64,000 nucleotides of DNA from Halodesulfovibrio sp. MK-HDV (GTDB lineage Bacteria; Desulfobacterota; Desulfovibrionia; Desulfovibrionales; Desulfovibrionaceae). Location of the stretch: contig NZ_WYDS01000015.1 in the NCBI RefSeq assembly GCF_009914765.1, positions 62,001 through 126,000 of the forward strand, in the 5' to 3' direction. A program made the position numbers and the translations under genes. This document shows, piece after piece, positions 1 to 64,000 of this stretch (position 1 is its first letter; the number at the start of each line of letters is the position of its first letter). Below the pieces are notes generated by a model. The model was given only the letters and a program-made list of their open reading frames with translations. It was not told the DNA's origin and did no database searches.

Positions 1-6
1 AAAAAA

Positions 7-1080
7 TTATTTGTTAACCAGTCCCATACGTTCTTTGAGGTATTCGAAATCGATTGAGGAACTCACAAGCTGAGCACCCTGACGAATTTTAATAACATCG
101 CGCAATTTGTGTCTGGAAAGAATTGTTTCCATCTTTTTTGCTACGGTATAGGTATCGTCGCGAACAACGACAATAGGGATATTCAGCACCTCTGAGCGGG
201 TGAGAATAATATCGTTAGGGTAAAGGTTACCGGTGAGCACGAGGCACGGGCAGTTGCCTTCAAGGGCAACAAGCTGCACGTCGGAACGGTCACCACCTAC
301 GATAACGGCGGAGTTTTTATTCTTTCTAAAGTGCGTCATGAAGTTTTCAACCTGCATGGTGCCGATGAGGAAGTTTTCAACAACTTTCCCAGACTTGGAC
401 GGGCAGGAGATAACTTTACCGCCGAGGCGTTCTGCAAGGTCACTTACTTTGATCGCACCCATAAGCGGATCTTTTGGAATTACGCCGAGTACTTTAATGT
501 CATTACGTTCTAGGAAAGGCTTAATGAGTCCATCCACTTCATTCATAAAGCTGGAAGGAATATCATTTAAGATAACACCTGCGAGGCTGTCCCCGAGAAC
601 ATCTTTGAGCACGACAAGGTAGTCGTAGTTCAATTCTTTATCGAGTCGATCGATAACGATAATTTGCAGGCCGAGCGCTTTGGCAACGCGCATGCCATCA
701 ATGTTGCAATAACGGCCAGAGTACATAGAGCCGGAGCCTGCAACAACCATGGCATCTTTGCCCTCTGAAAGTTGTTCATACCCGTGCTTAATTGATGGCA
801 TAAGATCATCAAACTGCCCGCTGAAAGCACGAACTTTAAAGTCCTGTGTTACGACGACCGGACTGACAAACTGCGGCGGTGCATCTTGTCCAAGAATATC
901 CTGAACAAAAAATGCATCCTGATCACCGAGTACTCCGTCACGTTCTTCCGGTACAGCGCCCACTGGTTTCATGTAACCTACATCAAACCCTTCTTTTTGA
1001 AGACGCAGACCAATGCCCATAACAACCATGTTTTTACCGGAATATCCGGATGTAGAGCCAATGTAAATTCCTGCAGCCAT
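7..1080 (-). CDS. BioD/Pta-N-like P-loop protein with DRTGG domain
   Basis: A 357-residue protein resembling the N-terminal part of long phosphotransacetylases: a dethiobiotin-synthase-like P-loop fold followed by a DRTGG domain. The N-terminus carries a glycine-rich nucleotide loop (GSTSGYSGKN, residues 8-17). The middle has BioD-like strand motifs, and residues of about 215-320 match a DRTGG-type regulatory domain. No phosphotransacetylase catalytic domain follows, so this is a stand-alone form, common in sulfate reducers. A probable role in acetyl-phosphate or acyl-CoA metabolism or its sensing is inference. The start is supported by AGGAGG five bases before ATG. The gene is complete and its stop lies at the window edge, so its downstream partners are not visible. 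It is divergent from rnc. Confidence 0.75.
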   Translation of the reverse strand: MAAGIYIGSTSGYSGKNMVVMGIGLRLQKEGFDVGYMKPVGAVPEERDGVLGDQDAFFVQDILGQDAPPQFVSPVVVTQDFKVRAFSGQFDDLMPSIKHGYEQLSEGKDAMVVAGSGSMYSGRYCNIDGMRVAKALGLQIIVIDRLDKELNYDYLVVLKDVLGDSLAGVILNDIPSSFMNEVDGLIKPFLERNDIKVLGVIPKDPLMGAIKVSDLAERLGGKVISCPSKSGKVVENFLIGTMQVENFMTHFRKNKNSAVIVGGDRSDVQLVALEGNCPCLVLTGNLYPNDIILTRSEVLNIPIVVVRDDTYTVAKKMETILSRHKLRDVIKIRQGAQLVSSSIDFEYLKERMGLVNK

Positions 1081-1594
1081 TGCGTCCTCCTGTCAAAAAA
1101 CTATATAACCGTACTGCGTTACGTATGCACAGTTGAGCAGAAAATGCTAACACAGATGTCGGAACAATATCATAAAAAGTAGTCAGCCGTGAATAGACGA
1201 CGGACTAAAAAAGTATAATAAAACAGATAAAGCAGTTTGAGCTAAAATGCGAGTTACACTTTGCCGTATTATAACAGAGAAAATCAAGGAAGATATTCAC
1301 TGTTTTTTGGTTCAGGATGCCCAACGAGCCATCTGTTCGTATATCTAATTGAGTGTATGTTACGAATGTGTAGTGTATGTTGCACAAATGCAATGTTTAT
1401 TACATAGTTTTGGACATAATTGATAGAAAAATAGCATCTGTATTTACATACGGACAAAAAAAAGATAACCGCCAATGCAAACTTATACGATCACCGTATG
1501 CTGTTGATAAGAATTGTGTAGAAAAGGCAGCTATTTTCTTTTTTACCCAGGCATTTATTAGCAGAAAAGCACCGTTGTGTGCGAGAAGGATAGT
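1081..1594. other. Intergenic region between divergent genes
   Basis: About 510 AT-rich bases between two divergent genes. I see no convincing coding frame. It contains two copies of agtgtatgtt (1352-1361 and 1372-1381) exactly 20 bases apart, followed by a small dyad TTGCA-N4-TGCAA (1380-1393). These could be protein-binding sites for the rnc promoter region, but no clean -35/-10 pair stands out. Confidence 0.4.
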
Positions 1595-2275
1595 ATGCTC
1601 GAAAGATTGCAAGAATACATTCGTTATACATTTACCGACATTTCATTGCTTGAAACAGCTCTTACGCACAGTTCATTTGCGAATGAACATGGCGGAGCGA
1701 TAGAACATAACGAACGATTAGAATTTTTAGGTGACGCAGTTCTTGAAATTTGCGTTTCCGAGCGCTTGTTTGCCAAGTTTCCTAAGGCTAGAGAGGGCAT
1801 ATTAACCCGTATGCGCGCGAAGCTGGTAAGTAAACCGTCTCTCGCGAATTTGGCTATTGAAATGCAGCTTGAAATATATTTGAAGCTTGGCAGAGGTGAA
1901 GAAGCACAGGGCGGGCGTGACAGACATTCTTTATTGAGTGATGCGTTCGAGGCTGTGCTTGGTGCAGTATTCCTTGATGGCGGATATGACAGCGCGCTGG
2001 CATATATAGATAACGTGTTTGAAGGCAAGTGGCCTAATGAACCGGAAAACACGAAGGCTAAAGATTACAAAAGCCGCTTACAGGAACTGACACAGAAAAA
2101 ATTTAAAGACCGTCCGTCGTATACGCTTAAAAGCAGTAAAGGCCCTGAACACGCTAAGGTGTTTGAGGTTGAGCTTGGTTTACCAGATGGAACTTTTGTT
2201 ATCGCAGAAGGTCCAAGCGTAAAACGTGCAGAACAGTATGCAGCCAGCATTGCACTCGACAGGCTTGATGTATAA
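1595..2275 (+). CDS. rnc: Ribonuclease III
   Basis: Double-strand-specific endoribonuclease that processes rRNA precursors and structured mRNAs in the cytoplasm. At 226 residues it has the usual family length. The RNase III signature ([11 protein letters not shown]) spans about residues 39-49 with the acidic Mg2+ ligands E40 and D47; a second acidic motif (SDAFEAVLG) lies near 117-125. A double-stranded-RNA-binding domain fills about 150-225. A GTG at 1577 is in frame, but GAGAAGGA at 1583-1590 sits four bases before the ATG at 1595, so that ATG is preferred. The gene stands alone and ends at a strong terminator shared with the convergent flagellin. Confidence 0.95.
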
Positions 2276-2295
2276 CTGACGATATATGAGCCAAT

Positions 2296-2330
2296 AAAAA
2301 AAGCCGGAGAAATTCTCCGGCTTTTTTTTG
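2296..2330. terminator. Bidirectional terminator, rnc / flagellin A
   Basis: The stem AAGCCGGAGA/TCTCCGGCTT has a short loop, with A-run and T-run flanks on both sides. It lies between convergent rnc and flagellin A and should stop transcription from both. Confidence 0.85.
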
Positions 2331-2345
2331 TTCTTTGTAAACTGA

Positions 2346-3854
2346 CTAGGACTGACTAAGCAGTTTGCGTGCTGTTTCCGGCAAAGAGTTTGCCTGTACC
2401 AGAATAGACATTGCAGCATTTGCCATAAGCTGCTTGCGGTTGAATTCAACCATTTCGTCTGCAACATCTACGTCGGAAATACGAGATTCTGATGCCTGTG
2501 CGTTTTCACGCTGGATAGAAATGTTATCGATGGTTGCTGCCAGTCGATTTTGCGTTGAGCCGATGCGTGCGCGGATAGCATCTTTTTTGATGATAGCTGC
2601 TGAAAGATTGTCCAATGCGTTGCGTGCGCTTTCTTGTGTTAAGAGAGAATCTCCCGCCTCAATACCGAGCCCCAAAGATTTTGCACTGACTTTATCAATC
2701 TTAATACCGTAATGATCGGTTGATTCGTTACGAGCACCGAAGGTGAATTTGATCGTTGCAGCAGAGTCCGTCTTGATGTTGTTCTGTACTGTTGAGAGAT
2801 CAGCCTTTGCCTGCGCACTGTTTTCATCAACTTGTGCTTCAGTCAGTGGAGGTGTCCCGTGTACAGGTACCGTTGTGTAGCTGACGGTGTGGGTTCCGGC
2901 ATCATAAACGAATGCTATTTTCCCATCATCCCCAGCAAGTGCAGGATCAGTGCTGCTTGGGTCAACAAAGGTTTCAGTGATTTCACCCTTAGGGTAATCT
3001 GCTGTAACACGGAGTTGTTCACCGGCGTTTGTTGTTACGGTACCGGCGGTAGGCAAATCTTTCCAGGTTTTGCCGCCGTCTGAAGAAATTTCGTAGCGAA
3101 CGCTTGTAGCATCGCTTGGTTCATACTGCTTGCTCAGGCTATACACTTCAGAGCTTACAAGTTCCTGATCGCCTGCAACAGGTTGTGTCTCAGGTGTAAT
3201 AGAAGTGGTGCCATCTGCATTATAGGTATAGGTGGCGTTTGTTGGAACCGCGCCGCCTACTCCCTTGTGTGAGAATGTAGCAGTCGTGGTAACGGCAAAA
3301 CCGTCTTCGTTTCTGTTCGTGAAAGTTGCAGTGTCAGTAGCGCCGATAGTGGATATAGCTTTGTTTGTCGCATCTACAGCGGCAGTGCCGGTGGTAGTGG
3401 GGGCTGCATGCTCTACTGTGAAATTATGCTGGTAGCCGTTCAATAACTGCTTGGTGTTAAATACACTGCTTTCAGCAATACGGGTCAGTTCTAGAGCAAG
3501 TTTCTGATATTCCTGATTGATCAATTTGCGTTGGGAATCAGTGTATGTACCAGTTGACGCCTGCTCTGCGAGCTCTTTCATTCGAATAAGTTGAGCGTCA
3601 ATAACACCGAGAGCACCGTCTGCTGTCTGGATCATGGAGATGCCGTCATTCGCGTTGCGTAACCCTTGACCAAGGGTTTTAATATCAGCACGCATAATCT
3701 CGCGAATAGCAAGACCAGCTGCATCATCTGCTGCTGTTCCAACACGAAGGCCGGAAGAAAGGCGTTCGGTAGATTTTTCTATACCGCTATAACTTTGGTT
3801 AAGGCTGTATCTGGAATTTATTGCCAGCATATTGTGGTTAATGGCCAAAGACAT
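2346..3854 (-). CDS. Flagellin A
   Basis: Structural subunit of the flagellar filament, 502 residues. The conserved N-terminal D0/D1 region covers about 1-145 ([43 protein letters not shown]). The conserved C-terminal D1/D0 region covers about the last 100 residues (RIGSTQNRLAATIDNISIQ, ending in QANSLPETARKLLSQ). The centre is a variable, Thr/Ala-rich surface domain. The start follows GGAGG in the same leader as its two neighbours. It is the most divergent of the three flagellins in both conserved ends and centre. Unlike B and C it has no sigma-54 promoter directly upstream, and the flagellin B terminator separates it from B, so its control differs or depends on a weak, unrecognised promoter. 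Confidence 0.95.
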   Translation of the reverse strand: MSLAINHNMLAINSRYSLNQSYSGIEKSTERLSSGLRVGTAADDAAGLAIREIMRADIKTLGQGLRNANDGISMIQTADGALGVIDAQLIRMKELAEQASTGTYTDSQRKLINQEYQKLALELTRIAESSVFNTKQLLNGYQHNFTVEHAAPTTTGTAAVDATNKAISTIGATDTATFTNRNEDGFAVTTTATFSHKGVGGAVPTNATYTYNADGTTSITPETQPVAGDQELVSSEVYSLSKQYEPSDATSVRYEISSDGGKTWKDLPTAGTVTTNAGEQLRVTADYPKGEITETFVDPSSTDPALAGDDGKIAFVYDAGTHTVSYTTVPVHGTPPLTEAQVDENSAQAKADLSTVQNNIKTDSAATIKFTFGARNESTDHYGIKIDKVSAKSLGLGIEAGDSLLTQESARNALDNLSAAIIKKDAIRARIGSTQNRLAATIDNISIQRENAQASESRISDVDVADEMVEFNRKQLMANAAMSILVQANSLPETARKLLSQS

Positions 3855-3933
3855 ATTGTATAACCTCCATGTTCTACAAAGCTATCTAGCAGCAGTGACG
3901 ATGCATTTAAAAAACGACTGCAAAATCGTTGGG

Positions 3934-3966
3934 AAAAAGCCGGGGAAATTTGCCCCGGCCTTTATA
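3934..3966 (-). terminator. Terminator of flagellin B
   Basis: The stem GCCGGGG-AAATTTG-CCCCGGC lies just after the stop of flagellin B in the minus direction and is followed on that strand by a run of T. A diverged copy sits at 6451-6484 after flagellin C. Confidence 0.8.
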
Positions 3967-3988
3967 TGTATTAAGGGGACGTTTGCTA

Positions 3989-5920
3989 TTAGCGTGCGTC
4001 GAGGAGTTTCTGAGCCATTTTCGGCAGGGAGTTAGCCTGTGCGAGCATGGATACTGCAGCGTTTGTCATGATCTGAGTTTTGTTGAATTCAGTCATTTCA
4101 GTTGCTACGTCCACATCAGAGATACGGGACTCAGAAGCTTGCAGGTTTTCTTTCTGAATAGATACATTTTCGATGGTTGCAGCGAGGCGGTTCTGAGTGG
4201 AACCAATTTCTGCACGAATTTCGTCTTTTCTGGTAATAGCGATCGTTAGGTTGTCCAGTGCTTTTTTAGCATTGTCCTGAGTTTCGATATTGTCACCGGC
4301 TACATCACCAACACCAAGGGACTTAGCGGTCGCCATGTTGATATAAGTATTGTAGCTGTCGGTTTCCTGGCTACCGGAACCAAAGTGTACGTTTACTACA
4401 ACCAGATCTTCAGATTTAACGTTCAGCTGGGTAGAAGAATCCTGTGCACCAGCACCAGTAGTCATTCCCAGATCCATACCGTACTGAGTTTTGGTTATGG
4501 TAAACGCGCCATCTGTGTTGTTAGAGAACGTATCACGAACCATCTGGTTGTCGCTGTATTCAGCAGTGATACGGAATTCTTTAACACTGCTTGAGATGTC
4601 AAGTGTACTACCAACAGTAGCATTAAGAGATAACTTTTCCCAAGTGTTAGTAGTCTCATTATATGCTTCAATGGTGTATTCTTGAACAGGCGTCTTTATA
4701 GAACCATAACTGCTTGTAGCAGAAGATTGTACGGCTTTGGCTTTATTGATTTCACCAGTCTTTCCATCATGAGTGAAACTTGCCTTGTTAGGAATAACGC
4801 TTGTTGAGTTGTCCTCAAAGAAAGATGTGGCGTCATTGACTACAGTTACACCAGTCTTTGTAGTTTGGGTAAATGTTTTAGACGCAGCTACCTCAGATTT
4901 TACCTGAATAGCTGTGGTAGATAATGTACCGGTACCAATGGTGTAATCTGTACCTGCAGTGTTTTGCGTTAAGCTAAATGTGCCTGCAGTGTTGTTTGAA
5001 AATGTATCTCGGATTACAGAACCGTCAGTATTTTCAGATGAAATCCGAATGTCATTATTTGCGGCAACATAGGCGCCAGCGTCAACTGTTGCTGTGATAT
5101 CAACCCACTGAGTGCCATCAAATTGTTCAATTGTGACTTTAGTGCCTGCGTATTGTCCCGTAGTAATCGTCGAACCAGCAGCATCAAGCGCAGTTGCACT
5201 AGTCAGTTCACCAGTTTTAGTATCGATGCTTCCTGAACTAACAGCAATATCATTTGCAATTACTGCTTTGCCAGATCTTGATTTGTACGAGATGACGTCA
5301 ACAGCAGTTGCATTAAATGTTTGTATACCAGTGGCGTCCGTGGTGCCAAGCGTTGTAGTGCCTGCAGTTTTAGTTACAGTTTCTGAGGTAGGGCCAATAC
5401 TAGTCCAAGTTTCGGTGTTGCCATCTTCGTTAACTTTTACAGCGTCTTTTGCACCAGCGCTTGAAGCGACGCTATTTTCAACTTCAATGTCCTGGCCGGA
5501 GCCAGCGAGTAATTTTCTGCTGTTGAAATCAGTATCTTGTGCGATACGTGTAATTTCTTTAGCCATGAGCTGGTATTCTTGGTTGATCATTTTACGCTGA
5601 ACGTCGGTGTACGTACCGGTAGCTGCCTGTTCGGCAAGCTCTTTCATGCGGATGAGTTTAGCATCGATAACGCCAAGACCACCATCAGCGGTCTGGATCA
5701 TTGAGATACCGTCGTTTGCATTGCGCAGGCCCTGACCAAGGGTTTTAATATCTGCACGCATCAGCTCGCGCATTGCGAGGCCAGCAGCATCGTCAGCTGC
5801 GGTGCCAACGCGAAGTCCTGAAGAGAGTCTACGGGTAGATGTTGCGAGTTTACCGTAAGAATCGTTCAGGTTGCGGGTTGCGTTCATTGCCATCAAATTG
5901 TTGTTAATAACTAAAGACAT
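3989..5920 (-). CDS. Flagellin B, long variable domain
   Basis: Filament subunit of 643 residues. The ends are near-identical to flagellin C: the first ~170 residues and roughly the last 200 match almost residue for residue. The centre (about 175-400) differs strongly. The variable part contains a repeated module ending in VIRDTFSNNT or VRDTFSNNT followed by a beta-strand (FSLTQ/FTITK), suggesting duplicated surface domains. GGAGG precedes the ATG, and a perfect sigma-54 promoter lies about 37-51 bases upstream. It is one half of a tandem duplication with flagellin C. The long centre probably sets surface properties or antigenicity of the filament (inference). Confidence 0.95.
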   Translation of the reverse strand: MSLVINNNLMAMNATRNLNDSYGKLATSTRRLSSGLRVGTAADDAAGLAMRELMRADIKTLGQGLRNANDGISMIQTADGGLGVIDAKLIRMKELAEQAATGTYTDVQRKMINQEYQLMAKEITRIAQDTDFNSRKLLAGSGQDIEVENSVASSAGAKDAVKVNEDGNTETWTSIGPTSETVTKTAGTTTLGTTDATGIQTFNATAVDVISYKSRSGKAVIANDIAVSSGSIDTKTGELTSATALDAAGSTITTGQYAGTKVTIEQFDGTQWVDITATVDAGAYVAANNDIRISSENTDGSVIRDTFSNNTAGTFSLTQNTAGTDYTIGTGTLSTTAIQVKSEVAASKTFTQTTKTGVTVVNDATSFFEDNSTSVIPNKASFTHDGKTGEINKAKAVQSSATSSYGSIKTPVQEYTIEAYNETTNTWEKLSLNATVGSTLDISSSVKEFRITAEYSDNQMVRDTFSNNTDGAFTITKTQYGMDLGMTTGAGAQDSSTQLNVKSEDLVVVNVHFGSGSQETDSYNTYINMATAKSLGVGDVAGDNIETQDNAKKALDNLTIAITRKDEIRAEIGSTQNRLAATIENVSIQKENLQASESRISDVDVATEMTEFNKTQIMTNAAVSMLAQANSLPKMAQKLLDAR

Positions 5921-6120
5921 ATTGTATAACCTCCATGTTGTACTGCTTTGTATAAAGCAATGGAGGTGCCAGTTTTAAAAATATCAATATAAACAGAGTG
6001 TTAATAGTGAATAAAGAAAGATTAAGTTATTCTTAATAAAGAATTCAGGTCATTTTTTCCTTATAATTCGAACAGTGAGCCTGTAGATCTAATGGGTTGG
6101 AAAAATTTGCAGGGTAGAGG
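5921..6120 (-). repeat. Duplicated flagellin upstream region, copy 1
   Basis: This stretch matches 8452-8650 over about 190 bases with scattered differences. Shared blocks include the ribosome site, the sigma-54 promoter, 'ttcttaataaagaatt', and 'ccttataatt.g.acagtgagcct'. It marks one edge of the tandem duplication that created flagellins B and C. Confidence 0.8.
5957..5971 (-). promoter_or_regulatory. Sigma-54 promoter of flagellin B
   Basis: On the minus strand this reads TGGCAC-CTCCA-TTGC, an exact match to the -24/-12 consensus TGGCAC-N5-TTGC. Transcription would start near 5945, giving a leader of about 25 bases that carries the GGAGG ribosome site. Sigma-54 control fits a polar-flagellum regulon; the activator binding site was not identified. 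Confidence 0.85.
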
Positions 6121-6371
6121 AATGGAAAGAGCCCCGTCTGCTGTCTGGGACATGGATATGCCGTCATTCGCGTTACGTAATTTTTGACCAAGAGTTTTAC
6201 AATCAACCACGTATAAGTTCGCGAATGGCAAGGCCAGCGGCGTCATCTGGTGCTGTTCCAACACGAAGGCCGGAAGAAAGGCGTTCAGTCGATGTGCCCA
6301 GATCGCTGTAACTCTGATTAAGGCTGTCTCTTGATTATTACCAGCCTATTGTGGCCAATGGCTAAAGACAT
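6121..6371 (-). pseudogene. Flagellin N-terminal remnant
   Basis: A decayed copy of the 5' end of flagellin A. The leader (GTTATACAATATG), the codons for MSLAI and stretches matching [21 protein letters not shown] and NDGISM.QTADGA are recognisable. Stops and frame changes interrupt it after about 17 codons, and everything beyond about residue 85 is missing. Its upstream sequence (6372-6484) also matches that of flagellin A (3855-3966), including the terminator of the next gene. It is therefore the leftover of a duplicated flagellin A, most of which was deleted. Confidence 0.85.
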
Positions 6372-6450
6372 ATTGTATAACCTCAATGTCCTACAAAGCT
6401 ATCTAACAGCAGTGACGATACGTCTAAAAAAACGACTGCAAAATCGTTGA

Positions 6451-6484
6451 AAAAAAAGCCGAGGAAAATTTCCTCGGCTTTTAT
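6451..6484 (-). terminator. Terminator of flagellin C
   Basis: The stem AGCCGAGGAAA/TTTCCTCGGCT has A/T flanks and lies just past the flagellin C stop in the minus direction. It is a diverged duplicate of the terminator at 3934-3966. Confidence 0.8.
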
Positions 6485-6507
6485 ATGTATTAAGGGGACG
6501 TTCCCTA

Positions 6508-8451
6508 TTAGCGTGCGTCGAGGAGTTTCTGAGCCATTTTCGGCAGGGAGTTAGCCTGCGCGAGCATGGATACTGCAGCGTTTGTCATGATCTGAGTTTT
6601 GTTGAATTCAGTCATTTCTGTTGCTACGTCCACATCAGAGATACGGGACTCAGAAGCCTGCAAGTTTTCTTTCTGAATAGATACGTTTTCGATGGTTGCA
6701 GCGAGACGGTTCTGAGTGGAACCAATTTCTGCACGAATCTCGTCTTTTCTGCGAATAGCGATAGTCAGATTGTCCAATGCTTTTTTAGCATTGTCCTGAG
6801 TTTCGATGTTGTCGCCTGCTTCTTCACCAACACCAAGGGACCTAGCAGTCGCCATGTTGATGTAAGTATCGTAGCTGTCGGTTGACTGGCTACCGGAGCC
6901 GAAGTGTACGTTTACAACAACAAGATCTTCAGATTTAACGTTCAACTGGGTGGAAGATGTCTGAGCAGTCGCACCAGTAGTCATTCCTAGATCCATACCA
7001 TACTGAGTCTTGGTTATGGTAAATGCGCCGCCAGTGTTATTAGAGAATGTATCACGAACCATCTGGTTGTCGCTGTATTCAGCAATGATGCGGAATTCTT
7101 TAACAGACCCTGAAATGTTCAGAGTGTCTCCAGTGGTATTTCCAAGAGATAACTTTTCCCAAGTATTTGTAGTCTCGTTGTAAGCTTCAATGGTGTAATC
7201 TTGAACAGGGGTTCTAACATCCCCGTAGCTGCTTGTTGCAGAGGAATTAACTCTTTCTGCGTTGTTGATTTCACCTGTTTTAGCATCATGTGTAAAATCG
7301 GCTGTAGAAGTAGCAGATCCAGCAGAAAATCCTTCAGCATAGGATAGTGCTGTGTTGGTAACAGAAACGCCAGTCTTTGTTGTGTGATCAAAAGTTTTTG
7401 CAGCGCGGAAACCAGACTCAATTTTAATTCCTGTTGTAGAATCTGCTACGGTTTCAATAGTAAAACCATTCGCAACCTTCGAAACCGTAAACGCACCGGA
7501 GCTGCCAGAGAAGGTGTCAGAGATGACTGATCCATCGGCTTTCTCAATTGTGAGGCGGATAGTAGCGCTTGCTGCTGTAGTCGTGGTAGCAGTGATCGGT
7601 GTCCATGTACCATCAGCGTTAAGTGATTCAGCTGTAACAGTACCAGTGGCATCCGTATAGGTTCCGTTTGCAGCTGAGATGCCTGCCTTTATATCAGTAA
7701 ACCCGCTAAGAAGTTCACCTGTTTTCATGTTCACTGTTGCTACATCTGTAGCAGCTTGGTCAACCGTATTAACTACTTTAGCAATACCTGAACCGGATGT
7801 GTATGTGAAAGCTTTGTCATCAACTGCAGGAGCTGGCATGGCAAAGGTTGTAATTCTATTTGCATCAGTTGTGTTAGCACCAAATAAAGGATCAATTGCA
7901 GTAAGTGACTCTAGGGTAGCTGCGCCTTCTTTACTCCAAGTTTCGGTATTGCCATCTTCATTAACTTTTATAGCGTCTTGCGTCCGAGTGCTTGAAGCGA
8001 CACTATTTTCCACTTCAATGTCCTGACCGGAACCAGCGAGTAATTTTCTGCTGTTGAAATCAGTATCTTGCGCGATACGTGTGATTTCTTTAGCCATGAG
8101 TTGATATTCTTGGTTGATCATTTTACGCTGAACGTCGGTGTAAGTACCGGTAGCTGCCTGTTCGGCAAGTTCTTTCATGCGGATGAGTTTGGCATCGATA
8201 ACGCCAAGGCCACCATCAGCAGTTTGGATCATTGAGATACCGTCGTTTGCGTTGCGCAGGCCCTGACCAAGGGTTTTAATATCTGCACGCATCAGCTCGC
8301 GCATTGCGAGGCCAGCAGCATCGTCAGCTGCGGTGCCAACGCGAAGTCCTGAAGAGAGTCTACGGGTAGATGTTGCGAGTTTACCGTAAGAGTCGTTCAG
8401 GTTGCGGGTTGCGTTCATTGCCATCAAATTGTGATTAATAACTAAAGACAT
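6508..8451 (-). CDS. Flagellin C, long variable domain
   Basis: Filament subunit of 647 residues, paralogous to flagellin B by tandem duplication. The first ~170 residues differ from B at only a few positions, and the C-terminal ~200 are also nearly identical. Between them the sequences diverge. C also has two modules of the VISDTF/VRDTFSNN type, each preceded by a Trp-containing strand (WTPITA, WEKLSL). The start is MSLVINHN after GGAGG. It has its own sigma-54 promoter and terminator, so it can be expressed independently of B. Gene conversion between B and C could explain why the ends stay identical while the centres drift (inference). Confidence 0.95.
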   Translation of the reverse strand: MSLVINHNLMAMNATRNLNDSYGKLATSTRRLSSGLRVGTAADDAAGLAMRELMRADIKTLGQGLRNANDGISMIQTADGGLGVIDAKLIRMKELAEQAATGTYTDVQRKMINQEYQLMAKEITRIAQDTDFNSRKLLAGSGQDIEVENSVASSTRTQDAIKVNEDGNTETWSKEGAATLESLTAIDPLFGANTTDANRITTFAMPAPAVDDKAFTYTSGSGIAKVVNTVDQAATDVATVNMKTGELLSGFTDIKAGISAANGTYTDATGTVTAESLNADGTWTPITATTTTAASATIRLTIEKADGSVISDTFSGSSGAFTVSKVANGFTIETVADSTTGIKIESGFRAAKTFDHTTKTGVSVTNTALSYAEGFSAGSATSTADFTHDAKTGEINNAERVNSSATSSYGDVRTPVQDYTIEAYNETTNTWEKLSLGNTTGDTLNISGSVKEFRIIAEYSDNQMVRDTFSNNTGGAFTITKTQYGMDLGMTTGATAQTSSTQLNVKSEDLVVVNVHFGSGSQSTDSYDTYINMATARSLGVGEEAGDNIETQDNAKKALDNLTIAIRRKDEIRAEIGSTQNRLAATIENVSIQKENLQASESRISDVDVATEMTEFNKTQIMTNAAVSMLAQANSLPKMAQKLLDAR

Positions 8452-8487
8452 ATTGTATAACCTCCATGTTGTACTGCTAGATAAATA

Positions 8488-8502
8488 GCAATGGAGGTGC
8501 CA
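8488..8502 (-). promoter_or_regulatory. Sigma-54 promoter of flagellin C
   Basis: The minus strand reads TGGCAC-CTCCA-TTGC, identical to the flagellin B promoter and a perfect -24/-12 match. The predicted start is near 8476, about 25 bases before the ATG. Confidence 0.85.
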
Positions 8503-8837
8503 AGTTAAAAAAAAATCAATCTAAACAGTGTGTTAATGTTTTATAAAGAAAAATTAAGTCGTTCTTAATAAAGAATTTAGGTCATTCTTTCCTTATAATT
8601 TGGACAGTGAGCCTATATATTCTAGTAAGCTGGCAGAATTTGCAGGGTGGCAGAAGTGGAAATAGTTGTGGGGAGATGGTAATAAAGTACCTGTTGGTGA
8701 TGATCTGTGCTCTGTCATAATCGCTTTAGAATGGAGAAAATGCCGACTGGGTTGACAGATAAAGATAGTGTGCAGGCTTGTATTGAGAGGATTGATTGTA
8801 TATTGCGTACGGCTAATCTGACCCTATCGTATTTAAA
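8503..8837. other. Region upstream of flagellin C
   Basis: The first ~150 bases are the second copy of the duplicated flagellin upstream region. The remainder to the fliK terminator shows no coding pattern or obvious regulatory motif. Confidence 0.5.
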
Positions 8838-8874
8838 CAAAAAAACGGCAGACTTTGCAGTCTGCCGTTTTTTG
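8838..8874 (-). terminator. Terminator of fliK
   Basis: The stem AACGGCAGACT/AGTCTGCCGTT carries poly-A and poly-T flanks. It lies directly after the stop of fliK in the minus direction. Confidence 0.85.
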
Positions 8875-8887
8875 CTTTGTCGTATTG

Positions 8888-10504
8888 CTAGGCAACAAGA
8901 TACAGCCCACTTTGCGAGCTTGCTGATTGCTGTTCAAGAGTGTTGCCGTTGATCAGATCTTCTTTTGTATCTTTGAGCTGGCGGAACTGCTGTTTAGCCA
9001 TGAAGCGCTGCTGTGCTTCCTGTTGCGCATTGTGCTGTTCTGCGTCATTCCACCCTTGATCATTAAGGTGGTTCTGAGTGCCACTCTGTACATCCAACTT
9101 TTCAACTTTTAATCCATGTGCTTCCAGAGAAGCACGAAGGGTATGCATGTTTTCTTGTACTGCTTTGGCAGCTTCAGGATTTTCTGTACGGATGCTTGCG
9201 GCAACTTCGCCATTTTTAGTTGATACCAACACTGTTAATGGTCCGAGATCGGCAGCATCAATTTTCAAAGAGAGTTGACTGACGCCACTACGAAGGGATC
9301 TGAATACTCCGTTCTGAATCTGCTCCAGAATCGTTGCATTTGTCTGCTTCATAGAAACGTTTTGATTAAGAAGATCAGTCATTGTTGCCGTAGTGGATTG
9401 TCCTAAGGAGCCAGGATCTGCCACTACAATATTATTAAAGAAATTCATCCATGTGTTGCCAGTGCCGTTCTGGTTGCTGTTCGGTGAGGAGTCTGCATCG
9501 GAACCAGCTGACCCTGCACCAGCAGCGCCTGCAACTGCAGCAGCAGTGGCGGTAGCCTGTCCGTTCTGCGTATCAGCAGTATTTGCTGTAGGCTGTGCCT
9601 GCGTTGTGCTTTCTTTGCTGTTGACACTTTGCATGAAGCCGAGACTTTTTTCAGTCGCCTGATCAGCCCGTAAAATTTGTGCGGCACTTTCTTCTTTTGT
9701 GGCATGGATACCTGAAGAAGCCTTATCACTATTTTCAATGGCCTTTGCTATCAGAGGATTTAGCTGCTGCTTAATCTCTTCAAGTAGTTTTTCGCCTGTG
9801 GCGCTCTGCGCATCTATAGAAGAATCAAGTAGGGCAGCAAGCTGTTTTAAATCAGTGCTGTTCATTGTGCTGTTAGGGCCGGTGACCATGCCTTTAAGCT
9901 TGGCAAGCGTATTGCTGTCGAGCTGAAGCCCTTTACCAAGAGCAAGTAACTCTTCCTCGGTAATGGCTAGCTCAGTAGTGCCGTCTGCGTTCTTCAATAT
10001 ATCAGAGATACTGTTCCAGGCTTTATCAGTTTTACCTGCCTGAAGATCTTTGAGAATGTCGTGTGTCTGAGTTGGGTCAACTCCGGCTTGCTGCAAGAAA
10101 GATGAAATACGATTCTGCGCATCAGGAGAGAGCGTGTCGACCTCGGGCTTGAATTCAAACTTTGCAGTCTGTTCAAGAATACCGAAAAGGCTATCCCATG
10201 TAAGGGACTGATCTTCGGCCTGTTCTTGTAAACGTTCAAGCGTTTCTTTTTGAACTCCAGCTTTTTCAAGCTTCTTTTCAATAGCGCTAAAATCGTCTGC
10301 ACTGATAGGAAGTTTTTTGATCGAGGCGACTTCGTCGTTGACCGACTGTCTTACTTTCTCTTTAGCCTGAGTGTAGTTGTCACGATACTTAGCACTGTTC
10401 TTTTGAACGGTGTCAAAGATAGCGTCGAAATCAGTTCCTGCGGAACTGTTCGTCGTAATTCTACTAACCTGTTTGGCTAGATATGCAGTAGGCGAAATTT
10501 GCAT
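8888..10504 (-). CDS. fliK: Flagellar hook-length control protein FliK
   Basis: Molecular ruler that is secreted during hook growth and switches the export gate to filament substrates. The 538-residue protein has a low-complexity, Gln/Ala/Ser-rich N-terminal and middle part, including a linker near 300-345. The C-terminal hook domain (about 400-475) contains LSLKIDAADLGPLTVLV and RASLEAHGL, the family hallmark. A Gln-rich tail follows. An open frame extends to 10546, but AAGGAGT at 10511-10517 precedes two ATGs (10507 and 10504); 10504 has the better spacing. It sits between the flagellins and motAB on the same strand with its own terminator. Confidence 0.9.
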   Translation of the reverse strand: MQISPTAYLAKQVSRITTNSSAGTDFDAIFDTVQKNSAKYRDNYTQAKEKVRQSVNDEVASIKKLPISADDFSAIEKKLEKAGVQKETLERLQEQAEDQSLTWDSLFGILEQTAKFEFKPEVDTLSPDAQNRISSFLQQAGVDPTQTHDILKDLQAGKTDKAWNSISDILKNADGTTELAITEEELLALGKGLQLDSNTLAKLKGMVTGPNSTMNSTDLKQLAALLDSSIDAQSATGEKLLEEIKQQLNPLIAKAIENSDKASSGIHATKEESAAQILRADQATEKSLGFMQSVNSKESTTQAQPTANTADTQNGQATATAAAVAGAAGAGSAGSDADSSPNSNQNGTGNTWMNFFNNIVVADPGSLGQSTTATMTDLLNQNVSMKQTNATILEQIQNGVFRSLRSGVSQLSLKIDAADLGPLTVLVSTKNGEVAASIRTENPEAAKAVQENMHTLRASLEAHGLKVEKLDVQSGTQNHLNDQGWNDAEQHNAQQEAQQRFMAKQQFRQLKDTKEDLINGNTLEQQSASSQSGLYLVA

Positions 10505-10680
10505 CATGGGACTCCTTGCTGTGATAAAAAGCAAGAAGCGTTCCATAAAAATAGATAGTGATGTCAGTGTATTGACGTTCTATGTTGTGGGAAAAAATTG
10601 CCGATAGGTAACTTTAGACTTACGTGCCGCGGCTTATTATTGGCAAGATGTGCTTACTGTAATCTGAAGACTCGTGCAGT

Positions 10681-10712
10681 AAAAAAGGCGACTTCGAGGA
10701 AGTCGCCTTTAT
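10681..10712 (-). terminator. Terminator of motAB operon
   Basis: The hairpin AAGGCGACTTC-GAG-GAAGTCGCCTT lies about 50 bases past the motB stop, with a T-run on the minus strand. It ends the STAS-FapA-motA-motB unit. Confidence 0.8.
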
Positions 10713-10761
10713 GTTTGTAAATCTGCATCGAGTTGACTTGAAGTAAGTCAGTAGAGTTAGT

Positions 10762-11502
10762 TTACCAGCTTTTGTCTTGAGGACGGTGAATGTAGAACTC
10801 CATCCTGTTATTAAGCTTTTTATTTTCTCTTGTAGTGTTTGGCAATAACGGACGTGAATCTGCATAACCAACAGCCTTCAGACGTGATGCTGGAAGCTCG
10901 GAACGTGCCATGACCGCACGTAATAAAGCCGCAGCACGGGCTGAGGAAAGCTCCCAATTTGTCGGGTATGCTTCTGTCTCTTCCACTGTATTGGAAGTAT
11001 GCCCGCGGACCACCATATTAACGGTGTGTTGTTTCAAAATGTTGATAGCGCCATCCAGTAGCTTTTCACTTCCCGGTTTCAGACTAGCAGAAGCGGGTCC
11101 AAAAAAGTTTGTTACTGGAATACGGAGAATAAGCCCTTTATTATCCGCTGTTACTGTTGCCACTTTGTGTAGAGATGGGTCTTCGAGCATATAGCTTTTA
11201 ATTTCAAGCAACATCCCCAAAATCATCTGGTCTTCTTTTTTAAGCTTAACGTCTGAGCGTTCAAATTTTTCTGGTGAAAATGCTGCAAAGTTTGCCTTTT
11301 GTCGTTTTACCTGAATACCGAATGCATTCTTAACAGAGCCAGCAAGTGTTTTAAACTTATTAGCATCCTGCTGTGCAAACGAGAGCAAAAGAACGAAGAA
11401 GCAAAGGAGCAGTGTCACAAGGTCTGCAAAAGTAGCCATCCAAAGTGGTAGCCCTTCTTCTGCTGGTGGTTCCCCCCCACCGCGTTTTCGAGAATCAGCC
11501 AT
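10762..11502 (-). CDS. motB: Flagellar motor stator protein MotB
   Basis: Stator subunit that forms the ion channel with MotA and anchors it to peptidoglycan. Of 246 residues, a short cytoplasmic N-terminus precedes one membrane helix (about 21-43). That helix has the essential channel aspartate at D27 in MATFADLVTLLL. The periplasmic half carries an OmpA-like peptidoglycan-binding domain (about 125-245), including VVRGHTSNT and the NRMEFYI end. The start follows AGGA with eight bases spacing. The motA stop lies one base upstream, so the two are translated together. The sequence alone does not say whether the motor uses protons or sodium. Confidence 0.93.
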   Translation of the reverse strand: MADSRKRGGGEPPAEEGLPLWMATFADLVTLLLCFFVLLLSFAQQDANKFKTLAGSVKNAFGIQVKRQKANFAAFSPEKFERSDVKLKKEDQMILGMLLEIKSYMLEDPSLHKVATVTADNKGLILRIPVTNFFGPASASLKPGSEKLLDGAINILKQHTVNMVVRGHTSNTVEETEAYPTNWELSSARAAALLRAVMARSELPASRLKAVGYADSRPLLPNTTRENKKLNNRMEFYIHRPQDKSW

Positions 11503-11503
11503 A

Positions 11504-12256
11504 CTATCGTTCCTGACGTTTTGACGGCGGAAGGAAGGAGTTTAGTTTCTCTCTTACGATATTCGGGTGTTCGCCATTTAAAATGGAAAGCACACCTTCA
11601 GTCATCAGTTCCATGTTCATGGCTTCTTCATTGGAGCGTTCTTCCAGCTTTTTCGCCAGCGGGAGGAATATGCAGTTAGCCAAAATTGCGCCATAAAAAG
11701 TTGTAAGCAGCGCAACCGCCATAGCAGGTCCAATAGAAGACGGGTCATCAAGCGCCTGAAGCATTCGTACCAGACCGATGAGTGTACCGATCATGCCGAA
11801 TGCCGGAGCCATGTTGCCCATACCTTTGAATACTTCCTGACCAGTGCGGTGACGCTTCTTCATGATATCTACGTCGATCTCCATAACGGAGCGGATAAGC
11901 GACTCTTCTGTACCATCCGCAACAAGGAGAACACCGCGTTTTAAAAATTCATTGTCGATACTGACTTTTTCAAGCGAAACAAGGCTTTCTTTACGTGCCC
12001 GTTCTGCAAGGTCGATAACGATGTCGATAGAATCCATAGGGTCTGGAGGCTTAGAGAAAAAAGCCTTCATGCCTACTTTCATTGAGCCCAGCACAGTGCC
12101 GAGCGGGAACATGATGAAAGCTACAGCAATGGTACCACCAAATACAACGAGCATTGAAGGTACGTCGATAAAACCTGCAGGACTGCCACCGACAGCGATA
12201 GCACCGACGATAAGTGCTAATGCGCCGAATAGGCCGATAATTGTTGCTATGTCCAT
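11504..12256 (-). CDS. motA: Flagellar motor stator protein MotA
   Basis: Stator membrane protein that couples ion flow to rotor torque. The 250 residues show the MotA/TolQ/ExbB pattern: two N-terminal helices (ATIIGLFGALALIVGAIAVGG, PSMLVVFGGTIAVAFIMFP), a cytoplasmic loop, and two C-terminal helices (APAFGMIGTLIGLVRML, MAVALLTTFYGAILANCIFLP). The latter two are the classic proline/glycine-rich MotA motifs. A longer open frame to 12301 exists, but family similarity begins at MDIATI, so ATG 12256 is chosen; its ribosome site is weak (AAGAAG). The stop of FapA lies four bases upstream when FapA's frameshift is corrected, pointing to translational coupling. Confidence 0.93.
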   Translation of the reverse strand: MDIATIIGLFGALALIVGAIAVGGSPAGFIDVPSMLVVFGGTIAVAFIMFPLGTVLGSMKVGMKAFFSKPPDPMDSIDIVIDLAERARKESLVSLEKVSIDNEFLKRGVLLVADGTEESLIRSVMEIDVDIMKKRHRTGQEVFKGMGNMAPAFGMIGTLIGLVRMLQALDDPSSIGPAMAVALLTTFYGAILANCIFLPLAKKLEERSNEEAMNMELMTEGVLSILNGEHPNIVREKLNSFLPPSKRQER

Positions 12257-12260
12257 GTAA

Positions 12261-13377
12261 TTACTTCTTAATAATTGCTGGTGATGTAAAGCGTAGTTCA
12301 CCGTCTCGTAAACTGATAGCTACATTTTCCAGATAATCGTTAATTTTTGTGTAGTGCCCGCCGATACTGATATCCACTCCTGGGCGGATTGTACCCGGCA
12401 CGATGACACGGCAAAGTTCTGAGTTTGCGTTTTTTTTTCATTAATTTCATAATGCGCCGCTGTTCTCTGCGTAGTGACCCCATTCGTTTCTCTTCAAATT
12501 CGAGTTTCTCACGGGTTTCAGTACGATGAAGTTCACTTTTAGCGCTGGTCTTCAGTAGCTGCTTAATGGTTTCATCAACCGTTTCTATCTTATCCTCAAT
12601 GCACTCAAGCTTTCTCATTAGAGCCGGAGGATAGCCCATTATGATGGACGTAGGTGTGTTGATGCCGCCACCAAGCTGTTCGCCAACATATACCATGTTG
12701 TTGGCGTAAATCTTACCGCCTTGTAGCCTGTCTTTGACGATAAGTGAGCCGTTTAGTGACATTTTTGTGTGAAGAGATGACCCTTCAATATAAATGTCGT
12801 TACCTGCCTGCAGGTCGCAATTTTCACAGAAACCAGCTCGAATATTGCTGCCTGCATCGATGACACAGGATTTAGCGCCCTTAATCCCTCTTTCTGCAGT
12901 GAACGCATCTAACGTACGAATTGTTGCACCTTCCACAATATCTTTTGCCAGAATATTACGTGCCTGCAGCTCAAAACCCGTGCGCACTGTTCCGTGAACA
13001 CAAAGATCGTTTACGTAGATAACGTTCCCTGTGCTGAAGTTTACATCACCATGAATATTCAACAGTTTTTTAACTGAAATGAGATCTTCGTGGTAAAAAA
13101 CATATCCGTTTTGTGCGGCAAGAAGTTGTTGGCTGTTTTCTGGGTTCACTACCGTATTAGGCCCTGCAGGAAGTACGGGTGAATCAAAAATAAATTGTGG
13201 ATCAAGAAATTCAGTGTTTTCCGGTGTTGGTACGAACTCGGCAATAATCTGACCGGAAATAACGTTCTGTACGTATCCAAGGCAATGGTGATCGACACGA
13301 CCGCGAGATACGGCAGCTGGTGAGAGCTTTGTGTGATTGAAAAAGGGATCGAAGTGGTGGCGTAAATAGTATGTCAT
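12261..13377 (-). CDS. FapA-family (DUF342) protein, frame broken at A9
   Basis: A polymer-forming beta-helix protein of the FapA/DUF342 family, a group linked in Vibrio to flagellar assembly and polar localisation. The first 313 codons show repeated strands (NGSLIVKDRLQGGKIYANN, DIYIEGSSL) and then a coiled coil (about 260-312). At a run of nine A (coding strand of 12430-12438) the frame drifts into about 33 unrelated codons ending near 12340. Dropping one A restores a typical FapA tail: VIVPGTIRPGVDISIG, then YTKINDYLEN, ending IIKK with its stop at 12261, four bases before motA. The restored length is 371 residues. The cause may be polymerase slippage, a true mutation or a sequencing error. 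ATG 13377 is the likely start; an upstream in-frame GTG overlaps the STAS stop. Confidence 0.8.
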
Positions 13378-13391
13378 ACGAAAGCATCCCA

Positions 13392-13829
13392 CTAGAGAGG
13401 AAGACTGGAAAGCATATCGTCCTCATTCCGAAAAAGATTAAAAAAACGTAACAGTTGTTTTTTTTGCAGTAGTTCAAGGAAATGCCGCGGAGGGGAAAGT
13501 AGGTACAATGTTTTCCCGTGGCCGCGCACGCGCGAGTTTAAGTGCACAAGCAGATGTAGACCGGACTCGTCAATGGCACCCATGTCAGATAAATCCACTA
13601 CAACGTGTTGATAGTCTTGTACTGCTACAAGGGTTTCAAAGTGCTCTTTAAGAGGCTGACATAACTCGTGTGTCAGGTCATTCTTGTATAGCAGCACTAA
13701 GGCAGAGCCTAATCTGAACGTGTTAGCTGGATTCATATAGTTCTCGATTCTTGATGCCAGTGTAGAAGCGGTACAGGTGCTGTGGCACGAAACAGCCGCA
13801 GTACCTGTAGTATTCCCAATGTGAACCAT
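13392..13829 (-). CDS. STAS-domain protein
   Basis: A single STAS domain (145 residues from ATG 13829) of the anti-sigma-factor-antagonist type. The domain's typical core is visible: ALVLLYKNDLT, HVVVDLSDMGAIDESGLHLLVHL and GKTLYLLSPP. The serine in IDESGLH sits where such proteins are phosphorylated by a partner kinase. No kinase or phosphatase gene is adjacent. The start is uncertain: no strong ribosome site precedes 13829, and an upstream GTG (about 13859) is possible. Its stop overlaps the upstream-extended FapA frame, so it leads the FapA-motA-motB operon. A role in switching or localising motor components is inference from context. Confidence 0.75.
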   Translation of the reverse strand: MVHIGNTTGTAAVSCHSTCTASTLASRIENYMNPANTFRLGSALVLLYKNDLTHELCQPLKEHFETLVAVQDYQHVVVDLSDMGAIDESGLHLLVHLNSRVRGHGKTLYLLSPPRHFLELLQKKQLLRFFNLFRNEDDMLSSLPL

Positions 13830-14030
13830 ATCGGTTTGTTTCGCCTTTACCTTATAGACACGTGTGTTTTCTAATATAAAAAGTAAGTAACTGCAATTTA
13901 AGGATTGACTCAAAAAAGTGAATAATGCCCAAAAAACAACGGGTTGCTGCAATGCTTTGGGGTAGTTGCCTGTGTAATATGTGGCACGCGCATGGTGTTG
14001 GGTAAGTGTTACTTAAGGGCTGGACATAGA

Positions 14031-14062
14031 AAAAGGCTGAGTAGGTAGCTACTCAGCCTTTT
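14031..14062 (-). terminator. Terminator of dtd
   Basis: The hairpin AAGGCTGAGTA-GGTAGC-TACTCAGCCTT lies 20 bases past the dtd stop on the minus strand, with a short T-run. Confidence 0.8.
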
Positions 14063-14082
14063 GGGGATTTGTTTGTGCTTTG

Positions 14083-14550
14083 CTATGCAACGTCGTCAGA
14101 CGAAAGCATAATGGTGACTGGCCCCCAGTTGGTAAGCGATACATCCATTTCTGCTCCGAATACACCGCATTGTACTAGATCCGGAAGTTCTGCTTTGCAT
14201 TGTTCCACAAAGGTGTCGAACAGTTTGCTTGCAATAGCAGGAGGACATGCAGATGTGAACGATGGTCTACGCCCCCGTTTGCAGTCTGCGTAGAGAGTAA
14301 ACTGAGGAACTAAGATCAAGCTGTTACCTGTGTCTTTGAGACTCAGGTTCATTTTCCCTTGTTCATCAGAGAAGATGCGTAAGCCAATCATTTTTTGCAG
14401 CATGGTGTTCCATACTGCTTTAGACGGCATGTCCTCAGTGTCCTGTTCGCCAAAGCCGACAAGGACAACGAGGCCGGTATCTATGGAAGCAACAGAGGCT
14501 CCGTCAATATGGACGGCTCCGTTTTTTACTCGTTGTAATAGTAATTTCAT
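14083..14550 (-). CDS. dtd: D-aminoacyl-tRNA deacylase
   Basis: Hydrolyses D-amino acids (and glycine from mischarged tRNA-Ala) off tRNA as a dimer in the cytoplasm. At 155 residues it is slightly longer than E. coli Dtd (145) and aligns throughout (LLLQRVKNGAV, GLRIFSDEQGKMNLSL, RRPSFTSA). The Gly-cisPro motif is present as NWGPVT (141-146). The other active-site motif reads VPQFTLYAD, so residue 82 is Pro where the usual motif is SQFTL. That substitution recalls the PQ.TL motif of the related ATD enzymes and may alter selectivity. The acyl-CoA ligase stop is two bases upstream of its start, so both are one transcription unit. Confidence 0.93.
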   Translation of the reverse strand: MKLLLQRVKNGAVHIDGASVASIDTGLVVLVGFGEQDTEDMPSKAVWNTMLQKMIGLRIFSDEQGKMNLSLKDTGNSLILVPQFTLYADCKRGRRPSFTSACPPAIASKLFDTFVEQCKAELPDLVQCGVFGAEMDVSLTNWGPVTIMLSSDDVA

Positions 14551-14552
14551 AG

Positions 14553-16481
14553 TTACTGTACAGTCTTGGTTTCAGCAGTCGCTTCAACAGCAGGTTCAGT
14601 TGTGGCGGTAGATACAGCCTCGGCTTCATCTGATGTCACTTCTGCGTGAATCATCTGCTCTTGTTGAATAGTAGCTTCAGCTTGAGCTTCTTCAGATGTA
14701 GCTTTCTGAGACGTGACAGGTTCAGGCTGTCCCTGTTCCTTGTCAGTTTCAACGCATTCACATTTAGCTTTAGCCGCAGCTTTTTTGCTTTCTTGTTTCT
14801 GCTCTTCTTCTGTGCGCAGCGCACGGCGCAGAACTTTGCCGACAATAGTTTTCGGTAGTTCTTCACGGAACTCTACTTGCTTAGGAACTTTGTAGTTCGC
14901 AAGCTTTTCACGACAGTGGGAAAGAATTTCCGATTTAGATAGCTCTTCGCCGACTTTAGGCACAATGAAAACCTTGATGATCTCACCACGGGTTTTGTGC
15001 GGAACACCGACAGTGACAGCTTCCTGCACTTTTGGATGCTCGTAGAGTACTTCATCAATTTCGCGTGGGTACACGTTGTATCCGGCAACTATGATCATGT
15101 CTTTCTTACGATCGACAATGTAGAAATACCCTTCTTCATCCATTGTGGCGATGTCGCCAGTGTACAACCAGCCGTTACGCAGCGTAGAAGCTGTTTCATC
15201 CGGACGGTTCCAGTAACCCATCATAACCTGAGGGCCACGGATAACAAGCTCGCCTATCTTGCCGGTAGGGAGCGGAACACTGCCCACTTCCATATCAACA
15301 ATACGCGCCTCTGTGTCTGGAAACGGCAGACCAATGGAGCCGTTTTTAGAAACACCCATGAGCGGGTTCAAATGTGTTACCGGAGAGGCTTCTGTAAGGC
15401 CGAAACCTTCGAGCAGCTTGGAGCCGGTAATTTTTTTGAACTGTCTCATCTGTTCAACCGGCATCGGGGATGAACCGGAAATACAGTACTTGATGCAACT
15501 TAAGTCATACTTAGGAAGACTTTTTTGTTGCATAAGTGAAATGTATACAGACGGCGCACCCGGAAAGATGGTCGGTTTGTATTTTTGAATTCCGTCGAGA
15601 ACGTCTTTAGGCACGTATCGAGGGAAAGGAATAACAGTAGCACCAATGACGCATGGGAACAGCATGCTAACCGTAAGACCAAAAACGTGGAAATACGGAA
15701 GTAGTCCGAGGAACGTATGATGTTCTTCGGAGATGGCTGCCAGCATGGCATTACACTGCTCAACGTTAGCTGTAAGGTTGGCGTGAGAAAGCATTACACC
15801 TTTGGCAATACCAGTGGTGCCGCCTGTATACTGTAACAGAGCAACGGAGTTTTTAGGGTCCTTAACAGGGACACTTAATTGTTCTTTAGATGCGAAAAGT
15901 GTTTTCCACGGAAGTACGGATTTATTGTCATACGGAATATCGATGTGCGTTTTCTGCCACTTGTTTTTAAGTGTATAAACAGTGTTCAGCGGAAAACTAA
16001 GCGCATCAGAAATACGCGTTACAAAGTACTTCTCGATAGGAAGTTTTTTGCGCAGTTTTGCGATTTTAGGCCACACAAGGTCAAGCGTGATCATGTGCTT
16101 TGCGCCGCAATCATGAATTTGATGAACCAGTTCCTTCTCCATATAGAGAGGGTTGGTCATAACAACTATGCCGCCAGCCTTAAGCACTCCCCAAAGTGCG
16201 ATCATGGTCTGTGGCAAGTTTGGCATCATGATAGATACGCGATCACCGGGCTTAACACCTTGTTCTCGCAGGTTCGCTGCAAAGCGTTCTGCCAGTGTGT
16301 GTAGCTTTTTGTATGTAAGCTTGTAGTTTTTAAATACTACTGCGTTACGTTTCGGCGTTTTTTCCGCCGCATCGTCAAGAAAGCTCGGAATGGAGACATT
16401 CTTGTACTTCAGATTCGCCGGTACGTCCGGATCGTAGTTGTCCAGCCACGGGCGTTCGAGTGGTAAAACTTTTTTGTTCAT
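14553..16481 (-). CDS. Long-chain fatty-acid--CoA ligase
   Basis: Adenylate-forming enzyme that activates fatty acids to acyl-CoA with ATP. The AMP-binding P-loop is at about 218-230 (YTGGTTGIAKGV). The FadD-type C-terminal motifs follow: GWLYTGDIATMDEEGYFYIVDRKKDMII, then GYNVYPREIDEVL, and the catalytic lysine in KTIVGKVLRR near 550. The catalytic core ends near residue 560. A further ~80 residues rich in Ala, Glu, Gln and Thr form a low-complexity tail not found in standard FadD, probably disordered. The symbol fadD is plausible, but paralogues are common, so it is left out. The ribosome site is weak. It leads a two-gene operon with dtd. Confidence 0.9.
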   Translation of the reverse strand: MNKKVLPLERPWLDNYDPDVPANLKYKNVSIPSFLDDAAEKTPKRNAVVFKNYKLTYKKLHTLAERFAANLREQGVKPGDRVSIMMPNLPQTMIALWGVLKAGGIVVMTNPLYMEKELVHQIHDCGAKHMITLDLVWPKIAKLRKKLPIEKYFVTRISDALSFPLNTVYTLKNKWQKTHIDIPYDNKSVLPWKTLFASKEQLSVPVKDPKNSVALLQYTGGTTGIAKGVMLSHANLTANVEQCNAMLAAISEEHHTFLGLLPYFHVFGLTVSMLFPCVIGATVIPFPRYVPKDVLDGIQKYKPTIFPGAPSVYISLMQQKSLPKYDLSCIKYCISGSSPMPVEQMRQFKKITGSKLLEGFGLTEASPVTHLNPLMGVSKNGSIGLPFPDTEARIVDMEVGSVPLPTGKIGELVIRGPQVMMGYWNRPDETASTLRNGWLYTGDIATMDEEGYFYIVDRKKDMIIVAGYNVYPREIDEVLYEHPKVQEAVTVGVPHKTRGEIIKVFIVPKVGEELSKSEILSHCREKLANYKVPKQVEFREELPKTIVGKVLRRALRTEEEQKQESKKAAAKAKCECVETDKEQGQPEPVTSQKATSEEAQAEATIQQEQMIHAEVTSDEAEAVSTATTEPAVEATAETKTVQ

Positions 16482-16600
16482 ATCGTATTGGTATTGCTAG
16501 GGTTGATATGAGTACAGCCGTCATTTTTGATATTGTGTAATACCTTGTGAGGCGCGATTGTGCAACCCCCTGAGATAGAATTGATGCCTTATTAAATGAG

Positions 16601-16624
16601 TAAAGCCCGCAGTTGCGGGCTTTA
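16601..16624 (-). terminator. Terminator of dapA
   Basis: The perfect hairpin AAAGCCCGCA-GT-TGCGGGCTTT lies 25 bases past the dapA stop. Confidence 0.8.
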
Positions 16625-16647
16625 CATATATACTATGACGTTACGTT

Positions 16648-17526
16648 TTACAGCAGACCGGAGTCCACCAGAACCGCTTTAAGTTTTTTTAAGTTTTCGT
16701 CAGCAAGTGGCACCATAGGCAGTCTGAAATCTGTATCCATTTTGCCCTGCAAAGCAAGTGCAGTTTTAACTGGAATAGGGTTAGACTCCATAAACATAGC
16801 TCTGTTCAGTGGCTGCATTTCAAAATGCAGTTTACGTGCTGTCGAAATGTCGCCTTCGTTCCATGCGTTGCATAGACTTGCCATTTTGTTAGGCAGAAGG
16901 TTGGACACTACGGAGATAACACCGGCACCACCAATTGAGAGAAGTGGCAGCAGGGTGAAGTCATCGCCGGAGAGCACGTTAAGGGAAGCGCCGCACTGTT
17001 CAATGAGGTCAGAAACCTGAATAAGGTTGCCAGTAGCTTCTTTGATACCAACGATCTGAGGAATATCTTTATGCAAACGCGCAACAGTTGAAGGCATAAT
17101 GTTGCTGCCGGTTCTACCCGGAACATTATAGAGCACCATAGGCATGCTGATTGTGTCAGCAATATATTTGAAGTGCTGGTAAATGCCTTCCTGAGTCGGT
17201 TTGTTGTAGTAAGGGCTTATGAGAAGAACGCCGTCCGCACCTGCTTCTTTAGCAAACTGGGTGAGGTGGACAGCCTCTTTTGTGTTGTTGGAACCGGCAC
17301 CGGCGAGAACCGGCACGCGCTTGTTTGCCTGATCTACACAGATTCGGATGGCTTCTTTGTGCTCATCATGGGTAAGAGTCGCAGATTCGCCAGTGGTGCC
17401 GCACGGTACTAAACCGTGGATGCCTTCAGTAATCTGCCATTCAATGTGTGCACGAAAGCGGTCTTCGTCAATTTTGCCATCTTGAAATGGAGTAACCAGT
17501 GCAGTATAGGCTCCGGAAAAATTCAT
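16648..17526 (-). CDS. dapA: 4-hydroxy-tetrahydrodipicolinate synthase
   Basis: Condenses pyruvate with aspartate semialdehyde, the first committed step of lysine and diaminopimelate synthesis. The 292-residue TIM barrel has the Schiff-base lysine K162 (VGIKEATGN), Tyr133 (LYNVPGRTG) and the substrate loop CGTTGESATL (42-51), all as in active enzymes. GAGGAGGC-type sequence precedes the ATG. dapF lies upstream with a 48-base gap on the same strand, so dapF-dapA is a likely lysine/peptidoglycan operon. Confidence 0.96.
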   Translation of the reverse strand: MNFSGAYTALVTPFQDGKIDEDRFRAHIEWQITEGIHGLVPCGTTGESATLTHDEHKEAIRICVDQANKRVPVLAGAGSNNTKEAVHLTQFAKEAGADGVLLISPYYNKPTQEGIYQHFKYIADTISMPMVLYNVPGRTGSNIMPSTVARLHKDIPQIVGIKEATGNLIQVSDLIEQCGASLNVLSGDDFTLLPLLSIGGAGVISVVSNLLPNKMASLCNAWNEGDISTARKLHFEMQPLNRAMFMESNPIPVKTALALQGKMDTDFRLPMVPLADENLKKLKAVLVDSGLL

Positions 17527-17574
17527 ATAGCCTCCTCATGTGGGCAAAGTGCTGCCCGCAGCGGGTTTGTAGTG

Positions 17575-18417
17575 TTAGTCTAACGTAAGTCCGAGTGATT
17601 CAAGCACAGCACTGCCGGAGTAAATAACAAGCGCTTTACCCTTTAAGAAAACGCTCTTGCCTTCAATGGATATGCTCAGGATTTCTCCGCCGGAAGACTT
17701 TACACGTACATTAGTGCCGGTCAGCCCAAGGGCGTTTGCTACAACAACGCCAGCTACAGCACCAGTACCGCAGGCAAAAGTTTCATCTTCAACGCCGCGT
17801 TCGTACGTGCGAAGATGTACGTTTTCGCGGTCAATAACACTCATAAAGTTCGCATTAGTACCAGCAGGGGAAAACACATCATGGTAACGAACAAGAGCAC
17901 CAAGCTCTTTTACGTTAAGCGCAGATGCATCTTCTGCAATGTATACAGCATGCGGAACACCGGTGTTAACGAAATGGATTTCGTTGTCACCGTCTTTCAG
18001 AGTAATTGGTTTGTTTAATTCTAGTCCTAAAGGCGGGGTGAGTTCAACTTTGATCTCACCATCGTCGCAAAATTCTGCGCGAATTGGACCTGCGTCTGTT
18101 CCAAAGGTGTGAACAGGACCAGCAAGGCCGATCTGGACTGCAAGCTTGGCAGCACAACGCGATGCGTTGCCGCACATCTCTGCTCGGGAACCGTCTGCAT
18201 TGTAAAAATGCCAGCGGTAGTCAAGAGTGGTGTCGTCTGATTCTTCTAAGAAAACTAGGCCGTCTGCGCCAACGCCAAATGCGCGGCGGCAGATTTTTTG
18301 AGCCCACTCACTCATATGCGAAACAGGCACGTTGTATTCCCGATTGTCAATGAACACAAAGTCATTGCCGCAGCCCTGCATTTTAAAAATAGCTACGTGA
18401 TCCATAGTAGGATTCAT
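17575..18417 (-). CDS. dapF: Diaminopimelate epimerase
   Basis: Interconverts LL- and meso-diaminopimelate for lysine and cell-wall synthesis. Both catalytic cysteines are present: C82 in EMCGNASRCAA and C216 in FACGTGAVAG. The substrate motifs GCGNDF (15-20) and VGADGLVF are intact. The 280-residue length is normal. AGGAG five bases before ATG 18417 supports this start over the second Met (residue 5). It precedes dapA on the same strand. Confidence 0.95.
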   Translation of the reverse strand: MNPTMDHVAIFKMQGCGNDFVFIDNREYNVPVSHMSEWAQKICRRAFGVGADGLVFLEESDDTTLDYRWHFYNADGSRAEMCGNASRCAAKLAVQIGLAGPVHTFGTDAGPIRAEFCDDGEIKVELTPPLGLELNKPITLKDGDNEIHFVNTGVPHAVYIAEDASALNVKELGALVRYHDVFSPAGTNANFMSVIDRENVHLRTYERGVEDETFACGTGAVAGVVVANALGLTGTNVRVKSSGGEILSISIEGKSVFLKGKALVIYSGSAVLESLGLTLD

Positions 18418-18951
18418 GTGAACTCCTGGTGCCGGCAGAACGTGCCCGTGTCTACCGCGTCACCCAAACTAAAAACATTACGTATGATTTTTCGTACCGG
18501 TAAAGCAAATACAGGTGCAAAAAAATGGATGAAAAAACTTTCATCATCAAATCAATATAGTGTGTGGAAGGTTGCCCGATGGTGTGCAACATCAAGTTCC
18601 TTCGTTTATCTACTCCCTATGATTCTGCTGTACAAAAGGGAGAAGGTCAACCCGTTACCCGCTAGAGATGAAAAATGTTTTATCACATACACATATTAAT
18701 CAAAGCCTCTAACCAATTATCAAGAGCCGTACTTGTAGTATTCGCTTTTTCTGTTTTGGCTACTTATTCTCTTAGGCTAAAGAAGGGAGAATCATCTATG
18801 GAGAAGGCGGAGTCATTTTCTTGCTGAATGTGCAGGTTGAGGAGGGAGAGGTGGAGCCTCAAAGGCTTTTTAAAGGCTTAAACGTGGAAAGTGATGAGGA
18901 GATATAGAAGAATGGTTTTTACATGTCGTAAACGCTGTTCATAGGGCAAAA
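18418..18951. other. Intergenic region upstream of dapF
   Basis: About 530 bases between the HU terminator and dapF. No credible gene is seen. A short open stretch (about 18787-18906, reading GEGGVIFLLNVQVEEGE) has no good start codon and no recognisable similarity. The dapF promoter must lie here, but I cannot pick a convincing one. Confidence 0.4.
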
Positions 18952-18980
18952 GAAAAGCGCAGGCCGAAGCCTGCGCTTTC
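18952..18980 (-). terminator. Terminator of the HU gene
   Basis: The hairpin AAAGCGCAGGC-CGAA-GCCTGCGCTTT lies 20 bases past the HU stop. Confidence 0.85.
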
Positions 18981-19000
18981 ACAGAGATATATAAAACAGA

Positions 19001-19276
19001 CTAGCTGTTTAAAAACTCTTTAAGTTCTTTGCCTGCGCGGAAGAACGGAAGATGCTTAGGGTGTACTGTTACAACTTCACCGGTTTTTGGGTTGCGGCCG
19101 GTGTAGCCTTCGTACTCTTTCATTTTAAAGCTGCCGAAGCCACGAATTTCAACACGGTTGCCATCAGCAAGTGCATCTTTCATGTTATCTACGAAGACGT
19201 TAACCATCATGGTTGCTTCTTCAATAGCAATGTTATTCTCTTCGGACAAAGTTTTAATCAGTTCGCTTTTGTTCAT
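19001..19276 (-). CDS. HU/IHF-family DNA-binding protein
   Basis: Small nucleoid protein (91 residues) that bends and compacts DNA as a dimer. It shows the family core: MNKSELIKTLSE, the motif RGFGSFKMKEYEGYTGRNPKTGE with the DNA-arm proline region RNPKTG, and the ending FRAGKELKEFLN. A TTG two codons upstream is in frame, but GGGAG six bases before ATG 19276 fixes the start. Whether it is HU or an IHF subunit cannot be told from this copy alone. It has its own promoter and terminator. Confidence 0.93.
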   Translation of the reverse strand: MNKSELIKTLSEENNIAIEEATMMVNVFVDNMKDALADGNRVEIRGFGSFKMKEYEGYTGRNPKTGEVVTVHPKHLPFFRAGKELKEFLNS

Positions 19277-19362
19277 TCTCAACTCCCACTGTACAATACA
19301 GCGTAGATGTTCTGGATTTATGTTTATGTAAGTATGTGCTTTCTAGCTGTGTGATATCATTC

Positions 19363-19391
19363 ATTATGCCGCAAACTGTTTAATTATTCAA
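19363..19391 (-). promoter_or_regulatory. Sigma-70 promoter for the HU gene
   Basis: The minus strand reads TTGAAT, a 17-base spacer, then CATAAT. This gives four and five of six consensus matches at ideal spacing. It lies just after the FlhG-like gene and predicts an ~80-base leader for the HU gene. Confidence 0.55.
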
Positions 19392-19394
19392 GAA

Positions 19395-20213
19395 TTAATT
19401 GCTGATATCACTCATACTTTCTGTAAAAATTGATTTAGAAATGTCATCTAACATGCTCTTTTTGATTTTCTGTAACTTAACTGCAATAGCGAAGATGTCT
19501 TTTGCAGCGCGACTGTTAGGAGCATGTTTCATTAAAGGAGTTTGTTTTCGGACAGATTCAGGCACCATTTTGTCCTGACAAATACCGCCGAGGAACTCAG
19601 GAGTAAAGCCGAGGAAACGTTCACAGGCTGTTGCAAGTCTATTGTAAGTGCTTGTTTCTTCAGTTTTATCTTCAGCCTGGTTCACAATGATGTAAAAGTC
19701 CTTTACGTTGTGTTGCGTAGAGAGAACTTTCATAAGCGCATAACTATCTGTAAGAGACGTCGGCTCTGGTGTTACAACTACAACACGTATCCGTGCCATT
19801 GCTGCAAAGGCAAGTACTGTAGGGGTAATGCCTGCACCAAGGTCCATTAACAGATATTCATAACTGCTAAAAAGTGGATTAAGACGCTGGAAGAGTAAGT
19901 TTCGCAGGTCACTATCCATTTCTACGAGTTCTGGCACACCGGATGCAGCTGGTAAAAAATCAAATCCGTCGGGTTCGATAGGGAAAGCGACTTCATCAGC
20001 GGGAGTATCAGTGTCTAACAAACTCTGCATGTTCGTGTCCGGTGTAACACCAAGCAGAACATCAAGGTTGGCAAGACCCAAATCACAGTCCATCAGCATA
20101 ACAGGGAAGCCGCCCCTGTACATGCAGTAGCCAAGGTTTAAAGCGATGTTGGTTTTCCCAACGCCGCCCTTGCCGCTTAGAATAGAAATTGTGAGAGTAT
20201 TATTGGCTTTCAT
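19395..20213 (-). CDS. MinD/ParA-family ATPase, FlhG-like
   Basis: Deviant-Walker-A ATPase of 272 residues (SGKGGVGKTN, 13-22), with MLMDCDLGLANLDVLLG and a second switch motif LLMDLGAGI. This pattern and length match FlhG/YlxH-type MinD proteins that control flagellar number or placement rather than chromosome ParA, and no parB is nearby. The C-terminal ~25 residues (KLQKIKKSML...) could form an amphipathic membrane helix, as in MinD/FlhG. It follows a diguanylate cyclase by 14 bases in the lnt-prfB-dgc unit. No flhF or flagellar export gene is adjacent, so FlhG is a likely but not certain call. Confidence 0.75.
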   Translation of the reverse strand: MKANNTLTISILSGKGGVGKTNIALNLGYCMYRGGFPVMLMDCDLGLANLDVLLGVTPDTNMQSLLDTDTPADEVAFPIEPDGFDFLPAASGVPELVEMDSDLRNLLFQRLNPLFSSYEYLLMDLGAGITPTVLAFAAMARIRVVVVTPEPTSLTDSYALMKVLSTQHNVKDFYIIVNQAEDKTEETSTYNRLATACERFLGFTPEFLGGICQDKMVPESVRKQTPLMKHAPNSRAAKDIFAIAVKLQKIKKSMLDDISKSIFTESMSDISN

Positions 20214-20227
20214 ACTGGGTAACTGCC

Positions 20228-21085
20228 TTATTTAGATCCAGAAAAAAGGAATTGTTTTTCGTTAGAATGCACCATGGTGGAGCGGTCATATTCGAACTCA
20301 ATGAGCTGACGGGTGACGCGTACTTGGTTCTTACCGGCATTTTTTGCCTGGTACAGAGCCTTGTCTGCCACCTCAAAAAGGTCTTGCCCACTTGCTTTGC
20401 TGCGTCCTTTCAGAGAGGCAACACCAGCAGAGAAAGTGCACTGCACACTGGCATCCTTGCACTTTATGAAGGTATCAGCGAATAACGAACATAGCCTGTC
20501 CAGCATAGCTTTTGCTCTGATGGGGCCGGCACCTGGCAATAGGAGTGCAAATTCCTCGCCACCTACGCGTGCCGCATGGTCATATCCGCGAGTTGATGCG
20601 TCCAACAGATCAGCAAGTGTTCTGATGACTTCATCGCCGCAGCTATGACCATAGGTGTCATTGATGTTTTTAAAGTTATCGAGGTCAATCATAGCTAGGC
20701 TTAGCTGACCGTTACTGCGTTCAACCCTTTGCAATTCCATTGTGAGTTTATTCTCAAAGGCTTGCTTATTATACAGTCCAGTTAAAGGGTCACGTTCTGA
20801 CTTATGTGTAAGGTCATCGATAACCTTTTGCAGGTTCGCAAGATTGAAATAGGTTGAATTATCTAAATCGAGCGCGAGCCATTCGGAAAAACCGTACCTT
20901 TCGGACAGGGCATTCCAACTATCCATAGTCAGGCCAGGGATGAGTCGCGTAAGCGCTAGTTGCTGATCAGCTTGCGGTGTCGGGGTGGAGTGTGCGTGCG
21001 TCAAAATAAGCTGACGCAGCGTGTCCAGTTCGGCTGTCAGGTTCTCTAGCCCCTCTGGGCGTAAATTATGTAGTCTTTTCTGCAT
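20228..21085 (-). CDS. Diguanylate cyclase (GGDEF)
   Basis: Makes the second messenger cyclic di-GMP from two GTP. From ATG 21085 it has 285 residues. An unassigned N-terminal helical region (about 1-90) lacks a recognised sensor, and the GGDEF domain covers about 95-275. The active-site signature is GGEEF (175-179), and RGYD exactly five residues before it is an intact RxxD inhibitory I-site. The enzyme should therefore be both active and product-inhibited. Its start overlaps the end of prfB by 20 bases, and the FlhG-like gene follows 14 bases after its stop. With the PilZ gene near 25 kb this gives a local c-di-GMP set. Confidence 0.92.
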   Translation of the reverse strand: MQKRLHNLRPEGLENLTAELDTLRQLILTHAHSTPTPQADQQLALTRLIPGLTMDSWNALSERYGFSEWLALDLDNSTYFNLANLQKVIDDLTHKSERDPLTGLYNKQAFENKLTMELQRVERSNGQLSLAMIDLDNFKNINDTYGHSCGDEVIRTLADLLDASTRGYDHAARVGGEEFALLLPGAGPIRAKAMLDRLCSLFADTFIKCKDASVQCTFSAGVASLKGRSKASGQDLFEVADKALYQAKNAGKNQVRVTRQLIEFEYDRSTMVHSNEKQFLFSGSK

Positions 21086-22182
21086 GTAGATAAAGCAGGA
21101 AATCACGTAGGAACTGGTCCAGTTTTCCATCTAAAACCGAATCAACATCCCCGATCTCCGAGTTTGTCCTGTGATCTTTCACAAGACGGTATGGCTGAAG
21201 CGTATATGTACGTATTTGACTACCAAAACTTATATCCAATTTTCCTGCGTATTCTGCCTGACGTTCGTCTTGCACTTTACGCAGTTCAATTTCATACAAT
21301 CTGGATTTAAGAATTTGCATTGCAGTATCTTTGTTTGCGTGCTGCGATTTTTCGTTCTGACATTGTGCGGTTACGCCTGTCGGGACATGCGTAATACGTA
21401 CAGCAGAACTTGTCGTGTTAACGCTCTGGCCGCCAGGGCCGCTGGAACGGAACACGTCAATTCGCAGATCGCTCTCTTTAAGATCTACAGTAATGCCTTT
21501 ACCGGCATCTGGAATAATATCAATGGATGCAAACGAAGTGTGCCTTCGTCCTGAGGAATCGAACGGCGAAATACGTATAAGCCTGTGGATACCTTTTTCC
21601 CCTTTAAGGAATCCGTAAGCGTTGTCACCCTTTATACGCAGCGTAACACTTTTAATGCCCGCTTCATCGCCATCGAGTAAGTCGAGGTATTCGACTTTAA
21701 ATTTATGTCTGTCTGCCCAACGCGCATACATGCGAAGAAGCATTTTAGCCCAATCTTGAGCTTCTGTGCCGCCTGCACCGGGATGAATTTCCAGAATTGC
21801 GTCGTTCTGGTCTTCCGGTGCGCTCAGCAGCAGATTAAGTTCAGTCTGCTCTAACAGTTCTCCAAGAAGTGTGGATTGCGCATGCAGCGTATCCAATACT
21901 TCAGTGCTTTGATCTTCTTCAGCCAGCGCAAGCCATTCCGCTACATCTTCTTTAACCTGCATAAGTGTTTCCAGACGGTCAATTAATGACTCTAGCTGAC
22001 TTTTTTCCTGCAATACAGGTGTCAACTTTTCTGGATTATCCCATGCACCGGGGCTTGAGAGCTGTTTTTCGATTTCATCAAGGCGGTCTTTACTGCCTTT
22101 TAGGTCAAAGCCTCCTCCATAAGGAGTTGAACTGTTCGGTTAAAGCGTTACTCTTAGTTCTTAAATCTGCTAATTGAAGCAT
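21066..22182 (-). CDS. prfB: Peptide chain release factor 2 (programmed +1 frameshift)
   Basis: Recognises UGA and UAA stop codons and triggers peptide release. The gene is in two frames. Codons from ATG 22182 (MLQLADLRTKS...) run 25 codons to an in-frame TGA at 22105-22107. After a +1 shift at CTT the frame continues LDLKGSKDRLDE through the rest of the protein, giving 371 residues. The anticodon-like and catalytic motifs are present: ISPFDSSG (SPF type) and GPGGQSVN (GGQ). Low RF2 favours frameshifting, so the gene regulates itself. lnt ends one base upstream and the diguanylate cyclase overlaps the 3' end. The frameshift is normal for the family and is not a defect. Confidence 0.96.
22105..22116 (-). 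promoter_or_regulatory. prfB programmed frameshift site
   Basis: The minus strand reads AGGAGG-CTT-TGA. GGAGG three bases before the CTT slippery codon acts as an internal Shine-Dalgarno sequence, and TGA followed by C is a weak stop. This is the conserved RF2 autoregulatory site. Confidence 0.93.
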
Positions 22183-22183
22183 G

Positions 22184-23698
22184 TTATATTTCTTTCTTTT
22201 TATTTATATAAATTGAATAGGCCAATACTGCTATAGCTCCGCCAATAAGGAGTGCGCGGATTAACGAGAAGAACCGATGATAGAATGTAAAGCCGGTTCG
22301 TGTTCCAACTGATCCAAAAATAACATCCGCACGGAAAGATTTCCCTTTGGTTGTAATGTTCCCTTTTGGATCAATGATAGCGGTAATGCCAGTATTTGTT
22401 GCACGGGCAACGTACCGACCTTGTTCCACAGCCCGCAGGATAGTCATATCCAGATGCTGCTTCGGTGCGGCCGTTTTTCCAAACCATGCGTCATTGCTAA
22501 TATTAACCAATAAATTCGCACCGTTTTCAACGCTGGCCTGTGCAAGCTCAGTGAATGTAGCTTCATAACAAATCAGTACACCTATTGCAAGATTTCCAAC
22601 AGAAATAGGCTGATACACGGTGCCCGGTACAAAAGCGCCTGTGCCCTGAAGGAGTTCGTCAGCAAAAGGTATATAAAATGGGATATATTCACCGAACGGA
22701 ACAAGATGTATTTTGTCATACCACGAAAGCATGAGGCCTTCGGAATCTACTAAATATGCTCTGTTGAAAATATCGTATTTGCGTCCCTCTGTTCCCCTGG
22801 CAAAGCCGGGAGTGCCGATGAGATACGGTGCTTTACTTGCAATGGCAAGGCTTCGTACCATTGGTAAGTATTTTCGGCTGCTTTGCAGATAGAACGGCAT
22901 AGAGGTTTCTGGCCAGATGACCAGATCAACAGGGTGGCTGAGTACTTGTTCGCTCAAGGTTACATAGCGTTCAACCGTGCCGCGCATGTAACGTTTATCC
23001 CACTTTGCACCCTGATCGACATTGCCCTGAACCATAGCAATTTCTATGTTGGCAGTAGCATCCGCAGGCTGCATCCATGAATAGTAGCTGCTCGTAAAAA
23101 GTAGTGCCAGAGCCACAAGTGCAGTGACGGAATGCTTGACGGAACTTGTGATCAAAGCTGCTGTAACATAACAGGCGAGTGCTGCGAGCAGGGCGGAATA
23201 GCCTTCTGCACCCAGAATACTTACAGGCTGAACAAATGCAGGCCAGTCAGCAAATGCTGCTGCGAGTGACGCCCATGAGAAGCCGCTGAGGATAACTCCG
23301 CGTCCCAGTTCTAGCGTACCCCAGACAAAAAAAGTGGTTATCCCTACATATAGCGGGGAGGCTTTTCGCAAAAATTTATAGCAGAGCCATGAAAAAGCCG
23401 CGCCGTAAAGACCCATTACAAACGAAACACCAACAGGCCCGCTTATGGCGAGATACCAAGGCATGGCAGTTTGTTCTGCAAAAGGGACGGCAATCCAGTA
23501 CAGGCAGGCGGTAAACGCTGCGGTACCTGTTAGCAAACCTCTTCGAAATGCGACTGAGCTAGATTCTGCCTGTAGTCCGATAAGGTACAAACAGGCTGGA
23601 TAGAGCAAGACAAGAGGGGGTAACTGGTAGATAGTATTGGCAGAACCAATAGCAAGTCCTACTGTACCCATGGCAAGTAATGGGGCAAATTGAAGCAT
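22184..23698 (-). CDS. lnt: Apolipoprotein N-acyltransferase
   Basis: Adds the third acyl chain to lipoproteins at the inner membrane. From ATG 23698 it has 504 residues: several N-terminal membrane helices (about 1-200) followed by a periplasmic nitrilase-like domain. The catalytic triad is visible as E in WPETSMPFY, K in WYDKIHLVPFGEYIPF and C in GVLICYEATF. One membrane helix closes the C-terminus. An open frame runs further upstream to 23806, but it lacks hydrophobic family sequence and crosses the corC terminator, so MLQFAPLL is preferred. prfB begins one base after its stop. Confidence 0.93.
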   Translation of the reverse strand: MLQFAPLLAMGTVGLAIGSANTIYQLPPLVLLYPACLYLIGLQAESSSVAFRRGLLTGTAAFTACLYWIAVPFAEQTAMPWYLAISGPVGVSFVMGLYGAAFSWLCYKFLRKASPLYVGITTFFVWGTLELGRGVILSGFSWASLAAAFADWPAFVQPVSILGAEGYSALLAALACYVTAALITSSVKHSVTALVALALLFTSSYYSWMQPADATANIEIAMVQGNVDQGAKWDKRYMRGTVERYVTLSEQVLSHPVDLVIWPETSMPFYLQSSRKYLPMVRSLAIASKAPYLIGTPGFARGTEGRKYDIFNRAYLVDSEGLMLSWYDKIHLVPFGEYIPFYIPFADELLQGTGAFVPGTVYQPISVGNLAIGVLICYEATFTELAQASVENGANLLVNISNDAWFGKTAAPKQHLDMTILRAVEQGRYVARATNTGITAIIDPKGNITTKGKSFRADVIFGSVGTRTGFTFYHRFFSLIRALLIGGAIAVLAYSIYINKKKEI

Positions 23699-23785
23699 TG
23701 CTGCACCCTGACGTTTTTTTGTGTTTCGGTCAAGAAACTCAAATTGTAGTGAATAGTTACTACATAGCTGGAAAAATGGCCGAGA

Positions 23786-23817
23786 GTAAAAGAAAACACC
23801 CTGCAAAGCAGGGTGTG
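23786..23817 (-). terminator. Terminator of the CorC-like gene
   Basis: The hairpin ACACCCTGC-TTT-GCAGGGTGT on the minus strand lies 23 bases past the gene's stop and is followed by T-rich sequence. It separates that gene from lnt. Confidence 0.75.
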
Positions 23818-23839
23818 TACGTTTTATTCAAACAAAGAC

Positions 23840-24676
23840 TTAGTGTTTTTCGGGCAAGCCCTCAGATTTTGCAGTCCGAATAAGTCGGATTTGTTTGGCG
23901 TCCGCATCTTCAATGGTAAAGTCGTATCCAGAAAGGTGGAAAGATTCACCAGATTGCGGGACATGCCCTGCAAGTTCACTCAAAAATCCGCCAAGTGTTT
24001 CCACCTGCTCAGATTCAAGCGTGATTGAAAGTTCTTCACTCACATCATCAAGGTCTGCACGACCTGTGATAATGTAGTTCCCATCCTCTGTGGTGCGAAT
24101 ATCTTCAAGTTTAGGGGTGTCGTATTCGTCCTCAATTTCACCGACAATCTCTTCGAGAATATCTTCAATAGTGATAAGGCCGGATGTTCCACCGTATTCG
24201 TCCACAGCGATAGCCATATGCTGCTTTCTGGTACGGAATTCCTGCAATAGATCTGTTACTATTTTGGTTTCCGGAACAAAAAACGGCTTGCGCATAAAGC
24301 TTATAAGCGGAGTGTCACGCAGGGTAGGGTCATGCAGGTGAATAAGCAGGTCTTTTGCGTAGATAAGACCAACAATATTATCCCTGTTTTCTTCGTACAA
24401 AGGAATTCGTGAATGTCCAGATTCAACAATGAGTTCAACAAGGTCGCCAATGGATGTGGTTGTCTCTGCACAGACTATGTCGGTGCGAGGAACCATTATC
24501 TCATGGACCTGAGTTTCATCAAGTGAGAGTACATTGAGGAGCATGGAACCTTCTTCGGCTTCAAGCTCGCCTTCCTCACGGGCATCGATAATGGCTTTTT
24601 CAACGTCCTCTTCAGTCGTTTTACTGAATAGATTTGCAAGTACGTTCCACAATCGACTCTCAGAACCTCCGTCCAA
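23840..24676 (-). CDS. CorC/HlyC-like CBS-domain protein
   Basis: Cytoplasmic CBS-pair protein of the CorC (hemolysin C / magnesium-cobalt efflux) family, 278 residues. The order is a short N-terminal helical stretch, two CBS domains (about 55-180; [50 protein letters not shown]) and a C-terminal CorC_HlyC domain (about 195-275). There are no membrane helices, as in E. coli CorC. The start is an unusual TTG at 24676: AGGAGA lies six bases upstream, while the in-frame ATG 13 codons earlier has no ribosome site. Its position next to lnt matches the common ybeX-lnt arrangement. Confidence 0.9.
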
Positions 24677-24803
24677 GATGGGTCTCCTTTTTAAAGTTAC
24701 TATAAAATGGGGCAATATACATTATGTATACTGTACCGATGAGTTTCGTCTTGTGCAAGCATTGGATGCGAACATATGCGTTTTCTGTACGATAGTGCGG
24801 TGG

Positions 24804-25859
24804 TTAGATACCTTTTTCGCGGTATAGCTCCAGATGCCTGCGCATTACCCAGTTACCGATGCTGTCCAGTCCCGAGCCAATCGGCTCCTCGTTCCAGCGT
24901 AATTCCGCAGCATTTTTTGCATCCGGTTGTGCCAAGTAGAGAAACTGCATACCAAGCTCGGCATCATGCGTAACAAAATCGATGAATGGATTCTGTACTC
25001 TGCATAACAGCCAGTATCGAACACGCTGGCCAGTGTCTGGGTCCCACATGTCGAGCAGTAAAAAGAGCTTGTCCCCAATTGAAAAATCTAAATTGCAGTT
25101 ACGCACCTCAGTTCGTGGTATGCGAACTTTGATGCCGCCTGCGGAAATATTATCCAGTGTAATCTGGTAATTTTTTTCAGGAAGATACGTCAGTACAGGG
25201 CGCCCCCACTGGCGGATATCAAGTGTGCCTTTTGCAGAAATGTTGTCTGGTGCAGACCACACCGCAAGACCCATTATATACTGACTCGGCGGCGAAATAC
25301 GCAGCGAAGCTCGTTTTTGTCGCTGTTCCAGTTTGTTAGGAGTCTTCAGTGTAAGCACAGATGTACCGTCTGTATAGCCCCTAATTCCAGCAATTGGTGT
25401 TGTGAACATGAAAAACGTATTGCCGGTGCTGGATTTTTTTACCTGAAAATAACAATCTACATCCTTACCTACCCACGAACTTTGCAGATTTGTAAGTCCG
25501 TTACACTCGATTGTGAGTGCTTCAGGAGTAATATTTGTCAGCAGGCAAGAGGTAGAGCGGCGTTTTTCGCTTTTGGAATGGAATTGGATTTCGAACTTCT
25601 CGTGTTCGTCGCGTGCCATACCCAACGTGTTGGAAATATGAGAGGGATGCAAAACCCAGTCGTGCGGGACGTATTTTGCGCTTTTGCGGTTTTTGAACCA
25701 CATAAAAATGATCACTGCAATCAGTGCAACAACGACTGAGAGCAATGCATAAACAGTGTAAAGAGCCGTTTCTGTTCGAAAAGACGAAGCAGAAAAGTTA
25801 TTCCCGATCTGGGTAAAGAAGTTATTACTTGTAGAGGCGCTGAATGAGAGATAGGGCAA
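24804..25859 (-). CDS. Membrane-anchored PilZ-domain protein
   Basis: A 351-residue probable c-di-GMP receptor. One membrane helix lies at about 33-55 (VYALLSVVVALIAVIIFMWF). A YcgR-like region follows (about 85-185), then a PilZ domain (about 190-320). Both PilZ nucleotide-binding motifs are present: RQKRASLRI (RxxxR type) and DNISAGGIKV (D/N-x-S-x-x-G). The layout resembles flagellar-brake or secretion-control proteins, but anchoring in the membrane is not typical of YcgR. The start has no strong ribosome site. It lies alone between mnmG and the corC-like gene on the same strand. c-di-GMP binding is well supported, its output unknown. Confidence 0.85.
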   Translation of the reverse strand: MPYLSFSASTSNNFFTQIGNNFSASSFRTETALYTVYALLSVVVALIAVIIFMWFKNRKSAKYVPHDWVLHPSHISNTLGMARDEHEKFEIQFHSKSEKRRSTSCLLTNITPEALTIECNGLTNLQSSWVGKDVDCYFQVKKSSTGNTFFMFTTPIAGIRGYTDGTSVLTLKTPNKLEQRQKRASLRISPPSQYIMGLAVWSAPDNISAKGTLDIRQWGRPVLTYLPEKNYQITLDNISAGGIKVRIPRTEVRNCNLDFSIGDKLFLLLDMWDPDTGQRVRYWLLCRVQNPFIDFVTHDAELGMQFLYLAQPDAKNAAELRWNEEPIGSGLDSIGNWVMRRHLELYREKGI

Positions 25860-26110
25860 CGTAATACTCTGCTTTTTGTACTGTTAAATGCAAAATTATG
25901 CTGAGACAGGTTTCGGAAAAATATACTGAAACTATAATAATGTGAACAGGTTTGTTGTATATCGCAAAATTGGCAGTAAGGCCTTACCTGAATGCTGTTT
26001 ACAGCTTTGTGAAATAAACTTTATTTTGCAAAAATAGCACCAAAAATGAACTTGAGCTTTGAGGCGATAGTATAATGTTGCGCCCTCGTAGTGTTCTCTA
26101 AAAAAAGATC
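25860..26110. other. Intergenic region upstream of the PilZ gene
   Basis: About 250 AT-rich bases between the mnmG terminator and the PilZ gene. No coding frame or clear regulatory motif was seen. Confidence 0.4.
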
Positions 26111-26148
26111 AAAAAAAACAGCCACCGAGAATGGTGGCTGTTTTTTTT
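26111..26148 (-). terminator. Terminator of mnmG
   Basis: The stem ACAGCCACC/GGTGGCTGT has eight-base A and T flanks and lies 10 bases past the mnmG stop. Confidence 0.88.
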
Positions 26149-26157
26149 ATTGATGTA

Positions 26158-28038
26158 TTAAATTTTGCCAAGCTTTTTCAAGTGGACTTCCAGACAGGAA
26201 ATTGCTGCCGGGGTAACACCTGAAATACGTGATGCCTGACCTAAGTTAAGCGGCTGCACGGCTGCAAGTTTTTCCTCAACCTCACGGGTGAGTCCTGCAA
26301 CCTCGGTGTAGTCGAGATCCTGAGGAAGAGGAACATTCTCCATGCGGCTAAATCGCAGCACAAGTTCGTTTTGGCGTTTCAGGTAGCCTGCGTACTTAAC
26401 AACAACCTGTGCTTCTTTTTTTGCGTCTTCAGGGAAGTCTACAATTTCAGCCCAGAATGGCTTTAAGTCATCAATCGTCAGTGCCGGACGACGCAGTACT
26501 TCCGCAAGAGTAAGGCTTTTAACAGGGTGCGCTTCACCGAGCTCGTCAAAAATGGCGCGAACTCCAGCATCAGGTTTGATGCGGCGTTTGTCCAGCTCTT
26601 CCAGCATGGTGGAAAGTGCAGCGCGTTTTGCGTCGAACATTACCCACTGCTCATCTTTTACCAGACCAATCTTGCGTCCGATATCAGTAAGGCGCATGTC
26701 GGCGTTGCTTTCTCTTAGCAGCAAACGATGTTCTGCACGGGAAGTGAACATGCGGTATGGCTCTTTTGTGCCCTTGGTAACAAGGTCATCGATGAGAACG
26801 CCGATGTATGCCTGATCGCGTCCCAGAATAAATGGATCGCGTCCGGTAAGTGAGGTGAATGCGTTAAGCGCAGCCCACAGACCCTGTGCGGCAGCTTCTT
26901 CGTAACCGGAAGTGCCGTTGACCTGACCTGCAAGGTACAGACCCGGCAAAACTTTGGTTTCCAAAGTAGGGCGCAGCTGAGTCGGGTTCGCGTAATCATA
27001 TTCAATAGCGTAGCCCGGACGAATGATCTGAGCATTTTCCAAACCTGGAATGGTCTTCAGCATTGCCTTCTGAATATCCAGAGGCAGGCTTGTGGAAATA
27101 CCGTTAGGGTAGCACTCAGGACTGTTCAGTCCTTCAGGCTCTACAAAAATTTGGTGTCTGATTTTATCAGGGAAGCGCGCAATCTTATCTTCAATAGAAG
27201 GGCAGTAGCGTGCGCCGGTTCCGTCAATTACGCCCGTAAACAGCGGGGAACGGTCGAAACCAGTTTTGATAATTTCATGTGTCTCTTCGTTTGTCCAAGT
27301 CTGGTAACAAGGCAGCTGCGGAAGAGGGATTTCTTTTGTACGGAAGCTGAACGGAGGTGGCGGGTTGTCACCTGGCTGCTCATCCATCACGGAGAAATCG
27401 ATACTATCTTTAAGGATACGTGGAACAGTACCAGTCTTTAAACGACCAAGCTCCATACCTATGCTTTTTAGGGATTCAGACAAGCCGCTGCTAGCCGGAT
27501 CGCCAAGGCGTCCGCCGGAGAAGTTATTCATGCCGACATGGATAAGGCCGCGCATAAACGTGCCGGTGGTGATGATAACAGTTTTAGCCGTAAATTCCTG
27601 ACCCAACTGTGTGAGAACACCAGTACAGCGTCCGTCTTCAGTCAGCAAAGAATGTGCAGTGTCCTGCCAGATCCACAAGTTATCCTGTGCGAAAACGTCA
27701 CGCTTAACAACACGCATATATTCGTCGCGGTCAATCTGTGCGCGGGTTGCGTGTACGGCAGGCCCTTTACTTGTGTTCAGTGTACGGAACTGGATACCGG
27801 ACTGGTCTGCCCAGACCCCCATCATGCCGCCAAGAGCATCGATCTCGCGAACCATGTGACCTTTAGCAAGGCCGCCAATGGCTGGGTTGCACGACAATGC
27901 GCCGATGTGATCCAAGTTGATCGTCAGCAATAACGTGGTCAAGCCAAGGTTGCTCGCCGCCATGGCGGCCTCGGCACCTGCGTGACCTGCGCCTACTACA
28001 ATGACATCAAAAATAGCTGGAGGGGGTGTTTTTATCAT
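26158..28038 (-). CDS. mnmG: tRNA uridine-5-carboxymethylaminomethyl modification enzyme MnmG
   Basis: FAD-dependent enzyme that, with MnmE, modifies the wobble uridine of several tRNAs. The 626 residues give normal length. The FAD-binding GAGHAG motif is at about 16-21 ([12 protein letters not shown]). The GidA signatures [22 protein letters not shown] and [17 protein letters not shown] are both intact. The C-terminal helical MnmE/tRNA-binding region (about 550-626) is present. mnmE is not next to it in this window. The upstream region contains a perfect 15-base inverted repeat belonging to the dispersed repeat family. Confidence 0.97.
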
Positions 28039-28096
28039 AATTTCTTTCTTCGTTATTTATCTACGTTTGCCTCTGACAGGGCTGTAATTTAGAACT

Positions 28097-28177
28097 GTGT
28101 CTCCGACGGCGCTTGTCAGCGGGACTTTAAGAACCTTGTTGAAACAAGGTTCTTAAAAATCTCCAAAAACTTCTATT
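28097..28177 (-). repeat. Dispersed structured repeat, copy A
   Basis: A short copy in minus orientation (gtgtctccgacgg at its outer end, ctccaaaaacttc at the other). Its centre is a perfect 15-base inverted repeat, TTTAAGAACCTTGTT (28126-28140) and its complement (28143-28157). It lacks the GGGGTCTGGGG block seen in the other copies. Confidence 0.75.
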
Positions 28178-28205
28178 AGCGAGGCGCATCTGTTGTTTAC
28201 TATGC

Positions 28206-28380
28206 TGGAGAGCTTGATAAGAGCTACCAGTCATGGACATTCGGCTTGTTGTCACCAAGGTAGTGGTGCGTAAGCCGCGAGGTGTCATTAAAAACAGGTG
28301 TGTCTCGCAGTTAAAAGTCTTTGGAAAGGGGTCTGGGGAAGAACCTTTCTACAGAAAGGTTTTCCCCAGCCGCCGGAGGC
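28206..28380 (+). repeat. Dispersed structured repeat, copy B
   Basis: A long copy. Its left module (ggagagcttgataag... caaggtagtggtgcgtaagccgcgagg) matches the reverse complement of 32042-32217. The right core (28311-28380) has a 17-base-pair stem with a single bulge: CTGGGGAA-G-AACCTTTCT (28333 onward) pairing to AGAAAGGTTTTCCCCAG (ending 28369), followed by CCGCCGGAGGC. Confidence 0.8.
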
Positions 28381-28425
28381 AAATCTTAAACGTCACAGAT
28401 CTGCCAGAGGCAATATAAAACTTAC

Positions 28426-29655
28426 TTATTTGGTTGTATCAAACAGCATGGTGGCGATAACTTTGGCATCACCGATGTTGCAAGAGATACGGCTTTTTTC
28501 GTTCGGCACGTGCGCGTTAGGAATGAGCTTGCTCCAGCAAGCTACTGGGAGCCCTTCGTCGCGCAGATGCGCCGCCACAGTACCGCCGCCAACACCTTTT
28601 GGTTGCGGAGTGACATTGTAGACTTTCTTGATTGCGCGGTCGAGCATAGTTACGACTTCACTATCAACAGGAGTCTGCGCTGTGGACTGGTTTGCCTGAT
28701 CTTCGTCGTAGCGAATTTTTACGCCGTATTCAGCTACAACTTCGTCACCAAGTTTTTTCATTTCACTGCGGATTTCGTTGAGCTCGTACCCCGGGAGGAT
28801 GCGGCAATCAACGTAGAAGACATCGAGACCCGGAACAGTATTGATGTTCGGTACGTTTGCTTCTTTTTTGGTCGGTGTGAAGGTGGAAATTGGTGGATCA
28901 AAGAGGTTGTCTACGCGATCGAAGATTCCGTGCAGTTTTTTAACTTTGAGAATGAAAGCGGAAGCAGCTTCGAGGGAGTTGATGCCGTCGGACGGTGTAG
29001 AACCGTGGCACTGCTTACCGATTACAGAAATTTTTTGCCAGAGGATGGACTTTTCAGCAACTTCGATCATTGTTCCTTCAGCATCACCGATGTCTGGAAC
29101 GAGGATGAGGTCGTCTTTTTTGAAGAGTTCAGGGTTCTCTTTTACAACGTATTCGAGACCGAACTTGCTGCCGGTTTCTTCATCAGCAGTAAGGATGAGC
29201 CCGAGGGTGTATTCTGGGGTAATGTTTTTGTCTACAAGACCTTTTGCAACGAGAAGGCCGGAAACGATAGCCTGCTGGTTATCTTCTACGCCGCGACCGT
29301 AAATGTAGTCACCGTCTACGCGCAGAGTCCAAGGATCGCTTTCCCATAGGTCATGGTCGCCGGTCGGTACAACGTCTGTGTGGCCGATGATCCAGAGAGT
29401 TTTTTCAGATTTACCCGGAATGCGAGCGATAAGAGTAGGGCGGTAGCCGCAATTAACGCGGGAATCCGGAGCGCGCATTTCTTCGACATCTGTAATGTTG
29501 TTTTCTTTAAGCCAGCTGAGCAGGTAATCTGCTTTGTCTTTTTCGCCCTGTCCGCCACTGGTTGGGCAAAGTGCAGGACGTGCGGTCATCTCTTTTTGCA
29601 ATTCAATTACGAGATCATGCTGGTCATCAAGAAATTCAAGAATTTGTTCGCTCAT
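28426..29655 (-). CDS. M20-family metallopeptidase / metallo-hydrolase
   Basis: Zinc-dependent amidohydrolase of the ArgE/DapE/CPG2 clan, 409 residues. Metal and catalytic motifs are intact: GHTDVVPTGD (H92, D94), YGRGVEDNQQA (metal-bridging Asp), DEETGSK (catalytic and ligand Glu) and, near the end, a PNAHVPNE histidine. A dimerisation lid domain lies at about 205-310. Similar proteins are annotated as succinyl-diaminopimelate desuccinylase-like or dipeptidases, but the substrate cannot be read from sequence. GGAG precedes ATG 29655 by seven bases. It stands alone, and its 3' end abuts a dispersed repeat. Confidence 0.88.
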   Translation of the reverse strand: MSEQILEFLDDQHDLVIELQKEMTARPALCPTSGGQGEKDKADYLLSWLKENNITDVEEMRAPDSRVNCGYRPTLIARIPGKSEKTLWIIGHTDVVPTGDHDLWESDPWTLRVDGDYIYGRGVEDNQQAIVSGLLVAKGLVDKNITPEYTLGLILTADEETGSKFGLEYVVKENPELFKKDDLILVPDIGDAEGTMIEVAEKSILWQKISVIGKQCHGSTPSDGINSLEAASAFILKVKKLHGIFDRVDNLFDPPISTFTPTKKEANVPNINTVPGLDVFYVDCRILPGYELNEIRSEMKKLGDEVVAEYGVKIRYDEDQANQSTAQTPVDSEVVTMLDRAIKKVYNVTPQPKGVGGGTVAAHLRDEGLPVACWSKLIPNAHVPNEKSRISCNIGDAKVIATMLFDTTK

Positions 29656-29902
29656 GGGAGTTCTCCGTCAGGGATCGGGGTGTTTAATTTAGCAATATGC
29701 CTGACAATACAATGTTCAGGAAGAGAGGACTGAGCACAATGTAGTATGTTGTCATCAGGTTTTGAATGTGATGACTGAGGGGAGGCGAAGCGTGAAAAAA
29801 TTCAGCTCGGAGTGTAGCAGGCTACATAGGAGTTGGAATTTTTAGAAGCAACGCATCAATGGAGACTTACCTGCGCTGAATTCTTTCTTCCTGAAAAAGA
29901 AA

Positions 29903-29932
29903 AAGGGAAGGTTGTAATCCAACCTTCCCCCT
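29903..29932 (-). terminator. Terminator of the PxxKW gene
   Basis: The hairpin GGGAAGGTTG-TAAT-CCAACCTTCCC (written on the plus strand) has an A-run on the left that gives T-rich RNA on the minus strand. It lies 22 bases past the gene's stop. Confidence 0.8.
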
Positions 29933-29953
29933 CTCTAACCAAAATATAGCAGC

Positions 29954-30238
29954 TTAACGACCGCGAGCGGCACGTTTGGAAGCCTTAAGTGGGTTGATTT
30001 TAACTTTACCAGCTTTATCAACAGTAGCTTTGATGTGGGTAGCAAAGTTACAAGCGCCAAGAGCCCATTTGGTAGTTGGGGTTGGGTAGCTTGTACAGTA
30101 TGTCTGGCCTTCGAATTCACCAGTACGATCGCAGCCCTGACACTGTTCGACCACTGGCTGGCAAGTAAACCCGTTAAAGAGCATGCCTTCTTCAGTCATT
30201 TTAGCATCGGCGAAGCTTACAGTAGCTTTAGCACTCAT
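29954..30238 (-). CDS. PxxKW-family cysteine-rich protein
   Basis: A 94-residue protein with the defining PTTKW motif (54-58) and five cysteines (26, 33, 36, 48, 63), including a CQGC pair. This small family is known mainly from Desulfovibrio-type bacteria and has no assigned function. The cysteines suggest metal or Fe-S binding (inference). The C-terminus is basic (KASKRAARGR). The ribosome site GAGGA lies close before ATG 30238. The gene is monocistronic with its own promoter and terminator, and strong signals at both ends suggest high expression. Confidence 0.88.
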   Translation of the reverse strand: MSAKATVSFADAKMTEEGMLFNGFTCQPVVEQCQGCDRTGEFEGQTYCTSYPTPTTKWALGACNFATHIKATVDKAGKVKINPLKASKRAARGR

Positions 30239-30299
30239 ATTAATTTCCTCCTGAGGTCGCGCGGGCTACGCGCGCATATTATCTTTGAAGCGATGTCCA

Positions 30300-30325
30300 A
30301 TTATATTTTTTTGACGAAAAGTCAA
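30300..30325 (-). promoter_or_regulatory. Promoter and dyad of the PxxKW gene
   Basis: The minus strand has a perfect -10 TATAAT (30300-30305). Upstream of it is TTGACTTTTCGTCAA (30311-30325), whose TTGAC arms form an inverted repeat. A TTGACT -35 would be only 14 bases away, so the dyad may instead be an activator or repressor site. A GC-rich hairpin (about 30254-30276) lies in the leader. Confidence 0.45.
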
Positions 30326-30582
30326 CTAAAAACATATGGTCAGTGTATTTTGACAAGGTCATAAGGAGTTACCCTTATAACTTATTACTAAGCTTTTTGT
30401 TGCCCAGATTGAAACGACTTTGCGCAGTGTGCGGCGCGAGAAAAAAAACTCATTTAACGGACAGTAGTCGTTCTCGAGGTCACCTAAAAGTACGGATACC
30501 GAGACCAACTTCATGCTTAGTTATCTGTAAAATTTTGCATTTTTCGAAGTTACGCTACAATGCGCGGATTTGTTTCACTCTG
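30326..30582. other. Intergenic region between PxxKW gene and mtaD
   Basis: About 260 bases beyond the PxxKW promoter with no coding pattern or identifiable motif. The terminator of mtaD was not recognised here. Confidence 0.35.
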
Positions 30583-31908
30583 CTAGCTGCGTTTCTGTAT
30601 CTTCTTTTGTACCCATTTAGCAACATCTTTCGCAGCATCAATCAGGGCAGGGTAGTCAATTTTTAAATATTTGCCGTCTCGATACAGTACTTCACCCGCC
30701 ACCATGGACATGTGAACCTCTGCTCCAGTCGTTGAATAAACGAGCTGTGACACAGGGTTATGCATCGGCAGCAGATTAGGCTGTGTGAGATCAATTGCAA
30801 TGATATCCGCTTGGTTACCTACAGCAAGAGAGCCAATGTCGCTCTGTCCCATGGTGCGTGCACCGTTGCATGTCGCCATATCGAGCACAGTCTGAGCACT
30901 TGCCGCAGTCGGATCAAGAAGCTGGACTTTATGCAAAAATGCGCAAGATGCCATTTCGGTAAACATGTTCAGCGCGTTGTTTGAAGCAGCGCCGTCAGTT
31001 CCCAAAGTTACATTCACGCCTTTAGCGAGCATTTTTTCAACTGGCGCCATGCCTGAAGCAAGCTTCATGTTGCTTTCAGGGTTATGCGCAACATTAGTGC
31101 CTGTCTCAGCAAGCAAAGAAATTTCGTCGTCTGTAACATCAACTGCATGGGCGACCGTGGTGCGTCCACTCAGCAAACCTAAGCTGTGAGCATACTCAAC
31201 AGGGCGTTTGCCAAAGCTTTCAACGCATGCCTTAGTCTCGGCAGGTGTTTCCGCTAAGTGGATATGGATAGGGATGTCCAGCTCTTCAGCAACTTCGCGG
31301 CAGGTCGTCAGAATTTCGGGAGTGGTTGTGTATACCGCATGTGGCATCACAGCCTGACGGATGCGTGGGTGTTTGTTCCATTTTGCTTCCAACTCACGAA
31401 CAAGCTTTATGCCTGCATCAAAGTCTGGATATGCCGGAGACGGGAACATGAACAGTCCCTCGCCGCCTAAAACGCGTAATCCAGATTGATCTACAGCTTT
31501 ATATGTTGCATCTTCAATCAGATACATATCACAGAAGGATGTGGTGCCGTAACGAGTCATCTCCGCGCATGCCAGCAAAGCGCCAAGCTCGACCTTTTCT
31601 GCAGTCAAATTCTGTTCTACAGGGAAGATATGGTTGTTGAGCCAATCCATAAGCGGCAGGTCGTCAGCAGCGCCTCGAAGCAGTGTCATAGCGGCATGAG
31701 TGTGGCTGTTAATAAGCCCCGGCATAAGCAGGGAGTTGCCAAGCTCCATAACATTTTCTGAAGTGTACTGTGAACGCACGGCAGCTGCCGTGTCTATGCA
31801 CATAATGTTGCCTTCAGAAATAGCTACGCCACCGTTATATATGATGGAACGTGACTCGTCCTGAGTGACGATGATCTCTGCAAATAGTAAAGTGTCACAT
31901 GACTGCAT
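30583..31908 (-). CDS. mtaD: 5-methylthioadenosine/S-adenosylhomocysteine deaminase
   Basis: Amidohydrolase that deaminates MTA or SAH in the SAM salvage route, 441 residues. Metal ligands are visible: H69-x-H71 in NSHTHAAMTLLRG, IHIHLAET (His and Glu), VAHAVDVTD and LGTDGAASNN. The MtaD pattern FCDMYL and the EMASCAFLHK stretch support this call over related guanine or cytosine deaminases. The open frame runs to 32103, but the extra N-terminus is translated dispersed repeat; AGGAG seven bases before ATG 31908 fixes the start. It is divergent from the alpha/beta hydrolase, with two repeat copies in between. Confidence 0.88.
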   Translation of the reverse strand: MQSCDTLLFAEIIVTQDESRSIIYNGGVAISEGNIMCIDTAAAVRSQYTSENVMELGNSLLMPGLINSHTHAAMTLLRGAADDLPLMDWLNNHIFPVEQNLTAEKVELGALLACAEMTRYGTTSFCDMYLIEDATYKAVDQSGLRVLGGEGLFMFPSPAYPDFDAGIKLVRELEAKWNKHPRIRQAVMPHAVYTTTPEILTTCREVAEELDIPIHIHLAETPAETKACVESFGKRPVEYAHSLGLLSGRTTVAHAVDVTDDEISLLAETGTNVAHNPESNMKLASGMAPVEKMLAKGVNVTLGTDGAASNNALNMFTEMASCAFLHKVQLLDPTAASAQTVLDMATCNGARTMGQSDIGSLAVGNQADIIAIDLTQPNLLPMHNPVSQLVYSTTGAEVHMSMVAGEVLYRDGKYLKIDYPALIDAAKDVAKWVQKKIQKRS

Positions 31909-32041
31909 TCGAAAACTCCTCATTATCATCCTACGTTGTGAGTGCGACACTGTAGTGTATTGTTGGAGCTTAAACAACCCGTGGAGTGCGCAGTGATTTA
32001 TTGGAGATGCCCTCGACGAGCCTTCGGCGACCCTGCGGGGG

Positions 32042-32217
32042 GTGTCTCCGACGGCTGGGTGAAACCTTGTTGAAACAAGGTTCTCCCCCAGACCCCCTTC
32101 CAAAAACTTTTATTTGTGAGGTCTACTACCCTGTGTGATTGCCTCGCGGCTTATGCGCCACTACCTTGCTGAAAATAGACTGATTATCCATGATTTGTAG
32201 CTTTGATTAAGCTCTCC
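32042..32217 (-). repeat. Dispersed structured repeat, copy D
   Basis: A full-length copy in minus orientation. Read on the minus strand it runs ggagagcttaatc... caaggtagtggcgcataagccgcgagg..., AAAAGTTTTTGGAAGGGGG, TCTGGGGGAGAACCTTGTT-loop-AACAAGGTTTCACCCAG, CCGTCGGAGACAC. It extends into a CGAAGGCTCGTCGA tail shared with copy C. Confidence 0.82.
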
Positions 32218-32310
32218 AACGTATTAAACAGTAAGTGTACCTCGTTAATAAAAGTCTTTGGAGAGTCCAGAGAAGCCTTTCTCCAGAAAGGTTCTTTGGC
32301 CGCCGGAGGC
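32218..32310 (+). repeat. Dispersed structured repeat, copy F
   Basis: A diverged copy in plus orientation immediately after copy D, so the two form a head-to-head pair. Recognisable parts are tcgttaataaaagtctttgg, a GCCTTTCT-CC-AGAAAGGTT stem and GGCCGCCGGAGGC. The G-run block is degenerate. Confidence 0.7.
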
Positions 32311-32344
32311 AAACAAAAAAAACAAATAAGTATAAGGACAAAAT

Positions 32345-33100
32345 ATGAAAGTAGGCTGCTTGCTTATCCACGGCTGGACAGGGAGTCCCTTTGAGATGGA
32401 GCCACTGGTCGCGCCGTTGGAATCGGAGGGGTATGTTGTTCGTAATATAATGTTACCTGGTCACGGAACGACGTTTGAAGATTTTCAAACGACGGGCTGG
32501 GGTGATTGGGAATGGGCAGCACATAAAGAGTATGAGGCACTGGCGGCGCAAGTAGATGTAGTTTTCGTAATAGGTCTTTCCATGGGCGGCACGCTTGCGT
32601 TACACTTGGCGTCTAAATATCCGGTCGCAGGGGTGGTCTCGTTGGCGGCACCACTGTTTTTGTATTCGCTCTTTCCGTGGCAGATGAAAGATTGGCGTAT
32701 GCCTTTTACGCCTATAATTAAGCACATTAAGCCAGTTTTTCCTTTGAAGAGGCGCGACGCTGAGCACTTACGAATAGCCCCGTGGGTAGGATATGACGAA
32801 TTTGTAAGTATGCAGCAATTACATGAGCTTATGAAAGGGGTAAAGAAAGTGCGCGGTGAGGTGGATGCTATCAGTGCCCCAGTTTTAGCGATTCAAGCCC
32901 CTACAGACAAGAGTGTCCCTCTCGAAAATATTTTTTTAATCGCAAAAAAAGTCGCTTCGAAGGAAATTACGGTCAAATTATTGCGCATTGAGGAAAAAGT
33001 TACAGGACATCACGTGATTACGACCCATGTGGAGACCTCTGCGAGGGTGATCGAATTAGTGCAAGGATTCGTGAAAAGGGGTATTTATACAAAATTGTAA
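32345..33100 (+). CDS. Alpha/beta hydrolase (carboxylesterase/monoacylglycerol lipase-like)
   Basis: Serine hydrolase of 251 residues related to Est30-type carboxylesterases. The nucleophile elbow is GLSMGG (77-82, Ser79). The oxyanion HGWTG lies at 9-13. An acid in APTDKSVP and a histidine in GHHVITTH near the C-terminus complete the triad. There is no signal peptide, so it is cytoplasmic. AAGGAC five bases before ATG 32345 supports the start. Its last codons form one arm of a 16-base inverted repeat. It is transcribed away from mtaD; the natural substrate is unknown. Confidence 0.88.
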   Translation: MKVGCLLIHGWTGSPFEMEPLVAPLESEGYVVRNIMLPGHGTTFEDFQTTGWGDWEWAAHKEYEALAAQVDVVFVIGLSMGGTLALHLASKYPVAGVVSLAAPLFLYSLFPWQMKDWRMPFTPIIKHIKPVFPLKRRDAEHLRIAPWVGYDEFVSMQQLHELMKGVKKVRGEVDAISAPVLAIQAPTDKSVPLENIFLIAKKVASKEITVKLLRIEEKVTGHHVITTHVETSARVIELVQGFVKRGIYTKL

Positions 33101-33140
33101 AAACAGAGTGTATTTAAAATAATAACAATTTTGTATAAAT
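33083..33140. repeat. Perfect 16-base inverted repeat
   Basis: ATTTATACAAAATTGT (33083-33098) and its exact complement (33125-33140) are separated by 26 bases. The left arm covers the last codons of the alpha/beta hydrolase. It is AT-rich with no T-run, so it is not a standard terminator. It may stabilise the 3' end of the mRNA or bind a protein. Confidence 0.7.
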
Positions 33141-33178
33141 GCTAAATAACTACTCGTATTTGTTCAACTAAATATGTA

Positions 33179-33279
33179 TTTTTAGAAGAATCTAAAAACT
33201 AAATATTACAATCTTGACAAATTTGACCATTTTTCGGTAAATATAATCCATGGCAGTTGCCAGCTAGTGGTAACTGACC
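33179..33279 (+). promoter_or_regulatory. Regulatory region of the glutamate synthase operon
   Basis: It contains a dyad TTTTTAGA-agaa-TCTAAAAA (33179-33198), TTGACA (33214-33219), a perfect TATAAT (33242-33247) and then a long imperfect dyad GGCAGTTGCCA...TGGTAACTGACC (33252-33279). TTGACA and TATAAT are 22 bases apart, too far for a plain sigma-70 promoter. An activated promoter or a different -35 is likely. The dyad just after -10 looks like a repressor operator. Confidence 0.45.
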
Positions 33280-33351
33280 GGTTTCAGATTTAGCTCAGAA
33301 AAAAATGCGTATGACGCGCGCGGGCGCTTTGTGTCACGAGGAGATATTACT

Positions 33352-34875
33352 TTGCTGTTTAAGCCTATCAGTCAGAATTTTAGCGACTTTGTTATCGTTC
33401 GTGAAAACGAACGCTGTATCAATTGCGAAGTTTGTGTGCGTCAGTGCTCGTATGAAGCCCATTACTGGGATGATGCTCGTCAGTGCGTGAGCCATGATCA
33501 TACTAAATGTGTAGGTTGTCACCGTTGTGAAGCATTCTGTCCTACCGGTTGTCTTACTATTAAGAAAAACCCGGCAGACTTCAGAGACAACGCTCTTTGG
33601 ACTCCTACATATATGAAGCACGTGTACAAGCAGGGCGATACCGGTGGTATTTTGCTTTCCGGCATGGGTTCACCATGTGATAAGCCAATCTACTGGGATA
33701 ATCTCCAGCTTGACGCAAGTCAGGTAACTAACCCGTCTATTGACCCGCTTCGCGAGCCAATGGAACTCACCACGTACCTTGGCTCTAAGCCAGACAAAGT
33801 GAGCTTTGAGGATACACCTGACGGACCGAAACTTACTACTAAGATCGGCCCACAGCTTAAGCTTAACTACCCGCTCATGTTCTCCGCTATGTCTTTTGGT
33901 TCAATTAACTTGAACCTGCATAAGGCGATGGCTATGGCTGCTACTGAGCTTGGTATTGCTTACAACACTGGTGAGGGTGGCTTGCACCCTGATTTGTACA
34001 AATACGGCGAAAATACCATTGTACAGGTAGCATCAGGTCGATTCGGTGTTCATAAAGATTACTTGAACGCAGGTAGTGCCGTAGAAATTAAAATTGGTCA
34101 GGGTGCTAAGCCGGGTATCGGCGGCCACCTGCCAGGTGAAAAGATCGACGAAGAGGTTTCCAAAACCCGTATGTGTCCGGTCGGCTCAGATGCTATTTCT
34201 CCTGCGCCTCACCATGATATTTATTCTATTGAAGATTTGCTTCAGCTTATCTACGCAATTAAAGAAGCAACAGAATATAAGGTTCCAGTTTCTGTAAAAA
34301 TTGCGGCTGTACATAATGCTCCGGCGATCGCTTCCGGTATTGTACGCGCAGGTGCAGATATTGTTGTTATTGACGGATTCAGAGGTGGTACAGGTGCTGC
34401 TCCTACCATGATCCGTGATAACGTAGGTATTCCGATGGAACTTGCTCTTGCTGCTGTAGACAACCGTCTGCGTGACGAAGGTATTCGTAACCACGCATCG
34501 TTGGTTGTTGCTGGTGGCGTACGTTGCTCTGCGGATGCTATTAAAGCAATCGCTCTGGGCGCGGATGCAGTATACATCGGTACCGCTGCCTTGGTTTCTG
34601 TTGGCTGTACTCTTTGCGGACGTTGCTACACTGGTAAATGCCCTTGGGGTATTGCTACCAACGAAGCGCGTCTTAAAAAACGTCAGAATCCAGAAGTTGC
34701 TGCTAAGCGTCTTGCGAACCTCATCCGCGCATGGGGACACGAGATTCAGGAAATGCTCGGCGGTATGGGACTCAACTCCATTGAAAGCTTGCGTGGTAAC
34801 CGCGATAAGCTGCGTGGTCTTGGTCTTAACGAAGTTGAGCTGGACATTCTCGGCGTTAAACACGCAGGACGGTAG
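33352..34875 (+). CDS. Glutamate synthase FMN/Fe-S subunit with N-terminal ferredoxin domain
   Basis: Central catalytic part of a split, archaeal-type glutamate synthase, 507 residues. An N-terminal double [4Fe-4S] ferredoxin domain (CINCEVCVRQC, CVGCHRCEAFC) precedes the FMN-binding synthase barrel. Barrel motifs include MFSAMSFGSIN, GEGG, GGHLPGEKI, the FMN site VIDGFRGGTGAAP and ADAVYIGTAAL. The cluster cysteines CTLCGRCYTGKCPWG follow. It would reduce 2-oxoglutarate plus ammonia to glutamate. A GTG at 33331 is in frame, but GAGGAG (33338-33343) sits eight bases before TTG 33352, which is preferred. It is the first gene of a tight five-gene operon supplying the missing domains. Confidence 0.9.
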   Translation: MLFKPISQNFSDFVIVRENERCINCEVCVRQCSYEAHYWDDARQCVSHDHTKCVGCHRCEAFCPTGCLTIKKNPADFRDNALWTPTYMKHVYKQGDTGGILLSGMGSPCDKPIYWDNLQLDASQVTNPSIDPLREPMELTTYLGSKPDKVSFEDTPDGPKLTTKIGPQLKLNYPLMFSAMSFGSINLNLHKAMAMAATELGIAYNTGEGGLHPDLYKYGENTIVQVASGRFGVHKDYLNAGSAVEIKIGQGAKPGIGGHLPGEKIDEEVSKTRMCPVGSDAISPAPHHDIYSIEDLLQLIYAIKEATEYKVPVSVKIAAVHNAPAIASGIVRAGADIVVIDGFRGGTGAAPTMIRDNVGIPMELALAAVDNRLRDEGIRNHASLVVAGGVRCSADAIKAIALGADAVYIGTAALVSVGCTLCGRCYTGKCPWGIATNEARLKKRQNPEVAAKRLANLIRAWGHEIQEMLGGMGLNSIESLRGNRDKLRGLGLNEVELDILGVKHAGR

Positions 34876-34880
34876 TAGAT

Positions 34881-35321
34881 ATGCGTAGAGTTTATCCAAA
34901 TAAAGATGTCTGTATTGGCTGCCATATTTGTGAAGTTGCCTGCTTAACAGCACATTCCGCTAGTCAGGATGTTGTTATCGCCGCTAATGAAGAAACGGTG
35001 ACAGGTTTACAGCCATGTAAGGCAGTATACGACAAGGGTCAGATCTCTGTAGCTCTCAGTTGTCGTCATTGTGACAGCCCATCTTGTGTATCCGCCTGTA
35101 TTTCCGGCGCGTTATACAAAGATCAGGAAACAGGCCGCACTTGTTATGATGAAGAACAGTGTGTTGGTTGCTGGTCATGTCTGATGGCATGCCCTTACGG
35201 CGCGGTTCGCCGCAATGTTACTAAGGGTAAGATTATTAAATGTGACTTGTGTGAAGGCCGCGACATGCCAGCATGTGTGGAAGCCTGTCCTAACGGCGCA
35301 CTGGTTTTCGAATCTCGCTGA
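34881..35321 (+). CDS. Poly-[4Fe-4S] ferredoxin subunit
   Basis: Electron-transfer protein of 146 residues, HycB/DmsB-like. It has four cysteine groups that can hold up to four [4Fe-4S] clusters: CIGCHICEVAC, CRHCDSPSCVSAC, CVGCWSCLMAC and CDLCEGRDMPACVEAC. No signal peptide is seen. It starts five bases after the previous stop and ends 16 bases before the flavoprotein. It probably carries electrons from the flavoprotein to the FMN subunit (inference). Confidence 0.9.
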   Translation: MRRVYPNKDVCIGCHICEVACLTAHSASQDVVIAANEETVTGLQPCKAVYDKGQISVALSCRHCDSPSCVSACISGALYKDQETGRTCYDEEQCVGCWSCLMACPYGAVRRNVTKGKIIKCDLCEGRDMPACVEACPNGALVFESR

Positions 35322-35337
35322 TAGCAGGAGCTCGTCC

Positions 35338-36615
35338 ATGTCGTATGTCATAGTTGGAAACGGTGTCGCGTCTGTCGGAGCTATCGAGGGGATTCGTAAA
35401 GTTGATAAAACAACTCCGATCCTTGTTATAAGTGAAGAAGATACTCCTACATATGGACGTCCGCTGATTTCATATTTTCTTGCAGGAAAAATCAGTCTTG
35501 AAAGAGTAAATCTTCGACCTGATGAATTCTACGTAAAGAACAACGTTGAAGTTAAGCTAGACACCCGTGTGGCTGCCATTGATAAAGCAGCTAAGACCAT
35601 TACCACTGAAGCCGGAGAGCAGATTGAATACAAACAGCTCTTACTGGCAACAGGCGGTGTACCTTTTATGCCTCCACTTAAAGGCATAGAAGGCAGCGGA
35701 GTATATAACTTTACTACGCTGAACCACGCACACATGCTGTTGGAACTTTCTAAAAGAATCCACAGAGTTGTCGTTATCGGTGGTGGGCTTATCGGTCTTA
35801 AGGCCGCAGAAGCACTGCGTTACAACGGTCTTTCCACTGCTATTGTTGAACTTGGAAGCCGCGTGCTTTCCGCAGCGTTCGATGATGTAGCCGGTGGCCT
35901 TGTAGCTCAAAGGCTCGAAGAAAAAGGTATCGCTATTCGTTGCGGTACTACTGTGGAAGAAATTCTGCGTACAGAGCAGGGCGAAGTTATTGGCGTACGT
36001 CTTGCCAATGGTCAGAAACTGGCTTGTGAAGCCGTTGTTGTTGCCATTGGTGTTGTGCCAAGCCTTACCCTTGCTAAGGATGCCGGAATTGCTGTGAACA
36101 GAGGCATCAAAGTTGATGACAATATGTGTTCCAGCGCAGATGGCGTATACGCCGCAGGTGACGTTGCTGAAGCACCTGATATGATTGCTCAGGAAGCCAG
36201 AGTTACACCAATCTGGCCTAACGCATTCAGTCAGGGCTACCACGCTGGCCTTAATATGGCGAGCGAGGACGCATCTCCGCATCCTGGCGGCTTACCAATG
36301 AACGCAATTTCTTTCTACGGGCTGCCAACAGCCTCTCTTGGTCATGTTAATCCGGCAGAAGACGAGGGTTGCGAAGTCTTTACCGAACTTGACGAAGAAA
36401 ACGGATCATATCGTAAGCTGATTTTCCGTGATGAAAAGCTGATTGGCTATGTGCTTGTGGGAGAGGTCGATTTTGCAGGGTTGTACACCGGTTTTGTTCG
36501 CTTCGGTTTGGATATTACTCCAGACGTGAAAGACGAGCTTATCGCAGGTCAACCATCTGCACTGCTCTGGCCGGAAGAAGAATTTGATACAAAGTGGACC
36601 CCTGCTGCTGAGTAG
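35338..36615 (+). CDS. FAD-dependent NAD(P)H oxidoreductase
   Basis: A 425-residue flavoprotein of the nitrite-reductase/rubredoxin-reductase-like family. It carries an FAD Rossmann motif at the N-terminus (IVGNGVASVGAIEG) and a second NAD(P)H-binding motif near 145 (VVIGGGLIGLKAAEA). The FAD-binding YAAGDVAEAP occurs later. AGGAG seven bases before ATG 35338 marks the start; the longer upstream frame lies within the ferredoxin gene. In this operon it most likely takes the place of the GltD small subunit, delivering NAD(P)H electrons to the synthase. The choice of NADH or NADPH is not readable here. Confidence 0.88.
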   Translation: MSYVIVGNGVASVGAIEGIRKVDKTTPILVISEEDTPTYGRPLISYFLAGKISLERVNLRPDEFYVKNNVEVKLDTRVAAIDKAAKTITTEAGEQIEYKQLLLATGGVPFMPPLKGIEGSGVYNFTTLNHAHMLLELSKRIHRVVVIGGGLIGLKAAEALRYNGLSTAIVELGSRVLSAAFDDVAGGLVAQRLEEKGIAIRCGTTVEEILRTEQGEVIGVRLANGQKLACEAVVVAIGVVPSLTLAKDAGIAVNRGIKVDDNMCSSADGVYAAGDVAEAPDMIAQEARVTPIWPNAFSQGYHAGLNMASEDASPHPGGLPMNAISFYGLPTASLGHVNPAEDEGCEVFTELDEENGSYRKLIFRDEKLIGYVLVGEVDFAGLYTGFVRFGLDITPDVKDELIAGQPSALLWPEEEFDTKWTPAAE

Positions 36616-36633
36616 AGGGCTTTGGAGATAGAT

Positions 36634-37728
36634 ATGAAAGCTCCCAAAGATTTTTGGCATTTTGATAAAGACATCTCAGGTTGTGGTGTCTTCGGGGTAA
36701 TTGATAAGAAGAAAAAACTGATACCTGGTACTATGCCGATCGATGCAATGGCAACAATGCACGATCGCGGTAACGGTCTTGGTGGTGGTTTTGCTGCATA
36801 TGGTATTTATCCTGAGCATGCAGATTTGTATGCCTTCCACCTGATGTGTGATGATCAGGCAGGCCTTGACCGCGCTGAAGAGATTATCAAACAGTACTTT
36901 GATATTAAGATTTCTGAGCCGATTCCAACCCGTAAGGTGTTAGCCATTACAGAATCCCCGCTTATGTGGCGCTTCTTCCTTTCTCCAAAGGCAGAACGTC
37001 CGAAGTGGCAGGATGTTGGTGAAGATGATTACGTAGTAAACATCGTCATGCACATTAACAACAGAGTGCCGGGTGCTTTTGTATTCTCCAGTGGTAAAGA
37101 CATGGGAGCGTTCAAGGGTGTTGGTTTTCCAGAAGACATCGCAGAGTTCTTCAAATTAGAAGAATACAGCGGCCATATGTGGACTGGTCATAACCGTTTC
37201 CCGACTAACACTCCGGGCTGGTGGGGCGGCGCACATCCGTTTACCCTGCTGGACTGGGCGATTGTTCATAACGGAGAGATTTCCTCTTACGGTATTAACA
37301 GACGCTACCTGTGTCAGCACGATTATGAATGTAACATGATGACGGATACCGAAGTTGTAGCATACTTGCTCGACCTTCTTATCCGTAAGCACGGTCTTTC
37401 TCATGAAATGGCATGTAAAGTTTTTGCACCGCCTTTCTGGGATGAAATTGAGCGTATGCCGAAAGATGAACGTGAAGCGTATGAAGCGCTGCGTATGGTC
37501 TACGGCCCGGCAATGCTCAACGGCCCGTTTGCTATCCTCGTAACCGACAAAAACGGCATGATGGGACTTAACGACCGCGTTAAGCTTCGTCCGCTTGTCA
37601 TCGGTGAAAAGGACGATATGGTATTCATGTCCAGTGAAGAGAGCTCCATCCGTGAAGTTTGTCGAGATCTCGACAGAGTATGGGCACCAAAAGCCGGCGA
37701 GCCGGTGATTGTGAAACTGGAGGACTAG
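36634..37728 (+). CDS. Glutamate synthase glutamine amidotransferase subunit (class II)
   Basis: Provides ammonia by hydrolysing glutamine. The 364 residues match the N-terminal Ntn-hydrolase domain of GltB: SGCGVFGVI, MHDRGNGLGGGFAAYGIYP, and GHNRFPTNTPGWWGGAHPF followed by WAIVHNGEISSYG. The nucleophile should be Cys17, which is not at the N-terminus, so removal of 16 residues is predicted, as with the GltB propeptide. GGAG six bases before ATG 36634 fixes the start; a TTG at 36622 lacks a site. The operon position between flavoprotein and GXGXG subunit supports the role. Confidence 0.9.
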   Translation: MKAPKDFWHFDKDISGCGVFGVIDKKKKLIPGTMPIDAMATMHDRGNGLGGGFAAYGIYPEHADLYAFHLMCDDQAGLDRAEEIIKQYFDIKISEPIPTRKVLAITESPLMWRFFLSPKAERPKWQDVGEDDYVVNIVMHINNRVPGAFVFSSGKDMGAFKGVGFPEDIAEFFKLEEYSGHMWTGHNRFPTNTPGWWGGAHPFTLLDWAIVHNGEISSYGINRRYLCQHDYECNMMTDTEVVAYLLDLLIRKHGLSHEMACKVFAPPFWDEIERMPKDEREAYEALRMVYGPAMLNGPFAILVTDKNGMMGLNDRVKLRPLVIGEKDDMVFMSSEESSIREVCRDLDRVWAPKAGEPVIVKLED

Positions 37729-37730
37729 GC

Positions 37731-38489
37731 ATGGCTAAAAAATGTACTATCAACGCTGAAGGCGTGTACTACCGCCAATTGAACGAGCAAATTCGTGAAG
37801 CTGTGCGTGACGGTGTAACAGAGATTGAGTTAGAAAATATTCGCGGTCAGCGATACATTGGTAACTCTATTGAAGGCCCCGTTCACTTCCTGATTCACGG
37901 TGTTCCAGGACAGGACCTTGCGATGTTTATGCGCGGCGCAACTATGCGCGTAGAAGGCAACGCACAGGACGGCGTAGGCAATACTATGGATGATGGAGAA
38001 ATCCAGATCAACGGTATGGCTGGCGATGTTCTCGGCTACGCAATGCGTGGCGGTCGTATCCTTATCAGGCAGGATGTTGGTTACCGTGTAGGCATTCATA
38101 TGAAGTCTTACATGGAAAAACAGCCTGTAATCGTAGCTGGCGGTAAAGCTGGTGACTTCCTTGGTGAGTACATGGCGGGTGGAGCAATTATCCTCCTCGG
38201 TATGGATTCAACCATGGACGAAGCAGCACCTATCACTGGTAGAAGCCTTGGTACCGGAATGCACGCGGGTATTATTTACATCCGTGGTGACGTTCCTGAT
38301 TACCAGCTTGGACCTGGTTTACAGCTCGAACCAATTAACGAAGAAGATATCGCTTTCATCCGTTCCCATGTCTCAGACTGGGCTGAAGCATTCGATAAGG
38401 ATGTGGAAGAAGTGATGCAGGGCGAGTTTAAAAAAGTAACGCCGTTCTCCCACCGTCCATACGGCAACATGTACGTGGGAACAAACTAG
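37731..38489 (+). CDS. Glutamate synthase GXGXG-domain subunit
   Basis: The C-terminal beta-helix (GXGXG/FwdC-like) domain of glutamate synthase as a separate 252-residue protein. The Gly repeats are clear: GNAQDGVGNTMDDGEIQING, GDVLGYAMRGGRILIRQDVGYRVG, GDFLGEYMAGGAIILLG and MHAGIIYIRGDVP. The domain is structural and lines the tunnel carrying ammonia between sites. GGAGG seven bases before ATG 37731 supports the start, two bases after the previous stop. It ends the operon before a strong terminator. Confidence 0.9.
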   Translation: MAKKCTINAEGVYYRQLNEQIREAVRDGVTEIELENIRGQRYIGNSIEGPVHFLIHGVPGQDLAMFMRGATMRVEGNAQDGVGNTMDDGEIQINGMAGDVLGYAMRGGRILIRQDVGYRVGIHMKSYMEKQPVIVAGGKAGDFLGEYMAGGAIILLGMDSTMDEAAPITGRSLGTGMHAGIIYIRGDVPDYQLGPGLQLEPINEEDIAFIRSHVSDWAEAFDKDVEEVMQGEFKKVTPFSHRPYGNMYVGTN

Positions 38490-38593
38490 GGTGTCAGAAA
38501 TTTTTTCTGAACATTCCTAGCAAGCAACGGCTAGATAGTTTCTTTCAAACTGAGGACTTCTCCTAAGCTTGACTGATAAACGACCAAAACGGA

Positions 38594-38624
38594 TGGCCCC
38601 CATGATTGGCATGGGGGCTTTTCT
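38594..38624 (+). terminator. Terminator of the glutamate synthase operon
   Basis: GCCCCCATG-ATTGG-CATGGGGGC is followed by TTTTCT about 105 bases past the last stop. Its stem is nearly the same as that at 39980. Confidence 0.85.
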
Positions 38625-38953
38625 GTTGTGTAAGGATAAAAATTTAGTAGCTGCTGCCATCATTATCACTACCTTGTTCCTTTCTAAAAGAGAGGGCTTG
38701 TATACCTTTCTCGAATATCGCAAAAGTTGTTTTCATACACAATTTAGGGTGCTGTTGGGAGAAGGTTTTTCTAAGTTTAACATGCTGTAAAATATTATTT
38801 TTTGTAGTGATAAGTGATAAGGTCTTATAGTGGCTAGTTTGGTTTTGCTTAGTTGTTCTTATTCCCATTGTGATAACTTTAGACTCAATATTTCAAAGCT
38901 GCGGAACACGGGATATACTTTCTCTCGTAACCGATAAGCAGAGGAGTATTGGC

Positions 38954-39910
38954 ATGAAGGGCGTAAAGTTTATGGGGGTAACAGTCTTCTGTGCAGCGAT
39001 GGTCGCCGTGGTGGCGCTGGCTGCAATACGATACAAAGAGAATACTCTGGTTAACCCCTGTGAAAAGTTGACTACCTATTCCAAGCTGGCTGGCGACCCT
39101 GCCGAGATTATCTACGATAAAGAGAAACAAATTATTGAGCCGTTCGCATACTTTGATGATCTGTATTATGTGGGACTTGCATGGGTAGGGGCGTATCTGT
39201 TGGATACCGGCGATGGATTGATTCTGATAGACACGTTGCACGACCCCTATGTTCAGGTCGGTCAGAGCAACATAAAAAAACTAGGCTTCTCACCTAAAGA
39301 CATAAAGTATGTGATTGTAACTCACGGACACTTTGCGCACGTGGGAGGGGCTGCATGCTACCATAATAAGTACGGCGCAAAAGTCATAATGACTGATGCC
39401 GCGCATAGGAAAACAAAGCTAGATCGAAATCAGAAAGATTTTCCGATAACGGCTCCAACGGTAAGTCGTTACGTGTCTGATGGGGACGTACTTACTCTTG
39501 GTGATAAGACTATTAAATTTTACGAAACTCCCGGCCATTCAAAAGGTGCTTTGTCATTAGAGTTTACGGTGAAGGATCGCGGGAAAGAATATACTGCTTT
39601 CATGCTTGGTGGCGTAGGTGTTTATTCTAGAAAACCAGAGGGTTTTGACGAATTTATTGCCACAGTGAACCGTGTCATAGGTATTGTTAAAGATGACAAC
39701 GTTACTGTGGGTGTGATTGGGCATCCGATGACAGCTAATGACCTTATTAAGGTTGGACCTTCACTTTCAAAACGTCCGAACGGGCAACCGCATCCCTTTG
39801 TTGACCAGAAAGCCTATTTAGAGTGGCTGGCTAAGCTTAAAAGGGACACGGAAATGAAAAAGAAGGAACTGTTAGAAGATGAAAAGGCAGGGGAAACAGC
39901 TACTTTGTAG
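38954..39910 (+). CDS. Membrane-anchored MBL-fold hydrolase, altered metal motif
   Basis: A 318-residue metallo-beta-lactamase-fold protein with an N-terminal membrane helix or signal anchor (about 7-25), so its domain is periplasmic. The fold motifs are present: LIDTLHDPY, VIVTHGHFAHVGGA (121-132), FYETPGHSKGALS and the final GVIGHP. The metal motif reads H-G-H-F-A-H, so the Asp of the canonical HxHxDH (Zn2 ligand) is Ala128. It most resembles subclass B3-like proteins, but with an incomplete second zinc site activity is uncertain. GAGGAG seven bases before ATG 38954 fixes the start. It is monocistronic. Confidence 0.82.
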   Translation: MKGVKFMGVTVFCAAMVAVVALAAIRYKENTLVNPCEKLTTYSKLAGDPAEIIYDKEKQIIEPFAYFDDLYYVGLAWVGAYLLDTGDGLILIDTLHDPYVQVGQSNIKKLGFSPKDIKYVIVTHGHFAHVGGAACYHNKYGAKVIMTDAAHRKTKLDRNQKDFPITAPTVSRYVSDGDVLTLGDKTIKFYETPGHSKGALSLEFTVKDRGKEYTAFMLGGVGVYSRKPEGFDEFIATVNRVIGIVKDDNVTVGVIGHPMTANDLIKVGPSLSKRPNGQPHPFVDQKAYLEWLAKLKRDTEMKKKELLEDEKAGETATL

Positions 39911-39977
39911 TTTTAGTTGCTTCGGTCACGCTCCCACGATTTTTGAATGTTAATTGCCCGAGAATTTTTTGATGAAT

Positions 39978-40017
39978 AAAAAGCCCCCATTGTTAGCATG
40001 GGGGCTTTTCTTTTTTG
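39978..40017 (+). terminator. Terminator of the MBL-fold gene
   Basis: AAGCCCCCAT-TGTTAGC-ATGGGGGCTT has a long T-rich tail. It lies 70 bases past the stop. Confidence 0.88.
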
Positions 40018-40574
40018 ATAGAAGGTTGTTAGCTGTATGATGATGCAACTCTTTTTCAGTTACTGCACATGAATGTAAGCACTCTTCTAGAAAGCCGAAA
40101 ATTTTAAAACTTTCAAGCGTAACGAGAGGGTGTGGCATGTGAATATTTTACAGGGCATATTTTTGTTGTTACGAAATTGTAGCGGTTAAGTGGTAGTGTG
40201 CAATCTATAGTCATGTAAAGACAGAATGTTATATTTGGGTATGCTGTACAAAAACTGTTGAAACAGAGTTGTAACAATGGCGTTGTAGAAAAGGGCGTAA
40301 ATTAAAGGTGGCATGCATTGCAAATGCATGTTCTTTTATTTCTGTTAGAAACACCGGCAGTTAAAAAACTTGCATGTTTTTTGACGAAAAGGTACTCGAT
40401 TCAGGTTTATAGCTTTTTGTTATTACGAGTAAAAAACAAAGCCAGTTTGGCTTTAATGATTACCAGTCGCATTATTTTCTGATAGTATTTCGATAATCAT
40501 TTGATTTAATGGAAAACTCAGAGAATATTTTTGCTGCGACGTTACGATTTTTTGATAACCGTTAAGGAGTTCTT
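40018..40574. other. Intergenic region upstream of yajC
   Basis: About 560 AT-rich bases with no credible gene. An 8-base inverted repeat CATGCATT-gca-AATGCATG (40312-40330) is the only clear structure. The yajC-secDF promoter must be here but is not evident. Confidence 0.4.
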
Positions 40575-40937
40575 ATGTTCTTTCCAGAAGCAGCTTGGGC
40601 TATGGGCGCATTAGGCGGTGGCCAGACAGGTCAGGAAGGCAACCCGATTGCGGCCTTCGTACCACTCGCTTTAATGTTTGTTATTTTTTACTTTCTTCTT
40701 ATCCGTCCTCAGCAGAAAAGAGCGAAAGAGCACAAAGCTCTGTTGGATAATCTCCAGAAAGGCCAGACTGTTGTAACTGGTGGTGGTCTTATCGGCACCA
40801 TCGTAGGAATCAAAGAAGACGTTATTTCTGTTGATCTTGGTGAAACTACCGTTAACGTAGGTCGCCAGTACATCTCCGGTCTTAAATCTTCTACTCCTGC
40901 TGCTGATAAAAAAGCAAAAGACGGTAAAAAGAAATAA
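40575..40937 (+). CDS. yajC: Preprotein translocase subunit YajC
   Basis: Small single-span membrane partner of SecDF, 120 residues. One helix lies at about 27-45 (FVPLALMFVIFYFLLIRP), followed by the family motif RPQQKRAKEHKALLDNLQKGQTVVTGGGLIGTI. The C-terminus is Lys-rich. AAGGAG precedes ATG 40575 in the usual position. secD and secF follow in the conserved order. Confidence 0.95.
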   Translation: MFFPEAAWAMGALGGGQTGQEGNPIAAFVPLALMFVIFYFLLIRPQQKRAKEHKALLDNLQKGQTVVTGGGLIGTIVGIKEDVISVDLGETTVNVGRQYISGLKSSTPAADKKAKDGKKK

Positions 40938-40941
40938 TTTG

Positions 40942-41028
40942 TTGAGCAGGAAACTGGACTTATTCAGTTTCCTGCTTGTTCAGCACAACGCTGTTGTTGT
41001 CCCGATCGGTTTCGTATCGGGTTTTGCT
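40942..41028 (+). terminator. Hairpins between yajC and secD
   Basis: Two hairpins: GAGCAGGAAACTG/CAGTTTCCTGCTTG (40943-40981), and CCCGAT/ATCGGG with TTTTG after it (about 41000-41024). Neither has a long T-run, so they may attenuate rather than end transcription, lowering secDF relative to yajC. Confidence 0.5.
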
Positions 41029-41053
41029 GTTTGAATAGTATCAAGGAGTTATA

Positions 41054-42649
41054 ATGAGAGAGGGGTTGCGATGGAGATTACTGGTCGCGATTTTTGTGCT
41101 CGTAGTTGGCGTAGTATACGCTCTACCAAGCATTCCAGCGATCGGAACATCCCCAATCAAAAAGTTCTTACCTGAAGAAAAGGTCAGCCTTGGCCTTGAC
41201 CTGCAGGGTGGTATCCACCTTGTTCTCGGTGTAGATGTTGATAAGGCGCTTTCCACTAATCTTTCCCTTATGGGGCAGGATATTCGCACAGTAGCACGCG
41301 AAGATAAAATTTTCATTTTACAGCCGCGTCTTGTGCAGGGCGAAAAGCTTGAGTTTGTACTTCTTAAGTCTTCACAGAAAGAAGCTCTTGATGCTTTGCT
41401 TGAAAAAAGCTTCAACCGTTTAGATGCGGAATCTACCGTTCTTGATAACAAAAAAGTTCGTTACACACTGACCTACACACCGGAATACAGAAAATACGTG
41501 GCTGATCTTACTTTGGATCAGGCTGTAAAAACTATCCGTAACCGTGTTGACCAGTTCGGCGTTGCCGAGCCGGATATCCGTAAGCAGCAGGACTACCGTA
41601 TTCAGGTACAGCTCCCTGGTCTTACTGATACCGAGCGTGCAATTAAGATTATCGGTAAAACCGCGCACCTCGAATTTAAAATGGTTCGTGAAGGGGTAGA
41701 CCCTGCAAAAGCTGCTAAAGGCATTGTTCCTCCGGGGACAGAAGCTATGCAGCAGATGCATCGCAATCCTGACGGAACTTATTCTGAGTCTGTTATTGTT
41801 CTGAACAAAAACGCAGCACTCACAGGTGACACCATCTCTGATGCGCGCGTTGCGTACGACAAGTTCAACAAGCCATATGTTGCTATTACTTTCAATAGCA
41901 GCGGTTCACGTCGTTTTGAAGAGCTTACTGGCGAGAACGTAAAAAAACGTATGGCTATCGTACTTGATGGCAAAGTTTATTCCGCACCAGTAATTCAGGA
42001 AAAAATTCGCGGTGGCCGCGCTTCTATTTCCGGTAGCTTTACTACTGAAGAAGCACACGATCTCGCTATCGTACTCCGCGCCGGTTCCTTACCTGCACCG
42101 GTTAAAATTCTTGAAGAACGTTCCGTAGGACCTTCCCTTGGTCAGGAATCTATCGATCAGGGCATTACTGCGACACTTATTGGTGGCGCGCTCGTAATGA
42201 TCTTTATGATGATCTACTACGGCTTCAGCGGTGTTATCGCTAACGTTGTTCTCCTTATGAACATCGTGTTCATCGTTGCTGGTCTTGCTGCATTCGGTGC
42301 AACCCTTACATTGCCTGGTATCGCTGGTATCATCCTTACTCTTGGTATGGCTGTTGATGCTAACGTAATTATCTTTGAACGTATCCGCGAAGAACTTCGA
42401 CGCGGTCTTACTCCGTTCAAAGCAGTCGATGAAGGTTTCTCCAGTGCGACTCTGACAATTTTTGACGCAAACGTAACTACATTGCTTGCGGCAATCATTC
42501 TCTACCAGTTCGGCACAGGCCCAATTCGTGGTTTTGCGGTAACGCTTAGCCTCGGTATCTTGGCTTCCATGTTCACAGCTATCTTCTGCGCACGCATCAT
42601 CTTTGGTCTTTGGATCAATGGTAAGCCGGGCAGAAAGCTCAGCATATAA
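41054..42649 (+). CDS. secD: Protein translocase subunit SecD
   Basis: Uses the proton gradient to aid late steps of Sec export. At 531 residues it has one N-terminal helix and a large periplasmic P1 domain (LGLDLQGGIHLVLGVD near 42-58, the D1 motif). Five C-terminal helices from about 380 include the conserved GMAVDANVIIFERIREEL motif. AAGGAG five bases before ATG fixes the start. secF follows after 11 bases with its own ribosome site. Confidence 0.97.
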   Translation: MREGLRWRLLVAIFVLVVGVVYALPSIPAIGTSPIKKFLPEEKVSLGLDLQGGIHLVLGVDVDKALSTNLSLMGQDIRTVAREDKIFILQPRLVQGEKLEFVLLKSSQKEALDALLEKSFNRLDAESTVLDNKKVRYTLTYTPEYRKYVADLTLDQAVKTIRNRVDQFGVAEPDIRKQQDYRIQVQLPGLTDTERAIKIIGKTAHLEFKMVREGVDPAKAAKGIVPPGTEAMQQMHRNPDGTYSESVIVLNKNAALTGDTISDARVAYDKFNKPYVAITFNSSGSRRFEELTGENVKKRMAIVLDGKVYSAPVIQEKIRGGRASISGSFTTEEAHDLAIVLRAGSLPAPVKILEERSVGPSLGQESIDQGITATLIGGALVMIFMMIYYGFSGVIANVVLLMNIVFIVAGLAAFGATLTLPGIAGIILTLGMAVDANVIIFERIREELRRGLTPFKAVDEGFSSATLTIFDANVTTLLAAIILYQFGTGPIRGFAVTLSLGILASMFTAIFCARIIFGLWINGKPGRKLSI

Positions 42650-42660
42650 GGAGATAGATC

Positions 42661-43746
42661 ATGGGTCTGAGCATTATTAAACCAAACAGCAAGATTGATT
42701 TCATCGGACTGCGTAAATATTCAGTTATATTGTCCCTTGCGCTCCTTTTGCTTGGCCTTGGCTCCCTCATCCTTCACGGCGGCCCTAAGTACGGCATCGA
42801 CTTTTCCGGTGGTGTACTTGCACAGGTTCGTTTTGACAGCGCAGTGCAGCCTCAGGAAATTAAAGACAGTCTCGCAAGTGCTAAACTTCAGGGACTTTCT
42901 GTACAGCGTTTTGGCGACGGTGATACCGAATACCTTTTGCGTATCTCTTCTGTTGGTGAAGTAGACAAGCGTCTTCCAGAGATTCTGAAAGCGCAGTTCG
43001 GTCAAAGTATGCCGAACAATACATTCTCCATTGAACGCCTCGATATGGTTGGTCCAAAGATTGGTGCTGACCTTCGTTCCGCAGCTTTAGAAGCGTTGTA
43101 CTTTGCAGTACTTCTTATCGCTATCTATATCTCCGGTCGATTCGAGCAACGCTGGTTTACCGCGGGCATCATGGCCGCAGGACTTGCCTCCGGTATGTAC
43201 CTTCTCGACTTGATGGGTACTCCGAAGCAGTTGCAGGTTCTCATCGCTATGCTGCTTACGCTTGGTATTTGCTGGAAGCTGAAGCTCAATTTCGCACTCG
43301 GTGCGGTTATTGCGCTTATTCACGACGTTCTTATTACCGTCGGGATTCTTTCCCTTCTCGGTAAAGAGTTTGACCTGACCATCGTAGCAGCATTGCTTAC
43401 CATCGTTGGTTACTCTCTTAACGATACTATTATCGTATTTGACCGTATCCGTGAGAACATCTTCCAGCGTACCGCACCAACTTACGGTGAAGTAATTAAC
43501 AAGGCTGTTAACCAGACCTTGAGCCGTACGTTGCTGACTTCCTGTACTACAATGTTGGTATTGGTTTCTCTCTTCCTTTTCGGTGGTGGAATTATTCACG
43601 ACTTTGCACTGACACTTCTTGTTGGTGTAACTGTTGGTACTTATTCCTCCATCTTCGTTGCAAGCCCAGTGCTTTACGCATTCAGCCCGAACGAAATTCC
43701 GGAGGAAGAAGTGGAATCCCACAACCATGCAGATGGTACTGTGTAA
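42661..43746 (+). CDS. secF: Protein translocase subunit SecF
   Basis: SecD partner of 361 residues. The signature GIDFSGGVLAQVRF follows the first helix. The later helices include YSLNDTIIVFDRIREN, the SecF counterpart of the SecD proton-path motif. The start is backed by AAGGAG. It ends the yajC-secDF unit at a strong terminator. Confidence 0.97.
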   Translation: MGLSIIKPNSKIDFIGLRKYSVILSLALLLLGLGSLILHGGPKYGIDFSGGVLAQVRFDSAVQPQEIKDSLASAKLQGLSVQRFGDGDTEYLLRISSVGEVDKRLPEILKAQFGQSMPNNTFSIERLDMVGPKIGADLRSAALEALYFAVLLIAIYISGRFEQRWFTAGIMAAGLASGMYLLDLMGTPKQLQVLIAMLLTLGICWKLKLNFALGAVIALIHDVLITVGILSLLGKEFDLTIVAALLTIVGYSLNDTIIVFDRIRENIFQRTAPTYGEVINKAVNQTLSRTLLTSCTTMLVLVSLFLFGGGIIHDFALTLLVGVTVGTYSSIFVASPVLYAFSPNEIPEEEVESHNHADGTV

Positions 43747-43768
43747 GTATCTCTCGCTTCGTAGACAT

Positions 43769-43800
43769 AAAGACGCCCCTTTCGGGGCGTCTTTTTTTTT
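43769..43800 (+). terminator. Terminator of secDF
   Basis: AAGACGCCCC-TTTC-GGGGCGTCTT is followed by a nine-base T-run, 25 bases past secF. Confidence 0.92.
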
Positions 43801-44012
43801 GTCTTGTCACTGGCTGCGGCAATGTCTTGTTTCAGACGGTTTGAAGAAAGCCTGTAGCACTGACGCAGGCTGTAGATTCGTAGGGTCTACGCGGAAAATA
43901 TGAAATTTAAAGGGAAGAAGAGTTATCAACGATTGCTCTATTGATCTTTTTCCATTGTTGGTGGTATGTTATGGTTTAAATCTATATTTCACGAATTCAA
44001 CGGAGAATTATG

Positions 44013-44327
44013 ATGAAGAAAGTGGCAGTCTGTTTTGCAATTTGTAGTTTCCTGTTGGTCTGTGCTTCCCTCAGTGTTGCAAGTGGTACCGCCGGTGAAC
44101 CGCTGTATAAATCATGCGCTGGATGTCATGGGCAGTCAGGTGAAACAATGGCTCTTGGTGTAGGCAAGCCGCTAAAAGGCCAGACCGCTAATCAAGTTCT
44201 TGAAAAGCTAAACGGATACGCTGACGGTACATACGGTGGTTCTAAAAAAAGCATCATGGTCGGTATTGCTAAGCGTATGAAAGAAGAAGACCGCGTTAAA
44301 GTGTCCGAATACATTAGTACATTTTAG
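44013..44327 (+). CDS. Class I c-type cytochrome (c553-like)
   Basis: Small periplasmic monoheme cytochrome, 104 residues. It has a clear signal peptide (about 1-24, KKVAVCFAICSFLLVC...ASG), one heme site CAGCH (35-39) and a candidate axial Met82 (SIMVGIAKRM). Its size and sequence resemble cytochromes c553 of Desulfovibrio. Adjacent ATGs at 44010 and 44013 both follow GGAG; the second is better spaced. It precedes the SCO and oxidase genes and is the likely electron donor to the heme domains of subunit II (inference). Confidence 0.9.
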   Translation: MKKVAVCFAICSFLLVCASLSVASGTAGEPLYKSCAGCHGQSGETMALGVGKPLKGQTANQVLEKLNGYADGTYGGSKKSIMVGIAKRMKEEDRVKVSEYISTF

Positions 44328-44354
44328 CTTATTACAAAGATCGGGAGAGTTTCC

Positions 44355-45464
44355 GTGTCAGTATTTAAACAACGCGGTTTTATACGAATATTACGCTTTG
44401 CTGTGATTGCAGCCTTTGCTTTGTTTCTTCTTGTCAGTCTTTCCCGTGCTGAGGAGCCTGTTCAGAAACCGAATCAAAGCACTGAAGCGCAAAGTCCATT
44501 GCAAGACTCTTCCGATCATATGAATCATTCAGCACCAGCTAATTCACCATCAACGGATTCACCACAAAAGATGAATGATCAGAGTTCGCAGATGCATGAT
44601 GTACACTCTGGTTCTGATGCCACCGATAACGCAGGGCATTCCCTGCACATAAACACGAAGAATCGTGAAGGCAGTGTATTGCCGCCAAATGATGGTTCCG
44701 TGCCGGATATGTCCGGTCATGTGCATCCAACGCCAGCGCCAGATTCTGTTGAAGCAGGAGTTACAGAGCGTCTTGGTGAAACCATAACAACACCAATCTA
44801 TTTTACAGATTCCACAGGCAAGCGGGTCGACATTCGTTCACTAATGACATCACCCGTACTTATTGCGCCTGTGTACTATTCCTGCCCGGGCGTTTGTCAT
44901 ATTCTTATGAGCTCCATTGCCGGAGTGCTGCCTAGTGTGCGCCTTAGTCCGGATAAAGATTACCGGATAATTATGGTAAGTTTTGATGAATTGGACACAC
45001 CGGAGCTGGCAGCAAAGAAGAAGAAAAATTTTATGCATGCACTGCATGCAGCTGACCCATCCTTCCCACCGGATGCATGGAAATTTCTTACTGGCGATAA
45101 ACAAAGCATCGATACGTTAATGGGCGAGATCGGCTTTAGGTTTAAGCGTATCGGTAAAGACTTTGTGCATCCGGTTATTCTTGTGGCCGTGTCGCCTGAA
45201 GGAAGGATTACCCGCTATCTTTACGGCACTAATATTCTTCCATTTGATGTGACTATGGCGTTAACAGAAAGTGAAACAGACACGCCGCTGTTCTCTGTTC
45301 AACGCATAGCGCAGCTCTGCTTTTCTTATGATCCTAAGGGCAAAAAGTATGTCTTTGATACAATGAAAATTGCCGGATTCGGTGTGATCGGATTTGTTGT
45401 AATTCTTGCGTTGATTCTGTCCTTCGGGGGCAAGAAGAAACGGAAAAAGAAACGTGAAGAGTAA
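44355..45464 (+). CDS. SCO1/SenC-family copper chaperone with His/Met-rich segment
   Basis: Assembly factor that delivers copper to the CuA site of oxidase subunit II. Of 369 residues, an N-terminal membrane anchor (about 10-30) is followed by a ~70-residue His/Met-rich low-complexity stretch (about 54-125). The thioredoxin-like SCO domain has the copper motif SCPGVC (C177, C181) and the later His in DFVHPVILVAV. An extra C-terminal helix (about 340-360) ends in a Lys-rich tail. The start is GTG 44355 after GGGAG. SCO proteins normally lack the His/Met stretch and the C-terminal helix, so this is an extended form, probably for copper storage (inference). Confidence 0.88.
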   Translation: MSVFKQRGFIRILRFAVIAAFALFLLVSLSRAEEPVQKPNQSTEAQSPLQDSSDHMNHSAPANSPSTDSPQKMNDQSSQMHDVHSGSDATDNAGHSLHINTKNREGSVLPPNDGSVPDMSGHVHPTPAPDSVEAGVTERLGETITTPIYFTDSTGKRVDIRSLMTSPVLIAPVYYSCPGVCHILMSSIAGVLPSVRLSPDKDYRIIMVSFDELDTPELAAKKKKNFMHALHAADPSFPPDAWKFLTGDKQSIDTLMGEIGFRFKRIGKDFVHPVILVAVSPEGRITRYLYGTNILPFDVTMALTESETDTPLFSVQRIAQLCFSYDPKGKKYVFDTMKIAGFGVIGFVVILALILSFGGKKKRKKKREE

Positions 45465-45896
45465 GACTGACCAGCACGCTTGTGTTTGCACTTTTTCCTT
45501 TGGCAGTGTTCATTATTCGGCACTTTCTGGTGCCTTGAAATACCACCAGTAACCTTTTGTAATAATCTTCAACCCTTTTACTACTTGATAACAGTCCGCT
45601 GATTAAGGCGCAGGAGAGCTTTACGCGGACTACCTGATGTTTGCTGTGTGATTGATTCTGAAGTTTGAACAACTATGGCAGATTCAAAACATACCTTCAA
45701 TCAAGTGGAGCATACGAGTGAGAGAACGTAATCAACAGTTGTACCGCGTCCATAGAAGTACTTGGAGAGCACGACATGTTGGAGAACTTTACGAGAATTA
45801 TCTTACCTTGTTGTACCGAAAGATTGTGAAGTCAGAAGATTACCTAAGATTTCAAACAAAGATGACATTGAAGTAGCCAAGCGTTAGCGGTGAAAT
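45465..45896. other. Intergenic region between SCO and oxidase genes
   Basis: About 430 bases without a credible gene. A 74-codon open stretch (45652-45876) has no ribosome site and no recognisable features. No terminator was seen after the SCO gene. Confidence 0.4.
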
Positions 45897-45902
45897 GTGT
45901 GG

Positions 45903-46025
45903 ATAAAAGTTTTTGAAGGGGGTCTGGGGGAAACTTTTTTCAAAAAGTTTCAGCCCAGCCGCCGGAGGCTCGTCGAAGACACAACAGGCCGAAGGCTCGT
46001 CGAAGACATAACAGACCGAAGGCAT
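45903..46025 (+). repeat. Dispersed structured repeat, copy C, with tail duplication
   Basis: Core at 45903-45969: ATAAAAGTTTTTGAAGGGGG, TCTGGGGGAAACTTTTT-loop-AAAAAGTTTCAGCCCAG, CCGCCGGAGGC. After it GGCTCGTCGAAGACA..ACAG..CGAA is repeated twice (about 45968-46021), like the tail of copy D. It lies directly before ctaD. Confidence 0.82.
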
Positions 46026-46044
46026 ACAGAAAAAAGGAAACGCC

Positions 46045-47686
46045 GTGTCACCAGCCCGAAACATAGATGCATTTTATAAGCCGACGCAGGACGGCAAAGG
46101 CTGGATTCGTTCATGGCTGTTTACGCTCGACCATAAACGGATTGGCGTACTGTACTTGTACACGATTATGGCGTTTTTCTTGGTGGGCATTACGCTCGGT
46201 GGCCTTATGAGGTTCGAACTTATTCGTCCAGGCATGGATTTAATGGACGCGCAAACGTACAATGTTCTTTTCACATTACACGGCGTCATCATGGTCTTTT
46301 TTGTGGTTATCCCGAGCGTCCCTGCAACGTTCGGAAATATTTTTTTACCAATCCAATTGGGCGCGGACGATGTTGCGTTTCCGCGTATTAATTTGCTTTC
46401 GTGGTGGATGTATATTTTCGGTGCAATTTTGATCGTGTGCTCTTTGTTTACGGGCGGGGGCCCGCCGGACACTGGGTGGACGTTTTATGTGCCGTTTAGT
46501 GAGGTCACGTCTACTAATGTGAGCCTTGCTGTTTTTGCTGTGTTTATTCTTGGCTTCTCGTCAATTTTTATAGGTCTGAATTTTGTAACAACAATCCATA
46601 GATTACGGTGCGAGGGCATGACGTGGACGCGTCTGTCGCTGTTTACATGGTCGTTGTATGCAACAGGGTGGATTCAGATCCTTGCGACGCCAATTCTGGC
46701 AATAACAGTGCTCCTTGTGATGGTCGAACGTTTCGTTGGTGTCGGAATGTTCGACCCATCCAAGGGGGGCGACCCGTTGTTGTATCAGCACCTGTTCTGG
46801 ATTTATTCGCATCCGGCTGTGTACATCATGATCTTACCTGCCATGGGCATTATTTCGGATATCATTCCGGTCTTCGCGCGGAAGAATATTTTCGGGTATA
46901 AGATGATGGCATTTTCGAGTCTGATGATTGCTTTCGCAGGCTCACTGGTGTGGGCGCACCATATGTTTACAAGCGGCATGAGCGATTTTGCCGTGCTGGT
47001 TTTCTCCTTTTTTAAGCTTTGTTGTCGCCATTCCTTCAGCAATTAAAGTGTTTAACTGGGTGACGACACTGTACAAAGGCTCGATTTATACTGATCCGCC
47101 GTTCTGGTACGCACTGGCATTTATCTTTCTGTTCTCAGTGGGAGGACTGACGGGGCTGGTGCTGGGCGCTGCGGGGCCGGATATTTATGTGCACGATACA
47201 TATTTTGTGGTGGGGCATTTCCACTATGTAATATTCGGCGGACTGGGCTTTGGATTCTTTGCAGCAATGCATTACTGGCTGCCGAAAATTTCAGGCCGCA
47301 TGTACAATTGCAGAATTGCAAAGTGGGCATGCGTCGTATTGTTCGTGGGCTTTAATTGGTTGTATTTTCCAATGCTCCTGCTGGGGCTTCAGGGAATGCC
47401 GCGCCGGTATTATGATTACCTGCCGGAATTTGCGCCGTTGCAGTTTGCTTCAACTTTGGGCTCATGGGTGCTGCTTGCCGGACTGGTTATGATGTTTGTG
47501 AACGTGCTGTACGGTACGTTTAAAGGCAAGCCTGTTGCGGATAATCCGTGGGGCGGCGAAACGCTGGAATGGAAGATTGCTTCACCATTGCCGCATGAGA
47601 ATTTTGAAGAAGAGCCTGTCGTGACTTCAGGGCCATACGAGTTTTTGGATAGTGCGCGGAACGCGGGGAACGGTGATGCCTGCTAA
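46045..47686 (+). CDS. ctaD: Cytochrome c oxidase subunit I, frame broken at T6
   Basis: Catalytic subunit of a heme-copper oxygen reductase. The first frame (GTG 46045, AGGAA upstream) covers residues 1-323 and then ends in unrelated codons at 47046. The second frame carries [16 protein letters not shown] and the rest, including the heme ligands in [14 protein letters not shown], to 47686. Dropping one T from the run 47008-47013 joins them as [11 protein letters not shown], 546 residues, normal for CtaD. Ligands before the break are His79 (TLHG), His256 (YSHPAVY) and His305-His306. The YS in place of the usual Glu marks an A2-type oxidase. As written the protein lacks its hemes' final ligands. 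The other subunits are intact, so a recent mutation, slippage or sequencing error is likely. Confidence 0.85.
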
Positions 47687-48263
47687 AGATCCGGAAGTCG
47701 CAAAACTTGGAATGTGGCTGTTTTTGCTCACAGAGCTTTTACTCTTCGGCGGACTGTTTTTATTGTATGCAGCGTACTTGTATCGTTTTCCGAATGAATT
47801 TTATGTGGCGGGTAGAAAACTTAGCTTGTTTTACGGAACATTCAATACCGTCATAATGCTTGTAAGCTCGTGGACGATAGCTATGTCCATCAGTGCATTG
47901 CATAGAGAACGTACTGTGATGAGCCGAAGCATGCTGTTACTGACAGTGCTTTTAGGACTTATTTTTTTAGTGAACAAAGGCTTTGAGTGGCATAGCAAAA
48001 TTTCTGAGGGGTTGTATCCCAACTCCTCCCTGTTCGCGACTAAAGCGGACGGCGAAGTTCTTTTCTTTGGATTGTATTACTTGATGACCGGTCTGCACGG
48101 AATTCATGTGGCTGTCGGGTGCGGCTTGTTGCTATTCGCATTTTGGTGGTTGAAAATAGGCAAAATTAACTGGAAAGATAATGCACTGCTGGAAAATGCA
48201 GCTCTGTGCTGGCATCTTGTAGATTTGATTTTGGGTTTTTATTTTTCCACTTTTTTTATTTGA
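47676..48263 (+). CDS. ctaE: Cytochrome c oxidase subunit III
   Basis: Membrane subunit of 195 residues with five hydrophobic segments, beginning KLGMWLFLLTELLLFGGLF and including GLYYLMTGLHGIHVAVG, a subunit III hallmark, and the ending LCWHLVDLILGFYF. It lacks the first two helices of seven-helix forms, as is usual in bacteria. ATG 47676 overlaps the end of ctaD by 11 bases, suggesting coupled translation. Confidence 0.9.
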   Translation: MPAKDPEVAKLGMWLFLLTELLLFGGLFLLYAAYLYRFPNEFYVAGRKLSLFYGTFNTVIMLVSSWTIAMSISALHRERTVMSRSMLLLTVLLGLIFLVNKGFEWHSKISEGLYPNSSLFATKADGEVLFFGLYYLMTGLHGIHVAVGCGLLLFAFWWLKIGKINWKDNALLENAALCWHLVDLILGFYFSTFFI

Positions 48264-48283
48264 TTGCGTGAGGGTTCCTTATC

Positions 48284-48574
48284 ATGACGCACAGACGAAA
48301 AATCCATAGTGGGTCCTATAAACAGAACACGTATGTGTTGTTGGCACTTTTAGTACTGACAATTCTTACAGTGGTTCTTTCCCGCATAGATTTTGGTCTG
48401 TTTGATGTAGTGTTCACACTTGTTGTCGCTTCGATACAAGCGTTTCTTATTGTGTACTACTATATGTATCTGAAATATGAAAAAACATTTTTCGCCTATC
48501 TTGTCCTGCTGTGTTTCTTAATGCTTGGCATCGCAATAGGTATGACTTTTTTTGATGTAGGGTGGCGCTACTAA
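48284..48574 (+). CDS. Cytochrome c oxidase subunit IV
   Basis: Small membrane protein of 96 residues with three helices (NTYVLLALLVLTILTVVLS, VVFTLVVASIQAFLIVYYYM, YLVLLCFLMLGIAIGMTFF). It matches the prokaryotic subunit IV family. Its role is in assembly or stability of the complex. It lies between subunits III and II with gaps of 20 and 10 bases. Confidence 0.85.
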   Translation: MTHRRKIHSGSYKQNTYVLLALLVLTILTVVLSRIDFGLFDVVFTLVVASIQAFLIVYYYMYLKYEKTFFAYLVLLCFLMLGIAIGMTFFDVGWRY

Positions 48575-48584
48575 TGAGGTCATT

Positions 48585-49814
48585 ATGGATCAGCCGATAA
48601 ATCCGGTACAACAAGTAGATTTTGCATTCTACGTTATCTTTGGAATATCCATCGTACTCCTGTTCGGAATTACGCTGGTGGCGCTGTTTATGGTGTACCG
48701 TTATCACCATGAGCGGCATCCTGTTGCATCTAAATTAAAAGATAATGTATGGCTCGAAATTATATGGGTACTGCTGCCGTCTCTGCTTGTTATCTCCATG
48801 TTCTACTATGGCTGGATTGGATTTAAAGCACTGCGTTCTGTACCGGATGGTGCAATGGAGGTGCAGGTTGTAGGGCGCATGTTCTCGTGGAGCTTTGAAT
48901 ATCCGGACGGCAAGCGAAGCAAGGTTTTGTATGTTCCTGTAGGTACGCCAATACGTCTGAATATTACATCTGACGATGTTATTCATAGCCTATATATTCC
49001 GGCATTCAGAATAAAAATGGATGCTGTACCGGGGATGGAAACATATGCATGGTTCGATCCGAGGACATTGGGTAGTTACGATATTTTATGCTCTGAATAC
49101 TGCGGCATTAAGCATGCGAATATGCTTTCCACGGTTGAAGTGGTGAGCAGGGAAGATTATGAAAAATGGCTGAAAAGTGAATCCAAAGCACAGCAAACGG
49201 CGGTTGCTCTGTTTGAAAACTACGGCTGTACAGGTTGCCACTCTCTGGACGGCAGCAGAGGTTCAGGCCCGTCATTGCTTAACCTGTTCGGCACAAAGCA
49301 GGTTGTTGTAGAACCTGATGGTAACGAAAAGACCATCGTCGTTGACAAGAAATATTTACGAGAGGCCATCTATGAGCCGAACAAGTCAATAACCAAAGGG
49401 TATCCCGCAGTTATGCCTTCCTACAAAGGGGAGGTGTCTGAAGATGATCTTGCGCTTATGATCGGGTGGATGACCGGAGAGATTGAAAAAAAAACGGACG
49501 GGAAAGTGCTGTTGGAAGATAACGGCTGCTTATCCTGCCATTCAACAGATGGTTCCATAATTGAAGCACCAACCCTGAAAGGCATTTGGGGTAAGCGCCT
49601 CCTGTTACAGCAGGGCGGAGTTAGTATCCGCAAAAAAATGGACAGGGCAGTTCTGGAACAAATTTTACGGAATCCGGAAACTGTGCGCGACGGAAGCTGG
49701 AAAGTCATGATGCCAGCGTATGACACCTTAACGCCTGACGAGATAACCGCCATTGCGGAGTACTTGAAGACGTTAACGGCTGATGAAGATCGTAAAAAAA
49801 GTGACAAACAATAA
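48585..49814 (+). CDS. ctaC: Cytochrome c oxidase subunit II with two fused cytochrome c domains
   Basis: Electron-entry subunit of 409 residues. Two N-terminal helices (about 12-38 and 56-76) lead to the periplasmic cupredoxin domain. It has all CuA ligands: His134 (VIHSL), Cys169, Glu171, Cys173, His177 and Met180 in CSEYCGIKHANM. Two c-type heme domains follow, with CTGCH (215-219) and CLSCH (316-320) and distal Met candidates in VMPSY and MMPAY. The double fusion makes this a caa3/cco-like oxidase able to take electrons from a small cytochrome. The subunit order differs from the common C-D-E order: it comes after subunits I, III and IV. Confidence 0.93.
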   Translation: MDQPINPVQQVDFAFYVIFGISIVLLFGITLVALFMVYRYHHERHPVASKLKDNVWLEIIWVLLPSLLVISMFYYGWIGFKALRSVPDGAMEVQVVGRMFSWSFEYPDGKRSKVLYVPVGTPIRLNITSDDVIHSLYIPAFRIKMDAVPGMETYAWFDPRTLGSYDILCSEYCGIKHANMLSTVEVVSREDYEKWLKSESKAQQTAVALFENYGCTGCHSLDGSRGSGPSLLNLFGTKQVVVEPDGNEKTIVVDKKYLREAIYEPNKSITKGYPAVMPSYKGEVSEDDLALMIGWMTGEIEKKTDGKVLLEDNGCLSCHSTDGSIIEAPTLKGIWGKRLLLQQGGVSIRKKMDRAVLEQILRNPETVRDGSWKVMMPAYDTLTPDEITAIAEYLKTLTADEDRKKSDKQ

Positions 49815-49828
49815 ACAGAGGAGGGAAC

Positions 49829-50698
49829 ATGAATGTCTATCGCTTAGAAGCTAAGACGGATACACGCAGATTACTTACGAATCTGTTTGTTCTTGCGCGC
49901 GTTCCAGTCTCTGTGGCTGTGGCCGTTGTGTCTATGCTCGGTTATCTGTTGCATTCACCAGAATTTTCCATAGCACTGTTTGCAACAGGTTTTGGTAGCT
50001 TTTTCCTCTGCGCTGGTTGTTCCGCTCTTAATCAGGTGCAGGAAAAACGCACAGACGGGTACTTTTCCCGCACGATGACGCGTCCGCTTCCTCAGGGTTA
50101 CATGAGTTCTAAAACGGCCATCATGATAGCAGTCCTGTGGATTTCACTGGCTATGAGTTTCTACGCCATGACTGCATCCAGTCGAACTTTGATCGTAGCC
50201 GCTATGGTGCTAGTCATTTACAACGGACTGTATACCGCCATGAAACGCCGCACACCGTTTGCTCTTCTGGTAGGGAGTATTGCTGGAGCAATGCCGCCGC
50301 TCATGGGCTGGGTTGCCGCTGGCGGCAGCATGTTCAATCCGCTTATTCTTACCAACTGCGTAATCTGGTATCTTGTGCAGATTCCGCATGTGTGGATGCG
50401 TATATACATACACAAAGAAGAGTACTTATCCCGCTTTAGTCCTATTCCTGTGAGCTATTTTGTTCTTATGCATCAAAAAATGCTTATGCGTATCTGGTAC
50501 TTCGCTTATGTGTGCAGCGTTATGATCTTTGCCTTGGTGTGCACATGGGGACTTGGAGTTCCTTCGCTAGTGGGAACAATATTGGGAAGTGCTTTTTTAG
50601 CCGGAAGTATGCTGCCGTTGACGCGGCTAACGTCATTTTATCTCTTTGATATCGCATCTATATGCATATTGTTCGGAGCCGTTCTTGTGCAACTTTAG
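49829..50698 (+). CDS. ctaB: Protoheme IX farnesyltransferase
   Basis: UbiA-family membrane enzyme that makes heme O from heme B for the oxidase. The 289 residues contain about eight helices. The prenyl-diphosphate motif region reads NQVQEKRTDGYFSRTMTRPLPQG, corresponding to the NxxxDxxxD...TxxRPL motif of CtaB with the first Asp as Glu. The second motif region includes WVAAGG and WYLVQIPHVWMR. No ctaA gene is nearby, so the final heme may be O rather than A (inference). GAGGAGGG precedes the ATG. Confidence 0.9.
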   Translation: MNVYRLEAKTDTRRLLTNLFVLARVPVSVAVAVVSMLGYLLHSPEFSIALFATGFGSFFLCAGCSALNQVQEKRTDGYFSRTMTRPLPQGYMSSKTAIMIAVLWISLAMSFYAMTASSRTLIVAAMVLVIYNGLYTAMKRRTPFALLVGSIAGAMPPLMGWVAAGGSMFNPLILTNCVIWYLVQIPHVWMRIYIHKEEYLSRFSPIPVSYFVLMHQKMLMRIWYFAYVCSVMIFALVCTWGLGVPSLVGTILGSAFLAGSMLPLTRLTSFYLFDIASICILFGAVLVQL

Positions 50699-50739
50699 GC
50701 AACTCGAGATACAACTCTAGCCGTTGCGGGGGGATTTTT

Positions 50740-51183
50740 ATGATCCAAGGAACAAAACTTCACCTCTATATTCATCCAGCCATTCAGCTATTGGGTATCG
50801 TCTTTGGATACATTGCAATGTACTGGGGCGCAAAACGCTTCCTAGTTGTTCATAGGCAAATGAAGTTCTCTTTTCCGTGGAATCATCATGTGCTGTACGG
50901 TAAAATAGCAATCTTTCTCTGGCTAGTTGGTATCAGCGTAGGGTTGTATTTTACCCACAAGGAGTGGAACAACTACCGCATTACAGGTGAGCATTATATA
51001 GTAGGCATGTTCATGCTTCCGTTGTTGCTCACCACATTTATTACCGGTTACTGGATGGAATTGTTCAAAAAGAAACGCGCGGTTCTGTGCGCTGCGCATG
51101 GCGCACTTGGGTTTTTGCTCTGCTTTTTTGCCTTTCTCCAGATAATTACCGGTGTTCAGGTCTTTGCACTGTTCGTCTGGTGA
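50740..51183 (+). CDS. Four-helix membrane protein, cytochrome b561-like
   Basis: A 147-residue protein with four predicted helices and a histidine pattern (HPAIQLLG, NHHVLYGKIAIFLW, GEHYIVGM, AAHGALGFLLCFF) that recalls DUF4079 or b561-type heme proteins. Two histidine pairs on opposing helices could bind heme b. It follows ctaB by 41 bases with a strong GGGGGGA ribosome site, so it is the last gene of the oxidase operon. A role in electron transfer or assembly is inference. The longer upstream frame lies inside ctaB. Confidence 0.65.
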   Translation: MIQGTKLHLYIHPAIQLLGIVFGYIAMYWGAKRFLVVHRQMKFSFPWNHHVLYGKIAIFLWLVGISVGLYFTHKEWNNYRITGEHYIVGMFMLPLLLTTFITGYWMELFKKKRAVLCAAHGALGFLLCFFAFLQIITGVQVFALFVW

Positions 51184-51324
51184 GGCAACGGACGTACATC
51201 TTTATTCAAAAAAAATACGCTGTCCCTACTCGTCAGAAATCAACCATTTGCATCTACGTGACAGATTACACTCGTTATGGATAGCGGAGAAAAATCAGTT
51301 TCATAAATTTACGGAGCAGTGGTT

Positions 51325-51516
51325 ATGAGTCTAGAGCCGTATACAGCAGAGTTAATAGCAGAGATGGCAAAGCGTGAGAATTTACCCTTGCCTGTTGAAC
51401 AGCTGGAAACTGTGGCAGGAAATCTGACGTACATGCGAAACCAGATTGCCGTTCTTGATACTGTTATGCTTCAAGATGAATATCTGGCTTGGAGGGATGA
51501 AGATGCAACTGTATGA
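51325..51516 (+). CDS. Small AtzG/DUF4089-like amidase partner
   Basis: A 63-residue protein (PYTAELIAEMAKRENLPLPVEQLETVAGNL...) resembling AtzG/DUF4089 proteins, GatC-like subunits that bind amidases. GGAG eight bases before ATG 51325 is the ribosome site. The amidase start lies inside its last codons. No gatB is nearby. Confidence 0.65.
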   Translation: MSLEPYTAELIAEMAKRENLPLPVEQLETVAGNLTYMRNQIAVLDTVMLQDEYLAWRDEDATV

Positions 51517-52885
51517 GTTGTCCCTCACCGAAGCAATTGACGAGCTTGAAAGCGGAACGATGTCACCAGTGGAACTGACAAAGTCTGTCCTCGAACGTAT
51601 TGCTCAAGTTGATGATATTATTGGGGCATATGTCACTGTATTTGCGGATCAGGCACTTCGTGACGCTCGCCAAGCTGAGGCTGAACTGGTTGCAGGGAAA
51701 AGGCGTAGTCCATTACACGGCATTCCGATTGCTCTGAAAGATTTATTCGATATGAAAGGAGTGGCAACGACCGCCAGTTCGAAGGTTCGCAGCACACACA
51801 TGGCAACAAAAGACGCGTATGTTACTCGAGCCTTGCGCGATGCAGGAGTTGTTATTCTTGGTAAGACTCATGCGCATGAATTTGCCTTTGGTGCGATGAC
51901 ACCGCAAACCGGCAATCCTTGGGAGTTGAATCATTCTCCGGGCGGTTCAAGTGGTGGGTCTGCAGCAGCTGTGGCGTATGGCGGAGCATTGGCCGCGACA
52001 GGTTCGGATACAGGCGGGTCAATTCGAGTTCCTGCAGGGCTATGCGGAGTTGTCGGGCTTAAGCCGACTTACGGTCTAGTGCCGCTGGATGGCGTTGTTC
52101 CTTTATCTCCTTCGCTTGATCATGCGGGACCGATTACGCGTACGGTTGCTGATGTGGCACCGATAATGGATGCTATAGCCATCCCCCAATTAGTTGCGCA
52201 TGGTTTTGGTTCAAAATTGGGAAGGGGGGTATCTGGACTACGTGTGGGAGTGCCGTCGAATTTCTTTTTTGACCAGATTGATTCGGAGATAGAAGAAAGT
52301 TTGCGGGAACACTTACGTTCATTGGAAGCATTGGGTGCCGAACTGATTGAAGTCACCGTGCCGTTAACGGATGCTATTTTGCCTACTCAATGGGGTATTG
52401 TGATGCCGGAAGCAGCTTCGGTTCATGCCGAGCCAATTCGGAAAACGCCACAACTGTATGGTGATGATGTAAGAGATTTTCTTCAGGCTGGTAGCTTGTT
52501 ATCGGCGCAGGATTATCTTAAGGCCAAAAGAATGCAAGCTGCGTTACGCAGGGCATGGAGTGCAATGTTCGAGCAGATTGATGTGCTTTTTGCTCCTACA
52601 AATCCTATGGTTGCGCCGACACGAGACCAGAAGACGTTTCTATGGCCTGACGGGCAGGAAGAGAGTGTTCTCGAGACACTTATTCGGATGAATGCTGCGG
52701 CAAACCTTGTCGGATTCCCCGCATTGAGCGTGCCTGCCGGGATTCATTCTTCCGGTTTGCCTTTTGGTGCTCAATTGATAGGCCGTCCATATGACGAGGC
52801 CAGTCTGCTACAGATAGGGCAAGTGGTCGAAGGATTAAGTGAAAATGATTCGTTACGTGTTTTAATCTCCACGACCTTTTTTTAG
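51503..52885 (+). CDS. Amidase-signature-family hydrolase
   Basis: Ser-cisSer-Lys amidase of 460 residues. The triad is visible: Lys79 (PIALKDLF), Ser150 ([10 protein letters not shown]) and nucleophile Ser173 ([12 protein letters not shown]). GLKPTYG and [12 protein letters not shown] are further family blocks. AtzE-, GatA- and allophanate-hydrolase-like enzymes share these features, so the substrate is open. GGAGG seven bases before ATG 51503 is chosen over ATG 51497. The 14-base overlap with the small partner gene suggests a heterodimer like AtzE-AtzG rather than a tRNA amidotransferase. Confidence 0.87.
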
Positions 52886-52951
52886 AGTTCAGGACGCTGC
52901 TGTTCTGTTTCAATGACAAATTTTAGCTATAGCTAGATTGGGGTAGAAGAA

Positions 52952-53257
52952 ATGATTAAGCATATCGTATGGTTTACAATGAAGGACGAAGCGGAAGGGG
53001 CGTTTGCAGAAGAAAACGCGGAGAAAGTTGCAACACTCCTGCGAAGCCTTGAGGAAAAGATTCCTTCAGTGCGATCTTTTGAAGTTTCAACATGTTTTAC
53101 TTCTACCACGACAGAAAAGGTACAGGTTATCTTGTTGGCTACGTATGATGATGAAGAAGGCCTTGCAGCGTATGCTAATCACCCTGCACATGTTGCTGCT
53201 GGTGAGTTCATAGGAAAAGTCAGAGAGACCCGCAAGGCGATTGATTTCGTAGTATAA
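52952..53257 (+). CDS. Dabb (stress-responsive A/B barrel) protein
   Basis: A 101-residue ferredoxin-like barrel protein with the family's opening HIVWFTMK and closing AYANHPAHVAA...VRETRKAIDFVV. Such proteins form dimers; in bacteria their functions are mostly unknown. It stands 66 bases after the amidase and ends near a dispersed repeat. Confidence 0.85.
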   Translation: MIKHIVWFTMKDEAEGAFAEENAEKVATLLRSLEEKIPSVRSFEVSTCFTSTTTEKVQVILLATYDDEEGLAAYANHPAHVAAGEFIGKVRETRKAIDFVV

Positions 53258-53300
53258 CTTTTTGCTAGTATGTGTTCTTTCTGAATAAGACTTGTGTGAC

Positions 53301-53409
53301 CTAAGCCGCGAACTACCATAAAAAATGAACTAGACTCGTAAATAAAAGTTTTGGATGGGGGTCTGGGGGAAACTTTTTTTCAAAAAGTTTCAGCCCAGCC
53401 GTCGGAGAC
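53301..53409 (+). repeat. Dispersed structured repeat, copy E
   Basis: Left part: ctaagccgcgaactaccataaaaaat (the same module as in copies B and D). Core at 53341-53409: AATAAAAGTTTTGGATGGGG, TCTGGGGGAAACTTTTT-loop-AAAAAGTTTCAGCCCAG, CCGTCGGAGAC. The stem is that of copy C. Confidence 0.82.
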
Positions 53410-53423
53410 AAAAAAACAAAAAC

Positions 53424-53457
53424 AAAAAAAGCAACATCCAAAGATGTTGCTTTTTTT
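53424..53457. terminator. Bidirectional terminator, Dabb gene / nadB
   Basis: AAAGCAACATC-CAAA-GATGTTGCTTT with A and T runs lies between convergent genes. Confidence 0.88.
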
Positions 53458-53500
53458 AGTACATAAATCATTCAAAACAAAACGGGGTATACTGGTAGGC

Positions 53501-55084
53501 TTAGTCTGCTCTGTAATGGCAGCCAATGCTTCTAGTATTTCTTTTCGCTGCCATGGTAATGATATACGCGGTAAGGCAGCCATGGAAAAGATCGATAAGC
53601 CTTTTAGAGAGCGGCGTACTCTTGTAGAAATTATGCAGGTGTTTGGAAAGATCCCTCATATCCTCGTGAGCGCGAGTTAGGCGCTGAGAGGTACGAGTAA
53701 TACCTACATAGTTCCACATGGTGTTACGGATTCTGCTCCAGTCTTGCGCGATAAGAGCAGGGTCGTCGTTATGGTCGCCACCGAGCGAATTCCAATCTGG
53801 AACGACGTCACGCAATTCCTGAGTGATATTAATGTGCGCACGTTCTTTAATATGCTGAGCGGCAGTATCTGCCCATACAAGTGCTTCGAGCAGTGAGGTT
53901 GATGCAAGGCGGTTAGCGCCGTGCACACCAGTGCAGCTACATTCACCCACAGCGTAAAGACGTGCAACGGTGGTTCTACTGTGTTCGTTAACCAGAATAC
54001 CGCCACAGCTATAGTGAGCAGCCGGAACAACCGGTATAGGCTCTTTGCGGATGTCCACACCAAGTTCAAGGCAGCGCTTGTAGATGGTAGGGAAGCGGGA
54101 CGCAAGGTCGTGCTTCATTTCCATCGTATCAAGGTAGACGCAATCGTCGTCATTTTTGAGCATTTCATCCACGATAGCGCGAGCAACAATATCTCGCGGT
54201 GCTAAATCAGCACGTTTATCGTACTTAGGCATGAAGTACTCACCCTTGGAGTTCATAAGCTTGGCACCTTCGCCGCGCATTGCTTCCGTAATCAGGAATT
54301 TTTGCCCGGAGTGGTGGTGGAAAGCTGTAGGGTGGAACTGAACAAATTCCATGTTGTGGACTGTTGCACCGGCACGGAACCCCATTGCTACACCGGAACC
54401 GATGGAGCCTTGCGGATTAGTTGTGTGCAGGTAAATTTGACCGATGCCGCCGGTGGCAACAATGGTGTAGTCTGCTAACATGGTTTCAACGCGCTCTTCG
54501 TCTTCATTGTAGACGTAAGCACCGATGCATTCGTTCTCCAGCTCATACATGAACTGAGGGTTGTCTGCATGGTGGTGGCTTGTGAGCAAGTCGATAGCTG
54601 TTCTGTTCTTTTTGACGGTAATGTTCGGATGCGCCGTGATTTCACGAATCAATCCGTCCATAATGGCGCGGCCTGTGTAGTCTGCACAGTGCAGAATACG
54701 TGGTGCGTCGTGTCCGCCCTCTCTGGTTAAATCCCATTCGCATTCGGAAGGTGCCTTTTGTCTGGCAAAAGGAATCCCGAGGCGTTTAACCAGAATGTCT
54801 TCCACAGCATGTGGCCCTAAGGTCGCAATGTTGTGAACAGCTTTTATAGAGTTAAAGTTGTGTCCGGCAGTAAGAATGTCTTTTTCCAGCCGTTGGCTAT
54901 CGTTATCATTTGCTTTAAAAACGATTCCGCCTTGGGCAAGAGGAGAGTTGCCGTGATCCAGAGAAGAACTGCATGTAATAAGTGTACAATGTACACCTTC
55001 GTCAGCAAGGCGCAGGGCAGCGGTACAACCGGCAATGCCGGAACCAATGACGAGCACCGTTGTGTAGTGACGGATATCACTCAT
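53501..55084 (-). CDS. nadB: L-aspartate oxidase
   Basis: FAD enzyme that oxidises L-aspartate to iminoaspartate, the first step of NAD synthesis; fumarate can serve as acceptor in anaerobes. The 527 residues are of normal length. Motifs are VIGSGIAGCTAALRLADEG (FAD), HGNSPLAQGGIVF, GREGGHD-type TREGGHDAPRILH, and GGILVNEHSRTTVARLYAVGECSCTGVHGANRLASTSL. The C-terminus is the helical domain of the succinate dehydrogenase family. nadA lies 32 bases upstream, forming a nadA-nadB pair that channels the unstable iminoaspartate. Confidence 0.96.
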   Translation of the reverse strand: MSDIRHYTTVLVIGSGIAGCTAALRLADEGVHCTLITCSSSLDHGNSPLAQGGIVFKANDNDSQRLEKDILTAGHNFNSIKAVHNIATLGPHAVEDILVKRLGIPFARQKAPSECEWDLTREGGHDAPRILHCADYTGRAIMDGLIREITAHPNITVKKNRTAIDLLTSHHHADNPQFMYELENECIGAYVYNEDEERVETMLADYTIVATGGIGQIYLHTTNPQGSIGSGVAMGFRAGATVHNMEFVQFHPTAFHHHSGQKFLITEAMRGEGAKLMNSKGEYFMPKYDKRADLAPRDIVARAIVDEMLKNDDDCVYLDTMEMKHDLASRFPTIYKRCLELGVDIRKEPIPVVPAAHYSCGGILVNEHSRTTVARLYAVGECSCTGVHGANRLASTSLLEALVWADTAAQHIKERAHINITQELRDVVPDWNSLGGDHNDDPALIAQDWSRIRNTMWNYVGITRTSQRLTRAHEDMRDLSKHLHNFYKSTPLSKRLIDLFHGCLTAYIITMAAKRNTRSIGCHYRAD

Positions 55085-55116
55085 TACAACATCCTGTTAA
55101 GCTTAAGAAAAAATAA

Positions 55117-56151
55117 CTAAGCGCAGGCGATCAGCATACGTTCTAATGCGATTTTTGCGTCCTCGACAAGACCCGCTGGAATTGTAACAGGCTTAGCTGT
55201 ACCGTTCTCCATAGCTTCAAGTGTTTTGAGCAACTTAGGCTCTGTCACGAGTGCCATGTGTGAACAGGTTGATTCCAGCAATGGGAAGATGTTCTTTGAC
55301 CCTTCGTACTGGTCGGCAAGGCGCTCAACGAGGTTAAGCTCGGTACCGATGGCGATGTTAGAACCTTCCGGTGCAGCTTCAACGTACTTAATAATAAAGG
55401 ATGTTGAACCGGCTGCGTCAGCTTTTCCGATAACGTCCGGGGCAGCTTCCGGATGAATAACGATCTTCACATCTGGGTATTTGGTGCGTGCAGCTTCAAT
55501 CTGACGTTCGTTGAAACGAGCGTGAATTGCGCAGCAGCCAGGCCACATGATGAGTTCAGATTTGCTTACGGCGTCCATATCGATCTGGGAGCCTTCGCCT
55601 CTGACATTCAGGATGTGCCATTTCTCTTCAGGAATGCCGATAGTTTTTGCGGTGTTACGCGCAAGGTTTTTATCTGGAAGGAAGAGAACACTGTCGCCGC
55701 GCTCCATAGCCCAGCGCACCATTTTTTCTGCGTTAGCAGAAGTGCAAACAGAACCGCCATGCTTGCCGCATACTGCTTTAACAGCAACGGAAGAGTTAAC
55801 GTATGTAAGCGGAACAATTTTACGACCGGATTCTTTAATGCGGGTGAGTACTTTGTCTACAAGAGTGTATGGAGCCATTTGAGACATAACACAGTTGGCA
55901 TCGTCTTCCGGTAAATATACATTCTGCCCTTCACTAGCGAGCAGCTCTGCTGATTCGCCCATGAAATACACACCGCAAAAAACAATGTGCTTGGCATCAA
56001 TGGTTGTCACTTTACGTGCAAGTTCGAGAGAATCGCCAGTTAAGTCAACGTGGCGTATTACGGCATCATTCTGGTAATGATGACCCATAATAATAAGGTC
56101 TTCACCCAGTTTTTCCCGAAGCTCGGTAATTCTTTTTTGATACTGGTTCAT
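55117..56151 (-). CDS. nadA: Quinolinate synthase
   Basis: [4Fe-4S] enzyme that condenses iminoaspartate with dihydroxyacetone phosphate. The 344 residues include IIMGHHYQNDAVIRHVDLTGDSLELAR (substrate His and Ser/Thr) and the three cluster cysteine regions (DDANCVMSQ, GSVCTSANAE, ESTCSHMALVTEP). WPGCCAIHARF carries extra cysteines. It is the long form found in anaerobes. It precedes nadB. nadC lies 211 bases further upstream on the same strand. Confidence 0.96.
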   Translation of the reverse strand: MNQYQKRITELREKLGEDLIIMGHHYQNDAVIRHVDLTGDSLELARKVTTIDAKHIVFCGVYFMGESAELLASEGQNVYLPEDDANCVMSQMAPYTLVDKVLTRIKESGRKIVPLTYVNSSVAVKAVCGKHGGSVCTSANAEKMVRWAMERGDSVLFLPDKNLARNTAKTIGIPEEKWHILNVRGEGSQIDMDAVSKSELIMWPGCCAIHARFNERQIEAARTKYPDVKIVIHPEAAPDVIGKADAAGSTSFIIKYVEAAPEGSNIAIGTELNLVERLADQYEGSKNIFPLLESTCSHMALVTEPKLLKTLEAMENGTAKPVTIPAGLVEDAKIALERMLIACA

Positions 56152-56362
56152 TATCTATTCTCCAGATTCAGTTTGCGACAAAATAGTACATTGCAGCGCA
56201 CCCATAGGGTACTTGTTTCCGTACGGCTTGAAATTGTGCCTACGGCTGACGTGCGTTATTTTGAAAAAACAAAAAAGTTACATGCTATTAACTGTTCATG
56301 AATACTAGTTTTTTCTCATACACTGCATTGTACAGGGCTGTTTCAATCTGTATAATGAGGAC

Positions 56363-57238
56363 TTATTCGCTTACAAGCATGCTGAAATCTGCAATAGGAG
56401 CAGAATGGGTCAGTCTTCCGACAGATATGTAATCCGGTCCTAGGTCAGAAGCAAGAGCAATACTACGAATTGTTTCGAGTGTTACGCCGCCGCTGGCTTC
56501 GGTTTCAATAGATTCAGGAATATGTTTAAGTGCTTCCTGAACAGCGGGAATATCCATATTGTCCAGCATAATTCTGTCTGCATGGCAGGCAACGGCTTCG
56601 TGTACCTCTTCCATGTTACGACATTCAACTTCAATTGGAGGACACGGAGAATATGTTGCGCGCAGTTTTTCTACCGCAGCAGTCATATTGCCCGCAAGGT
56701 CAATATGGTTGTCCTTCAGCATGAGCATTTCTGTTAAATCTTTACGGTGGTTCTGCCCGCCACCCATAAGAACAGCATATTTTTCCGGATAACGCAGGCA
56801 AGGCAAAGTCTTACGCGTATCCAATAAGGCAGTGCCGGAACCTTTAAGCTGATCAACATACAGCTTGGTCAGGTTCGCAATGCCAGAAAGATGTGTTATA
56901 AAATTAAGAATGATACGTTCTGCTTTTAGCAAATGACTCGCATCGGCCTTAATAGTTGCTACTACGGTTCGGTCTGGAACAAGATCGCCTTCATCGGTAA
57001 GGGCATTCCATGACCATTCCGTATCAGCACAAGCGTCCATGATAAGCGGAATAAGCGGAAGACCAACGACTAGCGTGTCTTCTTTGCTGATAATCTGCGC
57101 AGATAACGTGTGACCTGGAGGAAAAATTCCTTCCGAGGTCAAATCCGGTCCATCTTCGTCTAACGCAAGTTTGATAGCGCTATTCAGGTGGATTCGGGCG
57201 TTATTTTGAAAAAATGAGTCAAATTTTTCTGTATGCAT
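56363..57238 (-). CDS. nadC: Nicotinate-nucleotide pyrophosphorylase (quinolinate phosphoribosyltransferase)
   Basis: Converts quinolinate and PRPP to nicotinate mononucleotide, completing the de novo pathway begun by NadA and NadB. The 291 residues include LLDTRKTLPCLRYPEKYAVLMGGGQNHRKDLTEMLMLKDNH, where the TRKT and GGxxNHR loops bind substrate, and IEVECRNMEEV. TEASGGVTLETI near the end is typical. ATG 57238 is preferred, as 12 upstream codons are not conserved. The ribosome site is weak. It is divergent from mgtE. Confidence 0.95.
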   Translation of the reverse strand: MHTEKFDSFFQNNARIHLNSAIKLALDEDGPDLTSEGIFPPGHTLSAQIISKEDTLVVGLPLIPLIMDACADTEWSWNALTDEGDLVPDRTVVATIKADASHLLKAERIILNFITHLSGIANLTKLYVDQLKGSGTALLDTRKTLPCLRYPEKYAVLMGGGQNHRKDLTEMLMLKDNHIDLAGNMTAAVEKLRATYSPCPPIEVECRNMEEVHEAVACHADRIMLDNMDIPAVQEALKHIPESIETEASGGVTLETIRSIALASDLGPDYISVGRLTHSAPIADFSMLVSE

Positions 57239-57398
57239 GGATTGTGTTATTGACCCTCTTAATGGTAGAGGCACAAAGCCAAGTGGGTGGGGGTCGTTCC
57301 ATCCCTCTTAGGCGGTGTTTAGGTGGCTGCGACAGTTTCGTCAAGCGGTCTTGACAAATGATAAATTTCACACGCTCGTGGGTCTCAGGTGGTAGAGC

Positions 57399-58781
57399 AT
57401 GACTGATACAAAAAAGCAGCATGACAAACAAGATGAAGTCGCGAAAACTTCTGAAGAAAATAAGGTAGTTACGTCCAAAAACAACTGCCCTGATGAAGTG
57501 AAAGCGATTTTTTCTGGCGAGTTTGCCCACCCGGCAGACGCCGCTGATCATATAGAAAATCTCTCCATTGAGAAGCAGGTTTGCATGATGGAGCATCTTT
57601 CTACCGAAGATGCTGCTGAAACTCTTGCCGAAATGGAAGACCGTGCCCAGACGGATATTATTGAGAACCTCGACGTTGACGTGGCTGTTCGAATTCTTTC
57701 GGAGATGTCACCGGATGATGCGACTGACGTTCTTGATGAACTGGATGAAGAACATAGGGATGTATTGCTTGAACGGTTAGAAGACGACGATGCGGAAGAG
57801 ATTCGTAATCTGCTCGCTTTTGATCCGGATACTGCTGGTGGTATCATGAACACCGAGATTATTATTCTCGGGCAGGAACTCACCGCAGATCAAGCTATTA
57901 TGCACATTCGTCGTGAGATGGAAGATAAAGAGATTCCATACTATGCGTATCTTGTGGACGACGCTGAACGTCTTGTAGGTGTGCTTTCCTTACGTAACTT
58001 GCTTCTGTGCCGTCCCGGTACTGTTCTTGAAGAAAAACTTTCCGATCAAAGTCTTATTTCTGTTCTCTTTGATGAAGATAAAGAGAACGTAGCGCATATT
58101 TTGTCCCGTTACAACTTCATGGCATTGCCTGTTGTGGATTACGAAGGCAGACTGCTCGGTGTTGTTACCTATGATGACGTCATCGACATTATTCATGACG
58201 AAGCTACAGAAGATATGCTCGGCATGGTTGGTGCGGGTCAGGACGAAACCGTCGATACCCCATGGCTGGAATCTGTAAAGGTTCGCCTGCCGTGGTTGTT
58301 TATTAATATGTTGAACTCCAGTGTGTCTGCGTACGTAGTATTCCTGTTTGAAGGCTCCATCGCGCAAATGGCAATTCTTGCTGTACTTATGCCGATTGTA
58401 GCAAACCAAGCAGGAAACACTGGTCAACAGGCGCTTGCTGTTATGATTAGGCAGCTGGCAGTAGAGCGGTTTGACCGCGGTAAAAGCTGGAAGGCAGTAC
58501 TGCGTGAAGCCAAAGTAGGTGCGTTGACCGGGCTTATTGTAAGCCTGCTCGTTATGCTGGGAGTATTCCTCTTTACACAGAACCTGCTACTTGCTCAGGT
58601 CATGGCTGCTTCTTTAGGGTTGGATATGCTATTGGGCGCACTTGCCGGTGCATCCATACCGCTGATTCTTAAAGAACTCGGACGTGACCCTGCTCAGGCA
58701 TCAAGCATATTTTTAACCGCGATAACCGATGGATGTGGTTTCCTTATCTTCCTTGGTTTAGCGACAATGTTTATTGTATAA
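57399..58781 (+). CDS. mgtE: Magnesium transporter MgtE
   Basis: Mg2+ channel of 460 residues. An acidic N domain (about 30-150) with LLERLEDDDAEEIRNLLAFDPDTAGGIMNTE is followed by a CBS pair (about 150-275; RNLLLCRPG, VLFDEDKENVAHILSRYNFMALPVVDYEGRLLGVVTYDDV). Five C-terminal helices (about 290-460) carry the pore motif PIVANQAGNTGQQALAVMIR. The N and CBS domains close the pore when Mg2+ is high. A TTGACA near 57352 may be part of its promoter. It ends at a strong terminator. Confidence 0.95.
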   Translation: MTDTKKQHDKQDEVAKTSEENKVVTSKNNCPDEVKAIFSGEFAHPADAADHIENLSIEKQVCMMEHLSTEDAAETLAEMEDRAQTDIIENLDVDVAVRILSEMSPDDATDVLDELDEEHRDVLLERLEDDDAEEIRNLLAFDPDTAGGIMNTEIIILGQELTADQAIMHIRREMEDKEIPYYAYLVDDAERLVGVLSLRNLLLCRPGTVLEEKLSDQSLISVLFDEDKENVAHILSRYNFMALPVVDYEGRLLGVVTYDDVIDIIHDEATEDMLGMVGAGQDETVDTPWLESVKVRLPWLFINMLNSSVSAYVVFLFEGSIAQMAILAVLMPIVANQAGNTGQQALAVMIRQLAVERFDRGKSWKAVLREAKVGALTGLIVSLLVMLGVFLFTQNLLLAQVMAASLGLDMLLGALAGASIPLILKELGRDPAQASSIFLTAITDGCGFLIFLGLATMFIV

Positions 58782-58808
58782 CGTATCTGATTATTCCAAA
58801 GTTTAAGA

Positions 58809-58851
58809 AAACGCCCCCGATGAATGTATTCATCGGGGGCGTTTTTTTTAT
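58809..58851 (+). terminator. Terminator of mgtE
   Basis: AACGCCCCCGATGAAT-GT-ATTCATCGGGGGCGTT is followed by a T-run, 28 bases past the stop. The stem is exceptionally long. Confidence 0.93.
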
Positions 58852-59177
58852 GCGTATCTACCAATAAACAAAGAGATACAGTTCAAATAGCAAAGGCGTG
58901 GCTTGGGCAAGCAGGTGTAGAGTAAATATTCTACGGCATTTTTGACAGAAAGGAGAATTCTAGTATTCTGAAAGTAGGCTCTCGATTCTACTGGTCATCA
59001 TTTATTCATTGGGCATCTCTGGCAGAATGAGTTTGTCTGTTAACTAGCAAGGTTGATTGAACTCGACATAGCCATACTCGACATAACTATATTCAATATG
59101 CTCATGCACAAGATTGCCAGTAACGAGGAGCCAGCTGTTTTTTGAAATTATTCAGATACGTCAGGAGAGTTTTTCTA
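58852..59177. other. Intergenic region upstream of the serine hydrolase
   Basis: About 325 bases without a gene. It contains a short direct repeat actcgacata.c.at twice (about 59059-59088). An in-frame TTG at 59142 lies after GAGGAGCC, but the ATG at 59178 gives a cleaner signal peptide. Confidence 0.4.
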
Positions 59178-60497
59178 ATGAAAACCAAAATGATTGTAGT
59201 GTTAATATTTCTGGTTTGTTTCTCGCTTATTGTTCCTGAGGCTAAGAGTACAGGGCAAGCTCCAAAGGACGCACGACAGTTACCGGAACTGGCAAATCCT
59301 ACTGGGCAAGCACCAAAGGATGCGCGATTTTTGCCTGCAATGGTTGATGAGTTGCGAGGTGATCCATTTTCAGATTTTGGTCGTAGTTGGCAAAATGCGC
59401 CCAGTAATGCCTTTGTATATCAGCAAATAAGCCGAGCCTTTCCTACAGCTGTTGTTTGGAGGGGAGATAAGAAAGAAGTATCATTCGAATATGACATTCA
59501 GAATCTTCGAGGCATTACCTTTGAAAATTTGTTAGGTAAAAAAGAATCGCTCGGGAAATTGCTGGATCGAACCTATACAAATGGCTTCTTGGTACTCAAG
59601 GACGGTAAGATTATCACTGAGGCGTATTTCAATGGTCTTGCTCCGCACGTCCGTCATCATCTGATGAGTGTTTCCAAGTCGATGACGAGCATTCTTTTTG
59701 GTACCTATGTTGATGAAGGTAAGATCAAGTTGGATGAATTGGTTACTACCTATATACCGGAACTGGTAGGTACTTCATGGGATGGTGTGAAGGTTGTTGA
59801 TGTTTTGGATATGCGTTCAGACGTTCAATATAGAGAAGAGTTTGATAATCCGGTGGCTGAAGTTTGGATGCATGAGGCAGCAGTCGGATGGCGAAATGTC
59901 GGTCTAGGTAGACCTGCAACCAACCGCCAGTTCCTTACTGCAATGAATAAATATGAAAAGCCTGATGGCCTTTTCCATTATCGTTCAAGTGAAACAGACA
60001 TACTTGGATGGATAATGGAGCGTGTAACGGGGATCGGGGCAGCAGAATTAATGAGCCAAAGAATTTGGAAGAAGCTGGGCGCTGAAGAAGATGCCCAGTG
60101 TATGGTTGATAGAGAAGGCGCAAGTGTTGTGATGGGTGGTTTTGGTGCGACACTGCGCGATATGGCTCGCTGGGGACAGATGGTCGCTAATGGTGGTCGT
60201 TTTGACGGTCAGCAGATTGTTTCTGAAGAGTGGATAGAACGACTTCGCCAGGGAGACCACAACGCCTTTAAGAATTATTACAAGATGCTCCCTAAAGGCG
60301 CTTATTCAGGACAATTCTGGATAACAGATAACAAGCGAAAAATTATGTCGGCGTTGGGGTACGGTGGACAAATGGTTTATATCGATAAGGACATCGATTT
60401 GGTCATAGTTAAGTTCTCAACTTGGGATACACCTAATTATGATTACGCCATAGATACATTCAGGGCTTTCGAAGCGGTTTCAAATTATTTCCGATAG
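59178..60497 (+). CDS. Secreted serine hydrolase (class C beta-lactamase / DD-peptidase-like)
   Basis: Penicillin-binding-protein-like hydrolase of 439 residues with a signal peptide (about 1-23, KTKMIVVLIFLVCFSLIVPEA). The catalytic SxxK motif is SVSK (164-167). The second motif, usually YxN, appears as YRSS, and the third, usually HTG or KTG, as YGGQ. This pattern is seen in esterase- or amidase-like family members and argues against a true beta-lactamase. Just after the signal peptide TGQAPKDAR occurs twice, 17 residues apart. AGGAG ten bases before ATG 59178 supports the start. It is monocistronic and convergent with the chemoreceptor. Confidence 0.82.
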   Translation: MKTKMIVVLIFLVCFSLIVPEAKSTGQAPKDARQLPELANPTGQAPKDARFLPAMVDELRGDPFSDFGRSWQNAPSNAFVYQQISRAFPTAVVWRGDKKEVSFEYDIQNLRGITFENLLGKKESLGKLLDRTYTNGFLVLKDGKIITEAYFNGLAPHVRHHLMSVSKSMTSILFGTYVDEGKIKLDELVTTYIPELVGTSWDGVKVVDVLDMRSDVQYREEFDNPVAEVWMHEAAVGWRNVGLGRPATNRQFLTAMNKYEKPDGLFHYRSSETDILGWIMERVTGIGAAELMSQRIWKKLGAEEDAQCMVDREGASVVMGGFGATLRDMARWGQMVANGGRFDGQQIVSEEWIERLRQGDHNAFKNYYKMLPKGAYSGQFWITDNKRKIMSALGYGGQMVYIDKDIDLVIVKFSTWDTPNYDYAIDTFRAFEAVSNYFR

Positions 60498-60548
60498 AAA
60501 CGCAGTTTCGAAAAATGAACTTGTTTGAAAATTTGGGGATGAGAACAA

Positions 60549-60592
60549 GAAACCCCCTCTTAAGTGCAGAGCGCTTGAGAGGGGGTTTCTTA
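60549..60592. terminator. Bidirectional terminator, serine hydrolase / chemoreceptor
   Basis: AAGAAACCCCCTCT-TAA...-AGAGGGGGTTTCTT has a long stem with an internal loop, between convergent genes. Confidence 0.88.
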
Positions 60593-60604
60593 TACAGTTG
60601 TTAG

Positions 60605-63043
60605 CTAAGAAGCTGTCATGTCGCCCACAAGGTTATGCAGTTCGTTAGACATGGCTGCGATTTCCTGAATGGAGGTTGCGGAGACGCTGATACCTTCAGA
60701 GGATCTCTGGACAGTTTCAGCAACTTCCTCAACGGAGCGTGCAATCTGTTCGGATACTGCGGACTGCTCTTCAGATGCTGTGGCAATTTCGCCCACCTGT
60801 GTTGAGTTCTGATCAATAAGACCCATAATCGTACGCAGTGATGATTCGGACTCACTTGCAAGCGCGCTGGCTTTTTCAACAGTAATTGCAGAGTTGCCTA
60901 CGATTTCAAAGTTGTGCTGAGCAGCAGACTGAATAGTGCTTACACTTTTTGATACCTGTTCGGTGGCCTGCATGGTTTTTTCTGCAAGCTTACGAACCTC
61001 ATCAGCAACAACCGCAAAACCACGACCTGCATCACCGGCACGTGCAGCTTCAATCGCGGCGTTCAGTGCGAGCAGGTTTGTCTGGTCTGCAATGTCTGAA
61101 ATAACATTCATGATGGAACCGATGGCATCAACCTGCCCGCTCAGTTCCGTAGTGTTCTGCTGAAGTGCTTTGGTTGTTTCGCTTACTTCGGAAATGGACT
61201 GCACTGAGTTGAAGACAACAGAGGAGCAGTTTTCAGATTCTTGTTTAGCTTCCTGCGCGTTGGTATGCGCTTTGGCTGCGTTCATAGCAACTTCGGAAAC
61301 AGAAACGTTCATCTGCTCCATAGCTGTGGAAGTTTCTGCGGTGCGCTGTGTCTGAATTTCAACGCCGTCGCTTACGTCTTTAAAGTTGTCAGCAAGGTTG
61401 TTGCTGTTTGCTTTAAGGCGAATAGAAATTGTTTCAATTTCCTGCGCTGCTGACTGGATTCTACGCTGGGCACTGCGGATCTCTGTCTGATCAAGCAGAA
61501 CCTGCATAACACCCACAGCCTGACCATCTTGAATGACCGGAACAGCAATGTAGTCAACATCAAGAGTCTGGTTATGAGCCTTCGCAGTGGTTGAGGCTTT
61601 CTGGATTGATTTTGATTTGATGGCGTTGGTACAAGCGCATCCCACAGACTGGAAGTCTTCTGTCGCAAACAGGGTGGAAGACGGCTTACCTTTGCATTCT
61701 CTCAACGTTGTATTGGCAAGGGACAGAGCAAGTGTGTTGGCATACAGAACGTTAAGGGATGAATCGAGCATGAGAACAGGAAGCGGCAGGGCATCCGTAA
61801 AGTGGGTGAACATGTCCGCCATGCTGTTCGCATTGTCGAGAACACGCTGATAGCCACCGGCCAGTTCGCACTCGGTACTTCTTGCCATAATGTCACCGGA
61901 AGCAATGGCGGTAACAAGCGTGTCTAATTCACGTTCCATATCAGAAACGGTGTTGCCCATCTTGGTAAGAGCGTTGGCAATGGCACCGATTTCGTTTTCT
62001 TCTGTAATCACAAGCTGAGCAGACAGGTTACCTTTGCTTAATGAATTAGCAAAAGCATGGATGAGAGACAGCGGCTTGGTGATGGAGCGGGAGGTAAAGA
62101 AAGATAAGAGCAGTGTAATGAGCAGCGTTGCGGCGGCGTACATGAGCAGGGCGTTGAGTGATTCAACGTTGTTGGCTTGCATTTTAGGACCCAGAATGTC
62201 CTGATCAGCCATAACAGAAAGTTTTACTTTTTCTGCTTTAGATGCTGCCAATTGTCCATGACTGGTAATGTCTTTATTCAGCTCACGCAGAGTTGTAATG
62301 CTACCGTAGAGCTTTTGTACGATATCTGTGTACTGAGTAAGGAGAGATGTACAACGTCGATAAGCGCTACGCTCGGTTGAGTCGTACATATATTTTTCTG
62401 CAACAAGAAGCTGTTCCTTAGTACGGATCATTAAGGAATTGAGATGATCCTTATTAAGCGTAACCGTCGGTGCATACAGCGCTGTAAGAATGCTCATGCG
62501 TGCCTGTGTAAAGGCGATAGCGCAATTGGACAGCGCCTGTACAAACTGTGGGTTTGTTCTACCGGAAGTTTCAATGGTGTCATTCAGCGCGCGATCTAAT
62601 AGAATCGTAACGTTTTGTCCCTCAGATCGTTCCTGAATGGCTACATTGTTTACATCACGGTAGGATGCAAAGTCTGCGACAATTTTGTTTGCGTCTTGTT
62701 CAATAGAAGTCACAAGCTCAGCACGCTTCGGATTTTGAATTTCTTTCTTAGCAGTAATTAGAAATTCTAAAATGTTTGCTTCACGAGTCTGATATTCATT
62801 AAGGGCTGCCTGCGAAGAGTTCTTAATGTATTCATTTGCAGCAATATTCATAAGCAGAATATTTGCTTGAAGTCTGCCAGCGAGGTTTGTGTCACGTGCA
62901 AGTGCACGGTACGAAGCAAACCCGTCTTTATTGTTTTGTAGGTTAACAATAGATTCTGTTGATAAGAATGCCATTGCAATAAGTACAAGGGAGAATCCAC
63001 CCCAAATCTTTACAGTAACGCGTAGGTTTTTTAGAAACTGCAT
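60605..63043 (-). CDS. Methyl-accepting chemotaxis protein with HAMP and PAS domains
   Basis: Chemoreceptor of 812 residues. The order is a first helix (about 10-30), a large periplasmic helical ligand-binding region (about 35-290), a second helix (about 305-325), HAMP (about 325-380), a PAS-like domain (about 415-535), and a methylation/signalling domain (about 540-812). The hairpin tip is [39 protein letters not shown], conserved in the family. The PAS part contains a GCAC cysteine pair. No CheR-binding pentapeptide ends the protein. ATG 63043 follows GAGAGA. No che genes are adjacent. Confidence 0.93.
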
Positions 63044-63381
63044 ATTCTCTCTCAAGTAGTTAAGAAGTTAGCAATGCAATGAGAGCGTAGTAATATTATA
63101 AAATTCATGCTGAACACCGTTTAAATAGAGTGCAAAGCAGAGTAACTAAAATACATGCACAAAATATATGCCCCCGCCCTCTATACTTTTTATATATGCA
63201 ATAAAAAAGTATGTAGGCACCCAATAGCCACATGCTGTCGGGTGTACATGTATAGATAGTTGATCGGCTGGTTTAAGTTTTTGCTTAGGTGGCGATGTAA
63301 ATAAATATTTACTTTTGTGCAAAGCATTTATTTTCAGATAGTTAAAGTGTTAGATTGTGAAAAAGTGCAATAGGGGACAGC
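63044..63381. other. Intergenic region upstream of the chemoreceptor
   Basis: About 340 AT-rich bases with no coding pattern. The chemoreceptor promoter must lie here but no clear sigma-54 or sigma-28 match was found. Confidence 0.35.
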
Positions 63382-63423
63382 ATGAAAGCTCTCCATGAAG
63401 CCATGGAGAGCCTGAGATTGTGA
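63382..63423 (+). other. Mini-ORF overlapping a 10-base-pair hairpin
   Basis: GCTCTCCATG-AAGC-CATGGAGAGC (63388-63411) is a perfect hairpin. AGGGGA before ATG 63382 opens a 13-codon frame that runs through it to TGA at 63421. It may be a leader peptide or attenuator for the small ORF that follows, or an unrelated small RNA. Confidence 0.35.
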
Positions 63424-63451
63424 ATTTTTGTAAAAATAGATAGGGGGCGAT

Positions 63452-63532
63452 ATGAGCACTTGCGTGATTGGGCCGCCGCTTATGCCGCTTTGCGGGAATT
63501 GTGTTTACAAGACGCCGTCACAGGAGAGGTGA
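63452..63532 (+). CDS. Putative 26-residue Cys-containing small protein
   Basis: AGGGGG sits four bases before ATG 63452. The 26 codons begin MSTCVIGPPLMPLC and continue with GNCVY, giving three cysteines and a Pro/Gly-rich centre. It is too short for codon-use tests and I recognise no family. It could be a real small protein, a regulatory leader, or chance. The hairpin mini-ORF lies 28 bases upstream. Confidence 0.3.
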   Translation: MSTCVIGPPLMPLCGNCVYKTPSQER

Positions 63533-63683
63533 AGCAAAATTTTTTGCTCTTAATGGGGTGAGCATGAGCTAAGTGGCACAAGGGGATTGAAATAGTGGCG
63601 TAAACTCTTTTTTTTATTTTAACTGGACTTCTACACTGAGAAATTTGCATGATTCCGTGTGAGGAATTCGGAAATTAACTTGG

Positions 63684-64000
63684 CTACACTAACTCAATAT
63701 CAAAGTTTCGTAGCAGCGAAACTGCTTCCGGCAGGGAGAACTTGGCCTGCTTAATTGTGTTCTTTGAAACATCAATGGCGTATCCGTAGGCAGTGGATAA
63801 ATCTGCTTGCGTGAGGATTGTGTTATCGAAAAGACAGCCGCCCAAGTTGCAGTCATCAAAGACCGCGTGGGTCAAATTTGTATCAACAAAAGAAGCACCA
63901 TCGAAAGAACAGCCTTTGAAGATGAAATATTTCAGGTTCACATCCGGAAAGACTGCGTTATCCAAAATACAGTCAGTAAAGTCTGCCTTGAAGAGTCCTC
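63684..64000 (-). CDS. Pentapeptide-repeat protein, 5' end outside window
   Basis: The C-terminal ~105 residues of a protein with A(D/N)LXX-type pentapeptide repeats: LFKADFTDCILDNAVFPDVNLKYF, GCSFDGASFVDTNLTHAVFDDCNLGGCLFDNTILTQADLS. The repeats form a right-handed beta-helix. The frame is open to the window edge, so the start is missing. The last ~30 residues (YGYAIDVSKNTIKQAKFSLPEAVSLL) are a non-repeat cap of the kind seen in Qnr/McbG-like proteins, though that assignment is only a possibility. Confidence 0.85.
   Translation of the reverse strand, partial: GLFKADFTDCILDNAVFPDVNLKYFIFKGCSFDGASFVDTNLTHAVFDDCNLGGCLFDNTILTQADLSTAYGYAIDVSKNTIKQAKFSLPEAVSLLRNFDIELV

Follow-up and report, generated by a model that had tools for sequence, protein, structure and literature searches.

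In the assembly of Halodesulfovibrio sp. MK-HDV, the fapA gene beside motA loses its frame at a tract of nine As, and the ninth A is very probably an error made in base calling or in the consensus. Of the explanations considered, sequencing error is by far the best supported, because rpsD, ftsZ, mraY and murD likewise carry frame-breaking single-base changes in this assembly. The text at fapA is broken, the relatives are intact and similar breaks are many; an error at the fapA base itself most probably accounts for this. A sequence-only reading of the window (the whole stretch of 64,000 nucleotides that was analysed, to which positions refer unless a contig is named) had listed sequencing error as an alternative to polymerase slippage, and it is this alternative that the broken essential genes favour. 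Eight As are most likely the true count in the chromosome, as in the two closest relatives sampled (G005 and G009), and fapA would be an ordinary intact gene of ~371 codons, ending in a conserved VPGxIRPGVxISIG-type tail with its stop 4 nt before motA. The fapA locus is not special within the MK-HDV assembly, where frame breaks extend to ribosomal, cell-wall and cell-division genes. Pseudogene, split-gene or recoding claims made from this assembly need to be checked against the reads.

The fapA reading frame and the A9 run

The upstream part of the broken gene aligns with positions 2-218 of the 272-position Pfam FapA profile (PF03961, flagellar assembly protein A; E 1.9e-36), and the FapA beta-solenoid model is matched at 126.6 bits for a cut-off of 31, in agreement with the family first proposed from the letters. 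The gene lies on the minus strand and extends from ~12261 to 13377 (ATG at 13375-13377) or, with a GTG start, to 13392. Next to it are motA (PF01618; open frame at 11504-12256, minus strand) and, downstream of motA, motB (PF13677 and OmpA; open frame at 10762-11502, minus strand); both are recognised by Pfam, as is a STAS-domain gene upstream. Compared with ordinary FapA, the MK-HDV gene is of the same family, beside motA/motB, and shows no difference apart from the one-base anomaly.

This anomaly sits in the minus-strand run of nine As at 12430-12438 (T9 on the plus strand), most probably one base over-called. As the sequence-only reading described, the fapA frame (12343-13377) enters the run and departs, the run encoding exactly three AAA codons behind an ATG (M K K K). 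The out-of-frame stretch that follows (12340-12429, minus strand, outside the Pfam match) is there too, with 29 codons instead of the roughly 33 counted earlier and a stop at 12340-12342. Read from 12437 on the minus strand, the neighbouring frame (12264-12437) gives KKNANSELCRVIVPGTIRPGVDISIGG...IIKK and then a stop at 12261-12263; that this tail is FapA-like, as had been suggested, agrees with the tails of homologues. Taken alone, the 58-aa tail-frame peptide had no Pfam match. Intact orthologues at loci L003 and L004 match the FapA profile over 2-272 of 272, and no single frame of the MK-HDV text carries the domain to the profile end. Four nucleotides separate the tail-frame stop from the motA ATG (12254-12256), also as first read, and this spacing suggests that translation of fapA and motA may be coupled. 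The span originally given for the gene holds except for its start coordinate, 12255, which falls in the motA start, fapA beginning at ~12261. Minus-one ribosomal frameshifting at A9 was rejected because, judged from the frames, it would enter the wrong one.

The A9 string is not rare genome-wide, occurring 119 times on the forward and 142 times on the reverse strand of 4.17 Mb when overlapping places are counted. Within conserved genes, A/T runs of at least nine bases are rare: the 313 kb of conserved coding sequence contain four. The window holds three other nine-base A/T runs (8507-8515, 43792-43800 and 49486-49494), none of which lies inside a G005-matched gene in the run test described below.

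fapA and its A-run in relatives

Of the 59 genomes searched, 44 have a FapA match, MK-HDV among them. Base-level inspection covered 30 loci besides the window's own (29 distinct), taken from the best 30 matches and from a search that gave three named loci, which include both halves of a single gene; matches beyond the best 30 are known from table rows alone, each marked as having no internal stop. FapA of the MAG N3 was inspected over its last 172 residues only, and at L014, L019, L022 and L026, where both strands are stop-free over the match, the plus strand was used and gave the FapA tail. All 29 other inspected homologues have a single open frame through the tail, which is a variant of VPGxIRPGVEISIG, and no conserved frame transition at the fapA run was seen among them. 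In the five closest Halodesulfovibrio, fapA is in frame and its stop lies a few nucleotides ahead of the motA start.

The run itself counts eight As in G005 and G009 (90% and 88% protein identity to MK-HDV, respectively, over the upstream 315 FapA residues) and seven in H. spirochaetisodalis (G008), and it is interrupted in G001 and in MAG N3 (G002), so that the tract conservation expected of a phase-variable locus is not seen. The sequence-only reading had named, as evidence against itself, relatives that all have an intact frame and no A-run; the frame is indeed intact in all, but A-runs are present in three, two with A8 and one with A7. Among the genomes seen, the nine-A state is private to the MK-HDV assembly. 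The A-run derives from ordinary lysine and asparagine codons.

These comparisons bear on the earlier proposal that A9 is real and that RNA polymerase slips on it, in which case a short and a full-length FapA would both be made and motA would still be coupled. The broken tssM gene of Citrobacter rodentium is reportedly rescued by transcriptional slippage. Bacterial polymerase slips on at least seven Ts and on somewhat more As (PMC6260861), and functional transcriptional slippage is known in bacteria, for example in Shigella spa13 (PMC5009743). In the GeneTack survey, conserved position and direction are the basis for grouping frame transitions, and recoding is called by nearby motifs (PMC3711429). 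At fapA, however, the 29 other homologues inspected all keep an unbroken frame, and slippage would have to remove one A from the mRNA (or add two). In the reporter work on E. coli polymerase, deletion rescue reached ~10% with T8, and none was reported on the poly(A) runs examined there, among which nine As were perhaps not included (PMC6260861). Slippage would also not readily account for mraY and murD, described below, where three-base C runs have lost a base. Programmed slippage was therefore rejected, given that no inspected homologue is split and that the direction is unfavourable, and we consider the two-product proposal very improbable.

A9 could also be a real slipped-strand mutation from A8 in the sequenced strain, either derived in culture or a reversible phase-variation state like that of swrA. 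FapA would then be truncated, with the end of the beta-solenoid lost (profile 219-272), and motA translation may drop. The eight-A tract is present in two relatives, and A8 tracts mutate naturally at high rates, motility genes included. The A8 tract of Bacillus subtilis swrA switches at 1e-4 to 1e-5, and the frame is shifted in 15.5% of its orthologues across B. subtilis genomes (PMC12501158; PMC2831843 is a further reference for changes of this kind). Campylobacter flgR and flgS vary at poly-A tracts, and motA of the same genus varies at a short G tract (PMC3928116). The likeness to swrA lies in an eight-A run within a motility-related gene, where a length change loses the frame. Unlike swrA, whose variation is known across many strains and through its phenotype, the broken fapA is seen in a single assembly of one strain, the genomes compared being one per species; its run is not kept by relatives, as the seven-A and interrupted tracts attest, and the off state occurs in none of the 29 other homologues. 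Moreover, essential genes are broken by like changes in the same assembly, so fapA needs no special cause, and a real mutation is unlikely. We hold it decidedly unlikely that A9 is the off state of a slipped-strand fapA switch that also alters motA expression and is perhaps leaky through polymerase slippage. A real A9 would represent a motility switch of an already known kind, and a true slipped-strand switch would mean that motility is phase-variable in a marine sulfate reducer.

Genes broken elsewhere in the assembly

Open reading frames of one genome were searched against the other with tblastn. The comparison covered 131.5 kb of MK-HDV contig C15 (window included) against G005 and G009, and 200 kb each of contigs C1 and C2 against G005. 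Three 20-kb stretches rich in essential genes were taken as a test, given that essential genes should be spared if the breaks are real. In these ~591 kb of the assembly, 15 genes are broken by small length changes, or about one per 40 kb of the examined part.

In the division and cell-wall (dcw) cluster, mraY (~7897-8966), murD (~8980-10277) and ftsZ (~17020-18643), all on contig C21 (locus L142), are split in MK-HDV and intact in G005 and G009, and these are 3 of the 18 ORFs of that stretch. The rpsD gene (~740-1367 on contig C16, locus L144) is the single match in the MK-HDV genome and is split as well: its open frame is 92 aa long, where all 10 of the other genomes compared have 209-219 aa, and its A tract is one base longer than in G005. 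The names of these four genes were checked by Pfam on the gene pieces, and each is broken by a single-base length change. The remaining ribosomal-protein genes near rpsD, and rpoB and rpoC, are apparently open when ORF lists are read by eye. A living cell cannot do without S4, FtsZ, MraY and MurD together. Breaks similar to that in fapA are thus present in genes that cannot be lost, as expected of an assembly error, and since the four are not jointly dispensable, we infer that the text is at fault and not the organism.

Besides fapA, a radical-SAM gene and an AraC-type regulator are broken on C15. The broken genes on C1 are recO, a plsC-like acyltransferase gene, a ccsA-like cytochrome c assembly gene and a RodZ-like gene, and those on C2 encode a YhcH-family protein, an RlmI-like methyltransferase, an S49 peptidase (SppA-like) and a 1156-residue PAS/histidine-kinase sensor. 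Pfam results on the pieces of the C15, C1 and C2 genes are consistent with the family names; more specific names, RlmI and SppA for instance, are presumed. Support from both G009 and G005 or, for rpsD, from the ten-genome comparison exists for nine of the 15 breaks: G009 confirms those in fapA, the radical-SAM gene, recO, the RodZ-like gene and the plsC-like gene, and mraY, murD, ftsZ and rpsD complete the set. The remaining six (AraC, ccsA-like, YhcH, RlmI-like, SppA-like and the 1156-aa sensor) come from the G005 comparison only.

Against G005, 14 of 308 MK-HDV ORFs are broken (3/82, 4/113, 4/95 and 3/18), rpsD having been found separately. The reverse scan with G005 as target gave 1 of 320, and the difference is significant on these hand-curated counts (Fisher p = 0.0004); the denominators are ORFs of at least 80 aa with a best match of at least 50% identity, some doubtful ORFs included. 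With G005 queries, C15 yielded three candidates, all kept; C1 yielded five rows for four genes, and all four genes were kept, the second recO row being an upstream extension and the RodZ-like row being confirmed separately; and the dcw stretch yielded three rows, all kept. Nine rows were obtained for C2: four were kept, one of 442 aa is uncertain and was not counted, and four were dropped as short or upstream-extended ORFs. With G005 as target, nothing was counted among five rows on C15 (fapA itself, three short ORFs and one upstream extension), three on C1 and one in dcw (antisense to ftsZ). For C2, one of six rows was counted (a 982-aa protein), and a tandem-duplicated integrase, the YhcH reciprocal, one short ORF and two upstream extensions were dropped. 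Queries from G009 found 8 of 154 broken in MK-HDV (2/78, 2/19, 1/39 and 3/18), all of them genes already counted. MK-HDV queries on C15 against G009 gave two short ORFs, which were not counted, and G005 against G009 in both directions gave four rows in total, by eye spurious or upstream-extended. The 982-residue sensor-like protein is broken in G005 at ~450 kb of its contig C19 (L136 ~5.0 kb), where an A-run is one base shorter, and it is open in the MK-HDV genome.

The excess of single-base indels in these counts (14/308 versus 1/320) would also fit a mutator strain, or one rich in recent pseudogenes, in which all the breaks are real. This is hardly conceivable: going by what is generally held of their essentiality, no living cell can have lost the whole set of rpsD, ftsZ, mraY and murD. 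The mutS and mutL frames are open, so a null mutator is not evident, missense defects being possible.

Run lengths and kinds of length change

The lesion is one single-base change in 14 of the 15 broken genes, and the ccsA-like gene, with two length changes, is a less clear break. In fapA, recO, the SppA-like gene, ftsZ and rpsD, a G005 A/T run of 5 to 8 is one longer in MK-HDV; in the plsC-like and RodZ-like genes, the A-run also differs from G005 through substitutions. The radical-SAM gene, mraY and murD each have a C or G run, two or three bases long, that is shorter by one, and the other breaks are losses elsewhere or the two gains in the ccsA-like gene. The breaks in the radical-SAM gene, the RlmI-like gene, mraY and murD are losses in short runs, which count against a simple over-calling error and indicate that the errors are not of one kind.

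Within conserved genes, the frame is broken at three of four nine-base A/T runs (fapA, recO and the RodZ-like gene) and at 1 of 14 eight-base runs. The error is therefore not universal, as 13 of the 14 eight-base and one of the four nine-base in-gene runs are in frame, one of the 13 belonging to a short, possibly spurious ORF (C2 segment 12975). This count excludes eight runs located at gene ends, seven of them eight bases long and one ten bases long. An eleven-base run within the uncertain 442-aa gene is in frame across the run.

A comparable case is the genome of Clostridium autoethanogenum DSM 10061, for which 243 discrepancies were reported, more than 90% of them in homopolymers, causing false frameshifts (PMC4687164). 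Both assemblies show many single-base length differences, mostly in homopolymers, that break needed genes. The C. autoethanogenum errors are PacBio under-calls that were checked with Illumina and Sanger sequencing (PMC4687164), whereas in MK-HDV A/T tracts are mostly one too long and some short tracts one too short, and the case for error there is one of sequence comparison.

Two of the broken genes, recO and the RodZ-like gene, adjoin each other on C1 at ~60.5-62.2 kb (L087 ~549-2238), each broken at a nine-base A/T run. In the ccsA-like gene, at ~75.4 kb of the same contig (L087 ~15.4 kb), the two extra bases relative to G005 lie ~60 nt apart, at look-alike T-rich sites.
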